Below, in pieces: positions 1-64,000 of a stretch of DNA of 64,000 nucleotides (the stretch's first letter is position 1; every line of letters begins with the position of its first letter). The notes under the pieces are model-generated. The model worked only from the letters and a program-made list of their open reading frames with translations, had not been told where the DNA came from and did not search any database. A program made the position numbers and the translations under genes. The stretch covers positions 1,488,001 to 1,552,000 of the forward strand of contig NZ_FNSO01000004.1 of assembly GCF_900105945.1 (NCBI RefSeq). The letters are read 5' to 3'. The stretch comes from Amycolatopsis tolypomycina (lineage in GTDB: Bacteria > Actinomycetota > Actinomycetes > Mycobacteriales > Pseudonocardiaceae).

Positions 1-1395
1 CTTCCAGGAGAGCTCGACCTCTTCGTTGACCGGGAACAGCGACGGCTCGCCCAGCAGGACGTCCAGGATCAGCCGCTCGTAGGCCTCGGGGGAGGACTCG
101 GTGAACGCGTGCCCGTACCCGAAGTCCATCGTGACGTCGCGGACCTCCATTGTGGTCCCCGGCACCTTCGAGCCGAACCGCAGCGTGATGCCCTCGTCCG
201 GCTGGACCCGGATGACCAGGGCGTTCTGCCCCAGCTCCTCGGTCGACGTCGAGTCGAACGGCAGGTGCGGCGCCCGCTTGAACACGACGGCGATCTCGGT
301 GACGCGGCGGCCGAGCCGCTTGCCGGTGCGCAGGTAGAACGGCACGCCCGCCCAGCGGCGGTTCTGCACCTCGAGGGTCACCGCGGCGTAGGTCTCGGTC
401 TTCGAGTCCTTCGCGAAGCCCTCTTCCTGCAGCAGGCCGGGCACCTTCGTGCCGCCCTGCCAGCCGCCGGCGTACTGCCCGCGGGCCGTCGTCTCGCTCA
501 GCGGGCCGACCGGCGTGACGCCGGACAGCACCTTGATCTTCTCCGCGCGCAGGGCTCGCGGCTCGAACGACAGCGGCTCCTCCATCGCGGTGAAGGCGAG
601 CAACTGCAGCAGGTGGTTCTGGATGACGTCCCGGGCGGCGCCGATGCCGTCGTAGTACCCCGCGCGGCCGCCGAGGCCGATGTCCTCGGCCATGGTGATC
701 TGCACGTGGTCGACGAAGTTGGCGTTCCAGATCGGCTCGAACAGCTGGTTGGCGAAGCGCAGCGCCAGGATGTTCTGCACCGTCTCCTTGCCGAGGTAGT
801 GGTCGATGCGGAACACCGACTCCTCGGGGAAGACGTCGTTGACGATCGCGTTGAGCTCTTCGGCGCTCTTGAGGTCGTGCCCGAAGGGCTTCTCGATGAC
901 CACGCGCCGCCAGGTCTTCTCGTCGGCGTTCGCCAGCCCGGAGCGGGCCAGCTGCTTGGTCACCACCGGGAACGCGCCGGGCGGGATCGACAGGTAGAAC
1001 GCGGTGTTGCCGCCGGTGCCGCGCTCCTCGTCGAGGTCGCGGACGGTCTTCGCGAGCCGGTCGAACGCGTCGTCGTCGTCGAAGGTGCCCTGCACGAACC
1101 GGATGCCTTCGGCGAGCCGGTTCCACACCGACTCCTTGAACGGCGTCCGCGCGTGCTCCTTCACCGAGTCGTGCACGAGCTCGCCGAAGTCCTGGTGCTC
1201 CCAGTCGCGCCGGGCGAACCCGACGAGCGAGAAGCCCGCGGGCAGCAGCCCGCGGTTGGCCAGGTCGTAGATGGCGGGCATCAGCTTCTTGCGGGCCAGG
1301 TCGCCGGTGACGCCGAAGATCACCAGGCTGGACGGCCCGGCGATCCGCGGGAGCCGCTTGTCCCGCGGGTCGCGCAGCGGGTTGACCCACGTCAT
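1..1395 (-). CDS. zwf: Glucose-6-phosphate 1-dehydrogenase, C-terminus cut by window edge
   Basis: First enzyme of the oxidative pentose phosphate pathway: oxidises glucose-6-phosphate with NAD(P)+ to 6-phosphogluconolactone. The minus frame opens with MTWVNPLRDPRDKRLP and continues into SLVIFGVTGDLARKK, the family's Rossmann GxxGDLA motif near residues 22-36. The frame stays open for 465 codons to base 1; bacterial enzymes are about 510 residues, so roughly 45 C-terminal residues lie outside the window. Its ATG shares bases with the pgi stop (ATGA), so translation is probably coupled in a tkt-tal-pgi-zwf operon. In related actinobacteria opcA follows zwf, which would be beyond the left edge. 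Confidence 0.96.
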   Translation of the reverse strand, partial: MTWVNPLRDPRDKRLPRIAGPSSLVIFGVTGDLARKKLMPAIYDLANRGLLPAGFSLVGFARRDWEHQDFGELVHDSVKEHARTPFKESVWNRLAEGIRFVQGTFDDDDAFDRLAKTVRDLDEERGTGGNTAFYLSIPPGAFPVVTKQLARSGLANADEKTWRRVVIEKPFGHDLKSAEELNAIVNDVFPEESVFRIDHYLGKETVQNILALRFANQLFEPIWNANFVDHVQITMAEDIGLGGRAGYYDGIGAARDVIQNHLLQLLAFTAMEEPLSFEPRALRAEKIKVLSGVTPVGPLSETTARGQYAGGWQGGTKVPGLLQEEGFAKDSKTETYAAVTLEVQNRRWAGVPFYLRTGKRLGRRVTEIAVVFKRAPHLPFDSTSTEELGQNALVIRVQPDEGITLRFGSKVPGTTMEVRDVTMDFGYGHAFTESSPEAYERLILDVLLGEPSLFPVNEEVELSWK

Positions 1396-3014
1396 GCGCC
1401 CACCTCCTGGACCGCGCGGACGACGGCCGCGAGGCCCGCGGCCCGGTCGGTCAGGTGCAGGCGCAGCACCGGGCGGCCGTGCTCGGCGAGCACCTGCCCG
1501 TCGCCGAGGGCTTGCGCGTGCTGCAGCTGCCCCAGCGTGTACGGCCGGTCCGGCACGTCGAGGTCCTGCTCGACGGCGCCGGTCAGCTGCAGGAAGACGC
1601 CGTTCTGGTGCCCGCCCTTGTGGTACTGGCCGGTGGAGTGCAGGAACCGCGGGCCCCAGCCGAACGTCGTCTGCTTCCCGGTGCGCTTGGCGATCTCGCC
1701 GCGCAGCACCGCCGTCGAGGCGTCGTCGAGCCGGTCGAGGTAGGCCTGCACCGCGATGTAGCCCGCGTCCGGCGCCGAAGCGAAGAACGCGCGCAGCACG
1801 TCGGTCAGGCTGCCGTCCGTGGAAACCCCGGCAGAGCCGAAGATCTCGACCGGGCCGTCCACATTGGACGCCGTCTCGCCGCCCTTCAGCTTCTCCGGGT
1901 CGTCCAGCAGGGCGCGGGCCGCCTTCTTCGCCGCCTCGACGTCCGGCTGGTCGAACGGGTTGATCCCGATCAGCCGACCGGCCAGCGCGGTGGCGAACTC
2001 CCAGAGCAGGAACTGCGCGCCGAGCGAGCCGGTGACGGCGATCTTCGCCGCGCCCTGCGGGCTGCCGACCGCGGTGGCCGTGGCGTCGTCCCCGGCGTCC
2101 ACGAAACCGGCCGCCTCCGGACCCTCGACCGCGACCGGCAGCAGGCCGGTGCCCTGCTTGCCGGTGGACTCCGCGATCAGCTGCTCGGCCCAGTCCGGGA
2201 AGCCCTTGATGCCGGAGCCGGTGTCCGCGAGGACGACCTTCTCCGCGCCGGCTTCGTGCGCGGCGGCCCAGGCGGCGGCCAGCTTGACCGCCGGGTTGTC
2301 CGCCGAGTCCGCCGCGAGCTCTTCGGCCACCGAAGCGGCCTGGTCGAGCAGCCGGGCGACGTCCGCCCCGGCCAGCCCGGCCGGGACGAGCCCGAACGCG
2401 GTCAGCGCCGAGTAGCGGCCGCCGACGTGCGGGTCGGCGAGGAAGACCTTGCGGTATCCCTCCTTTTCGGACAGTTCCTGGAACGGCGAGCCCGGGTCGG
2501 TGACGACCACGATCCGCCGGGCCGCGTCGATCCCCGCGTCGGCGAACGCTTTCGCGAAGATCCGCCGGTGGCTGTCGGTCTCGACGGTGCCGCCCGACTT
2601 CGACGACACCACGATCACCGTGCGCTCGAGGTCACCGGCCAGCGCGTCGGCGACCTGGCCCGGGTCGGTGGTGTCGAGCACCGTCAAGGCGACGCCGTCG
2701 GTCGCGGTGATCACCTCGGGCGCGAGCGACGAGCCGCCCATGCCGGCCAGCACGACGCGGTCGACGCCCTCGGACCGCAGTTCGGTGCGCAGTGCCTCGA
2801 TCTCGCCGATCAGCGGCCGCGACGACTTGTGCAGCGTCGTCCACGACAGCCGGATCGACGCCTCGGATTCGGCGTCCGGCCCCCAGAGCGTCGCGTCCTG
2901 CGCCGCCAGCTTCGAAGCAGCCTGGTCGGCGACCAGCTGTTCGGCCAGCGGCGCGGCACGCTCCGCCAGTGCGGCGTCCACGATCTCGACGCCGGTCTTT
3001 TCGCCTGTCGTCAT
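1392..3014 (-). CDS. pgi: Glucose-6-phosphate isomerase
   Basis: Interconverts glucose-6-phosphate and fructose-6-phosphate, linking glycolysis to the pentose phosphate genes around it. The 540-residue product shows the SIS-type sugar-phosphate fold: GMGGSSLAPEV near residue 90, VVSSKSGGTVET (the SKSG phosphate-binding motif) near 140, and GFPDWAEQLIAESTGKQG further on, as in actinobacterial Pgi. I chose the ATG at 3014 (MTTGEKTG): the longer open frame would run into tal, whose stop lies 8 bp upstream. The short gap and the 4-bp overlap with zwf indicate a single operon. In M. tuberculosis pgi is elsewhere, so its position between tal and zwf is a lineage feature (recall). Confidence 0.95.
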   Translation of the reverse strand: MTTGEKTGVEIVDAALAERAAPLAEQLVADQAASKLAAQDATLWGPDAESEASIRLSWTTLHKSSRPLIGEIEALRTELRSEGVDRVVLAGMGGSSLAPEVITATDGVALTVLDTTDPGQVADALAGDLERTVIVVSSKSGGTVETDSHRRIFAKAFADAGIDAARRIVVVTDPGSPFQELSEKEGYRKVFLADPHVGGRYSALTAFGLVPAGLAGADVARLLDQAASVAEELAADSADNPAVKLAAAWAAAHEAGAEKVVLADTGSGIKGFPDWAEQLIAESTGKQGTGLLPVAVEGPEAAGFVDAGDDATATAVGSPQGAAKIAVTGSLGAQFLLWEFATALAGRLIGINPFDQPDVEAAKKAARALLDDPEKLKGGETASNVDGPVEIFGSAGVSTDGSLTDVLRAFFASAPDAGYIAVQAYLDRLDDASTAVLRGEIAKRTGKQTTFGWGPRFLHSTGQYHKGGHQNGVFLQLTGAVEQDLDVPDRPYTLGQLQHAQALGDGQVLAEHGRPVLRLHLTDRAAGLAAVVRAVQEVGA

Positions 3015-3022
3015 GTCGTGCT

Positions 3023-4135
3023 TCAGCCCTTCGCCTGCTCGAGCTGCCCGTTCACGGTGTCCAGAAGCTCGGTCCACGACTTCTCGAACTTCTCGACGCC
3101 CTCGTTCTCCAGGACGAGGAACACGTCGGTGATGTCGATGCCCACCGCGGAGAGCTTGTCGAAGACTTCCTGCGCCTCGGCGCCGCGGCCGGTGACCTGG
3201 TCACCCTTGAGCTCGGAGCTCTCCGCGACCGCGTCGAGGGTCTTCTCCGGCATCGTGTTGACCGTGTCCTTCACGACCAGGTCGTCGACGTAGAGCGTGG
3301 GGGAGTAGTCCGGGTTCTTCACGCCGGTCGACGCCCACAGCGGGCGCTGCGCGTTGGCGCCGTCGGCCGCGAGGGCCTTCCAGCGGTCCGACGCGAACAG
3401 CTCCTCGAAGGCGGCGTAGGCGAGCCGCGCGTTGGCGACGGCGGCCTTGCCGCGCAGGGCCAGCGCCTCGTCGGTGCCGATGGCCTCCAGGCGCTTGTCG
3501 ATCTCGGTGTCCACACGGGACACGAAGAACGACGCCACCGAGTGGATGCCGCGCAGGTCGTGGCCGTTGGCCTTCGCCTGCTCCAGGCCGGCGAAGAACG
3601 CCTTGATGACGTTCTCGTAGCGCTCGACGGAGAAGATCAGCGTGACGTTGACGCTGATGCCCTCGGCCAGGGTCTTCGTGATCGCCGGCAGGCCCTCTTC
3701 GGTGGCCGGGATCTTGATCAGCACGTTCGGCCGGTCGACGGTCTTCCACAGGTCCTTCGCCTCGGCCACCGTCCTGTCGGTGTCCTTGGCCAGGCGCGGG
3801 TCGACCTCGATGGAGACGCGGCCGTCGACGCCGTTCGTGGCGGTGTAGACGTCCCGGAACAGGTCCGCGGCGTTGCGCACGTCGGTCGTCGTCAGGTCGC
3901 GGATGGTGGCCTCGACGTCGGCGCCCTGGGCGGCGAGTTCGCGGGTGCGCTCGTCGTAGGCGTCACCCTTCGACATCGCGTTGGCGAAAATCGTCGGGTT
4001 GGTCGTCACGCCGACGACGTGCTTGTCGCGGATCAGGTCGGCCAGGTTGCCGGTGTTCAGGCGTTCACGCGAGAGGTCGTCCAGCCAGATCGATACGCCG
4101 GCCTCGGACAGTGCCGCGAGCTTGTCGTTGCTCAT
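3023..4135 (-). CDS. tal: Transaldolase
   Basis: Transfers a dihydroxyacetone unit between sugar phosphates in the non-oxidative pentose phosphate pathway. The 370-residue product contains the TAL family signatures [13 protein letters not shown] near residue 36 and [16 protein letters not shown] near residue 140, the latter carrying the Schiff-base lysine. Two ATGs are possible (4144 and 4135). The strong GAAGGGG ribosome site abuts the first but lies 9 nt from the second, so MSNDKLAAL at 4135 is preferred. It lies 14 bp from the tkt stop and 8 bp before pgi, in the same operon. Confidence 0.95.
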
Positions 4136-4149
4136 TACTGTCATCCCCT

Positions 4150-6252
4150 TCAGGAATTCTTGGTGTTGGCGATCGAGCGACGGGCGGCCTCGACGACTGC
4201 CTCCGCCGTGAACCCGAACTCACGGAACAGCGTGGCAGCGTCGGCCGACGCACCGAAGTGCTCGATCGAAACGTTCACCCCGGCGTCACCGGTGAAGCGG
4301 TGCCACGACTGGGCGATGCCCGCCTCGACGGACACGCGGGCCTTCACACCGGCCGGGATGACGGATTCGCGGTAGGCCGCGTCCTGCGCGTCGAACCACT
4401 CGACACACGGCATGGACACGACACGCGCCTTGACGCCGTCGGCGTCCAGGGTCTTCTTGGCCTCGACGGCGAGCTGGACCTCGGAACCGGTGGCGATCAG
4501 CACGACGTCCGGCGTCCCGTCGGAGTCGGCGAGGATGTACCCGCCCTTCTTGACGCCCTCGGCGCTGGTGCCCTCGAGCACCGGCACGTTCTGGCGGGTC
4601 AGCGCCAGGCCGGACGGGTGCTCGGTGTCCTCCAGGACGGCTTTCCAGGCGTACGCGGTCTCGTTGGCGTCCGCCGGGCGGACGACGTTGAGGCCCGGGA
4701 TCGCGCGCAGCGCGGAGAGCTGCTCGATCGGCTGGTGCGTCGGGCCGTCCTCGCCGAGGCCGATCGAGTCGTGCGTCCACACGTAGGTGACCGGCGCCTT
4801 CATCAGCGCGGCCAGCCGGACCGGCGGGCGCATGTAGTCGGAGAAGATGAGGAACGTCGCGCCGTACGGGCGGGTGCCGCCGTGCAGCGCGATCCCGTTG
4901 AGGATCGAGCCCATGGCGTGCTCGCGGACGCCGAAGTGCAGCGTCCGGCCGTACGGGTTGGCCTGCCACATGTCCGTGGCGGCCTTCTCGGGACCGAACG
5001 AGTCGGCGCCCTTCATCGTCGTGTTGTTGCTCTCGGCCAGGTCGGCCGAGCCGCCCCACAGCTCCGGCAGCGGCTCGGCGAGGGCGTTGAGCACCTCACC
5101 GGAGGCCTTGCGGGTGGCGATGCCCTTGGCGTCCGGCTCCCACTTCGGCAGGTTGTCGGCGAAGCCCTCGGGCAGCGTGCGGGTGGAGAGCCGGTCCGCG
5201 AGCTTCTTGCGCTCGGGGTTGGCCTGGGCCCACGCCTCGAACTTCTCGGCCCACTCGGCGTGCGCGGCCCGGCCGCGCTCGGCCGCCTGGCGGGTGTGCT
5301 TGAGCACGTCGTCCTCGACCTGGAACGACTGCTCCGGGTCGAAGCCGAGGATCTCCTTGACCGCGGCGACCTCTTCGCCGCCCAGCGCGGCGCCGTGCGC
5401 CTTGCCGGTGCCCATCTTCTTCGGCGCCGGGTAGCCGATCACGGTCCGCAGCGCGATGAACGACGGCCGCTGCGTCTCGGCCTTGGCGGCCTTGATGGCC
5501 TCCTCGATCGCGACGACGTCCTCGCCGCCCCCGACCACCTGGGTGTGCCACCCGTAGGCCTCGTAGCGCGCGACGGTGTCCTCGGACAGCGCGATGTTGG
5601 TGTCGTCCTCGATCGAGATCTTGTTGTCGTCGTAGAAGACGATCAGGTTGCCCAGCTCCTGGCGGCCCGCGATGGACGAGGCCTCGGAGGTGACGCCCTC
5701 TTCGATGTCGCCGTCGGAGGCGATCACGTAGACGTAGTGGTCGAAGATGCTCTCGCCGGGCGCGGCGTCCGGGTCGAGCAGGCCGCGCTCGCGGCGGGCC
5801 GCCATCGCCATGCCCACGGCGTTCGCGAGGCCCTGGCCCAGCGGGCCGGTGGTGGTCTCGACGCCGTCGGTGTGGCGGTACTCGGGGTGACCCGGGGTCT
5901 TCGAGCCCCACTTGCGCAGCTGCTTGAGGTCCTCGAGCTCGAGGCCGTAGCCGGCGAGGAACAGCTGGATGTAGAGGGTGAGGCTCGAGTGACCGGCCGA
6001 CAGGACGAACCGGTCACGGGCCGGCCAGTGCTGGTCGTTCGGGTCGTGGCGCATGGCGCGCTGGAACAGCGTGTAGGCCAGCGGCGCCAGGCTCATCGCG
6101 GTGCCGGGGTGGCCACTGCCACAGTGCTCCACCGCGTCGGCGGCCAGCACCCGGACGGTGTCCACGGCGCGGGTGTCGGTGTCGGTCCAGTCGGCGGGCG
6201 TGTTGCGCCGGAGGAGTGGGTTGTTCTCGCTGGTAGTGGCGGTTTCGGACAC
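4150..6252 (-). CDS. tkt: Transketolase
   Basis: Thiamine-diphosphate enzyme moving two-carbon ketol units between sugar phosphates. The roughly 700-residue product has the whole family layout: [19 protein letters not shown] near residue 37, [13 protein letters not shown], the ThDP motif [13 protein letters not shown] near residue 175, and the pyrimidine-domain stretch [21 protein letters not shown] prefer the GTG at 6252 ([14 protein letters not shown]) because GGAG lies 4 nt upstream and it matches remembered homologues; an ATG at 6273 would add seven residues. First gene of the operon with tal, pgi and zwf, divergent from ctaB across about 280 bp that must hold both promoters. Confidence 0.96.
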
Positions 6253-6535
6253 TGAACTCCAACTCCCGGTCATGATGGTTGCGGCTGGTCTTCCTCGTTC
6301 CGGTTACCCGTGCGCGCGGCTACTTATCTCAATCGATCCCGAAGGGACGATATTCCTGCTCGCGGCCATGCGCAGGGGCAATCGCGGCCCGTCGCGGCCA
6401 GCCTAGTGCTTGGGCCGGTCGAGGACCCGCGATCACCCACGGGATTCACCACGTCTAACATCGGTCGAGGGTTCAGTAGGGCCGGTTCCCGGCTACCCGG
6501 ACTGGTCCCGCCCCGAACCTGACGCAGGGAGTGAA

Positions 6536-7516
6536 ATGTCGTTGGTGAACGCTGCGCACGGACGCAGTGACGACACCAGCGCGGTGCACCCGACCGGTGA
6601 GCGACCGCACGGTGAGCGGCGGAGCGTTCGCCGGGTCGTCGGCGCCTACGCCGCGCTGGCCAAGCCCCGGGTGATCGAGCTCCTCCTGGTGACCACCATC
6701 CCGGCGATGTTCCTCGCCGGCCGTCAGATCCCCTCGCCGTGGCTGGTACTGGCCACGCTGGTCGGCGGGACGATGGCCGCGGGCAGCGCGAACGCGCTCA
6801 ACTGCGTGATCGACGCGGACATCGACAAGGTGATGAACCGCACGAAGCGCCGCCCGCTGGTGAAGGACTCCGTGCCCCGCCGCGGCGCGCTGATCTTCGG
6901 CTTGGTGATGGGTGTCGCGTCGGCCGCGGTGCTCTACCTCACGGTCAACCTGCTGTCGGCGATCCTGGCGGTCGCGACGATCCTCTTCTACATCTTCGTC
7001 TACACGCTGGGCCTCAAGCGGCGCACGTCACAGAACGTGGTCTGGGGCGGCGCGGCGGGCTGCATGCCGGTGGTCATCGGCTGGGCGGCCGTCACGGGCA
7101 CGGTCCAGTGGCCGGCGTTCGTGATGTTCGGCGTGATCTTCTTCTGGACCCCGCCCCACACCTGGGCGCTGGGCATGAAGTACCGCGACGACTACGAGCG
7201 CGCGGGCGTCCCGATGCTGCCGGTGGTCGCCACCGCCCAGCACGTCGCCCGCCAGATCGTCATCTACTCGTGGGTGATGGTGGCGTGGACGCTGCTGCTG
7301 CTCCCGGTGACGTCGTGGCTGTACGGCACGTTCGCCATCCTCGCGGGCGGCTGGTTCCTCTTCTACGCGCACAGCCTCCAGGCGGCCGTGCGGCGCGGCG
7401 AGGAGACCAAGCCGATGGCGCTGTTCCACCGGTCGAACACGTACCTGATGATCGTGTTCGTGGCACTGGCCGTCGACTCGGCCATCGGGCTGCCGACCCT
7501 CGGCCTGCCGTTCTGA
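6536..7516 (+). CDS. ctaB: Protoheme IX farnesyltransferase
   Basis: Membrane prenyltransferase that attaches farnesyl to heme b to give heme O for aa3-type cytochrome oxidase. The 326-residue protein has several hydrophobic segments, the UbiA-family Mg-pyrophosphate motif [19 protein letters not shown] near residue 88, and the second conserved loop [20 protein letters not shown]. The ATG at 6536 has AGGGAG six nt upstream; a longer open frame back to 6410 would add an unlikely Arg/Pro-rich tail. Divergent from tkt, as in mycobacteria. Heme A synthase (ctaA), the next enzyme, lies 10 kb downstream on the other strand. Confidence 0.96.
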
Positions 7517-7557
7517 GTCCGGCGGCGTTCTTCGCGGACGTCGTCGAGTGCGGCAGC

Positions 7558-8010
7558 GTGCTCGGCGCAGACCACACGTGGTCACCCGAGCAGGTGGCGG
7601 AGCTGTTCGGCGACGGCTACGCCGAGAACCGCGGGAAGAACAGCATGTGGCGTGACCACGGGCTGGTCGAGTTCTTCTGGCAACGGCGCAGCGGCCGGGA
7701 GCCGTGGGTGGGAACGCACTTCTCCGTGCAGGCGCACCGGCTCCGGCTCCGCGACCCCGAGACGGTCAACCGCGCGATCCGCGACCGCTACGGCGTCTTT
7801 CCCGGCCCAGTGACCTTCGACGAGGTCGGCGCGCTGCTCACCGCGCGGGCCGTCTCCCTGGTGGAGGTGCCGTTCACGGCGGACCCGGACGAGATGCGCA
7901 CGTATTGGCAGCCGGCGGCGCGGACCATGGTCTACGTGGTTGCCGGGGCGTACTACGGGCAAGCCGGCGACCTCTACCGCGTCGCGAGCTCGAGCACCGG
8001 AATTCCCTGA
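7558..8010 (+). CDS. Uncharacterised soluble protein, start uncertain
   Basis: I do not recognise the family. The predicted product is about 150 residues, soluble, Trp- and Arg-rich, with segments HTWSPEQVAELFGDG, HGLVEFFWQRRSGREPWVG and a C-terminal YVVAGAYYGQAGDLYRV. No ATG exists in this frame after the ctaB stop. The first GTG is at 7558, but the translated sequence before it ([15 protein letters not shown]) looks equally protein-like, so translation may begin at the CTG at 7513 that overlaps the ctaB TGA. It is coupled to the next gene by a TGATG overlap and is probably transcribed from the ctaB promoter. Confidence 0.6.
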   Translation: MLGADHTWSPEQVAELFGDGYAENRGKNSMWRDHGLVEFFWQRRSGREPWVGTHFSVQAHRLRLRDPETVNRAIRDRYGVFPGPVTFDEVGALLTARAVSLVEVPFTADPDEMRTYWQPAARTMVYVVAGAYYGQAGDLYRVASSSTGIP

Positions 8011-8618
8011 TGTCGCCGATGATCAGGAAGGCCGGGACCGCGGTCACCGCGGTCGTCGCCTTCGGCCTGCTGGCCTTCCTCGGCCACGGCCGGTTCGACC
8101 TCGACCAGAACCGGCTGCTCGGCACCGGCTGCGCCATCCCGGCCAAGATCACCGCCCGGCCCGGCCCGGCGCCCGACGGCGGCGCCGTCCGCGTCGCCGA
8201 GCAGGGCCCGGGGGCCGCGGTGCTGGAGAACACCAGCACCCTCGCCGCCTACCGGATCCCGGTGACGTCCGGCGCCCGGACCGTCGAAGTGCCGGTGCTC
8301 GTCCCCGGCCAGCGGATCGGGGTCCTCCTCGACCGCCCCGCGGTCGGCCCGGTGATCTGGATCGCACCGGAAGCCCTGGGCGGCTTCACGCCGGTGACCG
8401 CCACCGTCGTCCCTGGTGGCGTGCGGTACCGCAGCGAGAACTGCCGCGCGCTGACCAGCCGCGGTGCCGCCGTGCTCTTCCGCGACGCGGGCGGCCGCCT
8501 CACCGGCGGCGAGCAGCTGCCGCCGGCGGGCGTCTCGTGCGCGCCCGGCGAGCGGCTGCTGCCGGGCGGCGCTCCGGGTGCCGAGGTCTTTCCCTACTGC
8601 GACCTGCGGACGGAATGA
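8010..8618 (+). CDS. Membrane-anchored extracytoplasmic protein of unknown function
   Basis: Unrecognised 202-residue protein. A short basic start (MSPMIRKAG) is followed by one hydrophobic segment, TAVTAVVAFGLLAFLGHG, without a lipobox, so it is either a signal anchor or a secreted protein. The rest is Pro/Gly-rich and contains four cysteines (GTGCAIPAK, ENCRAL, GVSCAPGE, PYCDLR) that could form two disulfides outside the membrane. Its ATG shares one base with the preceding stop codon, so the two unknown genes are translationally coupled behind ctaB. No catalytic motif is visible. Confidence 0.6.
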   Translation: MSPMIRKAGTAVTAVVAFGLLAFLGHGRFDLDQNRLLGTGCAIPAKITARPGPAPDGGAVRVAEQGPGAAVLENTSTLAAYRIPVTSGARTVEVPVLVPGQRIGVLLDRPAVGPVIWIAPEALGGFTPVTATVVPGGVRYRSENCRALTSRGAAVLFRDAGGRLTGGEQLPPAGVSCAPGERLLPGGAPGAEVFPYCDLRTE

Positions 8619-8636
8619 TCGCGCCGCGGGCGCCGT

Positions 8637-8642
8637 TAGACT
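8637..8642 (+). promoter_or_regulatory. Candidate -10 box for the HelD-like gene
   Basis: TAGACT fits the actinobacterial TANNNT -10 pattern and lies about 37 nt before the favoured TTG start at 8679, giving a short leader with GAGG and AGGA purine runs. No clear -35 box. No rifamycin-associated element palindrome is visible here. Confidence 0.35.
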
Positions 8643-8678
8643 TCGTTGGCTCTTTTCCTTGAGGCGAAAGCAGGATCT

Positions 8679-10916
8679 TTGTCTTCGGACGACTTCTCCG
8701 CCGAGCTCGCCCGCGAGCAGGCGTACGTCACCACCCTCTACACGAAGCTCGACGCCGAGCGCCTCGAAGCCCAGCGCCGCCTCGACGAGACGCTGCGGCA
8801 GACCGGCGGCACCCCGCAGGCCCGCACCGAGCGCGACGTCGCCACGACCCTCTACACCGACCGGCTCGCCCAGCTCGGCTCCGTCGAGCAGGGGCTGGCC
8901 TTCGGGCGGCTCGACTTCGTCCCCGAGAGCGCCGAGGAGACCACGTACATCGGCCGGCTCGGGCTCTTCGACGAGGACGACGACTACAAGCCGCTGCTGG
9001 TCGACTGGCGGGCGCCGGTCGCGCGGCCGTTCTACCTCGCCACCGCCGCGTCACCCGAAGGGGTGCGGCGACGACGGCACCTGCGGTCGCTGAGCCGCAA
9101 GGTCACCGGCTTCGACGACGAGATCCTCGACCTCACCGCCGCCGACCAGGGCCAGGACCTCGGGCTGGCCGGCGAAGCCGCGCTGCTGGCCGCGCTGGAG
9201 CAGCGCCGCACCGGCGAGATGAGCGACATCGTCGCGACCATCCAGGCCGAGCAGGACCGCATCATCCGCGCCCCGCTCGGCGGCGTCATGGTCGTGCAGG
9301 GCGGCCCGGGCACCGGCAAGACCGCCGTCGCGCTGCACCGCGCGGCCTACCTGCTCTACACGCACCGCCAGCAGCTCACCACCCGCGGCGTGCTCGTCGT
9401 CGGCCCGAACAGCACGTTCCTGCGCTACATCGGCCAGGTGCTGCCGTCCCTGGGCGAGACCGGCGTGCTGCTCGCCACCATCGGGCAGCTCTACCCCGGC
9501 CTGGACGCCGACGGCGTCGAACCGCGCGAAGCCGCCGAGGTCAAGGGACGCCTCGTCATGGCCGAGGTGCTCGCCAACGCCGTCCGCGACCGCCAGCGCG
9601 TGCCGGAGCCGGTCATGGAGATCGAGTACGAGCACGACGTGCTGCGGCTGGACCGCAAGACCTGCACCGACGCCCGGACGCGGGCCCGCCGCTCGCGCCG
9701 TCCGCACAACCCGGCGCGGCGCCTGTTCGTCTCCGACGTCCTCGACGCGCTGACCCGGCAGGCCGCCCGCAAGCTGGGGGACGACCTCCTGGACGGTCAG
9801 GATCTGCAGGACATCCGCGCCGAGCTGGCCGCGGACGAGCAGGTCACGGCCGCCCTCGACGCGCTGTGGCCGGTGCTGACGCCCGAAGGCGTGCTCGACG
9901 ACCTGTTCGCCGACCGCGAACGCCTCGCCGCGGCCGCCGGGAAGCTGCTGTCCCCCGAGGATCGCCTGCTGCTGGAGAGCGGCCGGGACGCCCGCTGGAC
10001 ACCCGCGGACGTGCCGCTGCTCGACGAGCTGGCCGAGCTGATCGGCGTCGACGACACCGAGGCCCGCGTCGAGCGCAAACGCCGTGAGCGCGAGGACCGT
10101 GCGTACGCCGAGGGTGTGCTCGACATCCTCGAGCAGGACGAAGAGATCATCGACGAGGAGCTGCTGCGCGTCTCCGACGTCCTCGACGCCGAGCTGTTCG
10201 CCGAGCGCCAGCAGGCGCGCAGCGAGCTGACGGCGGCCCAGCGCGCCGCCCAGGACCGGACCTGGACGTTCGGGCACGTGATCGTCGACGAGGCCCAGGA
10301 GCTGTCGGCGATGGACTGGCGGCTGCTCATGCGGCGCACGCCGAACCGGTCGATGACGCTGGTCGGCGACGTCGCCCAGACCGGCGCGGCGGGCGGCGCG
10401 CGCTCGTGGGGCGAGGTGCTTTCGCCGTACGTCGAGGACCGCTGGCGGCTGGAGCAGCTGACGGTGAACTACCGCACGCCCGCCGAGATCATGGCGGTCG
10501 CGGCGCGGGTGCTCGCCGAGGTCTCGCCTGCGCTTTCGGCGCCCTCGTCGGTGCGGGAGACCGGGGTGCCGCCGTGGTCGGTGCGCCCGGCGTCCCTGGC
10601 CGCGGAGCTGCCCGGGCTGGTGACGCGCGAGCTGTCCGAAGTGGACGGCGGCACGGTGGCGGTCCTGGTGCCCGCCGGCCGGTTCGACGAGGTGTCCTCG
10701 TGGTTTTCGGAGCACGACGAGCGGCTGAGCGTGCTGACGGTCGAGCGGTCGAAGGGCCTGGAGTTCGACTCGGTGGTGCTGGTCGCGCCCGACGAGGTCG
10801 TCGCGGGCTCGCCGCGCGGGCTCAACGACCTGTACGTGGCGTTGACGCGGGCGACCCGGCGGCTCGGCGTGGTCACCACCGGTGACGACGTGCCGGCACT
10901 CTCCGTGCTTGGCTAG
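8679..10916 (+). CDS. HelD/HelR-type UvrD-like helicase (RNA polymerase-associated)
   Basis: Superfamily 1 ATPase of the HelD class, which inserts into RNA polymerase channels and recycles stalled enzyme; some actinobacterial members (HelR) protect against rifamycins. About 745 residues: an N-terminal coiled-coil arm (AREQAYVTTLYTKLDAERL), Walker A GGPGTGKTAVAL near residue 207, a charged middle region, Walker B VIVDEAQELSAMDWRLL, motif IV-like TLVGDVAQTGAAG, and a C-terminal helicase half ending LYVALTRATRRLGVV. The TTG at 8679 (LSSDDFSAEL) is favoured over the TTG at 8646 because a promoter-like box lies just upstream of the latter. Whether it confers rifamycin tolerance cannot be read from the sequence. 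Confidence 0.88.
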   Translation: MSSDDFSAELAREQAYVTTLYTKLDAERLEAQRRLDETLRQTGGTPQARTERDVATTLYTDRLAQLGSVEQGLAFGRLDFVPESAEETTYIGRLGLFDEDDDYKPLLVDWRAPVARPFYLATAASPEGVRRRRHLRSLSRKVTGFDDEILDLTAADQGQDLGLAGEAALLAALEQRRTGEMSDIVATIQAEQDRIIRAPLGGVMVVQGGPGTGKTAVALHRAAYLLYTHRQQLTTRGVLVVGPNSTFLRYIGQVLPSLGETGVLLATIGQLYPGLDADGVEPREAAEVKGRLVMAEVLANAVRDRQRVPEPVMEIEYEHDVLRLDRKTCTDARTRARRSRRPHNPARRLFVSDVLDALTRQAARKLGDDLLDGQDLQDIRAELAADEQVTAALDALWPVLTPEGVLDDLFADRERLAAAAGKLLSPEDRLLLESGRDARWTPADVPLLDELAELIGVDDTEARVERKRREREDRAYAEGVLDILEQDEEIIDEELLRVSDVLDAELFAERQQARSELTAAQRAAQDRTWTFGHVIVDEAQELSAMDWRLLMRRTPNRSMTLVGDVAQTGAAGGARSWGEVLSPYVEDRWRLEQLTVNYRTPAEIMAVAARVLAEVSPALSAPSSVRETGVPPWSVRPASLAAELPGLVTRELSEVDGGTVAVLVPAGRFDEVSSWFSEHDERLSVLTVERSKGLEFDSVVLVAPDEVVAGSPRGLNDLYVALTRATRRLGVVTTGDDVPALSVLG

Positions 10917-10926
10917 GGTGCCCGGC
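10914..10926 (+). promoter_or_regulatory. Candidate -10 box, leaderless FKBP transcript
   Basis: TAGGGT (10914-10919) is followed by 7 nt and then the ATG at 10927, so transcription would begin at or next to the start codon. The box contains the TAG stop of the HelD-like gene. No convincing -35. Confidence 0.4.
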
Positions 10927-11493
10927 ATGCAGAAAATCGGGAAGATCGTGGTCGTCGCCGCGGCGGCGCTGTCCCTGGCCGCGTGCGGCCAGGACGCCAA
11001 GACCCAGACGGCCGCCCCGGCGGGGCCCTCCGTCCCGTCGACCGGTGCCGCCCAGGCGACCCAGAGCAAGGGCCGCGAGTGCACCGCCGACGACGTCAAG
11101 ACGACGGGGAAGTTCGGCGAGGCGCCGACGATCACCATCCCGGACGACTGCGACCCGCCGAAGAAGCTGATCACCGCGGACCTGTCCGAGGGCACCGGCA
11201 ACGGCGCGAAGGCCGGCCAGAACCTGAAGATGAACTATTCGCTGGTGACCTGGTCGGACAAGAAGAAGCTGGACAGCTCCTTCGACCGCGGCGAGCCGTT
11301 CGACCTGCAGCTGGGCGCGGGCATGGTCATCCCGGGCTGGGACCAGGGCCTGGTCGGCATCAAGCAGGGCGGCCGCCGCCTGCTGATCATCCCGCCGGAC
11401 CTCGGCTACGGCCAGGGCGGCCAGGGCATCAAGCCGAACGAGACGCTGGTCTTCGTCACCGACGCCGTCTCGGTCCCGAACGACAAGGGCTGA
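10927..11493 (+). CDS. FKBP-type peptidyl-prolyl isomerase lipoprotein
   Basis: Extracytoplasmic proline cis-trans isomerase, probably a folding helper at the outer face of the membrane. The 188-residue product starts with a lipoprotein signal peptide ending in the lipobox LAAC (Cys20), then a low-complexity Thr/Ala/Pro linker, then an FKBP domain from about residue 80: GQNLKMNYSLVTWSDKKKLD, GAGMVIPGWDQGLVGIKQGG and PPDLGYGQGGQGIKPNETL. Frames reading through the helicase end are excluded because the ATG at 10927 directly precedes the basic n-region MQKIGK. Single gene, ended by the strong terminator at 11505. Confidence 0.92.
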   Translation: MQKIGKIVVVAAAALSLAACGQDAKTQTAAPAGPSVPSTGAAQATQSKGRECTADDVKTTGKFGEAPTITIPDDCDPPKKLITADLSEGTGNGAKAGQNLKMNYSLVTWSDKKKLDSSFDRGEPFDLQLGAGMVIPGWDQGLVGIKQGGRRLLIIPPDLGYGQGGQGIKPNETLVFVTDAVSVPNDKG

Positions 11494-11504
11494 GTTCCGC
11501 TCGC

Positions 11505-11534
11505 GAAGGGCCGCTTCCGCCGAAGCGGCCCTTC
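11505..11534. terminator. Perfect 13-bp hairpin between convergent genes
   Basis: GAAGGGCCGCTTC, a CGCC loop, then GAAGCGGCCCTTC. The 13-bp stem has no mismatch and lies in the 47-bp gap between the FKBP gene and the convergent quinone oxidoreductase, so it can act for both. There is no long T-run, as is common in actinomycetes. Confidence 0.85.
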
Positions 11535-11540
11535 GGCGTG

Positions 11541-12503
11541 TCAGGGGATGAGCAGGAGCTTGCCGGTGGTGCGGCGGCCCTGCAGGTCCTCGTGGGCCTG
11601 GCGGGCCTCGGCCAGCGGGTACTTGCCGCCGATGCGGATGTTCAGCTGGCCGGCCGTGATGGCGTCGAAGAGCTCCTTCGCGCGCCAGTCCAGCTCCTCG
11701 CGGGTGCGGACGTAGTGGCCGGACGTCGGGCGGGTCAGGTAGAGCGAGCCGCCGGCGTTGAGGCGTTGCGGGTCGAGCGGGGGCACCGGGCCGCTGGAGG
11801 CGCCGAAGAGCGCGAGCAGGCCGCGGACCTTGAGACTGGCCAGGCTGCCGTCGACGGTGTCCTTGCCGACGCCGTCGTACACGACGTCGACGCCTTCGCC
11901 GTTCGTCAGCTCCCGGGTGATCTTCGCGAAGTCGTCGCGGTCGTAGCGGATCACGTGGTCGGCGCCGGCTTCGCGGGCGAGCTTCTCCTTCTCTTCGGTC
12001 GACACGGTGCCGATGACGCGCGCGCCGCGCGCCTTCGCCAGCTGCACCAGCAGCAGCCCGACGCCGCCCGCGGCCGCGTGCACGAGCACGTCGTGGCCGG
12101 GCTTGACCTCGAACGTCGAGGCGACCAGGTAGTGCGCGGTGATGCCCTGCAGCATCGTGGCGGCGGCGGTCTCGAGCGAGACGCCTTCGGGAACCTTCAC
12201 CGCGACCGAGGCCGGGACGAGCTTGCGGGCCGCGTAGCTGCCGATCGACCCCTGCCAGGCCACGCGGTCGCCGGGTTCGAACCCGGGCGCGGCTTCGATG
12301 ACTGTGCCGGCACCTTCGAGGCCGGGCACGAACGGCAGCTCCATCGGGTAGATGCCCTGGCGCTGGTAGGTGTCGATGTAGTTGACCCCGGCCGCGGTGA
12401 CGTCGACCAGGAGCTCGCCGGCCTGTGGGGCGGCGACGTCCACTTCGGCCGGTTCGAGCACTTCCGGGCCGCCGGTCTTCGTCACCTGTACTGCCGTGGG
12501 CAT
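11541..12503 (-). CDS. qor: NADPH:quinone oxidoreductase, zinc-independent MDR family
   Basis: Soluble zeta-crystallin-like reductase using NADPH to reduce quinones. The 320-residue product has the GroES-like N-half (GVNYIDTYQRQGIYPMELP near residue 45), the cofactor motif VHAAAGGVGLLLVQLAKARG near residue 140, and a Gly-rich substrate region near its end. The zinc-binding cysteines of alcohol dehydrogenases are absent, which fits Qor. The ATG at 12503 is preceded by GAGGAGG at ideal spacing, so the longer open frame is rejected. In mycobacteria qor sits at the same place between ctaB and ctaA. Confidence 0.93.
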   Translation of the reverse strand: MPTAVQVTKTGGPEVLEPAEVDVAAPQAGELLVDVTAAGVNYIDTYQRQGIYPMELPFVPGLEGAGTVIEAAPGFEPGDRVAWQGSIGSYAARKLVPASVAVKVPEGVSLETAAATMLQGITAHYLVASTFEVKPGHDVLVHAAAGGVGLLLVQLAKARGARVIGTVSTEEKEKLAREAGADHVIRYDRDDFAKITRELTNGEGVDVVYDGVGKDTVDGSLASLKVRGLLALFGASSGPVPPLDPQRLNAGGSLYLTRPTSGHYVRTREELDWRAKELFDAITAGQLNIRIGGKYPLAEARQAHEDLQGRRTTGKLLLIP

Positions 12504-12581
12504 GGGTCCTCCTCGGGTCGGGTTCTCCCGGTGCAACTATGGCCGAGGCCACGCTGTTCCGCGTTCCGGCTCTCCTTTGGC

Positions 12582-12593
12582 TATGGTTCGGAC
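12582..12593 (+). promoter_or_regulatory. Candidate -10 box, leaderless start of the 99-residue gene
   Basis: TATGGT (12582-12587) then 6 nt to the GTG at 12594. It lies in the 90-bp gap divergent from qor. No recognisable -35 and no ribosome site before the GTG. Confidence 0.45.
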
Positions 12594-12893
12594 GTGACTG
12601 CAGAAGAGACTGTCGTTCCCCCGACCGGCGCGCAGCTGGGCGCGGCCCGCAAGTTCGTGAAGGCCCACGGCAAGCCGTCCCGCGCAGTGGTGGAGAACAT
12701 CGGCCGGGCGGGCGCGCGAGTGGTGCTGGTGGGCGCGGACGGCGCCCTCGGCGACGTGGTGGTGCCTTCGGTGGCCACGGGCGAGGCCCTGGTCGAGGCG
12801 GTCGAGGACCTGTCGCCGGCGACCTGGGACGCGGAGACGGTGCAGGCCACGAAGATCGGCCCGGAGCACCGCCGCAAGATGGCGGGCAAGTGA
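12594..12893 (+). CDS. Small uncharacterised actinobacterial protein
   Basis: A 99-residue soluble protein of unknown function. Visible segments are LGAARKFVKAHGKPSRAVVE, ARVVLVGADGALGDVVVPS and a C-terminal charged end ATKIGPEHRRKMAGK. Its alternation of short strands and helices suggests a compact alpha/beta fold but no motif is recognised. The GTG at 12594 follows a -10-like box, so the message may be leaderless. Its TGA overlaps the GTG of the ATP-grasp gene (GTGA), so the two are co-translated and may act together. Confidence 0.72.
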   Translation: MTAEETVVPPTGAQLGAARKFVKAHGKPSRAVVENIGRAGARVVLVGADGALGDVVVPSVATGEALVEAVEDLSPATWDAETVQATKIGPEHRRKMAGK

Positions 12894-13753
12894 GCCCCAC
12901 CGCGGTCCTGGTCAGCTGCACGGAACTCCCCACGGGCGACGGCGACGACGACGCCGTCGTGCCCGCGTTGACGTCGCTGGGCTTTTCGGTCTCGTGGGCA
13001 CCCTGGGACTCCACGTTCGATTTTTCCTCGGCGGACGCCGTGATCCTGCGCGCGACCTGGGACTACGCTGAGCGCCGCGCGGAGTTCCTCGCGTGGTGCG
13101 AGTCGGTGCCGTCGCTGTTCAATTCCGCGGACGTGGTCCGGTGGAACACGGACAAGTCGTACCTGGTGGAGCTGCTGGACGCGGGCTTGGCGGTGGTGCC
13201 GACGTCCTTGGTCACGCCGGGTTCCTCTTCTTCGTTCCCGTCGTCGGACTTCGTGGTGAAGCCGTCGGTGGGGGCGGGCTCCCGCGGCGCGGCCCGGTTC
13301 GCCGAGGGTGCTTCTGCAGCCACGGCGCACGTGGCCGCGCTGCACGCGGAGGGGCACACGGCGCTGATCCAGCCGTACCAGTCCAGTGTGGATAGTTCGG
13401 GCGAGCTGGCCCTGGTGTACCTGGGCGGGATCTATTCCCACGCGTTCACGAAGGGCGCGATGCTGGGGTCCACAATGGATTCCTCGGGGCTGTACCTGTC
13501 GGAGGAGCTGGCGCCGGCTGTACCGCCCGAGGACGCGGTGGCCCTGGCGGAGGACGTGCTGGACGCGGCGTCGGCGTTGCTGGGAATCCTGCGCGCGGAG
13601 CTGTTGTACGCGCGGGTGGACCTGGTCCGCGGGGCGGACGGGAAGCCGTTGCTGCTGGAACTGGAGCTGACGGAGCCATCGCTGGGCTTCCGCCAGACGG
13701 ACGCCGGCGCGGTGACGCGGTTCGCCTCGGCGGTGCGGCAGCAGCTGGCGTAG
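12890..13753 (+). CDS. ATP-grasp domain protein
   Basis: Probable ATP-dependent carboxylate ligase of unknown substrate. The 287-residue product has the ATP-grasp order: an N-terminal Rossmann-like part (DAVILRATWDYAERRAEFL), the lid region with NTDKSYLVELLDAGLAVVPT near residue 85, DFVVKPSVGAGSRGAARF carrying the ATP-binding lysine near 118, and a C-terminal acidic strand LLLELELTEPSLGFRQTD with the metal-binding Glu residues. Coupled to the small gene upstream by a GTGA overlap. Convergent with the small membrane gene downstream with no spacer. The substrate cannot be told from the sequence. Confidence 0.8.
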   Translation: MSPTAVLVSCTELPTGDGDDDAVVPALTSLGFSVSWAPWDSTFDFSSADAVILRATWDYAERRAEFLAWCESVPSLFNSADVVRWNTDKSYLVELLDAGLAVVPTSLVTPGSSSSFPSSDFVVKPSVGAGSRGAARFAEGASAATAHVAALHAEGHTALIQPYQSSVDSSGELALVYLGGIYSHAFTKGAMLGSTMDSSGLYLSEELAPAVPPEDAVALAEDVLDAASALLGILRAELLYARVDLVRGADGKPLLLELELTEPSLGFRQTDAGAVTRFASAVRQQLA

Positions 13754-13924
13754 TCACCTGGCCACCTCGACCGCCACCAGGACCAGCGCGACGACCGCGC
13801 CGATCAGGGTCACGGCCAGGGAGCCGGTCACCAGGTAGAGCCCGCCGATCCCGGCCAGGCCGGCTTTGACCACTTCCCGAGTGCCGTGGCCGGGGGTGGG
13901 TTTTCTTGTCCTGCCCTTGGTCAC
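13754..13924 (-). CDS. Small membrane protein, 56 residues
   Basis: A short frame on the minus strand: GTG start at 13924, a basic N-terminus ([20 protein letters not shown]) and two hydrophobic stretches ([18 protein letters not shown] and [16 protein letters not shown]), then TGA. AAAGGGG lies about 8 nt before the GTG, a good ribosome site. Its stop directly abuts the TAG of the convergent ATP-grasp gene, which fits a real gene edge. No family recognised; perhaps a membrane regulator or toxin-like peptide, but nothing shows that. Confidence 0.55.
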
Positions 13925-13983
13925 TGTGCTACCCCTTTATTGCTGTACTAGTGCACCTCGGGTAATGGTGACCGGTGGCAGGC

Positions 13984-14022
13984 CCGACCGGAACTGATCT
14001 TTTCTTCTTGGGTCGGTTTTTT
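13984..14022 (+). terminator. Weak terminator or attenuator-like hairpin with T6
   Basis: CCGACC at 13984-13989 can pair with GGTCGG at 14011-14016, immediately followed by six T. The 21-nt loop makes it weak. It lies about 90 nt before the start at 14108, so it could attenuate that gene or be chance; T-runs are rare in this DNA. Confidence 0.3.
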
Positions 14023-14107
14023 CGTTGTCGGGCAAATGTCGCCGCAGGTCCCGCCGTTGTCCGGGCTTGCCGGGAATTGTCGATCTTCTTCGGGTAGCGG
14101 AGGCGTC

Positions 14108-15265
14108 TTGACCATCCGGATGGACAGGGAATCGGTTGACGAGCCGGCTTCGCCCGCGGAAGTCGAAGACGCGCTGCGCTGGCTGGCGACTCGCAAGGAC
14201 GGCGAGCCGCTTCGGTTCTTCCGGGAGGCGATCAAGGAACCGGCGAGTGAGCCGGCCACCGTGCTCCGCGCCCTGGTGGCGCCGACGGGATCGTTGATCG
14301 CCGAGCCGGCCGAGTCGCGCGTGTTCGCCCTGTGGGGGCTGATCGTCGACGAGATCGGCGCAGTCGGGAACTCCCGCCGCCGCTACACCCTGATGGCGGC
14401 GTTCCGGGTGCCGCCGGCACCAGGCGGAACCGTCTGGAAGGCAACGCTGGGCGACCGCTTCCGGCAGCTGGTGCTGGTGCCGGGTGTCTTCGGCGAGCCG
14501 CCTCCCACCACCGCGACTCCGATGCACCAAGCCTGGCGGCGGGCACTCGAAACGTTGGCCGCTCGCCTCGCGGAGAAACTGGTTTTGCTGGAGGGGCCGG
14601 ATTGGCGGCCGTACATCGACCTCGGCCGGGCGGCGGGGGACGTCACGGACGAGCACGTCGCCTGGCGGGCTCGGCCGGCCTCGAAAGGGGCACAGCCGAT
14701 GTTCGTGGAGCGCCTGCTCATCACGGCGGTCATGCGCCGCCGAACGGTGTGGCGCCGGCTCACCGAACGCCACGTCGTCGCCTGCGAGGATGGCGTCGAC
14801 GGCTACGTCGTCCAGGCTCGGAACGGCTGGCACCACAACCCGGAAGGCCTCCTGGTCACGGCCCTTTGGGCGTGCCGCGTGGTCACTTCACCCGGGGTGC
14901 GTCCGGGTGTCCGGGGAGTGGTGCGTCTGCGCTTTCGCCAGCCCCATCGGAAGGGGCAGCCCTACGCTTTCGTCTCCGAGGCGCTCGACGAACGGCTCGA
15001 GGAGAAACACGAGTGGGTCAATGTCGACGTCGACCACCACGGCATCGCGCCTGGCGGCCTGACCATCCAGCTGACCTTCGACCAAAATTGCCTTCCCGAG
15101 GCATGTTGGTGGTACGCGGAACAGCTCGAATTCGAGCGGAGATGCCGGCCGCCGGACGGGGACCCGCACCTGCTCCCCGTTGAGGACGGGTTCGTCCGGC
15201 ACACCTTTCTCGACGGGTGCCATCCGCGGGAGAGCTATGGCATTGCCTTCAAGTGGCCATCGTGA
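14108..15265 (+). CDS. Uncharacterised 385-residue protein
   Basis: No family recognised. Soluble, Arg- and Trp-rich, with recurring aromatic motifs: VEDALRWLATRKDGEPLRFF near the start, RYTLMAAFRVPP, WKATLGDRFRQLVLVPGVF, then EWVNVDVDHHGIAPGGLTIQ and a C-terminal aromatic region EACWWYAEQLEFERRC. The TTG at 14108 has GGAGG a few bases upstream; ATG 14120 is an alternative. Codon use in the upstream 200 bp is more AT-rich than the surroundings. It stands alone between two small membrane-protein genes, so context gives no role. Confidence 0.65.
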   Translation: MTIRMDRESVDEPASPAEVEDALRWLATRKDGEPLRFFREAIKEPASEPATVLRALVAPTGSLIAEPAESRVFALWGLIVDEIGAVGNSRRRYTLMAAFRVPPAPGGTVWKATLGDRFRQLVLVPGVFGEPPPTTATPMHQAWRRALETLAARLAEKLVLLEGPDWRPYIDLGRAAGDVTDEHVAWRARPASKGAQPMFVERLLITAVMRRRTVWRRLTERHVVACEDGVDGYVVQARNGWHHNPEGLLVTALWACRVVTSPGVRPGVRGVVRLRFRQPHRKGQPYAFVSEALDERLEEKHEWVNVDVDHHGIAPGGLTIQLTFDQNCLPEACWWYAEQLEFERRCRPPDGDPHLLPVEDGFVRHTFLDGCHPRESYGIAFKWPS

Positions 15266-15300
15266 CCGACGCGAAGTCACGCCGGTCACGGGACGTTCGC

Positions 15301-15483
15301 CTAGTCGACGGTCACCGAGTTGCCGGTGCTTCCACCGCCACCACCCGCGACGGTGTCGTCGGCCGGCTTGGGGACGATCGATGTCAGCGCGATCGCTGCG
15401 GCCGCTACGAGGATCAGAGCACTCGCCACGGCGATCCGCCGCCCGTTCTTGCCGCGCTTGCCGTTGCTGCTGTGCTTGCCCAT
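15301..15483 (-). CDS. Small single-span membrane or secreted protein, 60 residues
   Basis: Basic N-terminus MGKHSSNGKRGKNGRR, one hydrophobic segment (IAVASALILVAAAAIALTS), then a short Gly-rich tail ending GNSVTVD. AAGGAG lies 4-5 nt before the ATG at 15483, which rules out the longer open frame to 15537. The layout fits a signal-anchored or secreted peptide of unknown function. Nothing else is seen in the roughly 95 bp between it and the desaturase. Confidence 0.6.
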   Translation of the reverse strand: MGKHSSNGKRGKNGRRIAVASALILVAAAAIALTSIVPKPADDTVAGGGGGSTGNSVTVD

Positions 15484-15578
15484 GAGTCTCCTTCGGTGGT
15501 CGGAAGCTGGCTCACCGTAAGAGGAAGCAGTCGACACGATCGAGGCTGTCAGTTCTCTTTCGTGTCATCGCAGGCACC

Positions 15579-16508
15579 TTAAGCTGACGTGCTCGCCCGC
15601 TTCGCGGCCAGCCGCTCCATCCGCGGCCACCGAACGTCCTTGGCCCACCCCAGCTTCTCGAACGCCCAGATCACCCGAGCCGACACATCCACCTGCCCCC
15701 GCAGCACCCCGTGCCGCGCACAAGTCGGGTCAGCGTGGTGCGAGTTGTGCCACGACTCGCCCATCGACAGCAACGCCAGCGGCCAGAAGTTCGCCGCCTT
15801 GTCCCTGCTGGCAAAGGGCCGTTCCCCGATCAGGTGGCACACCGAGTTCACCGACCACGTCACATGGTGGAGGAACGCGATCCGCACCAGGCCCGCCCAG
15901 AAGAACGCCGTCACCACGCCCCACCACGACCATGACAGCAGCCCTCCCAGCACGGCCGGCAGGGCCAGGCTCAGCGTGATCCACAGCCAGAAGTAGCGGT
16001 TCACCCAGCGCACGTCCGCGTCCGCCACCAGGTCCGGGGCGAACCTGTCCGCGTTGGTCACCTCGCGGCCGAACATCCAGCCCATGTGCGCGTGCCAGAA
16101 GCCCCTCAGCAACGCCGACGGCGACGTGCCGAACAGCCACGGCGAGTGGGGGTCGCCCTCGCGGTCGGCGAATGCGTGGTGGCGGCGGTGGCTCGCCACC
16201 CAGAAGATCACCGAACCCTGGACCGCCATGCTGCCCGCGATGGCCAGCACCACCCGCAGGGGCCGCGACGCCTTGAACGCGCCGTGGGTGAAGTAGCGGT
16301 GGAAGCCGACCGTCACCCCCAGGGTCGCGAACACGTAGAACGCCGCCGCGAGGATCAGGTCGATCCAGGTCATGCCCCAGCCCCACACCAGGGGGACCGC
16401 GACGAGCAGCGCCACGAACGGCACCAGCAGGAAGGTCTTGAGCACGAGCATCTCCCCGGTGCCACGGCGATGGGAGATCAGCGGCTTGGGCGCGGTGCGC
16501 GACGTCAT
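15579..16508 (-). CDS. Acyl-CoA / fatty-acid delta-9 desaturase
   Basis: Integral-membrane di-iron desaturase introducing a double bond into acyl chains. The 309-residue product has hydrophobic pairs and the three histidine clusters of the stearoyl-CoA desaturase class: GFHRYFTH near residue 70, HRRHHAF near 105 and HNSHH near 260, plus GDPHSPW between the second and third. The ATG at 16508 (MTSRTAPKPL) is preceded by TATCGT and 7 nt, suggesting a leaderless message and excluding the longer frame to 16547. The source of electrons is not encoded nearby. Confidence 0.93.
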   Translation of the reverse strand: MTSRTAPKPLISHRRGTGEMLVLKTFLLVPFVALLVAVPLVWGWGMTWIDLILAAAFYVFATLGVTVGFHRYFTHGAFKASRPLRVVLAIAGSMAVQGSVIFWVASHRRHHAFADREGDPHSPWLFGTSPSALLRGFWHAHMGWMFGREVTNADRFAPDLVADADVRWVNRYFWLWITLSLALPAVLGGLLSWSWWGVVTAFFWAGLVRIAFLHHVTWSVNSVCHLIGERPFASRDKAANFWPLALLSMGESWHNSHHADPTCARHGVLRGQVDVSARVIWAFEKLGWAKDVRWPRMERLAAKRASTSA

Positions 16509-16521
16509 GGCGCGAACGATA
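16509..16521 (-). promoter_or_regulatory. Candidate -10 box, leaderless desaturase message
   Basis: On the minus strand TATCGT (16521-16516) is followed by 7 nt and the ATG at 16508. No strong -35. Confidence 0.45.
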
Positions 16522-16560
16522 ACCCACGAGCCGGACGCCCACGCCAACCCGGAGTTACGG

Positions 16561-17526
16561 TCAAGCGGCGGTGAGCTCTCGCGGCGCCGCTTCCAGCGAG
16601 GTCACCGGGCCGCGGTCGCGGCTGCCCGTCCACAGCGCCGCCGTGGCGATGATGACCGCCATCGCGCCCAGGACGTGGAACGACACCATCGCCTCCGGCA
16701 CGCCCAGCGCGTACTGCAGCGAACCGAGTGCCCCCTGCGCGACGGCGACCACCCAGACCGCCGTGTAGCGCTGCCAGAGGCTCTTCGGGGCGCCGACGCG
16801 CAGCAGCTGGAGGCCGAACACCGCGAGCAGCAGCAGGTACAGCACCAGCAGCCCGCCGTGGACCTGGGCGAGAGCCTCGACCGGGGCGTCGAGGCGGTGG
16901 GTGTTGATGTCGCCGCTGTGCGGGCCGGCGCCGGTCACCGTGGTGCCCGCCGCCAGCACCAGCCACAGCACGGTGGCGAGCAGGATCAGGATCGTGCGCC
17001 CGGCCGGCGGCACCAGCAGGCGCGGCGCCTCGTCGCCTTCGCGGAACGCGCGCAGCAGCAGGACGGCGAGCCACACCAGCGGCGTCGTCGCGAGGAAGTG
17101 GATCGCGACGGTCCACCACTCCAGCTTCGCCAGCACGGTGATGCCGCCGACGACGGCCTGCAGCAGGACGCCGCCGGGCATCGTCCAGGCCAGCTTGACC
17201 AGGCGCTTGCGGTCCGGGTGGTCGATCTGCACGCGCCACGCGGTGACGACCGCGACGGCGGCGACGAGGATGACGACGCCGGTGAGCAGCCGGTTGCCGA
17301 ACTCGATCCACTGGTTGAGCGCGTCGATCCCGGAGTCGTGCTTCGGCACCAGGCTGCCGGCCACGCACTGGGGCCAGGTCGGGCAGCCGAGCCCGGACCC
17401 GGTGACGCGCACGATGGACCCGGTGACGCCGATCAGCGCCTGCGCGAGGACCGCGGCGATCCCGACGGCCCGCTGCACGGCGGCGGACGGATACGGCAGA
17501 CGGGCGACGAGGCTGGTGAACGGCAC
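16561..17526 (-). CDS. ctaA: Heme A synthase
   Basis: COX15/CtaA membrane enzyme oxidising the heme O methyl group to give heme A for cytochrome aa3. The 321-residue protein has about eight hydrophobic segments, the extracytoplasmic cysteine pair GCPTWPQC, and heme-ligand-type histidines in AIHFLATTPLVW, QVHGGLLVLYL and SFHVLGAMAV. The position that is histidine in Bacillus CtaA (E-x-x-H) reads IEFGNR here, so Asn replaces one ligand, as I recall for other actinobacterial CtaA. The GTG at 17526 follows TACCAT by 7 nt. Product of ctaB (6.5 kb) is its substrate. Confidence 0.93.
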   Translation of the reverse strand: MPFTSLVARLPYPSAAVQRAVGIAAVLAQALIGVTGSIVRVTGSGLGCPTWPQCVAGSLVPKHDSGIDALNQWIEFGNRLLTGVVILVAAVAVVTAWRVQIDHPDRKRLVKLAWTMPGGVLLQAVVGGITVLAKLEWWTVAIHFLATTPLVWLAVLLLRAFREGDEAPRLLVPPAGRTILILLATVLWLVLAAGTTVTGAGPHSGDINTHRLDAPVEALAQVHGGLLVLYLLLLAVFGLQLLRVGAPKSLWQRYTAVWVVAVAQGALGSLQYALGVPEAMVSFHVLGAMAVIIATAALWTGSRDRGPVTSLEAAPRELTAA

Positions 17527-17539
17527 GGCATCGATGGTA
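17527..17539 (-). promoter_or_regulatory. Candidate -10 box, leaderless ctaA message
   Basis: On the minus strand TACCAT (17539-17534), 7 nt, then GTG at 17526. It supports the GTG over the longer frame to 17586. Confidence 0.45.
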
Positions 17540-17635
17540 GAGCGCGCGGAAAACGCGCTTTCGGCAGGCCCGGACGCCCAGAACAACGGCGTGGCCGCAA
17601 GGGACCAAGGTCACGCACGTCCCGGCCCGAACGCA

Positions 17636-17716
17636 CCCAATGTGGCGTTCGGTGCGTCCAACGCACCGAACGCCACATTGGGTGCGCTGGACGCAACCAA
17701 CGCCACATTGGGGCGC
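17636..17716. repeat. Mosaic palindromic repeat, copy A
   Basis: A perfect 22-bp inverted repeat (17636-17657 and 17661-17682, loop CCA) followed by a variant 30-bp unit (17683-17712) and GCGC. The shared core is CGCCACATTGGG. It lies between the ABC permease stop and ctaA, both on the minus strand, and is nearly identical to copy C at 50473: over 81 bp the two differ only in the loop. The hairpin could act as a transcript end for the permease operon. Confidence 0.93.
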
Positions 17717-17729
17717 TGGGGACCCCTGC

Positions 17730-18512
17730 TCAGGTGAGCTTTGTCGTCCGCGAAGCCACCGCGCCCGCGACTACCGCCCACACCGCGAGCACCACCATCG
17801 GCCCCGGCGCGAACGAACCGTCCACCAACGCCGCGCGCATCCCCTCCGCCAGCGCGCCCGACGGCAGCAGCTCCACCACGTGCGCCAGCCCGGACGGCAG
17901 CGACGACGGCGCCAGCAGGATGCCGCCCGCCAGCAGCAGCACGAACCACACGATGTTCGCCAGTGCCAGCACCGCCTCGGCCCGCAGCGCGCCACCCAGC
18001 AGCACGCCGAGCGCACCGAACGCCAAGGTCCCCACAATCAGCAGCAGCACCGCGGAAAACAGACCGGAAGCCGACGGCGACCAGCCGAGGAAAGCCGCCA
18101 CCACGCCGATGATCACCGACTGCAGGGCCACCACCACCAGAGCCGCCGCGAGGCGGCCCGCCACCAGCAGCCAGCGGGGCAACGCCGTGGCCGAAAGGCG
18201 CTTCAGCACCCCGTAGCGCCGGTCGAAGCCCAGGGCGATCGCCTGGCCGGTGAACGCCGACGACATCACCGCCAGTGCCAGGATCCGCGGCGTGATCCAG
18301 TCCACTCGCGACACCGGGCCCAGCGACGACGCCGGCAGGATGTCCAGCAGGGACAGGCCGATCAGCAGCGCCAGCGGGATCAACAGCGTCAGCAGCACCT
18401 GCTCGCCGTGGCGCAACGTCAGGCTGACCTCGATGCGCGCGTGCGTGCGCAGCATCCGGACCAGCGATCCCCGTCCGGGCGCGGGGGTGAACATCCCAGG
18501 AGCAAAAGTCAC
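17730..18512 (-). CDS. ABC-2 type transporter permease
   Basis: Membrane half of an exporter paired with the ATPase upstream. The 260-residue product has about six hydrophobic segments, for example LLTLLIPLALLIGLSLLDIL and SVIIGVVAAFLGW, and the ABC-2 style loop GFDRRYGVLKRLSATALPRW. The GTG at 18512 overlaps the ATPase stop (GTGA); the longer open frame to 19097 only shadows the ATPase. The pair occupies the place of Rv1457c/Rv1458c in M. tuberculosis (recall), next to mptB and ctaA. Substrate unknown; a lipid-linked or drug-like molecule is possible. Confidence 0.9.
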   Translation of the reverse strand: MTFAPGMFTPAPGRGSLVRMLRTHARIEVSLTLRHGEQVLLTLLIPLALLIGLSLLDILPASSLGPVSRVDWITPRILALAVMSSAFTGQAIALGFDRRYGVLKRLSATALPRWLLVAGRLAAALVVVALQSVIIGVVAAFLGWSPSASGLFSAVLLLIVGTLAFGALGVLLGGALRAEAVLALANIVWFVLLLAGGILLAPSSLPSGLAHVVELLPSGALAEGMRAALVDGSFAPGPMVVLAVWAVVAGAVASRTTKLT

Positions 18513-19435
18513 GCCCGCAGCTCCCGTCCGGTCAGCTCGAGGAAGACCTCTTCCAGCGTCCGCTTGCCCACCTGCAGTTCCTCCGGCAGCACACCCTGCT
18601 GCGCACACCACGCCGTGACCGTCGACACCACCTGCGGGTCGACCGAACCGACCACCGTGTACGTCCCCGGCGCCGACTCGCGCACCGCGTAGCCCTCCGG
18701 CAGCGCCGCCGTCAGCAACGCCGTGTCGAGGCGGGTGCGGGCCTTGAACCGCAGCCCGGCGTTGCCCGTCTCGTCCATCGTCAGCGACTGTGGTGCCCCG
18801 GAGACGACGACCTTGCCGTGGTCCACGATCACCACCGTGTCGGCCAGCGCTTCGGCCTCCTCCATCAGGTGCGTGGTCAGCAGCACCGAGACGCCGTCGG
18901 CGCGCAGGGCGCCCAGCAGGTCCCACACCAGGCGCCGGGCCTGCGGGTCCATGCCCGCGGTCGGCTCGTCGAGGAACACCAGTTCCGGCCGCCCGACCAG
19001 GGCGCACGCCAGGGACAGCCGCTGCTGCTGACCGCCGGAGAGGCGCTTGAACGGCGTCCGCCGCACGCTCGAAAGGCCCAGCACGTCCAGCAGCCACGCC
19101 GGGTCGAGCGGGGTCGCCGCGCAGGACGCCACCAGCCGCAGCATCTCGTCGGCGCGGACGCCCGGGTACGCGCCGCCGCCCTGGGGCATGATGCCGATGC
19201 GGGGGCGCAGGGCCGCCGACTCGCGGACCGGGTCGAGGCCGAGCACGCGGACCGAGCCCGCGTCAGGCTTCGAGAACCCTTCGCAGATCTCGACGGTGGT
19301 GGTCTTGCCGGCCCCGTTCGGGCCGAGCAGGGCGAGCAGGCTGCCGCGCTCCATCCGCAGGTCGAGGCCGTCGACCGCGCGGATGGAGCCGAAGTTTTTG
19401 ACCAGCCCGCTGATCTCGACGGCCACGACACTCAC
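18509..19435 (-). CDS. ABC transporter ATP-binding protein (DrrA-like)
   Basis: Cytoplasmic ATPase driving the adjacent permease. 308 residues: Walker A GPNGAGKTTTVE near residue 38, Q-loop region GIMPQGGGAYPGV, signature LSGGQQQRLSLA, Walker B LVFLDEPTAGMDPQAR and H-loop LLTTHLMEEAEALAD. A C-terminal extension of about 90 residues is typical of DrrA/CcmA-type exporters. The start is the GTG at 19435, six bases after the mptB stop. TATCGT lies 8 nt before the GTG, so a promoter inside the mptB end is possible, though mptB-ATPase-permease probably form one operon. Confidence 0.92.
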   Translation of the reverse strand: MSVVAVEISGLVKNFGSIRAVDGLDLRMERGSLLALLGPNGAGKTTTVEICEGFSKPDAGSVRVLGLDPVRESAALRPRIGIMPQGGGAYPGVRADEMLRLVASCAATPLDPAWLLDVLGLSSVRRTPFKRLSGGQQQRLSLACALVGRPELVFLDEPTAGMDPQARRLVWDLLGALRADGVSVLLTTHLMEEAEALADTVVIVDHGKVVVSGAPQSLTMDETGNAGLRFKARTRLDTALLTAALPEGYAVRESAPGTYTVVGSVDPQVVSTVTAWCAQQGVLPEELQVGKRTLEEVFLELTGRELRA

Positions 19436-19441
19436 ATCGGG

Positions 19442-21100
19442 TCACGATACGGCGTCGGCGTGCGCGCGCCCCCGCGGGGACGGCCTGGACAGCAGGACCG
19501 GGGCGAGCCGCCGCACGATCAGCATCCCGGTCCCGCAGACGACGATCGCCGTGACGTAGGCGAACGGCAGCACGTACGGGCGGCCGTCGAAGGTGCTGCC
19601 GGTGGGCGGCAGCAGGAACGGCATGGCCGCGCTGATCACCGTGGCGGCGACGCGGAACCTCGACGTCCCCGCCGCGGCGGCCAGCGGGATGACCGCCCAC
19701 AGCAGGTACCACGGCTGCAGGTTGATCTGCAGGATCATCGCCGCGCCGAGGGAGACGCCGAGCCCGATGATCGGCCGGTAGCGCCACTTGAAGCTGTCCC
19801 ACAGGAACTTGAACGTGATCGCCACGGCGACCAGGTAGCCGAGCGCGCCGAGGATCGGCACCAGCGCGTTCGTGTGGTTGCCCAGCCCGAGCGCGATGCC
19901 GAGGACGCCGGAGAGGTTGGCCAGCTCGGCGGTGGGGGAGATCCAGGACCGGACCAGGCCGGGTGTGTTGAACGTCGCCCCGACCCAGCCGAAGCCGAGC
20001 CCGGTGCCGAAGCAGACGACGACCAGGACCACGCCGAACCACAGCGCCATCGGCGCGCCCGCGGCGAAGAGGTCCTTGAGCCTGCCGTGCCAGCGCCGCG
20101 CCACCATCACCGCGAAGAACGGCAACGCGAACACCGCGGGCAGCTTCACCGCCACGCCGAGGGTGATGATCGCGACCCCGAGCCCGATGTAGAGCAGTTC
20201 GCCGCGCGCGAGGGGTGGTGGGGTGTCGCCCTTCACCCGGATCGGCAGCCGCCGGATGCCGACCTCCAGCCCGGCGAGCATCAGGCCGATGCCCAGCGCG
20301 TCGTTGTGGGCGCCGGCGACGAAGTGGAAGATCAGCAGCGGGTTCAGCGCCCCGAGCCACAACGCGGTCGCCGGCTGCACGCCGAAGCGGCGCGCCAGCC
20401 GGGGCAGCGCCCAGACGATGAGGATCACGCCGACCAGGGCGATCGCCCGCTGCAGGAGCACGCCCATGGCGATGCTGTTGCCGGAGATCGGCGCCAGCCA
20501 GCCGCCGAGGCGCAGCACCACCGGCCCGTACGGCGCCGGCGTCTCGCGCCACATGTTCGACACGCCCGCGGTGAACGGGTCGGCGACGCCGAGTGCCTGC
20601 GCCGGGCCGAGGACGTACGGGTCCATCCCGCGGTGCACGATCTCGCTCTGTGCGAGGTAGCTGTAGACGTCGCGGGAGAACAGCGGCGGGATGACCAGCA
20701 GCGGCAGCACCCACAGCGCGATGGTGCGCGCGAGCTGGCCCCGCGACGCGAGCCGGGCGCGGTCGGGCAGGGCGAACTTGCCGAGCATCAGCCAGCTCAG
20801 CACCAGGATGCCCATGCCGGAGATGGCGATGGCCAGCGACACCGTCGGGATCCGGGTGAACAGCCGCAGCACCGGGATCTCCTGCACCGGGTTGATCACC
20901 GGGGCGGCGCCGGCGCCGAGGGAGCCGAGCGCGAGGAAGAGCGACCCGACCGTGCCGAAGCGGCGGACGACGTTCAGCCCGCGCAGCTCCCCGTCCTCCA
21001 GGGGGAGGGGTTCGCGGGGGTGGACGGGGGAGAGCGTCACGGGGTGGGCACTCCCGGTTTCGAGCCGTGCCACTTGCTGCTCCTGTTCACCCACTGCCAC
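19442..21100 (-). CDS. mptB: Polyprenol-phosphate-mannose dependent alpha-(1->6)-mannosyltransferase, MptB type
   Basis: GT-C family membrane enzyme which, in corynebacteria and mycobacteria, primes the alpha-1,6-mannan core of lipomannan from polyprenyl-phosphate mannose. The 552-residue product has about 12-13 hydrophobic segments and the extracytoplasmic motif FSRDVYSYLAQSEIVHRGMD near residue 145, typical of MptA/B. HNDALGIGLMLAGLEVG and LQPWYLLWAVIPLAAAA are further family-like segments. The GTG at 21100 follows TACCCT by 6 nt; the much longer open frame merely shadows sufR. Position upstream of sufR matches Rv1459c. The mannan made by this organism is not known. Confidence 0.85.
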   Translation of the reverse strand: MAVGEQEQQVARLETGSAHPVTLSPVHPREPLPLEDGELRGLNVVRRFGTVGSLFLALGSLGAGAAPVINPVQEIPVLRLFTRIPTVSLAIAISGMGILVLSWLMLGKFALPDRARLASRGQLARTIALWVLPLLVIPPLFSRDVYSYLAQSEIVHRGMDPYVLGPAQALGVADPFTAGVSNMWRETPAPYGPVVLRLGGWLAPISGNSIAMGVLLQRAIALVGVILIVWALPRLARRFGVQPATALWLGALNPLLIFHFVAGAHNDALGIGLMLAGLEVGIRRLPIRVKGDTPPPLARGELLYIGLGVAIITLGVAVKLPAVFALPFFAVMVARRWHGRLKDLFAAGAPMALWFGVVLVVVCFGTGLGFGWVGATFNTPGLVRSWISPTAELANLSGVLGIALGLGNHTNALVPILGALGYLVAVAITFKFLWDSFKWRYRPIIGLGVSLGAAMILQINLQPWYLLWAVIPLAAAAGTSRFRVAATVISAAMPFLLPPTGSTFDGRPYVLPFAYVTAIVVCGTGMLIVRRLAPVLLSRPSPRGRAHADAVS

Positions 21101-21112
21101 GCGTGCAGGGTA
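21101..21112 (-). promoter_or_regulatory. mptB: Candidate -10 box, leaderless mptB message
   Basis: On the minus strand TACCCT (21112-21107), 6 nt, then GTG at 21100. Divergent from the sufR promoter about 80 bp away. Confidence 0.45.
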
Positions 21113-21158
21113 TCGGTCGCCCGGTGAGTGAGTCGGGTCACTGCCGGACACCCCGCCT

Positions 21159-21197
21159 TTGCGGGTCATCCGGAAATAAGACACACTTGTGTTGTGA
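21159..21197 (+). promoter_or_regulatory. suf operon promoter with SufR operator
   Basis: ACACT (21183-21187), five bases, TGTGA (21193-21197) exactly matches the ACACT-N5-TGTGA inverted repeat that I recall for M. tuberculosis SufR. TTGCGG (21159-21164) with a 17-bp spacer and CACACT (21182-21187) makes a possible promoter whose transcript would start at the sufR GTG (21194). The operator would then cover both the -10 and the start codon, giving tight autorepression of the whole suf operon. Confidence 0.65.
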
Positions 21198-22015
21198 AAA
21201 AGACGGAGGCGGGTGACCAGGCGGGCGGCGACATGCCGCGTGCCCCGCATCCGCACGTTCCGTCGCAGGTCAGCGCCGAGGGCAAGACCCGGCACGAGGT
21301 CGCGAGGCTGCTGCTCGAACAGGGTCCCATGACCGCCGTCGTGGTCGCCGAGCAGCTCGGGATCAGCCCCACCGCCGTCCGCCGGCACCTCGACGCGCTT
21401 CTCGCGGATGGCGAAGCCGAGACCCGGGACGCGCCGCGCCGCGGCCCCCGCGGCCGAGGCCGTCCGGCCAAGCTCTTCCTGCTGACCGAGCCGGGCCGCG
21501 CCCGCTTCGGGCACGCCTACGACGACCTGGCCGTCTCCGCCATCCGCTTCCTCGCCGAGCACGCCGGGGAGGACGCCGTTCGCGCCTTCGCCGAGCAGCG
21601 CATCGAGAAGCTCGTCGGCCCGCACCGCGCCGCGATCACCGAACCGGGTGAGCCGGCGGCGCGCGCGGAGGCCCTCGCGACCGCGCTGAGCAGGGAAGGC
21701 TACGCTGCGTCGACCCGCCAGGTCGGCGCCCCGGCTCCTGGTCAGAACGTGGGCGCGCAGCTTTGCCAGCACCACTGTCCGGTCGCCCACGTCGCCGCGG
21801 AGTTCCCGCAGCTGTGCGAGGCCGAGACGGAGGCGTTCGCGCAGCTGCTGGGCACCCACGTCCAGCGGCTGGCGACCATCGCACGCGGGGACTCCGCGTG
21901 CACCACCCACGTTCCCGTCACGACGGGGAACAACCCGGCCCATCCCGAGCCGGGAAGAACGGCGTCCCCCGAGGGGCGCACAGCACGGATCCCGAATGGA
22001 GGGAAACCCGCATGA
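21194..22015 (+). CDS. sufR: SufR, Fe-S cluster sensing repressor of the suf operon
   Basis: DeoR/ArsR-like winged-helix regulator that represses suf genes when it carries an Fe-S cluster. 273 residues from the GTG at 21194: HTH segment [20 protein letters not shown], wing ending [20 protein letters not shown], and near residues 190-210 the cluster-binding block [21 protein letters not shown], with three cysteines placed as in other SufR. Thirteen codons later an ATG could also serve as start. The stop overlaps the sufB ATG, so the regulator is the first gene of the operon it controls. The operator overlaps its start codon. Confidence 0.92.
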
Positions 22016-23460
22016 CTGCCGCTGCCGAGCAGCGCACTCCCACCACCGCGCCACTGAGCCAGGAAGAGACCATCGAGTCCCTTGGCAAGTACGCGTTCGG
22101 CTGGGCGGACTCCGACGAGGCGGGCGCCAGCGCCCGTCGCGGGCTGAACGAAGATGTCGTCACCGACATCTCCGGGAAGAAGTCCGAGCCGGAGTGGATG
22201 CGCGAAGCGCGACTGAAGGCGCTCAAGCTCTTCGAGAAGAAGCCCATGCCCAACTGGGGGGCCGACCTCTCCGGGATCGACTTCGACAACATCAAGTACT
22301 TCGTGCGGTCCACGGAGAAGCAGGCCACCTCCTGGGAGGAACTGCCCGAGGACATCAAGAACACGTACGACAAGCTCGGCATCCCCGAGGCGGAGAAGCA
22401 GCGCCTCGTCGCCGGTGTCGCCGCGCAGTACGAGTCCGAGGTCGTCTACCACCAGATCCGCGAGGACCTGGAGGAGCAGGGCGTGATCTTCCTGGACACC
22501 GACTCGGGCCTGCGCGAGCACCCCGAGCTGTTCCAGGAGTACTTCGGCTCGGTCATCCCGGCCGGTGACAACAAGTTCTCCGCGCTGAACACGGCGGTGT
22601 GGTCCGGCGGCTCGTTCATCTACGTGCCGAAGGGCGTGCACGTCGAGATCCCGCTGCAGGCCTACTTCCGGATCAACACCGAGAACATGGGCCAGTTCGA
22701 GCGCACCCTGATCATCGTCGACGAAGGTGCGTACGTGCACTACGTCGAGGGCTGCACGGCGCCGATCTACCAGTCCGACTCGCTGCACTCGGCGGTCGTG
22801 GAGATCATCGTCAAGAAGGGCGCCCGCTGCCGCTACACGACCATCCAGAACTGGTCGAACAACGTCTACAACCTGGTCACCAAGCGCGCCAAGTGCGAAG
22901 AGGGCGCGACCATGGAATGGATCGACGGCAACATCGGTTCCAAGGTGACGATGAAGTACCCGTCGGTGTTCCTCATGGGCGAGCACGCCAAGGGCGAGGT
23001 CCTGTCGGTCGCGTTCGCGGGCGAGGGCCAGCACCAGGACGCGGGCGCCAAGATGGAGCACCTCGCGCCGTACACGTCCTCGACCATCGTGTCGAAGTCG
23101 GTGGCGCGCGGCGGCGGCCGGACGTCCTACCGCGGCCTGGTCAAGGTCGCCAAGCGGGCGCACCACTCGCGCTCCAGCGTGGTCTGCGACGCCCTGCTGG
23201 TGGACACGATCTCGCGCTCGGACACGTACCCGTACGTGGACATCCGCAACGACGAGGTGTCCATGGGCCACGAGGCCACGGTGTCCAAGGTCAGCGAAGA
23301 CCAGCTGTTCTACCTGATGTCGCGCGGTCTCGACGAGGCCGAGGCGATGGCGATGATCGTGCGCGGCTTCGTCGAGCCGATCGCCCGTGAGCTGCCGATG
23401 GAGTACGCGCTCGAGCTGAACCGCCTGATCGAGCTCCAGATGGAAGGGTCCGTCGGCTAG
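22012..23460 (+). CDS. sufB: Fe-S cluster scaffold SufB
   Basis: Core subunit of the SufBCD scaffold on which Fe-S clusters are built. The 482-residue product is full length and has no intein, unlike M. tuberculosis SufB. Family segments include [20 protein letters not shown] near residue 200, the beta-helix core, and the C-terminal [20 protein letters not shown]. The ATG at 22012 overlaps the sufR stop and has GGAGGGA upstream at about 10 nt; the longer open frame to 21763 is a sufR shadow. Two bases separate it from sufD. Confidence 0.97.
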
Positions 23461-23462
23461 TC

Positions 23463-24635
23463 ATGTCGGTTACCGAGAACAACGTTTCCGAAGCCCTTCG
23501 CGAGGGCGCGGTCATCCCGGCCGCGTCCCGCGCGGAGCGCTTCACCTCCTACGACGTCGAGGCCTTCGAGGTCCCGGGCGGCCGTGAGGAGAACTGGCGC
23601 TTCACGCCGATGAAGCGCCTCCGCGGCCTGCACGACGGCAGCGCCGTCGCCACCGGCGAGATCACCATCGACGTCGAGGCCGCCGACGAGCTGAAGGTCG
23701 AGACCGTCGGCCGCGAAGACGCCCGCCTCGGCGAGGCCGGCGTCCCGAGCGACCGGATCGCCGCGCAGGCGTACTCGGCGTTCACCAAGGCCACCGTCGT
23801 CACGGTGCCGAAGGAGACGAAGGCGTCGAAGCCGTCGGTGCTGCGCATCCACGGCCCGGGCGAAGGTCAGGTCGCCTACGGGCACCTGCAGGTCCGCGCC
23901 GAGGCGTTCGCCGAAGCCGTCATCGTGCTCGACCACGTCGGCTCCGGCACCTACGCCGACAACGTCGAGTTCGTCATCGGTGACTCGGCGAAGGTCACCG
24001 TGGTCAGCGTCCAGGACTGGGCCGACGACGCGGTGCACGTCTCCGAGCAGCACCTCAAGCTCGGCCGCGACGCCACGCTCAAGCACATCGTCATCACCCT
24101 GGGCGGTGACCTGGTCCGCGTCTCGCCGACGGCGACGTTCGCGGACAAGGGCGGCGACGTCGAGATGCTCGGCCTGTACTTCGCCGACGCCGGCCAGCAC
24201 CAGGAGCACCGGCTCTTCGTCGACCACGCGGTCCCGAACTGCAAGTCGAACGTGATGTACAAGGGCGCCCTGCAGGGCGAAGGCGCGCACACGGTGTGGA
24301 TCGGCGACGTCCTGATCCGCGCGGCCGCCGAGGCCACCGACACCTACGAGCTCAACCGCAACCTGGTCCTCACTCCGGGTGCGCGCGCGGACTCGGTGCC
24401 GAACCTCGAGATCGAGACCGGCGAGATCGAAGGCGCCGGCCACGCGAGCGCGACGGGAAGGTTCGACGACGAGCAGTTGTTCTACCTGCAGTCGCGCGGG
24501 ATCGCCGAAGAAGCCGCGCGGCGCCTGGTCGTGCGCGGGTTCTTCCACGAGATCCTCGTCAAGATCGACGTCCCCGAGGTGCGCGAGCGCCTCGAAGCCG
24601 CGATCGAAGCCGAACTCGAAGCCGTTGGCGCCTGA
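23463..24635 (+). CDS. sufD: Fe-S cluster assembly protein SufD
   Basis: Paralogue of SufB that forms the SufBC2D complex and helps iron acquisition. 390 residues: N-terminal [20 protein letters not shown], a central beta-helix region, and the conserved end [20 protein letters not shown] followed by [10 protein letters not shown]. The heme/iron-linked Cys region of SufD reads [10 protein letters not shown] here. Starts 2 bp after sufB and is followed 29 bp later by sufC with an AGGA ribosome site, so all three are made together. Confidence 0.96.
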
Positions 24636-24664
24636 CCGCCCTCTCTGACTTAGGAAACGAAGAA

Positions 24665-27204
<2,540 letters not shown>

Positions 27205-27208
<4 letters not shown>

Positions 27209-27600
27209 CCGAAGAGACCGCCACTCGTGAGGGGCGCACCGCCGCCGACCTCGACGCCGAGACCACGGCCAAGCAGGACCTCGACCTCGCCAAGCTCGAG
27301 GACGTCGAGGAAGCCATGCGCGACGTCGTCGACCCGGAGCTCGGCATCAACGTCGTCGACCTCGGCCTGGTCTACGACATCCGCGTCGAGCCGGACAACA
27401 CGGCGACCATCGACATGACGCTGACGTCCGCGGCCTGCCCGCTGACCGACGTCATCGAGGACCAGACGTCGGCGGCGCTGACCTCCGGCGGGCTGGTCAA
27501 GGACTTCCGGATCAACTGGGTCTGGATGCCGCCGTGGGGCCCGGAGAAGATCACCGAGGACGGCCGCGAGCAGCTGCGCGCCCTCGGCTTCACCGTCTGA
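27205..27600 (+). CDS. sufT: SufT, DUF59/MIP18-family Fe-S maturation protein
   Basis: Small MIP18-like helper in Fe-S protein maturation; the actinobacterial suf operon normally ends with it. 131 residues with a charged N-terminal tail, then EAMRDVVDPELGINVVDLGL near residue 36, SAACPLTDVIEDQ containing the single conserved cysteine, and the end DGREQLRALGFTV. ATG overlaps the sufU stop. The terminator at 27616 closes the operon. Confidence 0.94.
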
Positions 27601-27615
27601 GATCTTTTCGTCGAG

Positions 27616-27639
27616 CGGGTCACCCTCCGGGGTGGCCCG
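27616..27639 (+). terminator. Terminator of the suf operon
   Basis: CGGGTCACC and GGTGGCCCG pair across a short loop (one G-T wobble), 15 bp after the sufT stop, followed by a T-containing stretch TTTGGTG. Confidence 0.7.
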
Positions 27640-27708
27640 TTTGGTGTATAACGACCTATACCGCGAGCCAGGCGAGCACGGTGGCCCCGGCGTGAACGGC
27701 ACGGCCGT

Positions 27709-27720
27709 TAGTATCCCGAA
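27709..27720 (+). promoter_or_regulatory. Candidate -10 box, leaderless ynfA message
   Basis: TAGTAT (27709-27714), 6 nt, then GTG at 27721. Upstream at 27645-27662 lies an unusually AT-rich spot with TATAAC and TATACC, which could be a second promoter element or operator. Confidence 0.45.
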
Positions 27721-28053
27721 GTGGTTCTGCGGTCGATCCTCCTGTTCCTGGCCGCGGCGGTCTGCGAAATCGGCGGCGCCTGGCTGGTCTGGCAGGGCAT
27801 CCGCGAACACCGCGGTCTGCTGTGGATCGGCGGCGGCGTGGTCGCGCTGGGCGTGTACGGCTTCGTCGCGACCCTCCAGCCGGACGCCCACTTCGGCCGC
27901 ATCCTCGCCGCGTACGGCGGGGTGTTCGTCGCGGGGTCGCTGGCCTGGGGCATGGTCGCCGACGGGTACCGGCCGGACCGCTACGACGTGCTCGGTGCGC
28001 TGCTCTGCCTGGCGGGGGTCGCGGTGATCATGTACGCGCCGCGCGGCGGGTAA
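27721..28053 (+). CDS. YnfA/UPF0060 family small multidrug-resistance-like membrane protein
   Basis: 110-residue protein with four hydrophobic segments and the UPF0060 pattern: [20 protein letters not shown] near the start, [20 protein letters not shown] in the centre and [20 protein letters not shown] near the end. The family is related in topology to the four-helix SMR pumps; E. coli YnfA is the same length. Function in actinomycetes is not established. Stands alone between the suf terminator and the signal-peptidase-like gene 29 bp downstream. Confidence 0.88.
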
Positions 28054-28082
28054 CGCCGCAGGTGGCAGCGCGATAGATCTTC

Positions 28083-28850
28083 GTGACCGAAATGTCTTTC
28101 CCGCCCGCGCCGCCGGAACCGTCCCCGCGCCGCCGCCGTGGTGGACCCCTGGTGCTGGTGATGGTGGCCCTCATGCTGGTGGGGGTGGGCGTCGGTGCGT
28201 ACGGCCTCGGCCGGATGCTCCTGGGGTACCAGCCCTATGTGCAGGCGGGCGAGAACATGAGCCCCACGCTGGCCCCGAACGATCGGCTCGTGGTGCGCGA
28301 GGCCGACGGCGAAGAGGTGCACCGCGGGGACGTGGTGCTCATCGAAGGCGGGGCGTACGCCGCCGACGGGCAGCCCGGTGTCAGCGTGGTCCGGGTGGTC
28401 GGCGTGGCCGGCGACACCGTCGCCTGCTGCACCGACGAGCACCTCTCGGTCAACGGCAAGCCCCTCACCGAGCCCTACATCACCCCCGGCTACGAAGGCC
28501 TCTTCGAGTTCTCGGCCAAGGTGCCCGAGGGGACGATCTTCGTCGAAGGCGACAACCGCGGCAATTCCGACGACTCGCGGTTCCGCGGCCCGGTGCGGCT
28601 GTCCGGTGTCACCGGGTTCGTGGTCGCGACCGGCACCGTGGTCACCCCGGACCCGCTGCCCGCGGTGACGGCGTTCACCGACGCGGGCCTGCCGGGTGCG
28701 CCGCTGACCGACTCGGCCCTGCCCACCCTGCGGTGGTTCGTCGCCGGCGGTTTCGTGCTGTTCGTCGCCGGGTTCATCGGGCTGATCGTGACGCTCGTCC
28801 GGAACGCCGGAAAACGACGAAAAGCAGCCGCAGTCCCACCAGCGCACTGA
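28083..28850 (+). CDS. Signal peptidase I-like membrane protein lacking the catalytic Ser and Lys
   Basis: 255 residues with an N-terminal membrane anchor (PLVLVMVALMLVGVGVGAYG), an S26-like extracytoplasmic domain and a second C-terminal membrane span (FVAGGFVLFVAGFIGLIVTL). It keeps the S26 boxes: NMSPTLAPNDRLVV, RGDVVLIEG, VRVVGVAGDTV and FVEGDNRGNSDDSR. In active enzymes box B reads SMxPT with the Ser nucleophile, and box D has Lys before Arg (KRVxGxxGD). Here these positions are Asn and Val. Either an inactive homologue or a much altered enzyme. GTG 28083 or ATG 28092 may be the start. Its 3' end overlaps the convergent UbiB-type gene by 77 bp. Confidence 0.78.
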   Translation: MTEMSFPPAPPEPSPRRRRGGPLVLVMVALMLVGVGVGAYGLGRMLLGYQPYVQAGENMSPTLAPNDRLVVREADGEEVHRGDVVLIEGGAYAADGQPGVSVVRVVGVAGDTVACCTDEHLSVNGKPLTEPYITPGYEGLFEFSAKVPEGTIFVEGDNRGNSDDSRFRGPVRLSGVTGFVVATGTVVTPDPLPAVTAFTDAGLPGAPLTDSALPTLRWFVAGGFVLFVAGFIGLIVTLVRNAGKRRKAAAVPPAH

Positions 28851-30714
28851 TCACCAGCAGGTTGTAGCCGAACACCTGGTGCAGGGTCAGGTCCGCGGCG
28901 ATGCGCGGGCCGCCCGAGCCGGTCAGCAGCAACACCGCCATCAGCCCGGTGGCCGCGCCGACGAAGGCCAGCAGGGCTTCGTGGACCAGGCCGGTGACGA
29001 CGTCGCGGTCGCGTTCGTCGGAGAACAGCCGGACGTTCACCGACAGCCTGCCCTCCTCCAGCGCCGCGCCGATCCGGTCGACGCGGCGGGGGAGGCGGCG
29101 CAGCACCGGCAGCAGCGCCGTCAGTTCGCCGGCCGCGGCGCGCCCGAGCGGGCCCGGCCGCAGCCCCGCGCCGACCTGCTCGACGGCGAACGCGCGGGCC
29201 TCGGCGACGACGTCGAAGCCGGGATCCAGCGCGGCCAGCGTGCCTTCGGCCGTGGCCAGCGCGCGGAACACCGCGGCCACCGGCGGCGGCACGCTGAGCC
29301 GGAAGTCCGCGACCACCCGGAACAGGCCGGTGAACAGGTCGAGGTCCGGCGTGCGGCCGGGGCCGAAGTGCCGGGCGACCAGGGCGCCGAGTGCGCGTTC
29401 GAGGCGCTGTTCGTCGATCTCGCCGGTGCGGTCGACGACCTCCAGGAGCCCGTCGCGCAGGGCCGCCGGGTCGCCGCGGTCGAGGGCGAGCAGCAGGTTC
29501 TGGAGGCCGCCGCGCAGGCCCGCGTCGAGGCGGCCGACCGATCCGAAGTCGAGCAGGCCGAGGCGGCCGTCGGGCAGCAGCATGAGGTTGCCGGGGTGGG
29601 GGTCGGCGTGGAAGACGCCGCCGGTCATCACCTGGTCGAGCAGGCAGCGCAGGAGCGAGCGCGCCAGCCGCCTGCGTTCGGCGGCCGGCACCGAATCCTT
29701 CGCCGCGGCCAGCGGCTTTCCGGTGAGCCGCGACATCACCAGCACGCGCTCGGTCGAGAGTCCCTTGTGGACTTTCGGGAGCGCGACGTCCGGGGAGCCC
29801 GTCGCGGCGACGGCGGTGATGTTGCGGGCTTCGATGGTGAAGTCGAGTTCCTCGGCCAGCGCGTCGGCGAACCCGTCGGCCAGGTCGGCGACGCCGAGCG
29901 ACCGCGCCCAGTCCGCGCGCTCCGCCAGGGCCGCGGCCACGCGCCGGACGATGGCGATGTCGCGCTCGGCCTGTTCCCGCACGCCCGGCCGCTGGACCTT
30001 GACCACGACGTCTTCGCCGCTGTGCAGCTTGGCGCGGTAGACCTGCGCGACCGACGCGGCCGCGAGCGGTTCGGGGTCGAACTCGGCGAAGACGTCGTCG
30101 GGCGAGCCCCCGAGCTCGGCGGCCAGCACGGCCCACACGGCGTCGGCGCGGGCGGGCGCGACCCGGTCCTGCAGCCGGCCGAGCTCGTCGACGAAGGCCG
30201 GGGGCAGCAGGTCCGCGCGGGTGGAGAGCAGCTGGCCGAGCTTCACGAACGTCACGCCGCCTTCTTCGAGCGCCTGGCGCAGCGACCGGGCGAGCTTGGC
30301 GTGGCGCGTGCGGCCCGGCTCGCGGCGGCCGGTCAGGTAGCGGCCGAGGCCGTGCTTGACCGCGATCCGGCTGATCTGCGCGTACCGGCGGGTCCGGGCC
30401 AGCCGGCCCCGCAGCCGGCCGAGCCCGAGGCCGTTCGGCAGCGCCAGTTCCGCGACGAACAGGAAGATCAGCGTCGCCAGGAAAGCACTGCCCGCCAACG
30501 GGATCAGCAAGCCGACGGCCACACCGCCGTTGTGCAGCAGCGAAACGGGGAACGCCTGCCCGATGCCACCGGCGACGAGCCACCCGAACGCGGCGGCGCA
30601 CAGCGCGCGCACGGCACCGATCCGAACACCGAGCACCCGCCGGGCCGCGGCGACGAGCGGCCACAGCACGAGCACGTAGAGGGGGAGGGTCAGCAGGCCC
30701 AGCAGGATGTCCAT
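28774..30714 (-). CDS. ABC1/UbiB-family atypical kinase, membrane protein
   Basis: UbiB/ADCK-type protein kinase-like ATPase. In other bacteria these support isoprenoid-quinone synthesis; since this organism should use menaquinone, the exact role is unclear. 646 residues: three N-terminal hydrophobic segments, the KxGQ motif GVTFVKLGQLLSTR near residue 155, AASVAQVYRAKL and VVVKVQRPG (the ATP lysine), HADPHPGNLML near 365, LGLLDFGSVGRL, and two C-terminal membrane segments. AAGGGAA lies before the ATG at 30714. The last 26 codons overlap the convergent gene. Confidence 0.9.
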   Translation of the reverse strand: MDILLGLLTLPLYVLVLWPLVAAARRVLGVRIGAVRALCAAAFGWLVAGGIGQAFPVSLLHNGGVAVGLLIPLAGSAFLATLIFLFVAELALPNGLGLGRLRGRLARTRRYAQISRIAVKHGLGRYLTGRREPGRTRHAKLARSLRQALEEGGVTFVKLGQLLSTRADLLPPAFVDELGRLQDRVAPARADAVWAVLAAELGGSPDDVFAEFDPEPLAAASVAQVYRAKLHSGEDVVVKVQRPGVREQAERDIAIVRRVAAALAERADWARSLGVADLADGFADALAEELDFTIEARNITAVAATGSPDVALPKVHKGLSTERVLVMSRLTGKPLAAAKDSVPAAERRRLARSLLRCLLDQVMTGGVFHADPHPGNLMLLPDGRLGLLDFGSVGRLDAGLRGGLQNLLLALDRGDPAALRDGLLEVVDRTGEIDEQRLERALGALVARHFGPGRTPDLDLFTGLFRVVADFRLSVPPPVAAVFRALATAEGTLAALDPGFDVVAEARAFAVEQVGAGLRPGPLGRAAAGELTALLPVLRRLPRRVDRIGAALEEGRLSVNVRLFSDERDRDVVTGLVHEALLAFVGAATGLMAVLLLTGSGGPRIAADLTLHQVFGYNLLVISALVGLRLLFVVFRRSGRASRSAR

Positions 30715-30901
30715 CGGTTCCCTTTCGCCGTCGCCGAGCAGATCACGACGGCTCCGGCGCGCGGCTCACGCGACGGCGGGAGGCGGCTCCCTCCCGCGAG
30801 GGAACGACGTGCGGCCGTGGCGTGCTGAGTCGCGTGGCGGCGTCGGCCGTTCCACCGCAAGAGGGAGGCGCGCCCGGGCCGTCACCTGCGAAGATCGGCC
30901 C

Positions 30902-32119
30902 GTGCGCATCCTGACGAGCAAGGCGACCTACCGCCGCTGGGTCTACCTCGTCCTCGGTGGCGCCATCAGCGTGCCCTACCTGCTGTTCTCCGCGGTCGCC
31001 GTGCCGTCGCTGCTGCCGTTCGTCACGACGCTGGAACGCGCCACCCTCGTCGGTGGCCTGCTCACCCTCGCCGTGCTGGCCGGGACCGCGTTCCTGCCCG
31101 CCGTCCACGTCCTCGAGTCCACCGCCGTCCGCGAGCTGCTCGACGACCCGGTGCCGGACGCGCCCGCCAAGCCCCACACCCGCGCCGGGCGACGGCGCGC
31201 CGCGGTGATGTTCGTGCTGCACGTCGGCGCCGGGTTCGTCGTCAGCTTCTTCAGCCTCGCCGCGCCCGTCGGGATCGGGCTGTCGATCAGCGCCGTCTTC
31301 ACCGGGCAGCTGGTCCAGACCGGCGAGGGTGACGCTGTCACCGTGCCGGTGGGCTGGGCGTCGGTGTGGCTGCCGGTGGTCTTCCTGATCGGCCTGGTCG
31401 TGCTGGTCTACGCCGTCAGCGTCGTCGGCGGGCTGCTGCGCCGGGCCGCGATCGCGCTGCTGGGGACGACGGCCGCCGACCGGATCGCCCGGCTCGAGCG
31501 GCGGACCGAGCAGCTCGCCGAACGCAACCGCCTGGCCAGGGAGCTGCACGACTCGGTCGGGCACGCGCTGAGCGTCGTCACCCTCCAGGCGGGCGCCGCC
31601 CGGCGGACGCTGCGCACCGACCCGGACTTCACCGAGCAGGCGCTCGGCGCGATCGAGGAGTCGGCCCGCACGGCGCTCGACGACCTCGACCACGTCCTCG
31701 GGCTGCTGCGCGAGGAGACGGCCGGCCGGGCACCGCAGCCGACACTGGCCGCGCTGCCGTCCCTCATCGAAACGACCCGGCTCGCGGGCACGGAGGTGAC
31801 CGCCGACATCGGCGGCGACCTGGCCGCCGTGCCGCCGGTGGTGTCGCGCGAGGTGTACCGGATCTTGCAGGAATGCCTGACCAACGCGGTGCGCCACGCC
31901 GGTAGGGTCCCGGTGTCGGTGGTCGTCGACGTCGCGGCGCACGAGCTGCGCGCCCGGGTCACCAACCCGCGGGCCGGCGGCCAACGCAGGGCCGGTGGCG
32001 GGCGCGGGGTGCGCGGAATGGCCGAGCGAGTGGCGGTACTGGGCGGCGAGCTGTCGGTGGGGTCGGTGGACGAGCGGTGGGAGGTCGTGGTGCGGGTGCC
32101 GTGGGGAGGCGCGCGGTGA
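30902..32119 (+). CDS. Two-component sensor histidine kinase (NarL-type, HisKA_3)
   Basis: Membrane sensor kinase. 405 residues: four to six hydrophobic segments in the first 190 residues with almost no extracytoplasmic domain, so an intramembrane stimulus is likely. Then a dimerisation helix with the phospho-accepting histidine in ARELHDSVGHALSVV near residue 217, the N box ILQECLTNAVRHAG, and a C-terminal G box RGVRGMAERVAVLGG. The catalytic domain lacks a clear D box (DNG), seen as RVTNPRAGG instead, so ATP binding may be atypical. GTG start; the stop overlaps the regulator start. Confidence 0.9.
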   Translation: MRILTSKATYRRWVYLVLGGAISVPYLLFSAVAVPSLLPFVTTLERATLVGGLLTLAVLAGTAFLPAVHVLESTAVRELLDDPVPDAPAKPHTRAGRRRAAVMFVLHVGAGFVVSFFSLAAPVGIGLSISAVFTGQLVQTGEGDAVTVPVGWASVWLPVVFLIGLVVLVYAVSVVGGLLRRAAIALLGTTAADRIARLERRTEQLAERNRLARELHDSVGHALSVVTLQAGAARRTLRTDPDFTEQALGAIEESARTALDDLDHVLGLLREETAGRAPQPTLAALPSLIETTRLAGTEVTADIGGDLAAVPPVVSREVYRILQECLTNAVRHAGRVPVSVVVDVAAHELRARVTNPRAGGQRRAGGGRGVRGMAERVAVLGGELSVGSVDERWEVVVRVPWGGAR

Positions 32120-32769
32120 GCGTCGGCGTGTTGCTGGTGGACGACGAGCCGCTGATCCGGGCCGGGCTCCGCGCGATCGTCGACAGCGAGGACGGCCTGC
32201 GCGTGCTCGGCGAGGCCGCCGACGGCGCGGAGGTGCCCGGGCTGGTCGCCCGGCTGCGGCCCGACGTCGTGCTGATGGACGTGCGGATGCCCGCCGTCGA
32301 CGGGATCCGGGCCACCACCCACCTGATGTCCACTGTGGACGAGCCGCCGAAGGTGATCGTGGTGACCACCTTCGAGAACGACGACTACGTCTACGACGCG
32401 CTGGTCGCCGGCGCCAGCGGCTTCCTGCTCAAGCGGGCCCGGCCGGAGGAGATCGTCGCGGCGATCCGGACGGTGGTGGCCGGCGAATCCCTGCTGTTCC
32501 CGGCGGCGATCCGCCGCCTGGCCGCCCGCCATGCCCCCACCCCGGAGGGCGACGGGCTGGCCGCCGCCGGGCTCACCGAACGCGAGCGCGAAGTCCTGCG
32601 GCTGATGGCCGGTGGACTGTCCAATGTGGAGATCGCAGGCGAGCTGTACGTGGGCGTCCAGACGGTGAAGACCCACGTGGGCAACGTGCTCGCCAAACTC
32701 GGCGCGCGGGACCGCACCCAGGCGGTGATCCGCGCCTACGACTCGGGCTTCGTGACCCCGGCGGGCTGA
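32116..32769 (+). CDS. NarL/FixJ-family response regulator
   Basis: Partner of the kinase, coupled by a GTGA overlap. 217 residues: receiver domain with acidic pair VDDEPLIRAG, phospho-acceptor Asp55 in VVLMDVRMP, Thr in VVTTFENDDYV and Lys in GFLLKRARPEE, then a LuxR-type HTH near residues 145-205 (LTEREREVLRLMAGGLSNVE and VQTVKTHVGNVLAKLG). The targets are unknown; the UbiB-type gene and its promoter lie divergent just upstream of the kinase. Confidence 0.94.
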   Translation: MSVGVLLVDDEPLIRAGLRAIVDSEDGLRVLGEAADGAEVPGLVARLRPDVVLMDVRMPAVDGIRATTHLMSTVDEPPKVIVVTTFENDDYVYDALVAGASGFLLKRARPEEIVAAIRTVVAGESLLFPAAIRRLAARHAPTPEGDGLAAAGLTEREREVLRLMAGGLSNVEIAGELYVGVQTVKTHVGNVLAKLGARDRTQAVIRAYDSGFVTPAG

Positions 32770-32820
32770 TTCGGGCAGCATGGCCCGCATGGTCGCCGCG
32801 CTGGAAGCCGGCAGCCGTCG

Positions 32821-33357
32821 CTACTGCTGACGCGGCCCGTATCCCGGCGGCGGAGGCTGCTGGAACCCTTGCGGCGGAGGGAACCCCGGCTGCTGGAATC
32901 CCGGCTGCTGCTGGAACCCCGGCTGCTGCGGGAAGTTCTGGTGCGCCGGATATCCCTGCGCCGGAAATCCCTGCTGCGGGTATCCCGGCGGCGGCGCAAA
33001 GCCGAGCTGCTGCCCGGGCCCGGTCTGGGCCACCGGGCCGGACCCTTGGCCGGCCCGGCGCCGGATCGCGACGATCAGCCGCCAACCGCACGCACCCGCG
33101 ATCACGGTGCCGATCCCGAACGTGACCCACCGGCCGCCGCCCTTGAAGGCGGCTGCGTCGTCGAGCGCTTTCTGCCGCTTTTCTTCGTAGGTCTCGCTGG
33201 ATTTCTGGCCGTACTGGGTCTTTTCGCAGGTCTGCCCCGGCCGCATCTCTTCGCCGCCGCACAGCACCTTGCCGGGCTCGCCGGAGCCGAACAGGCCGAG
33301 CGCCATCAACCCCAGCCCGAACAGCAGGCCGACCGACCACCAAACCACGCTTTTCAC
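32821..33357 (-). CDS. Membrane protein with Pro/Gln-rich repetitive tail
   Basis: 178 residues, unknown function. Two hydrophobic segments (VVWWSVGLLFGLGLMALGLF and WVTFGIGTVIAGACGWRLIV) bracket an extracytoplasmic loop of about 55 residues with two cysteines (VLCGGEEM and QTCEKTQ) that may form a disulfide. The cytoplasmic tail consists of PGFQQQ/PGYPQQGF-like repeats rich in Pro, Gln, Gly and Phe. The GTG at 33357 has GAGGGGGA upstream. Similar tails occur in actinobacterial septal and cell-wall proteins, but no specific family is recognised. Confidence 0.7.
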   Translation of the reverse strand: MKSVVWWSVGLLFGLGLMALGLFGSGEPGKVLCGGEEMRPGQTCEKTQYGQKSSETYEEKRQKALDDAAAFKGGGRWVTFGIGTVIAGACGWRLIVAIRRRAGQGSGPVAQTGPGQQLGFAPPPGYPQQGFPAQGYPAHQNFPQQPGFQQQPGFQQPGFPPPQGFQQPPPPGYGPRQQ

Positions 33358-33452
33358 GGATCCCCCTCTGGTCCATACGGAGTAGCGGGGGATATCAGAC
33401 CACAAATCGGTCTGTGACGCACGTGCTTCCGATGTAACAGGCCGGGGAGGGC

Positions 33453-33824
33453 TCAGTCCAGGCAGAACTCGTTGCCCTCGATGTCCTGCATGTTCTGGCA
33501 CGACTCGTTCTCCTCGTCCGCGAGCAGCAGCTGCCCGCGGACCGCGCCGAGCGCCACCAGCCGCGTGCACTCGGCCTCGAGCGCCGCCAGCCGCTCCTCC
33601 CCGACGAGCCCCGTGCCGACGCGGACGTCGAGGTGCACGCGGTTCTTGACCACCTTGCCCTCCGGCACGCGCTGGAAGTACAGCCGCGGGCCCACGCCCG
33701 TGGGATCTGTGCAGGCGACGCCCGAGCTGTGCAGCTCGTACCCCAGCACCTCGCACCAGAACCGGGCGACCCGCTCGGGATCCGCGCAGTCGAACGTGAC
33801 CTGGACCTGCCTGACCGACGTCAT
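33453..33824 (-). CDS. VOC (glyoxalase/bleomycin-resistance) superfamily protein
   Basis: 123-residue single vicinal-oxygen-chelate domain: VQVTFDCADPERVARFWCEV at the start, the strand RVHLDVRVG in the middle, and MQDIEGNEFCLD at the end, matching the usual D-P-x-G-N-E-F end of VOC enzymes with GNEF retained. Substrate unknown; many such proteins bind aromatic or antibiotic molecules. The ATG at 33824 follows TAGGGT by 7 nt, suggesting its own leaderless promoter after the cysN-cysC gene. Confidence 0.85.
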   Translation of the reverse strand: MTSVRQVQVTFDCADPERVARFWCEVLGYELHSSGVACTDPTGVGPRLYFQRVPEGKVVKNRVHLDVRVGTGLVGEERLAALEAECTRLVALGAVRGQLLLADEENESCQNMQDIEGNEFCLD

Positions 33825-33837
33825 GCGGCCCACCCTA
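33825..33837 (-). promoter_or_regulatory. Candidate -10 box, leaderless VOC message
   Basis: On the minus strand TAGGGT (33837-33832), 7 nt, then ATG at 33824; it lies in the 33-bp gap after the cysN-cysC stop. Confidence 0.4.
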
Positions 33838-33857
33838 GGCGCGCGGGCAAGGAAATT

Positions 33858-35669
33858 TCAGCCGAGGTCGTCGAGCAGGGCCTGGATCGCCGCCGCCATC
33901 GCCGCCGGGTCGCCGTCGCCCGGGTGCAGCACCAGATCCGGTGACGTCGGACGCTCGTAGGGCGCGTCGATGCCCGTGAAACCCGTGATCTCCCCGGCGC
34001 GCGCCTTCGCGTACATGCCCTTCGGGTCGCGGGCTTCGCACACCTCCAGCGGCGTGTCGACGAAGACCTCCAGGAACGGCAGCCCGTCGTGGATCGACCG
34101 GGCTCGCGCTCGGTCCGCCGCGTACGGGCTGATCAGCGACGCGATCGCCACCACGCCCGCGTCGGCGAACAGGCGCGCCACCTCCGCCACGCGCCGGACG
34201 TTCTCCGCGCGGTCCTCGGGGCCGAACCCCAGACCGGCGTTGAGCCCGTGCCGCAGGTTGTCGCCGTCGAGCAGGTACGCCGGACGGCCGGCCGCGACCA
34301 GCCGGCGCTCCAGCTCGACCGCCACCGACGACTTGCCCGACGCCGACAGTCCGGTGAGCCACACCGTCGCGCCGCGGGTCGGGCGGTCCTCGCGCCGCAC
34401 CGCCGCCGTGTGCCAGACGACCGGGGACGCCACCGCGCCGGTGATCATGCCCGCCGCGACCGTGTCGCCGGTGTGCTCGTCCACCAGCAGGAAGCCGCCG
34501 GTCGCCCGGTTGCGGCGGTACGGGTCGAACAGCAGCGGCGCGCGCGTGCGCAGCCGGATGCGGCCGATGTCGTTCAAGGCCAGCGCTTCCGCCGTCTCGT
34601 CGCGGTGCAGGGTGGTGACGTCGAGGCGGTACTCCAGCCGCTCCACCGTGCCCCGCGTTTCGGTGGTCGTGTGCCGGACGACGTACGAAGCGCCCGGGGC
34701 CAGCGAGGCACGCTCGGAGAACCAGCAGACCAGGGCGTCGACCTCGCGGGCCGACTCGGCGCGGTTGCCGGGGCGGCACAGCATCGCGCCGCGGCCGAGG
34801 TCGAGGTCGTCGGCCAGCTCCACCGCCACCGCCTGGCCGGTGAAGGCCTCTGCCAACGGCGTCCCGCCCGGGCCCCACACCGCGCGCACCTTCGACGTGA
34901 ACCCCGACGGCAGCGCCACGACGTCGTCGCCCGGCTTGAACACGCCGCCGGCGATGGTGCCCGCGTAGCCGCGGAAGTCGGACTTGCGGATGACGTACTG
35001 CACCGGGAACCGCGCGTCGATGAGGTTGCGGTCGGAGGCGACGTGCACCTCCTCCAGCTGGTGCAGCAGCGAAGTGCCTTCGTACCACGGCATGCTCGCG
35101 CTGCGGTGGACGACGTTGTCGCCGTGCAGTGCCGAAACCGGCACGAACGTCAGGTCGGCGACGTCGAGCTTCATCGCGAACCGGCGGAAGTCCTCGCGGA
35201 TCTCGTCGAACCGCTCCTGCGACCAGTCCACCAGGTCCATCTTGTTGACGCACACGACGAGGTGCCCGATGCCGAGCAGCGACGCCAGGAACGCGTGCCG
35301 CCGCGACTGCTCCAGCACGCCCTTGCGCGCGTCGACGAGGATCAGCGCCAGGTCGGCCGTCGACGCGCCGGTCACCATGTTCCGCGTGTACTGCAGGTGC
35401 CCCGGGGTGTCCGCGATGATGAACTTGCGCCGGGGCGTCGCGAAGTACCGGTGGGCGACGTCGATCGTGATGCCCTGCTCGCGCTCGGCCCGCAGCCCGT
35501 CGGTGAGCAGGGCCAGGTCCGGGTAGTCCTCGCCGCGGTCGCGGCTGGCGCGCTCGACGGCGGCGAGCTGGTCGGTGAAGATCGCCTTCGAGTCGAACAG
35601 CAGCCGTCCGATCAACGTCGACTTGCCGTCGTCGACGCTCCCGGCGGTGGCGATCCGCAGCAGCTGCAT
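33858..35669 (-). CDS. cysNC: Bifunctional sulfate adenylyltransferase subunit 1 / adenylylsulfate kinase
   Basis: Makes PAPS: the CysN half is the regulatory GTPase of ATP sulfurylase and the CysC half phosphorylates APS. 603 residues: G1 [15 protein letters not shown] near residue 10, effector [16 protein letters not shown]3 [14 protein letters not shown]4 [10 protein letters not shown]-Tu-like barrels to about 430, then CysC with Walker [17 protein letters not shown] near residue 436, [10 protein letters not shown] and [13 protein letters not shown] at 35669 overlaps the cysD stop. PAPS would feed the sulfotransferase encoded divergently 5 kb away. Confidence 0.96.
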
Positions 35670-36583
35670 CAGAAGTAGCCCTCTCGCTTGCGGTCTTCCA
35701 TGCCGGCTTCGGAGATCCGGTCGTCGGCGCGGGTGGCGCCGCGCTCGGTGACGCGGGTGGCGGCCACCTCGGCGACCACTTCGGACGGTGTCGACGCCGA
35801 CGACTCGACGCAGCCGGTGCACGTGGCGTCCCCGACGGTCCGGAAGCGCACGGTCGCCTCGTACGGCGTCTCGCCGTCCACAAGGGACAGAAAGCGGGTG
35901 GCCGCCAGCAGCATGCCGTCGCGCTGGACCACCGGGCGCCGGTGCGCGTAGTACAGCGGCGGCAGCGCGATCCGCTCGTCGCGGATGTACTGCCAGATGT
36001 CCAGCTCGGTCCAGTTCGACAGCGGGAAGACGCGGATGTGCTCGCCGCGGCGGTGCCGTCCGTTGTAGAGGTTCCACAGCTCCGGGCGCTGCGCCCGCGG
36101 GTTCCACTGGCCGTGCTCGTCGCGGAAGCTGAACACGCGCTCCTTCGCGCGGGCCTTCTCCTCGTCGCGCCGGGCGCCGCCGAACACGGCGTCGAAGCCG
36201 CCTTCGCGGATCGCCCGCAGCAGCGTCACCGTCTGCAGCCGGTTGCGGCTGGCGCCCGGCCCAGTGTCCTCGACGACGCGGCCGGCGTCGATGTCGTCCT
36301 GCACGCGGGCCACCTCCAGGCGCAGGCCGAGGGCGGCGACGGTCTCGTCGCGGAACCGGAGCACTTCGTCGAAGTTGTGGCCGGTGTCGACGTGCAGCAC
36401 CGGAAACGGCAGCGGCGCGGGCCAGAAGGCCTTCGCGGCGGCGTGCAGCATCACCACCGAGTCCTTGCCCCCGGAGAAGAGCAGGACGGGGCGCTCGAAG
36501 GTCGCCGCGACTTCGCGGAAGACGTGCACGGCCTCCGCTTCGAGCGCGGCCAGGTGCGAGAGCTCGTACGAGGTCACGGACAC
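35669..36583 (-). CDS. cysD: Sulfate adenylyltransferase subunit 2
   Basis: Catalytic subunit of ATP sulfurylase, making APS from sulfate and ATP with CysN. 304 residues: PP-loop [18 protein letters not shown] near residue 30, [40 protein letters not shown], and the conserved end [16 protein letters not shown]. The GTG at 36583 is chosen because TTGACC-N18-TACTTT is followed by 6 nt and this GTG; an ATG at 36601 would lie inside the promoter spacer. Operon with cysNC (ATGA overlap). Confidence 0.95.
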
Positions 36584-36619
36584 GCGAAAAAAGTAGAACA
36601 TGTTCTTGTCTTTGGTCAA
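36584..36619 (-). promoter_or_regulatory. cysD promoter with palindromic operator in the spacer
   Basis: Minus strand: -35 TTGACC (36619-36614), 18-bp spacer, -10 TACTTT (36595-36590), 6 nt, GTG. The perfect palindrome AGAACATGTTCT (36595-36606) fills the spacer next to the -10, an ideal site for a repressor. It also lies 35 bp from the divergent SnoaL-like gene, so one regulator could control both. The protein is unknown. Confidence 0.65.
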
Positions 36620-36640
36620 GCCGTGCGGGACGCTGGTGAC

Positions 36641-37120
36641 ATGGACCTGGTCGTACTCGAAGAGATCAAGCGGCTGAAGTACCGGTACCTGCGCGGGGTG
36701 GACCTGAAGCTGTGGGACGAGGTGGCCGACACCTTCACCGTCGACGCCACGGCCGACTACGGGACCCGCGCGGTCGGGAGTGAGGGGAAGCAGTTCGAGG
36801 GGCGCGACGCCATCGTCGAGTTCCTCACCCAGAGCCTCGGCAACGGCATCATCACGGTGCACCACGCGGCTCAGCCGGAGATCGACGTCGACGGCGACAC
36901 CGCGACCGGGCGGTGGTCCTTCACCGACAAGGTCATCGTGCCCGACCACAAGGTGATCATCGAAGGCGCCGCGTTCTACGAGGACACCTACCGCCGCGGC
37001 AACGACGGTGTCTGGCGGATCTCGCACATCGGGTACGTCCGGACCTACGAATCGATGATGTCCTGGGAGGCCATCCCGGGCTTCCGGCTGCTCGCGAACC
37101 GCTGGGCAGTCCCGGCATGA
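36641..37120 (+). CDS. SnoaL/NTF2-like protein
   Basis: 159 residues with the cone-shaped alpha+beta fold of SnoaL-like cyclases and dehydratases: [20 protein letters not shown] at the start, [32 protein letters not shown] and a C-terminal [14 protein letters not shown]. Members act on polyketides, steroids or aromatics, or are only binding proteins. First gene of a tight four-gene operon (ATGA overlaps) that reads away from cysD. The ATG at 36641 has no strong ribosome site (GGTG nearby). Confidence 0.85.
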
Positions 37121-38307
37121 TCGAGAACGAGTTCTCGTTGACCCGGCCGTTCGCCGACGCCATCGTCGAGGCCGAGAAGCTGATCGCCGAAGCCCCGCCG
37201 GCGCAGACCGAGCAGGGCCTCCTCGAGGGCTACGACTACCTCGCCGGCAGCATCCGGGCGTCGCTGCAGATGGCCTGGGCCTACCAGCGCGACTTCCCGT
37301 ACTTCACCGCGTCCACCGGGCCCTACACGAAGATGGGCCTGGACAACCCGGACACGCTGTACTTCAACGCGAACATCCGGGCCGACCGCGAGTACCTGGT
37401 CACCGGCGTCCGCGGCACCACCGCCGACCTCAGCTTCCAGGTCCTCAACGGCGACTACTCGCCGGTGGAGGTGCCCGACAGCCTCGCCGCGTTCGACGAC
37501 CGGAAGCTCGAAATCGGCCCGGACGGCCGGTTCGAGCTGCGCTTCGGCCCGGCCCGCGACAACCCGCCGCCGAACTACTTCGTCCTCGGCGAGGGCTCGT
37601 CGATGCTGGTGGTCCGCGAGGTCTACAGCGACTGGGCGACCGAACGCCGTGGCGAAATCCGCATTCAGTGCGTCGACACCGCGGGCCAGGCGCCGCCGGT
37701 GCCGGACCGGTCCGCGCTGGCCAAGCGCTACGGCGTCACCGGCAAGATCCTGCTGAGCAGGCTCAAGACGTTCCTGGCCTTCCCGAAGTGGTTCTACTAC
37801 GACCTGCCGGTGAACACGCTGACCGAGCCGCGCTCGACGCCGGGCGGGCTCACCACGCAGTTCTCCTCGGCCGGGCACTACGAGCTCGGCCCCGAGGAGG
37901 CGATGATCGTCACCGTGCCGCGCTGCGCGGACGCGCCGTACCAGGGCATCCAGCTCGGCAGCCTCTGGTACGTCTCGCTCGACTACGTCAACCACCAGAC
38001 GAGCCTCACCGCCGACCAGGCCCGCGTCGACCCGGACGGCAAGCTCCGGTTCGTGGTCGCCGAGCGCGACCCCGGCCTCGCGAACTGGCTGGAGCTCACC
38101 GGCCACGAGCGTGGGTACCTGCAGATCCGCTGGCAGCGGCTGGCCCGCGACCTCGGCCCGGACGACGGCCCGGTCGTCGAGGTGGTCAAGACCGACGAGC
38201 TGCCCGACCGGCTGCCGTACCACGCCGAGGCGCGGGTGACGCCGGAGCAGTGGGCGGCGCGGATCGCGGCCCGGCAGGACGCCGTCGCCGCCCGGATGCT
38301 GGGATGA
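37117..38307 (+). CDS. DUF1214-like protein of unknown function
   Basis: 396 residues, no signal peptide. Segments MGLDNPDTLYFNANIRADRE, VRGTTADLSFQVLNGDYSP and GLTTQFSSAGHYELGPEEAM, then PYQGIQLGSLWYVSLDYVNH resemble proteins annotated as DUF1214/DUF1254-like in actinobacteria, placed with steroid or lipid-type catabolic genes. No catalytic residues are known to me. Start and stop overlap neighbours by 4 bp, so it is made in step with the SnoaL-like and SDR proteins. A role in the same pathway is inferred from context only. Confidence 0.75.
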   Translation: MIENEFSLTRPFADAIVEAEKLIAEAPPAQTEQGLLEGYDYLAGSIRASLQMAWAYQRDFPYFTASTGPYTKMGLDNPDTLYFNANIRADREYLVTGVRGTTADLSFQVLNGDYSPVEVPDSLAAFDDRKLEIGPDGRFELRFGPARDNPPPNYFVLGEGSSMLVVREVYSDWATERRGEIRIQCVDTAGQAPPVPDRSALAKRYGVTGKILLSRLKTFLAFPKWFYYDLPVNTLTEPRSTPGGLTTQFSSAGHYELGPEEAMIVTVPRCADAPYQGIQLGSLWYVSLDYVNHQTSLTADQARVDPDGKLRFVVAERDPGLANWLELTGHERGYLQIRWQRLARDLGPDDGPVVEVVKTDELPDRLPYHAEARVTPEQWAARIAARQDAVAARMLG

Positions 38308-39092
38308 GCGTGGAGAACGTGTTGCAGGGCAAGGTGGTCGTCGTCTCGGGCATCGGTCCCGGGCTCGGCCGGTCGATCGCCGTGCGGAGTGCGGAAGCCG
38401 GGGCGGACGTCGTGCTCGCCGCGCGCACCGAGTCGCGGCTGAGCGAAGTCGCGAAGGAGGTGACGAACCTCGGCCGCCGGGCGATCGCGGTCCGCACCGA
38501 CATCGACGACGCGGACTCCGCCGCGAACCTGGTGAACGAGGCGGTCGAGGCCTTCGGCCGGGTGGACGCGGTGGTGCACAACGCCTTCGCCGTCCCGCCG
38601 CTGACCGATCTGGCCACTGTGGACTTCGACGCCGTCCGCGCGGGCTTCGAGACCGCGGCGATCTCCGTGCTCCGGCTGACCCGGCTGTTCCTGCCCGCGC
38701 TCAAGGAGAGCAAGGGCTCGCTGGTGATGATCAACTCGGCCGTGCTGCGGCATTCGCGGCGCACGTTCGGCGCCTACAAGGTGGCGAAGTCGGCGCTGCT
38801 GTCGCTGTCCCAGAGCCTGGCCAGCGAGCTGGGGCCGGACGGCGTGCGCGTCAACACCGTGGCGCCGGGGTACATCTGGGGCCCGAACCTCAAGTGGTAC
38901 TTCGCCTACCTGGCCAAGGAACGCGGTGTCACGCCGGAGGACGTCTACGCCGAGACGGCGTCCACAATAGACCTGCGCAAACTGCCCGAGCCCGACGAGA
39001 TCGCCGACGCGGTCGTGTTCCTCGCCTCGCCGATGGCGCGCGCGATCACCGGGCAATGCCTCGACGTCAACGGCGGCGAGTACCACCACTAG
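38304..39092 (+). CDS. Short-chain dehydrogenase/reductase
   Basis: NAD(P)-dependent oxidoreductase, 262 residues. Cofactor motif VVSGIGPGLGRSIAVR near residue 15 (first Gly of TGxxxGxG is Ser-Gly here), NAG position as VVHNAFAVPP, catalytic Ser in INSAVLRHS, YKVAK (Tyr-x3-Lys) near residue 160, and the C-terminal VFLASPMARAITGQCLDVNG. Acidic residue pattern at the end of strand 2 reads AARTESRL, suggesting NADP(H). It overlaps the DUF1214-like gene by 4 bp and precedes the sulfotransferase by 8 bp. Confidence 0.93.
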   Translation: MSVENVLQGKVVVVSGIGPGLGRSIAVRSAEAGADVVLAARTESRLSEVAKEVTNLGRRAIAVRTDIDDADSAANLVNEAVEAFGRVDAVVHNAFAVPPLTDLATVDFDAVRAGFETAAISVLRLTRLFLPALKESKGSLVMINSAVLRHSRRTFGAYKVAKSALLSLSQSLASELGPDGVRVNTVAPGYIWGPNLKWYFAYLAKERGVTPEDVYAETASTIDLRKLPEPDEIADAVVFLASPMARAITGQCLDVNGGEYHH

Positions 39093-39100
39093 GAGGATCC

Positions 39101-40267
39101 ATGCGCCCCGGCCGGGAAGACGTCGGCACCTTCGACGACCTGCACGCCTCGGCGTCGAAGCTCACTGGGCTCGGCGACTTCGGCGCGGACGAGTACGCCG
39201 AGGGCCTGCGCGTGCTGCTGGAGTCGTACGAGGCGGACGAGGAACTGACGCCGTACGGCAACAAGGTGCACCGGGCGATGCTGCGCGGCGCGCTGGTGGC
39301 GCGGCTGCTGAGCGAGGCGTCGTGGAAGCAGAACCCGGCGTACGCGGACGTCCGGATCGAGCGGCCGATCTTCGTCACCGGCCTGCCCCGCACCGGCACG
39401 ACGGCCCTGCACCGGCTGCTCGCCGAGGATCCCGCGCACCAGGGGCTCGAGGTGTGGCTCGCGGAGGTCCCGCAGCCGCGGCCGCCGCGTTCGACGTGGG
39501 CGGAGAACCCGATCTTCCAGGGCATCCAGGCCGGCTACGAACGCCACCACGTCGAGCACCCGGAGTTCATGGGTGTGCACCACATGTCCGCCGACCAGGT
39601 GGAGGAGTGCTGGCAGCTGCTGCGCCAGTCGATGCGGTCGGTGTCGTTCGAGTGCCTGGCGCACCTGCCGCGGTACTCGCGCTGGCTGGCCAAGCAGGAC
39701 TGGACGGACGCCTACGCCCGGCACAGGCGCAACCTGCAGCTGATCGGGCTACCGGACGCGGGCAAGCGCTGGGTGCTCAAGAACCCGAGTCACCTCTTCG
39801 CGCTGGACGCGCTGATGGCGACCTACCCGGACGCGCTGGTGATCCAGACCCACCGGGCGCCGAGCACGATCATGGCGTCGATGTGCAGCCTGGCCGAGAA
39901 GGCCGCGGACGGCTGGTCTTCGAAGTTCCGGGGTGAGGTCATCGGGCAGGGGCAGCTGGAGCTGTGGGCGCGCGGCGCGGACGAGTTCGGCTGGGCCCGG
40001 GCGCGGCACAACCCGGCGCAGTTCTGCGACGTCCGCTACGAGGACTTCGTCGCGGACCCGATCGGCACGGTGTCCACTGTGTACGACCACTTCGGACTGG
40101 AGTTCACGCCGGAGGCGCGCACGGCCATGACGGCGGTGCACGAAGCGAGCCGCACGGGCGACCGGAAACCGGTGCACCGCTACAGCCTGGCGGACTTCGG
40201 CCTGACGCCCGAGGAGGTCGACGAACGCTTCGCGAGCTACCTGGCGGCGCACGAACTCAGCCGGTGA
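39101..40267 (+). CDS. PAPS-dependent sulfotransferase family protein
   Basis: 388 residues. The 5'-phosphosulfate loop FVTGLPRTGTTALHRLLAED lies near residue 92, and the 3'-phosphate binding region appears as LVIQTHRAPSTIMASM; KNPSHLFALDALMATYPDAL lies between. These are hallmarks of the Stf3-like actinobacterial sulfotransferases that sulfate lipids or small alcohols. AGGAGGATCC precedes the ATG at 39101. It ends a SnoaL-DUF1214-SDR operon and is divergent from cysD-cysNC, which make its donor PAPS. Acceptor unknown. The last 11 bp overlap the convergent glycosyltransferase. Confidence 0.88.
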   Translation: MRPGREDVGTFDDLHASASKLTGLGDFGADEYAEGLRVLLESYEADEELTPYGNKVHRAMLRGALVARLLSEASWKQNPAYADVRIERPIFVTGLPRTGTTALHRLLAEDPAHQGLEVWLAEVPQPRPPRSTWAENPIFQGIQAGYERHHVEHPEFMGVHHMSADQVEECWQLLRQSMRSVSFECLAHLPRYSRWLAKQDWTDAYARHRRNLQLIGLPDAGKRWVLKNPSHLFALDALMATYPDALVIQTHRAPSTIMASMCSLAEKAADGWSSKFRGEVIGQGQLELWARGADEFGWARARHNPAQFCDVRYEDFVADPIGTVSTVYDHFGLEFTPEARTAMTAVHEASRTGDRKPVHRYSLADFGLTPEEVDERFASYLAAHELSR

Positions 40268-41450
40268 TGAGCTTCACGACCTCGTCCATCGTCGGCCCGG
40301 CGGCCATTTCGGCGGCCAGCTCCCGCGCCCGGGTGCGGTGGCGCGGTTCGGCCAGGACCCGGTGCACGTCTCGCCGCAGCGTCCGTGGCGAGACCGAGGC
40401 CCGGCCGTGGCCGATCCCCGCACCCGACCAGCTGACCCGGGCCGCGACGTCGCGCTTGTCCTCGCTGGCCCCGACCACGACCAGCGGCACGCCGTGGCGG
40501 AGGGCGTGGTTGACGCCGCCGTACCCGCCGTTGCTCACCATGGCGGCGCAGCGGGGGAGCAGCTCGTCGTAGGGCAGGAAATCCGCCACCCGGACGTTCT
40601 CCGGCAGCGGGCCGGGCCGCAGCTTCCCGCCGCACGTCGTCGCGACGACCAGGACGTCCTTGCCGGCCAGCGCGTCGATCGTGGGCTCGACGAGCCGGCC
40701 GAGGTCGTCGTTCGCGATCGTCCCCTGGGTCACGTGCACCACCGGGCGGCCGCCGTCGAGGTCGGCCCACCACGGCGGCAGCGGGTGCTCGCTCGTCGCG
40801 CTGACCGTCGTCGGCCCGATGAAGTGCAGCGGCGCTCCGGCACGCGGGTACTCGAAGCCCGGGCAGGTCATCTGGAGGACGCCGTCGCTGCGCAACGGCC
40901 AGTCCGTGAACAGCATGCCGGGGTCGCCGCCGAGGAGGTCTCTCGCCTGCTTCTGCGCCGGTCCGGTGAGCACCGGCGCGAGTGCCTTGAGGAGGGCGCC
41001 GCGCACCGGGTGTCCCGGCGGGCCGGTCGGGACCGGCGGCAGGAACGGCAGGAAGCCGAGGACCAGCAGGCGGGGCCGCCGGTCGCGGCGGACCAGGGCC
41101 AGCCCGGCCATCATCAGCGGATCGCACAGCACGACGTCGGCCTCCTGCGCGTCGATGACGCTCAGCTGGGCCGGCATCGCGCGGACGAAGTGGGTGAGGT
41201 CGAACCGGGCCAGCTTCAGCCCGCGCAGCCCGGCGCGGCCCGGGATGGTGCCGTCCAGGTCGGTTTCGTCGAAGTCGGCCTCTTCGGGTAGGAGGGCGAC
41301 GGTGGCCCCCAGCTTCTCGAACGCCTCCCGGTAGCGCGCGCCGGTGACGACGGCGACCTCGTGACCCGCGGCGACCAGCGCCTCGACGACCGGTTTGGTC
41401 GGCCCGACGTGACCGCGGGCGGGCTGCACGCAGACGAGTACGCGAGTCAT
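40257..41450 (-). CDS. Macrolide-glycosyltransferase-type (GT1) glycosyltransferase
   Basis: 397 residues of GT-B fold, related to MGT enzymes that inactivate macrolides or decorate natural products: N-terminal VCVQPARGHVGPTKPVVEAL, a linker near residue 200, and the donor-binding block PYDELLPRCAAMVSNGGYGG followed by VNHALRHGVPLVVV; the family histidine position reads Asn-Gly here. The ATG at 41450 has AGGGGCC upstream. Divergent from a TetR regulator 38 bp away, which probably controls it. Substrate unknown; detoxification of an antibiotic is plausible. Confidence 0.85.
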   Translation of the reverse strand: MTRVLVCVQPARGHVGPTKPVVEALVAAGHEVAVVTGARYREAFEKLGATVALLPEEADFDETDLDGTIPGRAGLRGLKLARFDLTHFVRAMPAQLSVIDAQEADVVLCDPLMMAGLALVRRDRRPRLLVLGFLPFLPPVPTGPPGHPVRGALLKALAPVLTGPAQKQARDLLGGDPGMLFTDWPLRSDGVLQMTCPGFEYPRAGAPLHFIGPTTVSATSEHPLPPWWADLDGGRPVVHVTQGTIANDDLGRLVEPTIDALAGKDVLVVATTCGGKLRPGPLPENVRVADFLPYDELLPRCAAMVSNGGYGGVNHALRHGVPLVVVGASEDKRDVAARVSWSGAGIGHGRASVSPRTLRRDVHRVLAEPRHRTRARELAAEMAAGPTMDEVVKLITG

Positions 41451-41463
41451 GGCGGCCCCTTTG

Positions 41464-41488
41464 ATCGATACGCTGTACCATCGAATTG
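41464..41488. promoter_or_regulatory. Shared TetR/glycosyltransferase control region
   Basis: In the 38-bp divergent gap, TACCAT (41476-41481) is followed by 7 nt and the TetR ATG. Overlapping it, TACGCTGTA sits inside a broken palindrome flanked by CGAT and ATCG, a plausible TetR operator that would block both promoters. Confidence 0.4.
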
Positions 41489-42109
41489 ATGACGATACCC
41501 GAAGGTGCGCGGCGCCGGTACGCATCGCCGGTACGCGAGGAACGCGCGCGGCGCACCCGTGCCCACGTGGTGGCGACGGCGGGGAAGCTGTTCGCCGCGC
41601 GGGGCTACGCGGGCACGAGCATGCGGCAGATCGCGGCGGAGGCGGGCGTGAGCCTGGAGACGGTGACGCAGACGGGCCGCAAGCCCCAGCTGCTGCTGGC
41701 GGCGTTCCGCGACGGCTTCGCGGGCGACCCGGACGCGCTGAACCTGGACGCCGTGGCGGGCCCGGCAGGCCCGGCGGACCTGCCGCCGGTGGTGTCCCGG
41801 GTGGCGGCGGGGCTGCGCGGATCGCTGCCGATCTGGCGCGCCTTCACGACGGCGGCCGCGGCGGACGCGGAGGTGGCGGCGGTCCGCGCGGAGCTGGCGG
41901 TGGTGCGCCGCGCGGACATCGCCGCACGCCTGGTGGCGTCGGGCATGGCCGACGGCGGCGAGATCGGGAGGCTGGCGGACGCGATCGGGCTGCTCATGTC
42001 GCACGAGGCGTACGACCACCTGACGGCGGTGTGCGGCTGGACGCACGAGGAGTACGTGGCATGGGCCGCGAAGGCGGTCCCGGCCCAGCTGACGCTCGAC
42101 TGGCGCTGA
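41489..42109 (+). CDS. TetR-family transcriptional regulator
   Basis: 206 residues: N-terminal HTH segment ARRTRAHVVATAGKLFAARG then TSMRQIAAEAGVSLETVTQT near residues 20-65, and a helical ligand-binding domain that ends with HEAYDHLTAVCGWTHEEYV. The ATG at 41489 follows a -10-like box by 7 nt; a TTG three bases earlier is the other option. Being divergent from the glycosyltransferase across only 38 bp, it most likely represses that gene until its ligand, perhaps the glycosylated compound, is present. Confidence 0.92.
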   Translation: MTIPEGARRRYASPVREERARRTRAHVVATAGKLFAARGYAGTSMRQIAAEAGVSLETVTQTGRKPQLLLAAFRDGFAGDPDALNLDAVAGPAGPADLPPVVSRVAAGLRGSLPIWRAFTTAAAADAEVAAVRAELAVVRRADIAARLVASGMADGGEIGRLADAIGLLMSHEAYDHLTAVCGWTHEEYVAWAAKAVPAQLTLDWR

Positions 42110-42129
42110 TCGCTGTTGTCCGGCCGCCA

Positions 42130-42274
42130 GCGCCCCAATGTGGCGTTGGTTGCGTTGGACGCACCGAACGCCACATTGGGTGCGTTGGATGCACCGAACG
42201 CCACATTGGGTGCGTTGGATGCACCGAACGCCACATTGGGTGCGTTGGATGCACCGAACGCCACATTGGGGCGC
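42130..42274. repeat. Mosaic palindromic repeat, copy B, with four 30-bp tandem units
   Basis: Left arm GCGCCCCAATGTGGCGTT (42130-42147) is the exact complement of the right arm at 42257-42274. Between them are four direct 30-bp units (42151-42180, 42181-42210, 42211-42240, 42241-42270); units 2-4 are identical and unit 1 differs at one base. It lies between convergent TetR and EAL-CBS-GGDEF genes and abuts the latter's stop codon. Could fold into a long hairpin and end both transcripts. Confidence 0.95.
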
Positions 42275-43998
42275 TAACCCGCGGCCGCCTGCAAGCCCCG
42301 GGATCCGATGCCGCGCAGCACTTCCACGCGGTCCGAGCCCGGGCGGCTCAGCACCCAGCTCGACCCCGGCACCGCCTTCGCGCGCTTCTTCAACGGCGCC
42401 AGCAGCCGCGAAACCTCCTGGTACGAACCGATCGCGTCGCTCGCGCACACCAACGTCGCCAGCGACACCGTCACCGGCAGGCCCTCCGCCGTCCACGTCC
42501 GGTCCAGCAGCGCCGCCGCCACCGTCGCGATCTCGTCGACGTCGCAGACCACCAGGAAGTCGTCGCCGCCCACGTGGCTCACCCGCATCCGGCGCAGGCC
42601 GGCCGCCAGCTCCGTCAATGCCCCGCCCAGCTCGCGGATCAGGTGGTCGCCCGCCGCGAAGCCCGCCGTGTCGTTGACCGTCTTGAAGCCGTCGATGTCC
42701 AGCCACGCCGCCACGAACGGCTCGCCGATCGTGATGCGGCGGGCGACGTCGCGGGCGACCGTGTCGCTGCCCGGCAGCCGCGTCAGCGGGTTCAGTGCCG
42801 CCGCCGCTTCGACCTTCGCCTCCGCCACGCCGCGGACCACCTCGGTCACCAGCACCACGCCGAGGCAGCGGCCGAGCTCGTCGACCACGACCACGTCGTC
42901 GCCGGTGCGACCCCAGTCGGCGTCGGTGACCAGCTCGAGGAACTCCATCGCGCCCGCGCGGGCCTCGATCGTGTGCGGGGTGTCGGCGAGCCGGGCCGCG
43001 GGGCGCTTCGCGTGCAGCGCGTGCCCGTACGGGCCGGTGACGGCCACCAGGAACCGGGTCCGGTCGACCGACCAGCGCGGCCGGTTCAGCTCGTCCACCC
43101 CGACCACGCCGCTCGGCGCGTCGGCCGCCGCCAGCACCGCGCGGACCTCGTCGCAGGTCGCCGACTCCGGCAGCGTCGTCGCCGGGCGGAGGAAGTCGCC
43201 GACGCACGGCGCCGGTGCCCCGGCCGTGGGGCGGCCGCGGGTGAGCAGGGCCGGCGCGGGACCGGCCGCGGTCGGCGGGGCGAGGAGGTGCCCCTGGGCG
43301 ATCCGGACGCCGAGGCCGCGGACGGCGTCGAGCTGCGCGTCGGTCTCCACGCCGGTCGCGACGAGCCGGGTGCCGGTGCGGTTCGTGTAGTGCAGCAGCG
43401 CCTCGACCACGGCGACGGCGGCCGGTTCGTCCGGCAGCCCGCGCAGCACGGTCCGGTCGAGCTTCACCAGGTCGATCGGCGCCTCGACGAGCAGGCCCAG
43501 CGGCAGGTCGCCGCGCCCGAGGCCGTCGAGCGCGAGCCGGAAGCCGAGCTCGGTGAGCGCCCGCATCCCGCCGAGCGCCCGGCCGGCGGGCAGCGGCGCG
43601 AACGGCGGGCCGATCTCGAGGACGACGTCGCGGGTGCGGCGGCCCGCGTCGCCGAGCGCGGCGAGGAGGTCGTCGTACAGCGACGGCGGCGCGGCCAGGG
43701 TGCGGGCGGAGAGGTTCAGGTGCAGGGGCAGCGACGTCGGGTTTTCGGCGTCCTGCCGGACGGCGGCGACCGCGAGCCCGAGGTCGGCTTCGGCGAGCCT
43801 GCCGTCGCGGCGCGCCTGCGCGAGCAGCTCGGGGACCGCTCCGCGGCCGGGCCTGGCCAGCGCTTCGTGCGCCACGACGCCTCCGGTGTGGAGGCTGTAC
43901 AGCGGCTGGAAGGCGAAGCGGACCGCGCGTGGCGACTTCACGGCCTCGATCGTCGCGGGTCGCGCGGCGCAGCGGAACCGATGTCGGCTGATGTTCAC
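42274..43998 (-). CDS. EAL-CBS-GGDEF domain protein (c-di-GMP signalling)
   Basis: 574 residues, soluble. N-terminal EAL-like domain: AFQPLYSLHTGGVVAHEALA near residue 30, HLNLSARTL, VVLEIGPPF, LALDGLGRG in place of DDFGTG, VKLDRTVLRG, and TGVETDAQL in place of EGVET. Several metal ligands are changed, so phosphodiesterase activity is doubtful. A CBS-pair-like middle (VVVVDELGRCLGVVLVTEVV) follows. The C-terminal GGDEF domain has AAWLDIDGFKTVNDTAGFAA and HVGGDDFLVV, with Asp for the usual Glu. It may sense c-di-GMP or adenine nucleotides. Start ATG 43998 has only GGTG as ribosome site. Confidence 0.87.
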   Translation of the reverse strand: MNISRHRFRCAARPATIEAVKSPRAVRFAFQPLYSLHTGGVVAHEALARPGRGAVPELLAQARRDGRLAEADLGLAVAAVRQDAENPTSLPLHLNLSARTLAAPPSLYDDLLAALGDAGRRTRDVVLEIGPPFAPLPAGRALGGMRALTELGFRLALDGLGRGDLPLGLLVEAPIDLVKLDRTVLRGLPDEPAAVAVVEALLHYTNRTGTRLVATGVETDAQLDAVRGLGVRIAQGHLLAPPTAAGPAPALLTRGRPTAGAPAPCVGDFLRPATTLPESATCDEVRAVLAAADAPSGVVGVDELNRPRWSVDRTRFLVAVTGPYGHALHAKRPAARLADTPHTIEARAGAMEFLELVTDADWGRTGDDVVVVDELGRCLGVVLVTEVVRGVAEAKVEAAAALNPLTRLPGSDTVARDVARRITIGEPFVAAWLDIDGFKTVNDTAGFAAGDHLIRELGGALTELAAGLRRMRVSHVGGDDFLVVCDVDEIATVAAALLDRTWTAEGLPVTVSLATLVCASDAIGSYQEVSRLLAPLKKRAKAVPGSSWVLSRPGSDRVEVLRGIGSRGLQAAAG

Positions 43999-44033
43999 CG
44001 GGGCTTACCCACATCGGACCAACTGTTTCAGCC

Positions 44034-44069
44034 TTGACTTATATAAGTGGCCGCTTGTAGCTTGACGGG
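44034..44069 (+). promoter_or_regulatory. arsR-type promoter with perfect palindrome in the spacer
   Basis: TTGACT (44034-44039), 18-bp spacer, TAGCTT (44058-44063), 6 nt and the GTG at 44070, i.e. a leaderless message. The spacer contains ACTTATATAAGT (44037-44048), a perfect 12-bp palindrome and an obvious site for autorepression by the ArsR-type protein. Confidence 0.72.
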
Positions 44070-44417
44070 GTGCACGCGTTCGACGTCCTCGGCGACCCGG
44101 TCCGCCGCCGGATCCTCGAGCTGCTGGCCGACGGCGAACAGGCCGCCGGCGCGGTGACCGAGGTGATCCGGGCCGAGTTCGGCATCTCGCAGCCGGCGGT
44201 GTCGCAGCACCTGAAGGTGTTGCGGGACAATGGGTTCGCAGTCGTCCGCCAAGACGGGACGAGACGGCTGTACGCGGTCGGCCACGCGCCGCTGCGGGAC
44301 GTCGACGGCTGGCTCGACCGGTTCCGCCGGTCCTGGACGCCGCCGCTGGACGCGCTGGCCACCGAAATCGCCCGCGGCAAGCGCGAGCGCCGTCTCGACC
44401 AAGGAGAATCCCCGTGA
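44070..44417 (+). CDS. ArsR-family winged-helix repressor
   Basis: 115 residues: FDVLGDPVRRRILELLADGE at the start, recognition helix in GISQPAVSQHLKVLRDNGF near residues 45-65, wing VVRQDGTRRLYAVG and a C-terminal helix with WLDRFRRSWTPPLDALATEI. No metal-binding cysteines, so it is of the SdpR/AHSA1-associated group rather than a metal sensor. The GTG start follows a well-formed promoter. GTGA overlap with the AHSA1-like gene makes a regulator-effector pair common in actinomycetes. Confidence 0.93.
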   Translation: MHAFDVLGDPVRRRILELLADGEQAAGAVTEVIRAEFGISQPAVSQHLKVLRDNGFAVVRQDGTRRLYAVGHAPLRDVDGWLDRFRRSWTPPLDALATEIARGKRERRLDQGESP

Positions 44418-45052
44418 TCGACGTCAGCCACCAGATCAGCGCCGTCCGCCGGACGGTCGGCCGGCGCGTGCTCGAAGCGGGCGACGCGCGCGTCATGACG
44501 ATCAGCCAGGTCTACGACACCGACGTCGACGACATGTGGGACGCGGTGACGAACCCCGAGCGCATCCCGCGCTGGTTCCTGCCGGTGTCCGGCGAGCTGC
44601 GCGTCGGCGGGAAGTACCAGCTGGAGGGCAACGCGGGCGGCACGGTCGAGCGCTGCGACCCGCCGAAGAGCTTCGCGGCGACGTGGGAGATGCACGGCGG
44701 GGTGAGCTGGATCGAGGTCCGCCTGACGCCGGAGGGCGACGGCACCCGGTTCGAGCTGGAGCACGTCGCGCACGTCGACGACCACTGGGACCAGTTCGGC
44801 CCGGGCGCGGTCGGCATCGGCTGGGACATGGCGCTGACGGCACTGGTCCGGCACCTGGCGGCGGACCCGTCGTACGTCGTCGACCCGGCCGAGGCGATGG
44901 CCTGGATGGCGTCCCCGGAGGGCGTCTCGTTCGTCACGGCGGCGGGGGAGGCCTGGTACGCGGCGCACGTCGACGGCGGGGAGGACGAAGCCGTGGCCCG
45001 CGCCCAGGCCGACCGCTGCCTGGCCGCCTACACCGCCCAGCCGGAGGCCTAA
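44414..45052 (+). CDS. SRPBCC/AHSA1-domain protein
   Basis: 212 residues with an Aha1-C/START-like fold: VYDTDVDDMWDAVTNPERIP near residue 33, RWFLPVSGELRVGGKYQLEG, and GIGWDMALTALVRHL. Such proteins bind hydrophobic ligands in a deep pocket, and their gene nearly always follows an ArsR regulator, whose stop overlaps this GTG; AAGGAG lies upstream. A longer C-terminal tail of about 50 residues goes beyond the minimal domain. The ligand is not known. Its TAA stop interlocks with the stop of the convergent PASTA gene (CTAA). Confidence 0.9.
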   Translation: MIDVSHQISAVRRTVGRRVLEAGDARVMTISQVYDTDVDDMWDAVTNPERIPRWFLPVSGELRVGGKYQLEGNAGGTVERCDPPKSFAATWEMHGGVSWIEVRLTPEGDGTRFELEHVAHVDDHWDQFGPGAVGIGWDMALTALVRHLAADPSYVVDPAEAMAWMASPEGVSFVTAAGEAWYAAHVDGGEDEAVARAQADRCLAAYTAQPEA

Positions 45053-45402
45053 CGGTCGTCGTACTTGACCGCCGTCAGGGTGATCACCGCGTCGGCCGGG
45101 ACCTCGGTGCCGGGCGGCGGGTCCTGGGCCGTCTGGCGCCAGTTGCGGTCGATCACCAGGGCCCGGCCCTGGCCGGTGCCGTCGACCTCGCGCAGGTTGT
45201 AGAGCCCGGCGCGCTGCATCGCGTTCTGGGCGTCCTGGTGGTTCATGCCCGAGACGTCCGGGACCTTGATCAGCTTCGCCGGAGCCGAGGTCGCCGTCGC
45301 CGTCGACGTCGACGTCGACGTGCCGGGCTCGCCCGGCGGGGCTCCGCACGAGGCCGTGGCGAGGGCGAGTGCGGCCAGGGTCGTGACCATCCGTCGGGGC
45401 AT
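45049..45402 (-). CDS. PASTA-domain lipoprotein
   Basis: 117-residue putative lipoprotein: MPRRMVTTLAALALATASCG with the lipid-modified cysteine at 19, a Ser/Thr/Ala-rich linker of about 25 residues, and one PASTA repeat (KVPDVSGMNHQDAQNAMQRA, then NREVDG-like loop and PPPGTEVPADAVITLT). PASTA repeats bind peptidoglycan fragments or beta-lactams in PknB and PBPs; a lone repeat on a lipoprotein is less common. GGAGGT is only one base from the ATG at 45402, unusually close. Confidence 0.85.
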   Translation of the reverse strand: MPRRMVTTLAALALATASCGAPPGEPGTSTSTSTATATSAPAKLIKVPDVSGMNHQDAQNAMQRAGLYNLREVDGTGQGRALVIDRNWRQTAQDPPPGTEVPADAVITLTAVKYDDR

Positions 45403-45451
45403 ACCTCCGGAGTACCCACGCGCCTGCCCGCCGTTCAGGTGAACCTGCGGA

Positions 45452-45464
45452 TAAGGTCGGGCGC
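45452..45464 (+). promoter_or_regulatory. Candidate -10 box, leaderless dgt message
   Basis: TAAGGT (45452-45457), 7 nt, ATG at 45465; divergent from the PASTA gene. Confidence 0.45.
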
Positions 45465-47027
45465 ATGGATCAGGAGACCGACCCGCGGGCCGCGCGGCGC
45501 GATCCGGTGGCGAACGTCGGCGGGTTCACCGACCTGGCGACCAGCCCGTTCCGGATCGACCGCGACCGGATCGCCGCGTCGCCGTTCTTCGCCCGCCTCG
45601 GCGGCGTGACGCAGGTCGTCAGCGCCGGCGGGGCCGGGCTGCTGCACAACCGGCTCACCCACAGCCTCAAGGTGGCGCAGGTCGCGCGCGCCGTCGCCGA
45701 GCGCATCGCCACCGGGCCCGACGCCGCGCTGGCCGACAAGCTGGGCGGCTGCGACCCCGACGTCGCCGAGGCCGCGGCGCTCGCCCACGACCTCGGGCAC
45801 CCGCCGTTCGGGCACCTCGGCGAGCAGACGCTCGACCGCATCGCCCGCCACCGCTTCGGCCTCGCCGACGGCTTCGAGGGCAACGCGCAGACGTTCCGCA
45901 TCATCACGACGACCGACGTGCGCGGGCCGTCGGCCATCGGGCTCGACCTGACGACGGCGGTGCGCGCCGCCGTCCTCAAGTACCCGTGGCTGCGGCTGCA
46001 CCACCCCGCGCCGCACCCGTCGGCGATGGCCGTGCCGCCACGCGGCGCCGGCGAGCCGGGCGACCTCCCGGGCACCGGCGCGGCCAAGTTCTCCGCCTAC
46101 GCCACCGAACTCGACGACTTCGAGCAGGCGCGCGCGGCGTTCGCCGGCCGCGTCGAAGGCTGGCAGCAGACCGTCGAAGCGTCCGTGATGGACACCGCCG
46201 ACGACATCGCCTACGCCATCCACGACCTGCAGGACTTCCACCGCATCGGCGTGCTGCAGCACGCGCCGGTCGCGGCGGAGCTGGGGGAGTGGCTGGAGCA
46301 CGCGGTGGAGCTGGCGTCGCTGGACGACGAGACGCTGCACGCGGAACTGCGCCGCCCGGGCCGGTCACTGGAGCGCCTCCGCCGCCGCATGCACGCGAAG
46401 GACGCCTGGATCGTCGACGACGACGCGTTCGCCGCGGCGGTCGCGCGGGTGCGCGCGGAGCTGGTCGACGGGCTTCTGGCGGGCGAGTTCGACGGTTCGA
46501 TCGAGGCAGAGCAGGCGACGGCGGCGTTCTCCGCGAACTGGACGTCCCGCCTGGTCGACGGCGTGTTCGTGCTGCCGTCCCCGTCCACCCGCACCGGCCA
46601 CGTCTCGCTGCGGCCCGCGCAGTGGCACGAGGTCCAGGTGCTCAAGTTCGTGCACCGCCGGTTCGTGCTGCTGCGCCCGGACCTGGCGTTGCACCAGCGC
46701 GGCCAGGCGGGCTTGGTGACGAGCCTGGTCGACGCCCTCGACGCATGGCTGCTCGACCGCGACGAGGTCTCCCGCCTGCCCCGGCGGTTGCACGACCTGG
46801 TCGAGCTGGCCCGCGCGGAGTACGCGGGCCTGGCCCGCACGTCACCGGAGCTGCTGGTGGGGGCAACGGGCGAGCCGGTGACGGGCGCGGACGCGGTGCG
46901 CGGGCTCGCCCGCGGGCGAGCGGTGGTCGACTTCGTGGCGTCGCTGACGGATAAGCAGGCGGTGACCCTACTGGACGCGCTGTCCGGGCGGGCGTCGCAG
47001 CCGTGGTCGGATTCGTTCGTGCTCTGA
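45465..47027 (+). CDS. dgt: Deoxyguanosinetriphosphate triphosphohydrolase-like protein
   Basis: HD-domain dNTPase which splits dGTP (or other dNTPs) to the nucleoside and triphosphate. 520 residues, with LTHSLKVAQVARAVAERIA near residue 64 giving the first metal histidine, the HD pair in AALAHDLGHPPFGHLGEQ near residue 108, and the distal Asp in VMDTADDIAYAIHDLQDF. This length and order match Dgt type-2/actinobacterial proteins. Roles in dNTP balance or phage defence are possible. The gene stands alone; its message may be leaderless. Confidence 0.92.
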   Translation: MDQETDPRAARRDPVANVGGFTDLATSPFRIDRDRIAASPFFARLGGVTQVVSAGGAGLLHNRLTHSLKVAQVARAVAERIATGPDAALADKLGGCDPDVAEAAALAHDLGHPPFGHLGEQTLDRIARHRFGLADGFEGNAQTFRIITTTDVRGPSAIGLDLTTAVRAAVLKYPWLRLHHPAPHPSAMAVPPRGAGEPGDLPGTGAAKFSAYATELDDFEQARAAFAGRVEGWQQTVEASVMDTADDIAYAIHDLQDFHRIGVLQHAPVAAELGEWLEHAVELASLDDETLHAELRRPGRSLERLRRRMHAKDAWIVDDDAFAAAVARVRAELVDGLLAGEFDGSIEAEQATAAFSANWTSRLVDGVFVLPSPSTRTGHVSLRPAQWHEVQVLKFVHRRFVLLRPDLALHQRGQAGLVTSLVDALDAWLLDRDEVSRLPRRLHDLVELARAEYAGLARTSPELLVGATGEPVTGADAVRGLARGRAVVDFVASLTDKQAVTLLDALSGRASQPWSDSFVL

Positions 47028-47551
47028 GTGGCCGGGGCGGGCCGGGCCGGTCGCCGGGGCAGGCGCCGGTCGCCGGGAGTGGCTGGGACTGGATTCGTTG
47101 GCCGCGCCTCGCCGCCTACCGCACCTTGCCCCGCCTCCCGCAACACCGCCGATCTCGCGTGATCGCAGGCGGGACTCGCGTGATCCGGGCCGTGACTCGC
47201 GTGATCCGGGCCGGGACTCGCGCCGCCCATGCTCCCGCGGCGCGTAACGAACTTTCCCCGTCGCCCCGCCGGTTGCACGGTCCGGTGAGTTGCATGTGGA
47301 CATCCCAGTCCGTGAGCGCCCTTGCGCTCGAGGGTGGAGCGATCATTTGTCCGCTCCGTGTCCGGTGACCGGTTCACCGCTGCGCTGAACGGCCTACAAC
47401 ATCCGGCCCGTTCGGGAAATTATCTGTCCTTTGTCACTCGAACGGCTGATGTTTACCGAGAACTCGCGGTACTTAGCTGGATCCAGCCGGTGATCACCGG
47501 CGTCGGTCAGCGTGAGTCGGGGCACGCGCCTTGGAGATTCGGAGGGCGCCC
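47028..47551. other. 524-bp intergenic region without a convincing gene
   Basis: Holds the 21-bp tandem repeat (47151-47222), a small GAGCGC-CCTT-GCGCTC hairpin (47314-47329), and a comparatively AT-rich stretch from about 47390. There TTGTCA (47431-47436), 17 bp, TACCGA (47454-47459) could be the protease promoter, leaving a leader of about 90 nt. Open frames here (for example 47003-47368) read through the repeat and have no coding bias I can see. Confidence 0.6.
47151..47222. repeat. 21-bp tandem repeat, first locus
   Basis: Two near-identical 21-bp units (47171-47191 and 47192-47212; one base differs), a 10-bp partial third, and a diverged unit before them. The core is GACTCGCGTGATC. The same period and core GACWCGCGTGATY recur at 58.1 kb, so this is a dispersed family. 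Confidence 0.8.
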
Positions 47552-50461
47552 GTGCGTCGTACCCGTTCCACGAGATCGAGATCCACTGTGTTCACCGCCT
47601 CGGCCGCGGCGCTGCTCGCCGCGCTCGGGCTGGTTTCCCCGCCTGTCGCGGGGGCCGCACCCGCGTCCGCGCCGGACGCGTTCAGCGAAACCGCTCAGCA
47701 GCAGATCGCCGCCCTGCAGGCGGTCAAGGCGGGCCGCACCGCCACCGAGTCCAAAGTGGACAGCAAGCTGCTCGTCGCCACCAAGGGCGTCGCGAAGCAG
47801 CTGAACAGTTTGCAGTCTGGGGCCACCGTTTCCGCGGCCGGGACCGTCCTGGTCGACATCCGCGCGAGCAAGGTCTCGCCCGACCTCCTCACCGGGCTCA
47901 CCAAGGCCGGGGCCGGCATCCGCGCGGTGTCCGACCGCTACGGCAGCGTCCGCGCCGAAGTGCCGCTCGACAAGGTCGGCGAGATCGCCGCGCGCGGTGA
48001 CGTCAAGCGCGTCGAACAGGCCGACCAGGCGATGACCGCCCGGGAACTGGCCACGCCGGCGACGGCGCCGGAAAAGACCGAAACCAAGCAGCAGAAGGCC
48101 GACCGCATCGCCGGTGAGCTGCAGAAGGCCGTGGCCGCCAAGACCCAGCGCAGCGCCGCCGCGGCCGCTCCGCTGGTCAGCGAAGGCGACCGCGCCCACA
48201 ACGCCGACCTCGCACGCCAGCAGTTCGGCGTCACCGGCGTCGGCGTCAAGGCCTGCGCACTGTCCGACGGCGTCGACTCCCTCGCCGCTTCGCAGGCCAG
48301 GGGCGAACTGCCGGCCGTCGACGTCATCGCCGGCCAGGAGGGCGACGGCGACGAGGGCACCGCAATGCTCGAGATCATCCACGACCTCGCGCCCCGCGCC
48401 GCGCTCGGCTTCGCCTCGGCGTTCAACTCCGACGCCAGCTTCGCGGACAACATCCGCAAGCTGCGCTTCGAGTCGCACTGCGACGTCATCGTCGACGACG
48501 TCATCTACTTCAAGGAATCGCCGTTCCAGGACTGGATCATCGCCCAGGCCGTGAACGACGTGACCGCCGACGGCGCGCTGTACTTCTCGTCCGCGGGCAA
48601 CGAAGGCAACGTCGCCAGCGGCACCGCCGCGCACTGGGAAGGCGACTTCGTCGACTCGGGCAAGTCGGTCGGCAAGTTCGCCGGCACCGCGCACAACTTC
48701 GCCGGCGCGGCGGGCAACCAGATCTACGAGCCGATCTCGAACGCGTCCTCGGCCAGTGTCCCGGTGACGCTGCACTGGTCGGACCCGCTCGGCGCGTCCG
48801 CGAACGACTACGACCTCTACCTGCTCAACTCCGCGGGCGCGGTCGTCAGCTTCAGCCAGGACGTCCAGACCGGCACCCAGGACCCGTACGAGCGCGTCAC
48901 GACGCCGGCCTTCGGCGGCACCGGGCTGCGGCTGGCCGTCGTGAAGTTCTCGGGCCAGAACCGCTACCTGTCGCTTTCCGCGCTGCGCGGCCGGTTCTCC
49001 GACTCGGCCGACGGGCTCAAGGCCTACAACACCCCGGGCGTGACGGTCGGCCACTCGGCCGCGCGGGACGCCTTCAGCGTCGCGGCCGCCCCGGCGGCCA
49101 AGGCGTTCGGCCGAGCCCTCGAACCGGGCGACCCGGCCAACCCGGCGGGCCCGTACCCGGGCGCGTTCAGCGGTGCCACCAAGGCCGAGCGGTTCACCTC
49201 CGACGGTCCGCGCCGCGTGTTCTACGAGGCGAACGGCACGCCGATCACCCCGGGCAACGTGTCCTCGACCGGTGGTGAGGTCCGGAACAAGCCGGAGATC
49301 ACCGCGGCCGACGGCGTCACCACCAGCGTCACCGGGTTCAACCCGTTCTTCGGCACCTCGGCCGCCGCACCGCACGCGGCCGCCATCGCCGCGCTCGTGC
49401 TGTCCGGCAACCCCGGCCTGCCGCCCGCGGAGGTCCGCGAAGCGCTGATCAACACCGCGATCGACATCGAAACCCCGGGCCGCGACAACTTCACCGGGGC
49501 CGGCGTCATCCTCGCGGACAAGGTGCTCGCCTACACCGGCGCCAGCCCGCAGCCCCTCGCGGTGGCCAAGCAGCCGACGGTCACCCCGGCCGACGGCGGC
49601 TCGGCGCTCGACCCGGGCGACACCGCCAAGGTGACGCTGCCGGTGACCAACGACGGCGACGGCACCGCGGTGTCCACCAGCGTCGTGCTCACCAGCCCGA
49701 CCCCGGGCGTCACGGTGGCGCCGCGGTCCAAGTCCTACGGCACCATCAGCCCGGGACAGACCGGCGTCAACGACTTCACCATCACCGTCCCGGCGAGCCA
49801 GCAGCTCGGCGCGCCGGTGGTGCTGAACGCCCGGGTCAGCTTCGCCGGCTCGCACTCGCCGACGACGTCGACGTTCTCGCTCCCGGTCGGCACCCCGTCG
49901 CCGGTCGCGCAGGACTTCGCCTACACCGGCGCGCCGGTGGCGATCCCGGACAACAGCCCGGTCGGCGCGTCGGTGACCATCCCGGTCACCGGGGTCGGCC
50001 GCGCGTCCAAGGTGACGTTCTCCGTGGACGGCACGACCTGCAGCACCGACCCGAACTCGACGACGGTGGGTCTGAACCACTCGTACGTCGGTGACCTGGT
50101 CGGCACGCTGACGGCGCCGTCCGGGGCGAAGGCCACGGTGTTCCAGCGCAACGGCAGCTCGGGCAAGAACCTGTGCCAGGTCGTCTTCGCCGACAGCGCG
50201 GCGGCCGCGTTCAGCACGGTGACCTCGGCCAACGCGCCGTTCACCGGCACCTGGCGGCCGACGCAGGCCCTGACCGGCAACCTCGCCGGCGCGGCGGTCG
50301 ACGGCACGTGGACGTTCGCGGTGGTCGACGCGGCCGGCGGCGACGCCGGGTCGATCCGCTCGGTCGCCCTGCACATCAACGGGTTCGTGCAGCCCGCGGC
50401 GGCCGGCGCGCCGTCGCACGTGCGGGGCTACACGAACAACGGGCCGGTGCATCCGCTGTAG
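47552..50461 (+). CDS. Secreted subtilisin/sedolisin-like protease with C-terminal P-domain
   Basis: 969 residues. An Arg-rich signal peptide (cut near VAGAAPA, about 30), a long pro-region, then a catalytic domain: ALSDGVDSL near residue 237, DEGTAMLEIIHDLAP near 270, and the Ser loop FFGTSAAAPHAAAIAALVLS near 602. The HGT histidine motif of subtilisins reads EGT; together with E-x3-D (EIIHD) it resembles the S53-like subgroup. A beta-sandwich (about 680-770) and a proprotein-convertase P-domain (VAIPDNSPVGASVTIPVTG to ALHINGF) follow. GTG with GGAGGG upstream. Likely degrades extracellular protein. Confidence 0.88.
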   Translation: MRRTRSTRSRSTVFTASAAALLAALGLVSPPVAGAAPASAPDAFSETAQQQIAALQAVKAGRTATESKVDSKLLVATKGVAKQLNSLQSGATVSAAGTVLVDIRASKVSPDLLTGLTKAGAGIRAVSDRYGSVRAEVPLDKVGEIAARGDVKRVEQADQAMTARELATPATAPEKTETKQQKADRIAGELQKAVAAKTQRSAAAAAPLVSEGDRAHNADLARQQFGVTGVGVKACALSDGVDSLAASQARGELPAVDVIAGQEGDGDEGTAMLEIIHDLAPRAALGFASAFNSDASFADNIRKLRFESHCDVIVDDVIYFKESPFQDWIIAQAVNDVTADGALYFSSAGNEGNVASGTAAHWEGDFVDSGKSVGKFAGTAHNFAGAAGNQIYEPISNASSASVPVTLHWSDPLGASANDYDLYLLNSAGAVVSFSQDVQTGTQDPYERVTTPAFGGTGLRLAVVKFSGQNRYLSLSALRGRFSDSADGLKAYNTPGVTVGHSAARDAFSVAAAPAAKAFGRALEPGDPANPAGPYPGAFSGATKAERFTSDGPRRVFYEANGTPITPGNVSSTGGEVRNKPEITAADGVTTSVTGFNPFFGTSAAAPHAAAIAALVLSGNPGLPPAEVREALINTAIDIETPGRDNFTGAGVILADKVLAYTGASPQPLAVAKQPTVTPADGGSALDPGDTAKVTLPVTNDGDGTAVSTSVVLTSPTPGVTVAPRSKSYGTISPGQTGVNDFTITVPASQQLGAPVVLNARVSFAGSHSPTTSTFSLPVGTPSPVAQDFAYTGAPVAIPDNSPVGASVTIPVTGVGRASKVTFSVDGTTCSTDPNSTTVGLNHSYVGDLVGTLTAPSGAKATVFQRNGSSGKNLCQVVFADSAAAAFSTVTSANAPFTGTWRPTQALTGNLAGAAVDGTWTFAVVDAAGGDAGSIRSVALHINGFVQPAAAGAPSHVRGYTNNGPVHPL

Positions 50462-50472
50462 TCCCCAAACAC

Positions 50473-50553
50473 CCCAATGTGGCGTTCGGTGCGTCAGACG
50501 CACCGAACGCCACATTGGGTGCGCTGGACGCAACCAACGCCACATTGGGGCGC
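50473..50553. repeat. Mosaic palindromic repeat, copy C
   Basis: Perfect 22-bp inverted repeat (50473-50494, 50498-50519; 23 bp if the loop is closed to one base), a variant 30-bp unit (50520-50549) and GCGC, nearly identical to copy A. It starts 11 bp after the protease stop. The base after GCGC is the first T of the next gene's TACCTT box, so the element touches a promoter. Confidence 0.94.
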
Positions 50554-50565
50554 TACCTTCTGCCC
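50554..50565 (+). promoter_or_regulatory. Candidate -10 box directly after repeat C
   Basis: TACCTT (50554-50559), 6 nt, ATG at 50566. The -35 region would lie inside the repeat, so the repeat may influence this promoter. Confidence 0.45.
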
Positions 50566-51225
50566 ATGGCGAAGGCACGGCAGGTCTCCGGTGGCGGGCG
50601 TGCCGTGGAGGTGCCGCCCGAGCGCCTGGACGGCTTCTTCGTGCGCTTCGCGGAGCGGCACGGCGGCATCACCGCCACCGAAGCCGGGCCGGACGAGGTC
50701 CGGGTGATCGCGGCCGACGGCAGCTCCGCGACCGCCACCGTGCCGTTCGGGCCGCTCAGAGAACCGTCTGTGGCCGGGCTCGTCGCCCATGGGCTGGTGC
50801 CGCGGCGCATCGCGCTCCTGCTCGTCCGCCTCGGCGGGCACAGCGTCGGCATCGCGCGGGACGGCCGGATCGAGGTCTCGCGCACCGACCGGCACCTCGT
50901 GCAGGGCCGCTCGGCCGCGGGCGGCTGGTCGCAGCAGCGCTTCGCCCGGCGTCGCGCGGGGCAGGCCCGGCACGCGCTCCAGGACGCGGCCAAGGACGCC
51001 TTCGAAGTGCTCGTCCCGCGGTTGTCCGAAATGGACGCCGTGGACGCCGTGGTCCTCGGCGGCGACCGCCGCGCCCTCGACGAGCTGCGCGGAGACCGTC
51101 GATTGGCGCCGCTGTTCGCCCGCGCGGAACCCCGCGTACTGGACGTCGGCCAACCGAGCCGGGCCGTGCTCGAGGAGGCGGCCGTCCGGGCACTGTCCGT
51201 GCAGGTCACGCTGCGCGACGGGTGA
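50566..51225 (+). CDS. acVLRF1-family peptidyl-tRNA hydrolase
   Basis: 219-residue actinobacterial homologue of the Vms1/ANKZF1-like release factor domain, thought to free peptides from stalled 60S/50S complexes. The hallmark loop GRSAAGGWSQQRFARRRAGQ is near residue 115; the Gln residues there correspond to the catalytic glutamine. The N-terminal part has a beta-rich VEVPPERLDGFFVRFAERHG. ATG at 50566 follows a TANNNT box. It lies directly before an ABC-F gene, another ribosome-rescue or protection type, which suggests a translation-quality module. Confidence 0.87.
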   Translation: MAKARQVSGGGRAVEVPPERLDGFFVRFAERHGGITATEAGPDEVRVIAADGSSATATVPFGPLREPSVAGLVAHGLVPRRIALLLVRLGGHSVGIARDGRIEVSRTDRHLVQGRSAAGGWSQQRFARRRAGQARHALQDAAKDAFEVLVPRLSEMDAVDAVVLGGDRRALDELRGDRRLAPLFARAEPRVLDVGQPSRAVLEEAAVRALSVQVTLRDG

Positions 51226-51264
51226 GTCCGCACACGTCCGGAAAATCCGCTGGACCGCGGCCCG

Positions 51265-51298
51265 TACACTGAGCTTCGTGGATATCCAGCTGGAGTGA
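51265..51298 (+). promoter_or_regulatory. Promoter and six-codon upstream ORF before the ABC-F gene
   Basis: TACACT (51265-51270), 7 nt, then GTG GAT ATC CAG CTG GAG TGA (51278-51298), a leaderless mini-ORF for V/M-D-I-Q-L-E. The ABC-F TTG lies 62 nt further on. Short upstream ORFs often control ABC-F genes by ribosome attenuation. No strong terminator hairpin is seen between the mini-ORF and the TTG. Confidence 0.4.
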
Positions 51299-51360
51299 CG
51301 CCGCGGCCTCGAGCCGCCTGCCGCTGTCCTCCGTACGCCCCCTTTCCACGGGAGTTTCCC

Positions 51361-52989
51361 TTGATCACGGCCACCGGCCTTGAGCTGCGCGCTGGTTCGC
51401 GCATCCTGCTCAACGGCGTCACCCTCCGCATCCAGCCCGGCGACCGCATCGGTCTCGTCGGCCGCAACGGCGCGGGCAAGACCACCTCGCTGAAGGTCCT
51501 CGCCGGTGAGGGCGAGCCGCACGCCGGCGACGTCCGCCGCACCGGTGAGCTCGGCTACCTGCCGCAGGACCCGCGCGAAGGCGACCTGTCGGTCACGGCG
51601 AAGGACCGCGTGCTCTCCGCCCGTGGTCTGGACAAGCTGATGCGCGACATGGAGAAGGCGCAGGCCTCGATGGCCGAGCTCGTCGACGACGCCGCGCGCG
51701 ACAAGGCCATCAACCGCTACGCCCGGCTCGAAGAGCGCTTCGCCTCCCTCGGCGGGTACGCCGCGGAGAGCGAAGCCGCGCGGATCTGCTCCAACCTGGG
51801 CCTCGCCGACCGCGTCCTCGCGCAGACGCTGCAGACGCTTTCCGGTGGCCAGCGCCGCCGCGTCGAGCTGGCCCGGATCCTGTTCGCCGCGGCCGAAGCG
51901 GGCGCCGGCGGCAAGTCCGAGACGATCCTGCTGCTCGACGAGCCGACCAACCACCTGGACGCCGACTCCATCAACTGGCTGCGCGGCTTCCTCAAGCAGC
52001 ACGACGGCGGCCTGGTCGTGATCAGCCACGACGTCGAGCTGCTGGCCGACGTCGTCAACAAGGTGTGGTTCCTCGACGCCACCCGCGGCGAGCTCGACCT
52101 GTACAACATGGGCTGGCAGCGCTATCTCGACGCGCGCGCCACCGACGAGAAGCGCCGCCGCCGCGAGCGCGCCAACGCCGAGAAGAAGGCGTCGGCGCTG
52201 CAGCAGCAGGCCGCGAAGCTCGGCGCGAAGGCGACGAAGGCCGTGGCGGCCAAGAACATGGCCCGCCGCGCCGAGCAGATGCTGTCCTCGCTCGAGGACA
52301 CCCGCCAGGCCGACAAGGTCGCCCGGATCAAGTTCCCGGAGCCCGCGCCCTGCGGCCGCACCCCGCTCACCGCGGAGGGCCTCTCGAAGTCGTACGGCTC
52401 GCTGGAAATCTTCACCGGCGTCGATCTCGCCATCGACCGCGGTTCGAAGGTTGTCGTACTCGGGCTGAACGGTGCCGGAAAGACGACTTTGCTCCGGCTG
52501 CTCGGCGGAATGGAAACTCCGGACACCGGATCCGTCGTTCCGGGTCACGGATTGCGTTTGGGATATTACGCACAGGAACACGAAACTCTTGATCATGACG
52601 CGTCGGTGTGGGAAAACATCCGACATCTCGCTCCGGACACGGGAGCGCAGGAGTTGCGCAACCTGCTGGGCTCGTTCCTCTTCACCGGCGAACAACTCGA
52701 CCAGCCGGCAGGCACGCTTTCCGGTGGTGAGAAGACCCGCCTCGCGCTGGCGGGCCTGGTCTCCAGTGCTGCCAACGTGTTGCTGCTCGACGAGCCGACG
52801 AACAACCTGGACCCGGCCAGCCGGGCCCAGGTCCTGGACGCCTTGCGCAGCTTCGCCGGTGCCGTCGTCCTGGTGACGCACGACCCGGGCGCGGTCGAGG
52901 CGCTGGAGCCCGAGCGGGTCATCCTGCTGCCCGACGGAACCGAGGACCACTGGTCGGCGGACTACCTCGAACTTGTCCAGCTTGCGTGA
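51361..52989 (+). CDS. ABC-F family ATPase
   Basis: Soluble twin-ATPase ribosome-binding protein, 542 residues: Walker A GLVGRNGAGKTTSLK near residue 35, signature LSGGQRRRVELA, Walker B ILLLDEPTNHLDADSINWL, an inter-domain linker rich in Arg/Lys/Ala (KRRRRERANAEKKASALQQQ), then second Walker A GLNGAGKTTLLR near 370 and LLLDEPTNNLDPASRAQ. The second signature is LSGGEKTRLALA. TTG 51361 has GGGAG about 7 nt upstream. In M. tuberculosis the homologue (Rv1473) follows the suf region. The stretch about 52445-52655 has unusually AT-ended codons. Confidence 0.93.
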   Translation: MITATGLELRAGSRILLNGVTLRIQPGDRIGLVGRNGAGKTTSLKVLAGEGEPHAGDVRRTGELGYLPQDPREGDLSVTAKDRVLSARGLDKLMRDMEKAQASMAELVDDAARDKAINRYARLEERFASLGGYAAESEAARICSNLGLADRVLAQTLQTLSGGQRRRVELARILFAAAEAGAGGKSETILLLDEPTNHLDADSINWLRGFLKQHDGGLVVISHDVELLADVVNKVWFLDATRGELDLYNMGWQRYLDARATDEKRRRRERANAEKKASALQQQAAKLGAKATKAVAAKNMARRAEQMLSSLEDTRQADKVARIKFPEPAPCGRTPLTAEGLSKSYGSLEIFTGVDLAIDRGSKVVVLGLNGAGKTTLLRLLGGMETPDTGSVVPGHGLRLGYYAQEHETLDHDASVWENIRHLAPDTGAQELRNLLGSFLFTGEQLDQPAGTLSGGEKTRLALAGLVSSAANVLLLDEPTNNLDPASRAQVLDALRSFAGAVVLVTHDPGAVEALEPERVILLPDGTEDHWSADYLELVQLA

Positions 52990-53166
52990 CGGTGCGTCCA
53001 TTCGGGTGCAAGATCACTCGCCGTAGAGCACTGGAATGGCCCAATGTGATCGCAATTTCGGCTGTTTCGCGTCTGTCGTCTGGCATTCCGGCGCTCAGTG
53101 TTCGATCATTGCCCCGGCAGGGGCCGATATGTGGCCCAGAACACTCTCGGCGGGAAGGCGATCGAC

Positions 53167-53376
53167 GTGGCTGATCTCAAGAAAGGCGCGCGGATCACCG
53201 GCAACACGCGCGACAAGCTGGCCGCTGACCTGAAGAAGAAATACGAGAAGGGCTCGAGCATCCGGGCACTGGCGGAGTCGACGGGGCGGTCCTACGGGTT
53301 CGTCCACCGGGTGCTGTCGGAGTCCGGCGTCCAGCTGCGGGGGCGCGGCGGGGCCACCAGGGTCAAGAAGAAGTAG
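53167..53376 (+). CDS. Small helix-turn-helix protein
   Basis: 69-residue, very basic, with an HTH segment IRALAESTGRSYGFVHRVL near residues 34-52 and a basic tail GGATRVKKK. Similar small HTH proteins are conserved in Streptomyces and relatives, role not known to me; DNA binding is likely. The GTG at 53167 has GGAAGG about 8 nt upstream; GTG 53131 would add 12 residues. The 3' end overlaps the convergent mannosyltransferase by 14 bp. About 175 bp upstream holds only a small CCCC-GGCA-GGGG hairpin. Confidence 0.8.
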   Translation: MADLKKGARITGNTRDKLAADLKKKYEKGSSIRALAESTGRSYGFVHRVLSESGVQLRGRGGATRVKKK

Positions 53377-54715
53377 TCGCGGGACGCTGCGCGGGGGGCG
53401 CAGCGGGAACTTCGGCCACGCGGAACGCCAGGTGGGCCCCGAGCAGGACCAGCGGGTACACCAGGTAGCCGTACCGGGTGGCCGGGGTGAGCAGGATCAA
53501 CGCGCCGAGTCCGACGGCGATGCGCAGCAGTGCGGCGGAGCCGTTCGCGGGGGGCCGGCGCACCAGCCAGCCGATCATCGCCACGGCCGCGGCGCCGACG
53601 AGCACGAACGCCGCCACCTGGCCGACCGGGCCGGTCTCGGCGATCAGGTGGCCCGGCAGCGGACTGGCCGCGGGCGAGCGCACGACGCCCATACCGAGCG
53701 GGAACCGGAACACGTGCTCGACGAAGGCCGCCGGATCCACCAGGTACACCGGCAGGTGCAGGGCGGCCGTCGTCGCCACCAGCGCCGCCGCGAACCGGCC
53801 CAGTGCCGCCCAGTCGAGGCCGTTCCCGCGGCGGACCAGCACGAGCACCGCCAGGACGGCGGCCGCGGGCGCGACGATGAGCTTCGCGCTGACCACCAGC
53901 GCCAGCGCCAGCCCCGACCAGGCGATCCGCCCGGTGGCCGCGAGCGCGCAGCTGAGCACCAGCAGGCCCACGATGGCCAGGTCCGGCCCGGCCACGGCCC
54001 AGGTGAGCGCGGTGAGCGGGCAGGCCAGCGCGAGCTGCGCGGCGCCGACCGGCACCTTCGGCCACTTCAGCAGCTTCAGCGTGCCCAGCACGCACGCGCA
54101 GGCGGCCAGGGCGAACATCCACCGCGCGTCGGTGAGCGCGTTCGCCGGCGGGGTGCCGCCGAACAGCGCCCGCGGCAGCCCGAAGACCGCCATCACCGGG
54201 CCGTACGGGGTGTAGTCGTTCACCTCGGGGGCCCGGCCGAGCGCGGTGACGTCGACGTACGGGGTTCCGTGGTGCAGCAGCAGATCCGCGGACCGCTCGA
54301 TCACCCAGACCTCGGGCTGCGCGGCCCACGAGCCCGGCGTGATCAGCCAGTCCCGGCCGGTCAGGCGGCGAATCACGAGAAGCGCCAACGGGAGGATCAT
54401 TCCCAACAGGGCGACCGCGGCGATGCCGCACCAGCGTGAGCCCGGCAGGCCGCGCGGCGGCCGCCCGCGGCGGGCGGACAGCAGGAGGTAACCGCTGTGC
54501 AGCGCACCGAAGCCGTAGGCCGCCGTCGCGAAGTTGCCCCAGACGCGGTAGCCGTAGAACTCCGACACCAGCGCCGTCGGCAGCGCGAAAGCCAGGCAGA
54601 CCAGGTAGAAGCCCAGGTCCCAGCGCAGGGGGGCGGCCTCTGCGGTGCGCGCCGGTGCCGTGAAGAGCCGGGCCGCGCGCCGCCATGCGGGCGCCTGGCC
54701 CACCTCCGTTTCCAC
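53363..54715 (-). CDS. Polytopic GT-C/GT87-like mannosyltransferase
   Basis: 450 residues with about ten to twelve hydrophobic segments. After the first span it has SEFYGYRVWGNFATAAYGFG, and near residue 155 the loop LLHHGTPYVDVTALGRAPEV then NDYTPYGPVMAVFGLPRALF, typical of polyprenyl-phosphate-sugar-dependent transferases annotated DUF2029/GT87. Catalytic Asp candidates are in this loop. GTG 54715 follows TAGCCT by 6 nt. No neighbouring cell-wall gene; the sugar acceptor is not known. Confidence 0.78.
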   Translation of the reverse strand: METEVGQAPAWRRAARLFTAPARTAEAAPLRWDLGFYLVCLAFALPTALVSEFYGYRVWGNFATAAYGFGALHSGYLLLSARRGRPPRGLPGSRWCGIAAVALLGMILPLALLVIRRLTGRDWLITPGSWAAQPEVWVIERSADLLLHHGTPYVDVTALGRAPEVNDYTPYGPVMAVFGLPRALFGGTPPANALTDARWMFALAACACVLGTLKLLKWPKVPVGAAQLALACPLTALTWAVAGPDLAIVGLLVLSCALAATGRIAWSGLALALVVSAKLIVAPAAAVLAVLVLVRRGNGLDWAALGRFAAALVATTAALHLPVYLVDPAAFVEHVFRFPLGMGVVRSPAASPLPGHLIAETGPVGQVAAFVLVGAAAVAMIGWLVRRPPANGSAALLRIAVGLGALILLTPATRYGYLVYPLVLLGAHLAFRVAEVPAAPPAQRPATTSS

Positions 54716-54727
54716 GTCGCCAGGCTA
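54716..54727 (-). promoter_or_regulatory. Candidate -10 box, leaderless mannosyltransferase message
   Basis: On the minus strand TAGCCT (54727-54722), 6 nt, GTG at 54715. Confidence 0.4.
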
Positions 54728-54747
54728 CCGAGAGGCGTTTGCCGGGT

Positions 54748-55602
54748 TCAGCCGACGTCGCGCAGGCGGGGCAGCAGCTTCGCGGCCGCTTCGGAGGCCG
54801 CGACGACGTCGTCGCGGCTCGCGGGCATCAGGACCAGCTCGGTGAAGCCCGCTTCGACGTAGCTCTCCGCGAGACGGAGGGCGCTGTCCGCATCGGACGG
54901 CAGCCGGAACTGCACGGCCCGCCGTACGGCGGCCGGATCCCGGCCCACGGCGGCGCAATGCGCGTCGAGCACCCGGGAAAGCCGGTGCAGCTCGGCGATT
55001 TCCGCGCCCGGGAGGGCGGCGTTCAGCCAGACGTCGGCGTGCTCGGCGACCACGCGCAGGCCGCGCTTTTCGCCGCTGCTGCCCAGCCACAGCGGGGGTT
55101 TCGGCCGTTGCACCGGCTTCGGGTCGCTGATCGCGCCGGTCAGGGTGTAGTGGCGGCCCGCGTAGGTGACTTCGTCCCGCGTCCACAGCAGACGGAGGAT
55201 TTCGCAGGTTTCGGCCAGTCTTTCCACGCGTTCCTTCGCGGACGGCGTCGGCGTGCCCATCATCGCGTCGGTCATCGCATCGCCGCCCGCGCCGAGGCCG
55301 ACGTCGAGCCGGCCGCCGGAGAGGTGGTCGACGGTCGCGGCGATCTTGGCGAACGTGCCCGGGTGCCGGTGGGTGTTGCCGGAGACCAGGCAGCCGATGC
55401 GCACCCGCCGCGTCGCTTCGGCCATCGCGGCCAGGAGGCTCCAGCCGTCGAAGACGTCGCCGGTGCGCTCGGGGCCCATCGGGGCGAGGTGGTCGAACAC
55501 CCAGCAGCCGTCGAAGCCGGCGTCGTCGGCGATCACCCAGATCTCGCGGAGCGCGGTGATGCCGATGTGCTGCTGGGGTGGTTTGAGCCCGACGGTGGTC
55601 AT
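54748..55602 (-). CDS. LLM-class F420-dependent oxidoreductase
   Basis: Luciferase-like (TIM-barrel) flavin/F420 enzyme, 284 residues. Segments GCWVFDHLAPMGPERTGDVF near residue 33, RVRIGCLVSGNTHRHPGTFA with the conserved SGN(T)xRHP cofactor motif near 68, GRLDVGLGAGG and PLWLGSSGEKRGLRVVAEHA match this class. F420 use is inferred from family. AGGAGT lies before the ATG at 55602. Divergent from marR across 72 bp of palindromes, so the regulator probably represses it. Confidence 0.9.
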   Translation of the reverse strand: MTTVGLKPPQQHIGITALREIWVIADDAGFDGCWVFDHLAPMGPERTGDVFDGWSLLAAMAEATRRVRIGCLVSGNTHRHPGTFAKIAATVDHLSGGRLDVGLGAGGDAMTDAMMGTPTPSAKERVERLAETCEILRLLWTRDEVTYAGRHYTLTGAISDPKPVQRPKPPLWLGSSGEKRGLRVVAEHADVWLNAALPGAEIAELHRLSRVLDAHCAAVGRDPAAVRRAVQFRLPSDADSALRLAESYVEAGFTELVLMPASRDDVVAASEAAAKLLPRLRDVG

Positions 55603-55610
55603 GGGGACTC

Positions 55611-55653
55611 CTGATCGTCAGCTATAAAAATCATCAGTGAAACTGACGATCAG
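55611..55653. promoter_or_regulatory. Paired MarR operator
   Basis: CTGATCGTCAG (55611-55621) and its exact complement CTGACGATCAG (55643-55653), 32 bp centre to centre (about three helix turns). Each half is itself near-palindromic (CTGA...TCAG), and between them TCAGT-GAA-ACTGA forms another. A-rich TATAAAAAT lies between them, likely the -10 area of the divergent LLM gene. Two MarR dimers could bind on one face. Confidence 0.75.
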
Positions 55654-55662
55654 CGTAGGGGG

Positions 55663-55674
55663 TAGAGTTCTCCC
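55663..55674 (+). promoter_or_regulatory. Candidate -10 box, leaderless marR message
   Basis: TAGAGT (55663-55668), 6 nt, ATG at 55675. The right operator half lies about 10 bp upstream. Confidence 0.5.
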
Positions 55675-56106
55675 ATGTCCAGCGCGCCCCTCGCCGTCAC
55701 CCAGCGGCTCGGTTACCTGCTCAAGCACGCCCAGCTGCGGCTGGCGGAGCTGGCCGAGCCGCTGTATGCGCCCCTCGGCGTCACGGGGCGGCAGCTCGCG
55801 CTGCTCACGCTCTTCGCCGACGGCCCGGCGCAGTCGCAGCAGGACGGCGCGGCACGGCTCGGCGTCGACCGGACGACGATGGTCGCGCTGGTCGACGAGC
55901 TCGAGGCCAAGGGCCTGGTCCGGCGCGAGGTGGCGCCGGGCGACCGCCGCAAGCGCCTCGTGGTGCTGACGGCCGAGGGGGAGCGGGTCCGCGAGGCGGG
56001 GGCGGAGGTCACGCGGCAGGCCGAGGCGCTGCTGCTGGAACCGCTTACCGCCGAGGACGCCGAACGGCTGCGCACCGCCCTGCACCGGGTTGTTCGCGCC
56101 GAGTGA
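55675..56106 (+). CDS. MarR-family transcriptional regulator
   Basis: 143-residue winged-helix dimer: helix KHAQLRLAELAEPLYAPLGV, recognition region SQQDGAARLGVDRTTMVALV near residues 57-76, wing RREVAPGDRRKRLVVLTAEG (the DxRxKR-type wing), and the C-terminal dimer helix. ATG at 55675 directly follows a TANNNT-N6 promoter. It lies divergent to the LLM oxidoreductase across two exact inverted repeats, so autoregulation and control of that gene are expected. Ligand unknown. Confidence 0.93.
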   Translation: MSSAPLAVTQRLGYLLKHAQLRLAELAEPLYAPLGVTGRQLALLTLFADGPAQSQQDGAARLGVDRTTMVALVDELEAKGLVRREVAPGDRRKRLVVLTAEGERVREAGAEVTRQAEALLLEPLTAEDAERLRTALHRVVRAE

Positions 56107-56204
56107 ACGACATCGGGAAGGAAACGGACAGCAGGGGCGTTGTCCAGGTCATATCCGGCGAAAACCTCGGCTTATCTAGAGGTTTCTGATCCTGGGGGTT
56201 TCCC

Positions 56205-58076
56205 GTGGACAACATGTGGGGGCTGTGGAGCTCGGCGATGCGTGCCGACGACGCCCCGAAGGCGCTGACGCGCGGCACGCTCAAACGCGTCGCGCGTTTC
56301 GCCCGGCCGCACTGGCGGCGCCTGCTGGCCTTCCTCATCCTGACGGTCGTCTCGGCCGTCCTCGCCGTGTCGACGCCGGTGCTGGCGGGCAAGGTGGTCG
56401 ACGCGATCGTCGGCGGCCACGACGTCTCGCTGGTCGTCTGGCTCGCCGTCGTCATCGCCGCGCTGGCGATCGCCGACGCCGGCTTCGGCCTGATCGAGCG
56501 GTGGCAGTCCGCGCGCATCGGCGAAGGCATCATCTACGACCTGCGGCGCGCGGTCTTCGAGCACGTCCAGCGCATGCCGATCGCCTTCTTCACGCGCACC
56601 CGCACGGGCGCGCTCGTCTCGCGGCTCAACAACGACGTCATCGGCGCGCAGCGGACGTTCACCGCGACGTTGTCCGGGCTCGTCACCAACGTCATCCAGC
56701 TGGCGCTGTCGCTGGCCGTCATGCTGACGCTGTCCTGGCAGGTCACGCTGCTCGCGCTGGTGCTGCTGCCGATCTTCGTCATCCCCGCGCGCCGGCTCGG
56801 CCGCCGGATGGCCGGGCTGCAGCGGGAAGCCGCGAACCTCAACGCCGGGATGACCACGCAGATGACCGAGCGGTTCTCCGCGCCGGGCGCGACGCTGGTG
56901 AAGCTCTTCGGCCGTCCGGTGCAGGAGGCGGACGACTTCGGCGTGCGCGCCGGGCGCGTGCGGGACATCGGCGTCCGGACCGCGATGCTGACCCGCTGGT
57001 TCATGACCAGCCTGACCCTGGTTTCGGCGCTGGCGCAGGCGCTCGTCTACGGCCTCGGCGGGTACCTGGCCCTGACCGGCGCCTTGGCGCCGGGCACGGT
57101 GGTCGCGCTGGCACTGCTGCTGACCCGGCTCTACGCGCCGCTGACCGCGCTGGCCAACGTCCGCGTCGACGTCATGACGGCGCTGGTGTCGTTCGAGCGG
57201 GTCTTCGAGGTGCTGGACCTGGAGCCGATGATCAAGGAGAAGCCCTCCGCGCGTGCTCTTTCTTCGTCCGGCGGGGTTTCGGTGGAGTTCTCCGACGTCC
57301 GGTTCGGGTACCCGGCCGCGGATCGGTATTCGCTGGCGTCGCTGGAAGACGTCGCGACTTTGGACCACCGCGGTGGGGAAGAGGTGCTGCACGGGATCTC
57401 GTTCCGCGCCGAGCCGGGGCAGATGGTCGCGCTGGTCGGGTCTTCGGGGGCGGGGAAGTCGACGATCGCGTCGCTGCTGCCGCGGCTCTACGACGTCGAC
57501 GCGGGTGCGGTCCGGTTGTCCGATGTGGACGTCCGGGACCTGACTTTCGCTTCGCTGCGGGAAACCGTCGGCGTCGTGACCCAGGACGGGCACCTCTTCC
57601 ACGACACGATCCGCGCGAACCTGGCGTACGCACGCCCCGGCGTCACCGACGACGAGATCTGGGAAGCCCTGGAGCGGGCCCGGCTCGGCGAGCTGGTGCA
57701 TTCGCTGCCCGACGGCCTCGACACGACGGTCGGCGAGCGCGGCTACCGCCTCTCCGGCGGCGAGCGTCAGCGGCTGACGATCGCGCGTCTCCTGCTGGCC
57801 CAGCCCAAGGTCGTCATCCTCGACGAGGCGACCGCCCACCTGGACTCGGAGTCCGAGGCCGCCGTCGGCGAGGCCCTGACCCACGCGTTGGCCGGCCGCA
57901 CGGCCCTGGTCATCGCCCACCGCCTGTCGACGGTCCGCGCGGCCGACCAGATCCTGGTCCTGGAACACGGCGAGATCGTCGAGCGCGGAACCCACGAGGA
58001 ACTCCTCGCCGCCGGCGGCCGCTACGCAACCCTCCACGCAACCCAGTTCGCCGACGAGGAACCCGCCGTGGCGTGA
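56205..58076 (+). CDS. ABC-type multidrug/lipid exporter, fused membrane and ATPase domains
   Basis: 623-residue half-transporter acting as dimer: six membrane helices in residues about 38-320 (RLLAFLILTVVSAVLAVSTP first), then an ATPase: Walker A GSSGAGKSTIASLLPR near 411, Q-loop VTQDGHLFHD, signature YRLSGGERQRLTIARLLL near 516, Walker B VVILDEATAHLDSESE, H-loop VIAHRLSTV. The insertion SARALSSSGGVSVEFSDVRF precedes the ATPase. GTG 56205 with GGGGG upstream. It ends in the 21-bp-type repeat at 58072. Substrate unknown. Confidence 0.93.
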   Translation: MDNMWGLWSSAMRADDAPKALTRGTLKRVARFARPHWRRLLAFLILTVVSAVLAVSTPVLAGKVVDAIVGGHDVSLVVWLAVVIAALAIADAGFGLIERWQSARIGEGIIYDLRRAVFEHVQRMPIAFFTRTRTGALVSRLNNDVIGAQRTFTATLSGLVTNVIQLALSLAVMLTLSWQVTLLALVLLPIFVIPARRLGRRMAGLQREAANLNAGMTTQMTERFSAPGATLVKLFGRPVQEADDFGVRAGRVRDIGVRTAMLTRWFMTSLTLVSALAQALVYGLGGYLALTGALAPGTVVALALLLTRLYAPLTALANVRVDVMTALVSFERVFEVLDLEPMIKEKPSARALSSSGGVSVEFSDVRFGYPAADRYSLASLEDVATLDHRGGEEVLHGISFRAEPGQMVALVGSSGAGKSTIASLLPRLYDVDAGAVRLSDVDVRDLTFASLRETVGVVTQDGHLFHDTIRANLAYARPGVTDDEIWEALERARLGELVHSLPDGLDTTVGERGYRLSGGERQRLTIARLLLAQPKVVILDEATAHLDSESEAAVGEALTHALAGRTALVIAHRLSTVRAADQILVLEHGEIVERGTHEELLAAGGRYATLHATQFADEEPAVA

Positions 58077-58208
58077 TCGAAGAGTCATCACGCGTGATTG
58101 GAGGGTCAACTCACGTGATTGAAGGGTCGACACGGTGCCAGTGCCGTGTCGACCCTCCAATCACGCGTGTCGACCTTTGAATCACGCGTGTCGACCCTCC
58201 AAGCACGT
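58072..58208. repeat. 21-bp repeat family, second locus, arranged as inverted array
   Basis: Left: three direct units around GCGTGATTGGAGGGTC (58072-58133). Right: three inverted 21-bp units (58146-58166, 58167-58187, 58188-58208), core GTGTCGACC...AATCACGC. The arms meet at the perfect inverted repeat GGGTCGACACGG / CCGTGTCGACCC. It separates the convergent ABC exporter and serine hydrolase genes, overlaps the exporter's stop, and encodes the last eight codons of the hydrolase. Confidence 0.9.
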
Positions 58209-59348
58209 GTAGAGGGCCTGGACCAGGGCCATTTTGCGGGGGTCGTCGCGGATCAGGGGGCCCAGCTGGTTGAGGGTGTAGCCGAAGGCGATGCCGTTTT
58301 CGGGGTCGGCGGCGCCGGTGGAGCCGCCGAGGCCGTCGTGGCCGAAGGCCGTGGGGTTGGGGCCGAAGCCGCGGGCGTCGCTGCCGAGGTAGAAGCCGAG
58401 GCCCCACTCGTTGGGGAGGCCGAGGACCGCGTCGATCTCCTTGCCCTGGCTCTCGCGAGCCCGGGCCAGGGCCGTGGGGGACAGGAGGGTGCCGTCGGCG
58501 ATCGCCGCGTAGATCGTCGCGATGGCGCGGGCCGTGCCGTGGCCGTTCAACGCCGGCATGACCGCCTGGCGCCACGCCGGATCATTGGCGTCGTGGCCCT
58601 GGACTCGGGGGTTCATCAACGCCGCCAGCGCGACCGGGCCGGCCGCCGCGAACGCCGTGGCCAGCGCGTTTGCCATCTCCTCCGTCACGACCGGGTCCAC
58701 CAGGGTCGCGCAGCGGTCGAGGTCGGCCGGAGACGCGAGGCCGATCGAGAAGTCCGCGTCCAGCGGCCCGGCGACCTGCTCGGCGAAGAACTCCCGGATG
58801 CCCTGCCCGGCGACCCGCTGCACGACCTCGCCGACGAGCCAGCCGTAGGCCAGCGCGTGGTAGCCGCCCGCCGCGCCGGGCTCGGCCAGCGGTTCCTGCG
58901 CCGCGTACAGCGACGTCATCAGGTCCCAGTCGTACAGCTCCTCGACCCGCACCGGCCGGTCCAGGCCGATCCCGGGCACGCCGGAGCGGTGCGACAGCAG
59001 CCACCGCACCGGAATCCCCGACTTCCCGGCCGCGGCGAACTCCGGCCAGTACTTCGCGACCGGCGCGTCGACGTCGAGCTCGCCCGCGTCCGCCAGCCGG
59101 TGCGCGCAGAGCGCGGTCATGCCCTTGGTCGTCGACCAGACGTTGGCCAGGGTGTCCGGCTGCCACGGCCGCGTGCGGTCGGGACCGGACCAGCCGCCCC
59201 ACAGGTCCACCACCACTGCACCGTGGCGGACGGCGGTGAACGCGGCGCCCAGCTCACCGCGGGAGCGGAAGTTCTCCTCGAAGGCCTCGCGCACCGGTTC
59301 GAAGCCGGGCGCGCACCGGCCGTGCACGGTCGCCGTGGCAGTGTCCAT
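58182..59348 (-). CDS. Serine hydrolase, beta-lactamase class C / EstB-like
   Basis: 388 residues. The catalytic S-x-x-K is in VWSTTKGMTALCAHRLADAG near residue 70, the tyrosine motif is YHALAYGWLVGE near 165, and HDGLGGSTG near 345 stands for the third (KTG-like) motif; this fits EstB-type esterases or D-alanyl amidases rather than a true beta-lactamase. No signal peptide. GGAGG precedes the ATG at 59348. The C-terminal LEGRHA end comes from the repeat array, so the native end may have been replaced. Confidence 0.9.
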   Translation of the reverse strand: MDTATATVHGRCAPGFEPVREAFEENFRSRGELGAAFTAVRHGAVVVDLWGGWSGPDRTRPWQPDTLANVWSTTKGMTALCAHRLADAGELDVDAPVAKYWPEFAAAGKSGIPVRWLLSHRSGVPGIGLDRPVRVEELYDWDLMTSLYAAQEPLAEPGAAGGYHALAYGWLVGEVVQRVAGQGIREFFAEQVAGPLDADFSIGLASPADLDRCATLVDPVVTEEMANALATAFAAAGPVALAALMNPRVQGHDANDPAWRQAVMPALNGHGTARAIATIYAAIADGTLLSPTALARARESQGKEIDAVLGLPNEWGLGFYLGSDARGFGPNPTAFGHDGLGGSTGAADPENGIAFGYTLNQLGPLIRDDPRKMALVQALYTCLEGRHA

Positions 59349-59456
59349 CGGACCTCCTCCGGGAGCGACCGGTCCACACCGACCAGTCGGTATGTCGACG
59401 CTAGAACCGCCGGGCACGTGACGTCAAGACGTGCCCGGGCGGTGCTTGTTCACCAA

Positions 59457-60182
59457 CTAGCGCAGGCGCGGGACAATTTCGCCGTACTTCGCCAGCAGCC
59501 CGGCGTTCGCCTCGTCGCCACCCTCCACATTGGAGCTTCGCCACAGCGGGACGTCGAGGCCTTCGGCCGTCCCGCGGTCGTAGACCTGGGTCAGCACCAG
59601 GTTCCACAGGAACGCACCGACCACAGTGGACAGCGGCGCGGTGCGCGGGGCGCCCGGCGGGTAGCTCGCGTCGCCCGGGACGACCAGCGAGTCCAGCACG
59701 ACGGTGCCCTCCTCGACCAGCGTGCTCGACGACCGCCGCGGCGCCGCCGCCACGCACGCCCGCGACGTCACCGCGATGACGGCCGCCCCCCGCTTGCGCG
59801 CCTCGAGGCACAGCTCGACGGGGTAGGGGTTGACGCCGGACGTCGAGAACACCACCAGCACGTCGTCCGGCCCCGGCGGGCGCTCGGCCAGCACCTCCGC
59901 GGCCAGGCCGCTGCGCCGCTCGGTCCGCGTGCTCGACACCGCGCCGTGCAGGGGGAGCAGGTCCGGGTGGTAGAGCGGGTAGACGCAGGCCAGCCCGCCG
60001 GCCCGGTAGAACGTCTCGGCGACCGCGGCCAGCGAGTGCCCGGCCCCCGCGGTGTAGACCAGTGCGTCGGCCCGGATCACCCCCAGCACCAGGTCCGCCG
60101 CGGCCCGCACCGCTTCGGCGTTGGCCTGCTCGACGTCCGCCAGTTGCTCGGCGACGCTGCCTGCGATGTCCGTGGCGCTCAC
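59457..60182 (-). CDS. SIS-domain (sugar isomerase-like) protein
   Basis: 241 residues with a phosphosugar-binding SIS fold: YTAGAGHSLAAVAETFYRAG near residue 45 and VLVVFSTSGVNPYPVELCLE near 108 are the two phosphate loops. C-terminal FLWNLVLTQVYDRGTAEGLD is an amphipathic end helix. Resembles uncharacterised YfeU/DUF-type sugar isomerases near N-acetyl-sugar operons. GTG at 60182 has GGAAGGG 8 nt upstream, so I prefer it over the GTG at 60191. Substrate unknown; no kinase or transporter neighbour. Confidence 0.85.
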   Translation of the reverse strand: MSATDIAGSVAEQLADVEQANAEAVRAAADLVLGVIRADALVYTAGAGHSLAAVAETFYRAGGLACVYPLYHPDLLPLHGAVSSTRTERRSGLAAEVLAERPPGPDDVLVVFSTSGVNPYPVELCLEARKRGAAVIAVTSRACVAAAPRRSSSTLVEEGTVVLDSLVVPGDASYPPGAPRTAPLSTVVGAFLWNLVLTQVYDRGTAEGLDVPLWRSSNVEGGDEANAGLLAKYGEIVPRLR

Positions 60183-60269
60183 CACACCCACCCTTCCGTT
60201 GGGGACCGGGCGCCGAATCTATCGCGAATATGGTGGTAGGCGGGGGAACGGCAGGCGAGGAGGACGCGG

Positions 60270-60962
60270 GTGGGCGAAGCAGATCCGGCGGTGTCCGTGT
60301 GGCCGGCCCGCGGGCGGACACGGGCGGTCGTGCTCGTGCTCCACGGCGGTGCCGAACACAGCACGGGCAGTGTCCAGCCCTGGAAACTGGCCTACCTGCG
60401 GATGGTGCCGATCGCGCGCGCCCTGCACCGGGCCGGGCGCAAGGACGGCGTCGAGGTGCGGCTGCTGCGCAACCGGCGTTACGGCTGGAACGCCCCCGCC
60501 GAAGACCCGGTCGACGACGCCCGCTGGGCCCTCGAACGCCTCCGCGCCGACCACCCCGGCCTGCCGGTCGTGCTCGTCGGTCACTCGATGGGGGCACGGG
60601 TGGCGCTGCGCGTGGCCGACGACCCGGCCGTGCGCGGGGTCTGCGCGCTGGCGCCGTGGACGCCGCGGGGCGAGCCGGTCGACGCCGTCGCCGGGCGGTC
60701 GGTGCTGATCGTGCACGGGACCCGCGACCGGATGACCAGCCCGGCGGAGTCCCACGCCTTCGCCGAACGGGCCGCGAAAGTGGCCGCGCGCCTCGCCCGT
60801 TTCGAGATGGCGAACGAAGGGCACGCGATGGTGCGCCGCGCCCGGGTCTGGACCCGGCTGACGGTGGCGTTCACCCTGGATCTGCTGACCGGGGACGACG
60901 GCCGGACGCTGCGCGGGGCGTGGGCCGCGCCGGCGCCGCAACGGCTGCGGATCCCGGTGTGA
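60270..60962 (+). CDS. Alpha/beta hydrolase
   Basis: 230 residues. Oxyanion strand VVLVLHGGAEHSTGSVQPWK near residue 22, nucleophile elbow VVLVGHSMGARVALRVADD with Ser near 106, acid in VLIVHGTRDRMTSPAESHAF near 152 and the histidine in MANEGHAMVRR near 187: a complete triad. Resembles small actinobacterial esterases/lipases. GTG at 60270 with GAGGAGG about 7 nt upstream. Divergent from the SIS-domain gene, and 95 bp before the cyclopropane synthase. Substrate unknown. Confidence 0.87.
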   Translation: MGEADPAVSVWPARGRTRAVVLVLHGGAEHSTGSVQPWKLAYLRMVPIARALHRAGRKDGVEVRLLRNRRYGWNAPAEDPVDDARWALERLRADHPGLPVVLVGHSMGARVALRVADDPAVRGVCALAPWTPRGEPVDAVAGRSVLIVHGTRDRMTSPAESHAFAERAAKVAARLARFEMANEGHAMVRRARVWTRLTVAFTLDLLTGDDGRTLRGAWAAPAPQRLRIPV

Positions 60963-61057
60963 AAGTGCCCCGAACAGGGCATTCGGCGAAACGTGCCGCG
61001 GGGGTGCGGCGACTACGATCGATCACCGGTGAACCTGGCCGGCCGGAGGGAGAACCC

Positions 61058-62299
61058 GTGACCACCACGAGCGCTGCCCGGGACGTCCCGGACGAAGACC
61101 GCTGGCCGGGCCTGGCCACCCCGCCGCACTCCGCGCTGCGTGCGCGGATCGCCGCCGCGCTGTTCCGCCACGCGGTCCGCCCGCTCGACGTGCGGGCGGT
61201 GTTCCCGGACGGCACCGTGCTCGGCGCCGGCGGCCCGGAATCGCCCGAAATGCGGATCCTGCGGCCCGAGGCGTTCTTCCACCGCCTCGGCGTCGACGCC
61301 AAGATCGGCTTCGGCGAGTCCTACATGGCCGGTGACTGGACCGCGTCCGACCTGGCCGACGTGCTGACGCCGTTCGCCGAGCGGATGGCCACGCTCGTCC
61401 CGCCGGTGCTGCAGAAGTTCCGCCGGATCGCCGAGCGCACGCAGCCGCCGTCGGAGGAGAACACCCTCGAGGGCGCGCGGGCCAACATCCACCGGCACTA
61501 CGACCTGTCCAACGACCTGTTCGGCGCCTTCCTCGACGAGTCGATGACGTACTCCTCGGCGCTGTTCGGGCTCGACGACGACCTGACGGCCGCGCAGCAC
61601 CGCAAGATCGACAGCGTGCTCGACTACGCGGGCGTCCGCGAAGGCAGCGAGGTGCTCGAAATCGGCACCGGATGGGGTGAACTCGCCATCCGCGCCGCGG
61701 CCCGCGGCGCGCACGTGACGTCACTGACCATTTCGGAGCAGCAGCGCGCGCTGGCCACCGAACGCATCGCCGCGGCCGGGTTCGCCGATCGCGTCGAAGT
61801 GAAGCTGTGCGACTACCGCGAGTCGAGCGGCAAGTACGACGCCGTGGTCAGCGTCGAGATGATCGAGGCCGTCGGCGCGTCCTACTGGCCCGAGTTCTAC
61901 CGGGTGATCGGCGAGCGGCTGCGCCCGGGCGGGCGGTTCGGCCTGCAGGCCATCACCATGGACCACGACCGGATGCTGGCGGCGTCGCGGGCCTACGGCT
62001 GGGTGCACAAGTACATCTTCCCGGGCGGGCTCATCCCGTCGGTGCGCTCGATCGAGGAGGGCGTCAAGGCGAACACCCGGCTCAAGCTGGCCGGGATGCG
62101 CGAGTTCGGCCAGGACTACGCGCGCACGCTACGGTGGTGGCGCGAACGGTTCCTGCACCGCTGGGCCGACATCGCCGGGTTCGGGTTCGACGACGTCTTC
62201 CGCCGGATGTGGGAGTTCTACCTGGCCTATTCCGAGGCCGGGTTCCGGTCCGGGTACCTCAAGGTCCACCAGTTCGGCTACGAGGCAACCGGCCGGTAA
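61058..62299 (+). CDS. Cyclopropane-fatty-acyl-phospholipid synthase / mycolic-acid-type methyltransferase
   Basis: SAM-dependent enzyme adding a methylene to unsaturated acyl chains of membrane lipids. 413 residues: N-terminal domain with IGFGESYMAGDW, the conserved HRHYDLSNDLFGAFLDESMT near residue 148, SAM loop VLEIGTGWGELAIRAAARGA near 197, LTISEQQRALATERI, and the end FYLAYSEAGFRSGYLKVHQF. Has the roughly 110-residue N-terminal part of the full-length Cfa. GTG 61058 with GGAGGGAG upstream. May use the products of the desaturase at 15.6 kb. Confidence 0.93.
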   Translation: MTTTSAARDVPDEDRWPGLATPPHSALRARIAAALFRHAVRPLDVRAVFPDGTVLGAGGPESPEMRILRPEAFFHRLGVDAKIGFGESYMAGDWTASDLADVLTPFAERMATLVPPVLQKFRRIAERTQPPSEENTLEGARANIHRHYDLSNDLFGAFLDESMTYSSALFGLDDDLTAAQHRKIDSVLDYAGVREGSEVLEIGTGWGELAIRAAARGAHVTSLTISEQQRALATERIAAAGFADRVEVKLCDYRESSGKYDAVVSVEMIEAVGASYWPEFYRVIGERLRPGGRFGLQAITMDHDRMLAASRAYGWVHKYIFPGGLIPSVRSIEEGVKANTRLKLAGMREFGQDYARTLRWWRERFLHRWADIAGFGFDDVFRRMWEFYLAYSEAGFRSGYLKVHQFGYEATGR

Positions 62300-62384
62300 C
62301 CGCAACCCGACCCCGGTACCGGACGTCCTCCTTCCGAGGACGTGCGGTGTACTGACGACGACAGTTTGTCCGGATCGGGATTGG

Positions 62385-63599
62385 GTGATGGTGATGACGT
62401 ACCGTGGCGACGACGGCGGGCGCCGGATGCCACCGCCCCGGCCGCCGGCCGGCCGCCCCCGTGACCACCAGCGCGCGCAGATGATGCCGCTGCCCGGGCG
62501 GGGCCGCAGCCCGTACGACGAGCGCACCCGCCCGATGGGCACCCGCGAGCCGGAGTACGCGCCGCCCCCGCCGCCGCGCCAGGACCCGCCGCGCCGCCCG
62601 GTGGACGACGAGTACCCGCCGTCCCGCCCGCCACGCCGTCGCCGCCGGTGGAGCTTCGGCAAGGTGCTGGGCGCCCTGGTGCTGGTGTTCGTCGTGTTCC
62701 TCGCCGGCATCTGGGTCTACCTCGAGTTCTCGATCAAGCGGGTCGACGCGCTGGCCGACTACTCCGGGCGCCCGGTGGCCGCGTCCGGTACCAACTGGCT
62801 GATCGTCGGCTCGGACAGCCGCGAAGGCCTGACCGCGGAGGACGAGGAGCGGCTCGCCACCGGCGACGTCGCCGCGGCGGGTGGCGGGCAGCGCACCGAC
62901 ACGATCATGGTCGCGCACATCCCGGACAACAGCACCAAGCCGACGCTGCTGTCGTTGCCGCGCGACTCGCAGGTGTCGATTCCCGGGCACGGCAAGAACA
63001 AGATCAACGCGGCGTTCTCGATCGGCGGGCCGAAGCTGCTGGCCCAGACCGTCGAAGGCGCGACCGGGCTGCACATCGACCACTACGCGGAGATCGGCTT
63101 CGGCGGGTTCGCCAAGATCGTCGACGCGATCGGCGGCGTCGACATGTGCATCGACAAGGACATGAACGACACCATGACCGGCATCAGCATCAAGGCCGGC
63201 TGCCAGTCGCTCGACGGGCGCTCGGCGCTCGGCTTCGTCCGCATGCGCCACAGCGCGGCGACCCCGCGTTCGGACCTCGACCGCGTCGCCAACCAGCGCA
63301 AGTTCATCGGCGCGCTGGTCAGCCAGATCGCCAGCCCCGGCACCCTGCTCAACCCGTTCGACTTCTTCCCGCTGCTGTCCTCGGCGCCGGACGCGCTGAC
63401 CATGGACTCGGGCGACCACGTGCACAACCTCGCCGGCCTGGCGATGGCGATGCGCGGCATCTCCTCCGGCGGCGTGGTGACGACGACGGTGCCGGTGACC
63501 AGCGGCTCGGCGGAGAACTGGGACAAGGCCAAGTCGAAGCAGCTGTTCGACGCGCTGAAGAACGACACCGAGGTCCCGGACAGCGTGATCGTGAATTGA
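62385..63599 (+). CDS. LytR-CpsA-Psr (LCP) family cell-wall polymer transferase
   Basis: Membrane-anchored enzyme that attaches arabinogalactan or other polymers to peptidoglycan in actinobacteria. 404 residues: Arg/Pro-rich cytoplasmic N-terminus of about 88 residues, one membrane span (VLGALVLVFVVFLAGIWVYL) near 92-112, then the LCP domain: IVGSDSREG, GGGQRTDTIMVAHI, LSLPRDSQVSIPGHGKNKIN, and the polar block ALGFVRMRHSAATPRSDLDR near residue 285 with pyrophosphate-binding Arg. Start GTG 62385 or ATG 62388; the ribosome site is weak. Standalone gene. Confidence 0.93.
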   Translation: MMVMTYRGDDGGRRMPPPRPPAGRPRDHQRAQMMPLPGRGRSPYDERTRPMGTREPEYAPPPPPRQDPPRRPVDDEYPPSRPPRRRRRWSFGKVLGALVLVFVVFLAGIWVYLEFSIKRVDALADYSGRPVAASGTNWLIVGSDSREGLTAEDEERLATGDVAAAGGGQRTDTIMVAHIPDNSTKPTLLSLPRDSQVSIPGHGKNKINAAFSIGGPKLLAQTVEGATGLHIDHYAEIGFGGFAKIVDAIGGVDMCIDKDMNDTMTGISIKAGCQSLDGRSALGFVRMRHSAATPRSDLDRVANQRKFIGALVSQIASPGTLLNPFDFFPLLSSAPDALTMDSGDHVHNLAGLAMAMRGISSGGVVTTTVPVTSGSAENWDKAKSKQLFDALKNDTEVPDSVIVN

Positions 63600-63627
63600 T
63601 TCGCGCCTGACGTCTCGGCCGGGGACC

Positions 63628-64000
63628 ATGAACCGCATGGAAACCCCGGCCGAGACCTACCGCGACGGTGACCTGACGCTGACCCGCTGGCACCCCGGCG
63701 ACCGCACGGTGCTGACGGCCGCCGTCAGCGGGTCGCTGGCGCACCTGGGCGAGTTCCTGAACTGGGCCACCGGCGGGTACACCGACGACGACTCGGCCGA
63801 GTTCCTCCGGCGCACGTCGAACAGCTGGGAGAACGGCGAAGCGTACGAATACGCTGTGCGGCTGGACTCCGAAGTGGCCGGCGGCATCGGCGTGATGCAG
63901 CGCGACGGCGGCGTCGAGATCGGCTACTGGCTCGCGCTCGGGTTCGTCGGCCGCGGCCTGATGACCCGGTCGGTCACCCTGCTGACCGAGGAGGCGTTCC
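63628..64000 (+). CDS. GNAT acetyltransferase (RimJ/RimL-like), 3' end cut
   Basis: 124 codons visible, open to the window edge. Start MNRMETPAETYRDGDLTLTR; strand VAGGIGVMQRDGGVEIGYWL then FVGRGLMTRSVTLLTEEAF, the Q/RxxGxG/A acetyl-CoA motif (VGRGLMT) of RimL-type acetyltransferases. The second ATG (63637) is an alternative. About half to two thirds of the usual 180 residues is present. Function could be N-terminal or small-molecule acetylation. Confidence 0.85.
   Translation, partial: MNRMETPAETYRDGDLTLTRWHPGDRTVLTAAVSGSLAHLGEFLNWATGGYTDDDSAEFLRRTSNSWENGEAYEYAVRLDSEVAGGIGVMQRDGGVEIGYWLALGFVGRGLMTRSVTLLTEEAF

What the first reader, a model, noticed from the sequence alone, without database searches (positions are those of the whole stretch)
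42130..42274. 30-bp mosaic palindromic repeat family in three intergenic sites
Copies A (17636-17716) and C (50473-50553) are 81 bp long and differ only in the hairpin loop, although 33 kb apart. Copy B is the reverse complement of A with one inverted 30-bp unit missing and three identical direct units added. All copies use the same cap, ending GGGGCGC, and the core CGCCACATTGGG. This grammar (cap, units in either orientation, variable count) implies active copying or recombination by an unknown mechanism, resembling REP/MITE-like elements. The perfect 22-bp arms imply recent spread or selection. No transposase is in the window.
Basis: partly seen in the sequence, partly recalled or inferred. 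Interest (0 to 1): 0.72.

Follow-up and report, generated by a model that had tools for sequence, protein, structure and literature searches.

The report
Interchangeable hairpins at gene ends
Three look-alike DNA hairpins in this soil bacterium belong to a family scattered over more than a hundred places, mostly just after gene ends, where related species often carry other, unrelated hairpins in the same spots; this suggests that end-of-gene signals can be mobile and swappable.

Summary
A, B and C belong to a dispersed, modular palindrome family: 518 exact 14-nt cores in this 10.36-Mb genome (reversed control 0) and at least 135 central palindromes. Elements are 17-bp cores alternating with 13-bp palindromic spacers (30-bp unit), with outward-pointing ends of different types. 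Of 106 sampled intergenic elements 71 are convergent, 29 tandem, 6 divergent (junctions without element 74/447/131). In 18 related genomes the same 3'-end sites often hold unrelated hairpins: 43 of 92 convergent, 33 of 399 tandem, 4 of 99 divergent cells; two families share a cell in 1 of 80. At site C, 5 element carriers lack the U-tailed terminator that 12 of 14 other close relatives have. Best reading: a non-autonomous mobile palindrome used as 3'-end hairpin (bidirectional terminator and/or RNA end). Copying of whole elements is supported; the mobiliser is unknown (no Y1/RAYT domain, no target-site duplication). Exclusion of other hairpins is clear in convergent slots only. Eight of 114 elements lie in frame inside genes, mostly PKS/NRPS linkers and an E2 linker. 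Kin in design: BOX, SPRITE, REP/BIME, RPE. Termination itself is untested.

The parts
17632..17717 (+). Element A, form <>> (alpha< alpha> beta>), about 12 nt past the stop of the minus-strand ABC-2 transporter gene 17730-18455 (tandem context)
   Evidence: RNA fold -62.2 kcal/mol, z -8.9
42129..42275 (-). Element B, form <>>>> (beta< alpha> x4), between convergent genes; its last bases (CT of GCGCT) form part of the stop codon of the minus-strand EAL/GGDEF gene
   Evidence: RNA fold -99.2 kcal/mol, z -10.1
50469..50554 (+). Element C, form <>> (alpha< alpha> beta>), about 6 nt past the stop of the subtilase gene; stands where 12 relatives have a U-tailed terminator
   Evidence: RNA fold -56.4 kcal/mol, z -7.4
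17636..17682 (.). Central palindrome of A: two inverted 17-bp cores around a 13-bp palindromic spacer (with flanks, 26-bp perfect arms and a 3-nt loop)
42146..42270 (+). Direct 30-bp units of B (13-bp spacer plus 17-bp core)
17730..18455 (-). ABC-2 membrane protein gene whose 3' end A follows
41567..42109 (+). TetR-like gene converging on B
42274..43941 (-). EAL/GGDEF gene converging on B
47588..50461 (+). Subtilase gene whose 3' end C follows

Best explanation
The three copies belong to a non-autonomous, modular palindromic repeat family of Amycolatopsis and a few related genera. Whole elements are copied to new sites by an unidentified machinery and then change: tandem 30-bp units expand, probably by slippage, and the middle unit or the two ends change orientation between species. 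They are kept just downstream of stop codons, above all between convergent genes. There the strand-symmetric RNA hairpin replaces the usual terminator hairpin and serves as the 3' end of one or both transcripts, by stopping RNA polymerase and/or by protecting the RNA end. Other unrelated palindrome families use the same slots, so an occupied slot usually holds one hairpin but its family changes between species. SHOWN: dispersal, grammar, 3'-end position, scarcity of other hairpins in element-bearing convergent slots, presence/absence and replacement between species at the sites examined, no Y1 domain found and no TSD signal. INFERRED: termination or end protection, copying in trans, slippage.
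For: 518 cores, reversed control 0. 114 elements found in 0.89 Mb (100 stretches around listed sites plus the window): 71 convergent, 29 tandem, 6 divergent, 8 inside genes. Junctions without an element in the same DNA: 74/447/131; convergent enrichment p=6e-33, divergent depletion p=1e-4. In tandem pairs 24 of 29 lie nearer the upstream stop (median 9 nt) than the next start (median 96 nt). Own genome, slots of 25-500 nt: another hairpin (arm score 9 or more) is present in 20 of 28 element-free convergent slots but in 8 of 63 element-bearing ones (Fisher 5.7e-8); shuffled element-free convergent slots give 3.6%. Eighteen genomes: hairpins in 43/92 convergent, 33/399 tandem, 4/99 divergent cells; two families in 1 of 80. 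Slot 8 has 8 hairpin clusters in 15 of 16 genomes, slot 52 has 3 in 15 of 16. Site C, 19 close genomes: five element carriers lack the canonical terminator; of the other 14, 12 have it and 2 have another palindrome with TTTT (Fisher 0.0018). In G298 and G319 a TTTT run still follows the element at this site (ACCGTTTTCCC, ACCTTTTGTCC), as if only the old hairpin had been exchanged. Folding z -7.4 to -10.1. Favoured core version differs by genome.
Against: No transcript or 3'-end data were available. No U-tract in general: TTTT within 30 nt in 0 of 101 right and 1 of 101 left flanks, so a classical intrinsic terminator is not met. Exclusion is not shown outside convergent slots: in tandem slots another hairpin is present in 3 of 25 element-bearing and 40 of 214 element-free ones, in divergent slots in 0 of 6 and 19 of 127. 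At site B, 6 of 12 assessable relatives have only 5-21 nt and no hairpin, so a hairpin is not obligatory there. One cell (G278, slot 45) holds two hairpins. The 18 genomes are related, so cells are not independent, and the well-filled slots are few (8, 45, 52). Eight elements lie inside reading frames, where termination would be harmful. Flanks are not complementary within a locus beyond chance, so insertion into an existing hairpin loop is not supported.
Confidence: 0.62

Rival explanations
1. A purely selfish palindromic repeat that is merely tolerated at gene 3' ends, the least harmful place, without a function there.
For: Croucher et al. propose this for pneumococcal repeats enriched between convergent genes (PMC3049150, passages). 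Whole-element copying and in-frame copies in linkers fit a selfish element. In tandem slots no clear exclusion of other hairpins is seen (3 of 25 against 40 of 214).
Against: Tolerance alone does not predict the scarcity of other hairpins in element-bearing convergent slots (8 of 63 against 20 of 28), nor the loss of the canonical terminator at site C (0 of 5 retained against 12 of 14).
Confidence: 0.22
2. A DNA-level role: the core is a binding site for a chromosome-organising protein or topoisomerase between convergent genes, as described for BIME-2 and gyrase.
For: Near-invariant core (518 exact copies) and convergent position. BIME-gyrase binding is described in PMC2817692 (passage).
Against: The same slots are filled by hairpins with unrelated sequences, and the favoured core version changes between genomes, so hairpin form rather than sequence seems to be what is kept.
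Confidence: 0.1
3. A REP/BIME mobilised by a RAYT (Y1) transposase.
For: Architecture: short palindromes in both orientations, variable number, mostly intergenic.
Against: No PF01797 match in this genome or in the six congeners searched (G291, G223, G015, G054, G085, G141); the same search finds E. coli and 4 other of 14 control genomes.
Confidence: 0.03
4. A TIR-type MITE moved by the DDE transposase of a full-length IS.
For: Outward-pointing ends act like ~20-bp TIRs (AAGCGCCCCAATGTGGCGTT); empty sites exist.
Against: No clear TSD: of 1792 register/length combinations the best has z 4.5 for a rise from 0.30 to 0.35 in base identity, away from the element's edges. No systematic search for a parent IS was run; the IS5-like element seen in the cores has different ends.
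Confidence: 0.15

Closest known systems
BOX elements of Streptococcus pneumoniae / S. suis (PMC3049150, passages)
   Same: Fixed end modules around a variable number of middle modules; stable stem-loop; open reading frames through the element; enriched between convergent genes
   Different: BOX ends and middle are different sequences and BOX is reported to make TSDs; here ends and middle are versions of one 17-bp core, the middle can lie in either orientation, and no TSD is seen
SPRITE of S. pneumoniae (PMC3049150, passages)
   Same: Dispersed repeat strongly enriched between convergent genes close to 3' ends; thought co-opted as terminator
   Different: SPRITE has a U-rich tract and is AT-rich, and its modular form is not described; this family generally has no U-tract, is GC-rich and modular
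REP / BIME of E. coli and others (PMC2817692, passages)
   Same: Extragenic palindromes in mosaics of both orientations, >100 per genome, species-specific versions
   Different: REPs go with RAYT (Y1) genes; none found here. Unit, spacing and 13-bp palindromic spacer differ
Rickettsia palindromic elements (recalled; only named in PMC10969869)
   Same: Palindromes also found in frame within protein genes (recalled)
   Different: Here 8 of 114 sampled copies are in genes (mostly linkers); most are at 3' ends
Bidirectional intrinsic terminators (PMC5381666, passages)
   Same: Strand-symmetric hairpin between convergent genes
   Different: Generally no U-tract; sequence is dispersed and replaced between species, whereas in Bacillus cereus bidirectional terminators are more conserved than others

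Membership tests
REP/BIME with RAYT | High-copy, mostly extragenic palindromes, often as inverted/direct mosaics | tested here: met
REP/BIME with RAYT | Cognate RAYT (Y1_Tnp) gene in the genome, flanked by REPs | tested here: not met
   PF01797: 0 matches in G000; 1 of 10 genomes has one (G163, other genus, with an internal stop)
MITE | Terminal inverted repeats | tested here: met
   flank positions 1-9 outside the terminal cores are conserved as an inverted repeat in 101 elements; the 101 were chosen for an inverted pair of exact terminal cores, which makes the core part circular
MITE | Target-site duplication | tested here: not met
   no clear TSD excess in 101 elements; by eye, site A filled in G319 against empty in G141 shows none
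MITE | Autonomous parent IS with the same TIRs | not tested
   none seen in the loci read, but no search for one was run
BOX | boxA and boxC ends around n boxB modules | tested here: not met
   ends are versions of the same core as the middle
SPRITE | Stem followed by U-rich tract | tested here: not met
   TTTT in 0 and 1 of 101 flanks
Intrinsic terminator | Stable hairpin just after the stop codon | tested here: met
Intrinsic terminator | U-tract after the hairpin | tested here: not met
   exceptions at site C in G298 and G319
Intrinsic terminator | Transcripts end there | not testable with these tools
   no transcript data
Curated RNA families (Rfam 15) | Score over gathering cut-off | tested here: not met
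   0 in the window; in five other loci searched by E-value only sub-threshold microRNA matches

The most novel reading that the evidence does not exclude
In Amycolatopsis the transcript 3' end is a slot that holds one strand-symmetric hairpin, and the hairpins are mobile: several unrelated palindrome families compete for, displace each other in and are swapped between the same slots within a genus, so terminators are inherited by position and not by sequence. Some copies are recruited in frame as linkers of megasynthases.
Probability: 0.42. Interest if true: 0.8.

Novelty: new variant of a known kind. Interest (0 to 1): 0.62.

Why it matters
If it holds, terminators, usually treated as slowly evolving host signals, can be mobile, competing modules whose identity turns over between species that are about 90% identical in the region compared. 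It would give a natural system for asking what a gene end needs (a hairpin, which sequence, a U-tract or not) in GC-rich actinomycetes that make antibiotics. It also shows palindromic repeats entering coding sequence as linkers in polyketide and peptide synthases and in a core metabolic enzyme.

Tried and rejected
1) Insertion into the loop of a pre-existing terminator hairpin: rejected, because flanks of one locus are no more complementary than flanks of different loci (duplex energy -28.3 against -28.4). 2) TSD: none clear. 3) RAYT/Y1: none. 4) Spread by phages: exact central palindrome 0 in viral contigs; the 14-mer hits (one per listed contig) were taken as chance and not read. 5) Known RNA: none over cut-off. 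6) DNA-uptake-like word: considered, no test run. 7) Hit in a Myxococcales MAG (L039): a lone core without palindrome, taken as chance. 8) My first inverted-repeat script missed even-loop palindromes; its scores are not used, and corrected routines are.

Selection and dropped rows: one search listed 100 of 114 C-centre sites, all of which were fetched or lie in the window; of the 21 T-centre sites, 13 were not fetched. 13 of the 114 elements lack a clean pair of exact terminal cores and were left out of the tests on 101. 92 of the 101 have clear polarity. The slot test used junctions between window positions 9,000 and 58,500 whose flanking genes are at least 150 nt long; 56 long slots were skipped, and three more distant genomes (G301, G310, G223) were left out. 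At site C, 11 more distant loci (L302-L312) were left out of the count of 19; at site B 17 of the 30 loci had no match for the left flank. The orthologue comparison used loci fetched because they contain a cap, so presence there is conditional. Genes were called by my own codon-usage script, not a standard gene finder.

Full report
WHAT IS THERE. The three window copies were read directly. The core CGCCACATTGGG occurs 11 times in the window with up to one mismatch (0.43 expected), all in A, B and C. In the whole genome (10.36 Mb, 4 contigs; the window is C4:1488001-1552000) the 14-mer AACGCCACATTGGG occurs 518 times and its reversed control 0 times. The exact central palindrome occurs at 114 places with C at the centre and 21 with T, so at least 135 places. 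The would-refute condition of the finding (only three sites) is therefore excluded.

GRAMMAR. I fetched 100 stretches around listed sites and found 114 elements in these and the window. An element is a row of 17-bp cores separated by 13-bp palindromic spacers of the form TGCGTNNNACGCA (17+13 = 30). In the 101 elements with both terminal cores exact, every one has the form <^m >^n with m=1 or n=1: 40 <>>, 28 <<>, 12 <>, 21 longer. The ends differ: alpha (TTCGG) and beta (TTGGT) or gamma (TTGGG). One alpha with one beta or gamma end is seen in 92 of 101, alpha-alpha in 3, beta-beta in 1, other mixtures in 5. Set with alpha to the left, three-unit alpha/beta elements are 35 <>> and 26 <<>, and all 21 longer ones have their extra units on the alpha side, in line with slippage between identical direct units. 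Other genomes show exceptions (L067 and L095; L034). Identical whole elements occur in groups of 11, 7 and 6, and the two spacers of an element are linked in the <>> class (p=0.003) but not significantly in the <<> class (p=0.135). I read this as copying of whole elements.

POSITION. 71 are convergent, 29 tandem, 6 divergent and 8 inside genes. Junctions without an element in the same DNA are 74 convergent, 447 tandem and 131 divergent. In tandem pairs the element is nearer the upstream stop in 24 of 29. In convergent pairs the median distances to the two stops are 19 and 13 nt. At B the stop codon of the EAL/GGDEF gene overlaps the element's end.

OTHER GENOMES. In a draw of 297 genomes of the family, 18 (own included) have the 14-mer. 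Outside the genus, G020, G058, G163 and G028 have it in minus/plus pairs 33 nt apart, the palindrome spacing; single hits in G117, G198 and G199 may be chance. In 60 genomes of the genus 35 (own included) have at least one. Genomes favour different core versions: AACGCCACATTGGG / AAGGCCACATTGGG / GAAGGCCNCCTTGGG are 518/1/1 in G000, 322/1/1 in G298, 53/340/87 in G319, 34/185/89 in G323 and 0/94/0 in G332. At orthologous sites in loci of that scan (23 pairs; flanks 82-96% identical), 2 of 23 partners lack the element. Of 17 pairs with assignable polarity 10 agree and 7 are opposite, no different from chance (p=0.63). Of 11 pairs with three units on both sides the normalised middle unit is flipped in 9 (p=0.035). 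Arrangement is thus not inherited in step with the flanks.

SLOTS. The syntenic window was fetched from 20 genomes (17 at 88-94% identity in aligned stretches, 3 at 82-84%). In 590 slot-by-genome cells of the 18 close genomes (own included), a strong hairpin (arm score 12 or more) is present in 39 of 92 convergent, 23 of 399 tandem and 0 of 99 divergent cells, and no cell has two families. At score 9 or more it is 43, 33 and 4, and one cell of 80 has two families. The occupant changes. At slot 8, 15 of 16 genomes have a hairpin in 8 sequence clusters, one of which (G320) is a poly-G/C run that looks like an assembly artefact. Slot 52 has 3 clusters in 15 of 16; slot 45 (site C) has 4 in 15 of 17. 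At site C the close relatives carry a hairpin of the type GGTACGGGGCCGTCGCG...CGCGGCGGCCCCGTACCG followed by three to five T (12 genomes: G327, G330, G308, G194, G332, G278, G317, G299, G322, G334, G141, G239; G278 has a second palindrome too), or the element without that hairpin (G000, G319, G320, G298, G323), or another palindrome ending in TTTT (G318, G312). In G298 and G319 a TTTT run still follows the element, as if only the hairpin had been exchanged; in G000 and G320 the place reads CTTCTG (homology of these tails is my inference). Fisher p=0.0018, not corrected for relatedness. Eleven more distant loci (L302-L312) hold other sequences there, several with other palindromes, and were not counted. 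At site A, G319 has the element with another core version, G298, G299 and G323 have a GTCGTGAGTG palindrome, G194 a GAATGAGTCATTC-type one, G141, G332 and G330 none, and others have longer unrelated insertions. At site B only G000 has an intact element; of 12 assessable relatives 6 have 5-21 nt and no hairpin, one 32 nt, two another palindrome, two long insertions, and G308 (L256) an element-like, eroded sequence. In the own genome, another hairpin is present in 20 of 28 element-free convergent slots but in 8 of 63 element-bearing ones (p=5.7e-8). Outside-element sequence is shorter (about 75 against 125 nt per slot), but per kb the rate is still about 3.5 times lower (9 hairpins in 4.74 kb against 23 in 3.51 kb). 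In tandem slots the contrast is weak (3 of 25 against 40 of 214) and in divergent ones untestable (0 of 6 against 19 of 127).

MECHANISM. The RNA of A, B and C folds far better than shuffles (z -8.9, -10.1, -7.4), as an inner hairpin (A) or a cap-to-cap rod (B, C). There is generally no U-tract, so a U-less terminator, help from Rho or other factors, or protection of the RNA end is meant; this is inference. For movement, Y1_Tnp was not found, no clear TSD is seen, and flanks are not pre-existing hairpins. The mobiliser is unknown.

IN GENES. Eight of 114 elements lie in frame inside genes. Six lie between domains: E2 acyltransferase between lipoyl and E3-binding domains (L167), before carrier domains (L189, L248), between AT and KR (L191, L250), and between the KS linker and AT (L211). 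One is close to the C-terminal part of an adenylation domain (L198), and one is near the C-terminus of a methionyl-tRNA-synthetase-like protein (L202). In the E2 enzyme, 17 of 121 aligned sequences (query included) have a unit-like peptide by motif; of the 40 rows viewed, the query and P0001-P0004 have it and the other 35 have an Ala/Pro linker in its place. The 30-bp unit is 10 codons, so changes in unit number keep the frame.

KNOWN KINDS. BOX (modular, convergent, ORFs) and SPRITE (terminator-like, convergent, thought co-opted) are the nearest precedents (PMC3049150, passages). REP/BIME: PMC2817692 (passages). MITEs: PMC10969869 (passages). General enrichment of inverted repeats downstream of transcript ends in bacteria: PMC13155455 (passages). 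Conservation of bidirectional terminators in Bacillus cereus, the opposite of the turnover seen here: PMC5381666 (passages). I noticed no report of this family in the listings (20 of 108 papers listed; 6 of 6; 12 of 63; 12 of 20; sequence words; 15 of 33; 1 of 1; 1 of 1); most subscription journals are not in that library.

LIMITS. No expression data; related genomes; one syntenic region for the slot test; home-made gene calls; site choice favoured elements with exact central palindromes.

Noticed in passing
window 58089-58190: Another composite palindrome family (CACGCGTGATTGGAGGGTC...) fills this convergent slot; hairpins of the same cluster fill it in 11 of 16 genomes examined.
   Followed up: partly
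window 11504-11535: Hairpin CGAAGGGCCGCTTC..GAAGCGGCCCTTCG in a convergent slot; of the other close genomes only G319 shares it, most others hold different hairpins.
   Followed up: partly
L169, L171, L235, L017, L022, L544: An IS with a DDE_Tnp_4 transposase (ends GAGGTTTTCTCAGTAG) is inserted at the same point of the core (ACATT/GGG); where both ends were read (L169, L171, L235) the triplet ATT/AAT is duplicated. The sample was chosen for cores, so exclusivity is not shown.
   Followed up: partly
L066: A second insertion of about 1.1 kb with ends GTTGTTTCATCGTG also sits in the core.
   Followed up: no
L159, L207, L229, L243 and others: A ~55-bp module is inserted at the same point of a spacer in many elements of several genomes, and also occurs alone elsewhere (L548, L542, L527).
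   Followed up: partly
L145; G320 slot 8: Long poly-G/poly-C runs inside elements, probably assembly artefacts at strong hairpins.
   Followed up: no
G020, G058, G163, G028: The same palindrome spacing in a few copies in other genera of the family, suggesting old or horizontal spread.
   Followed up: no
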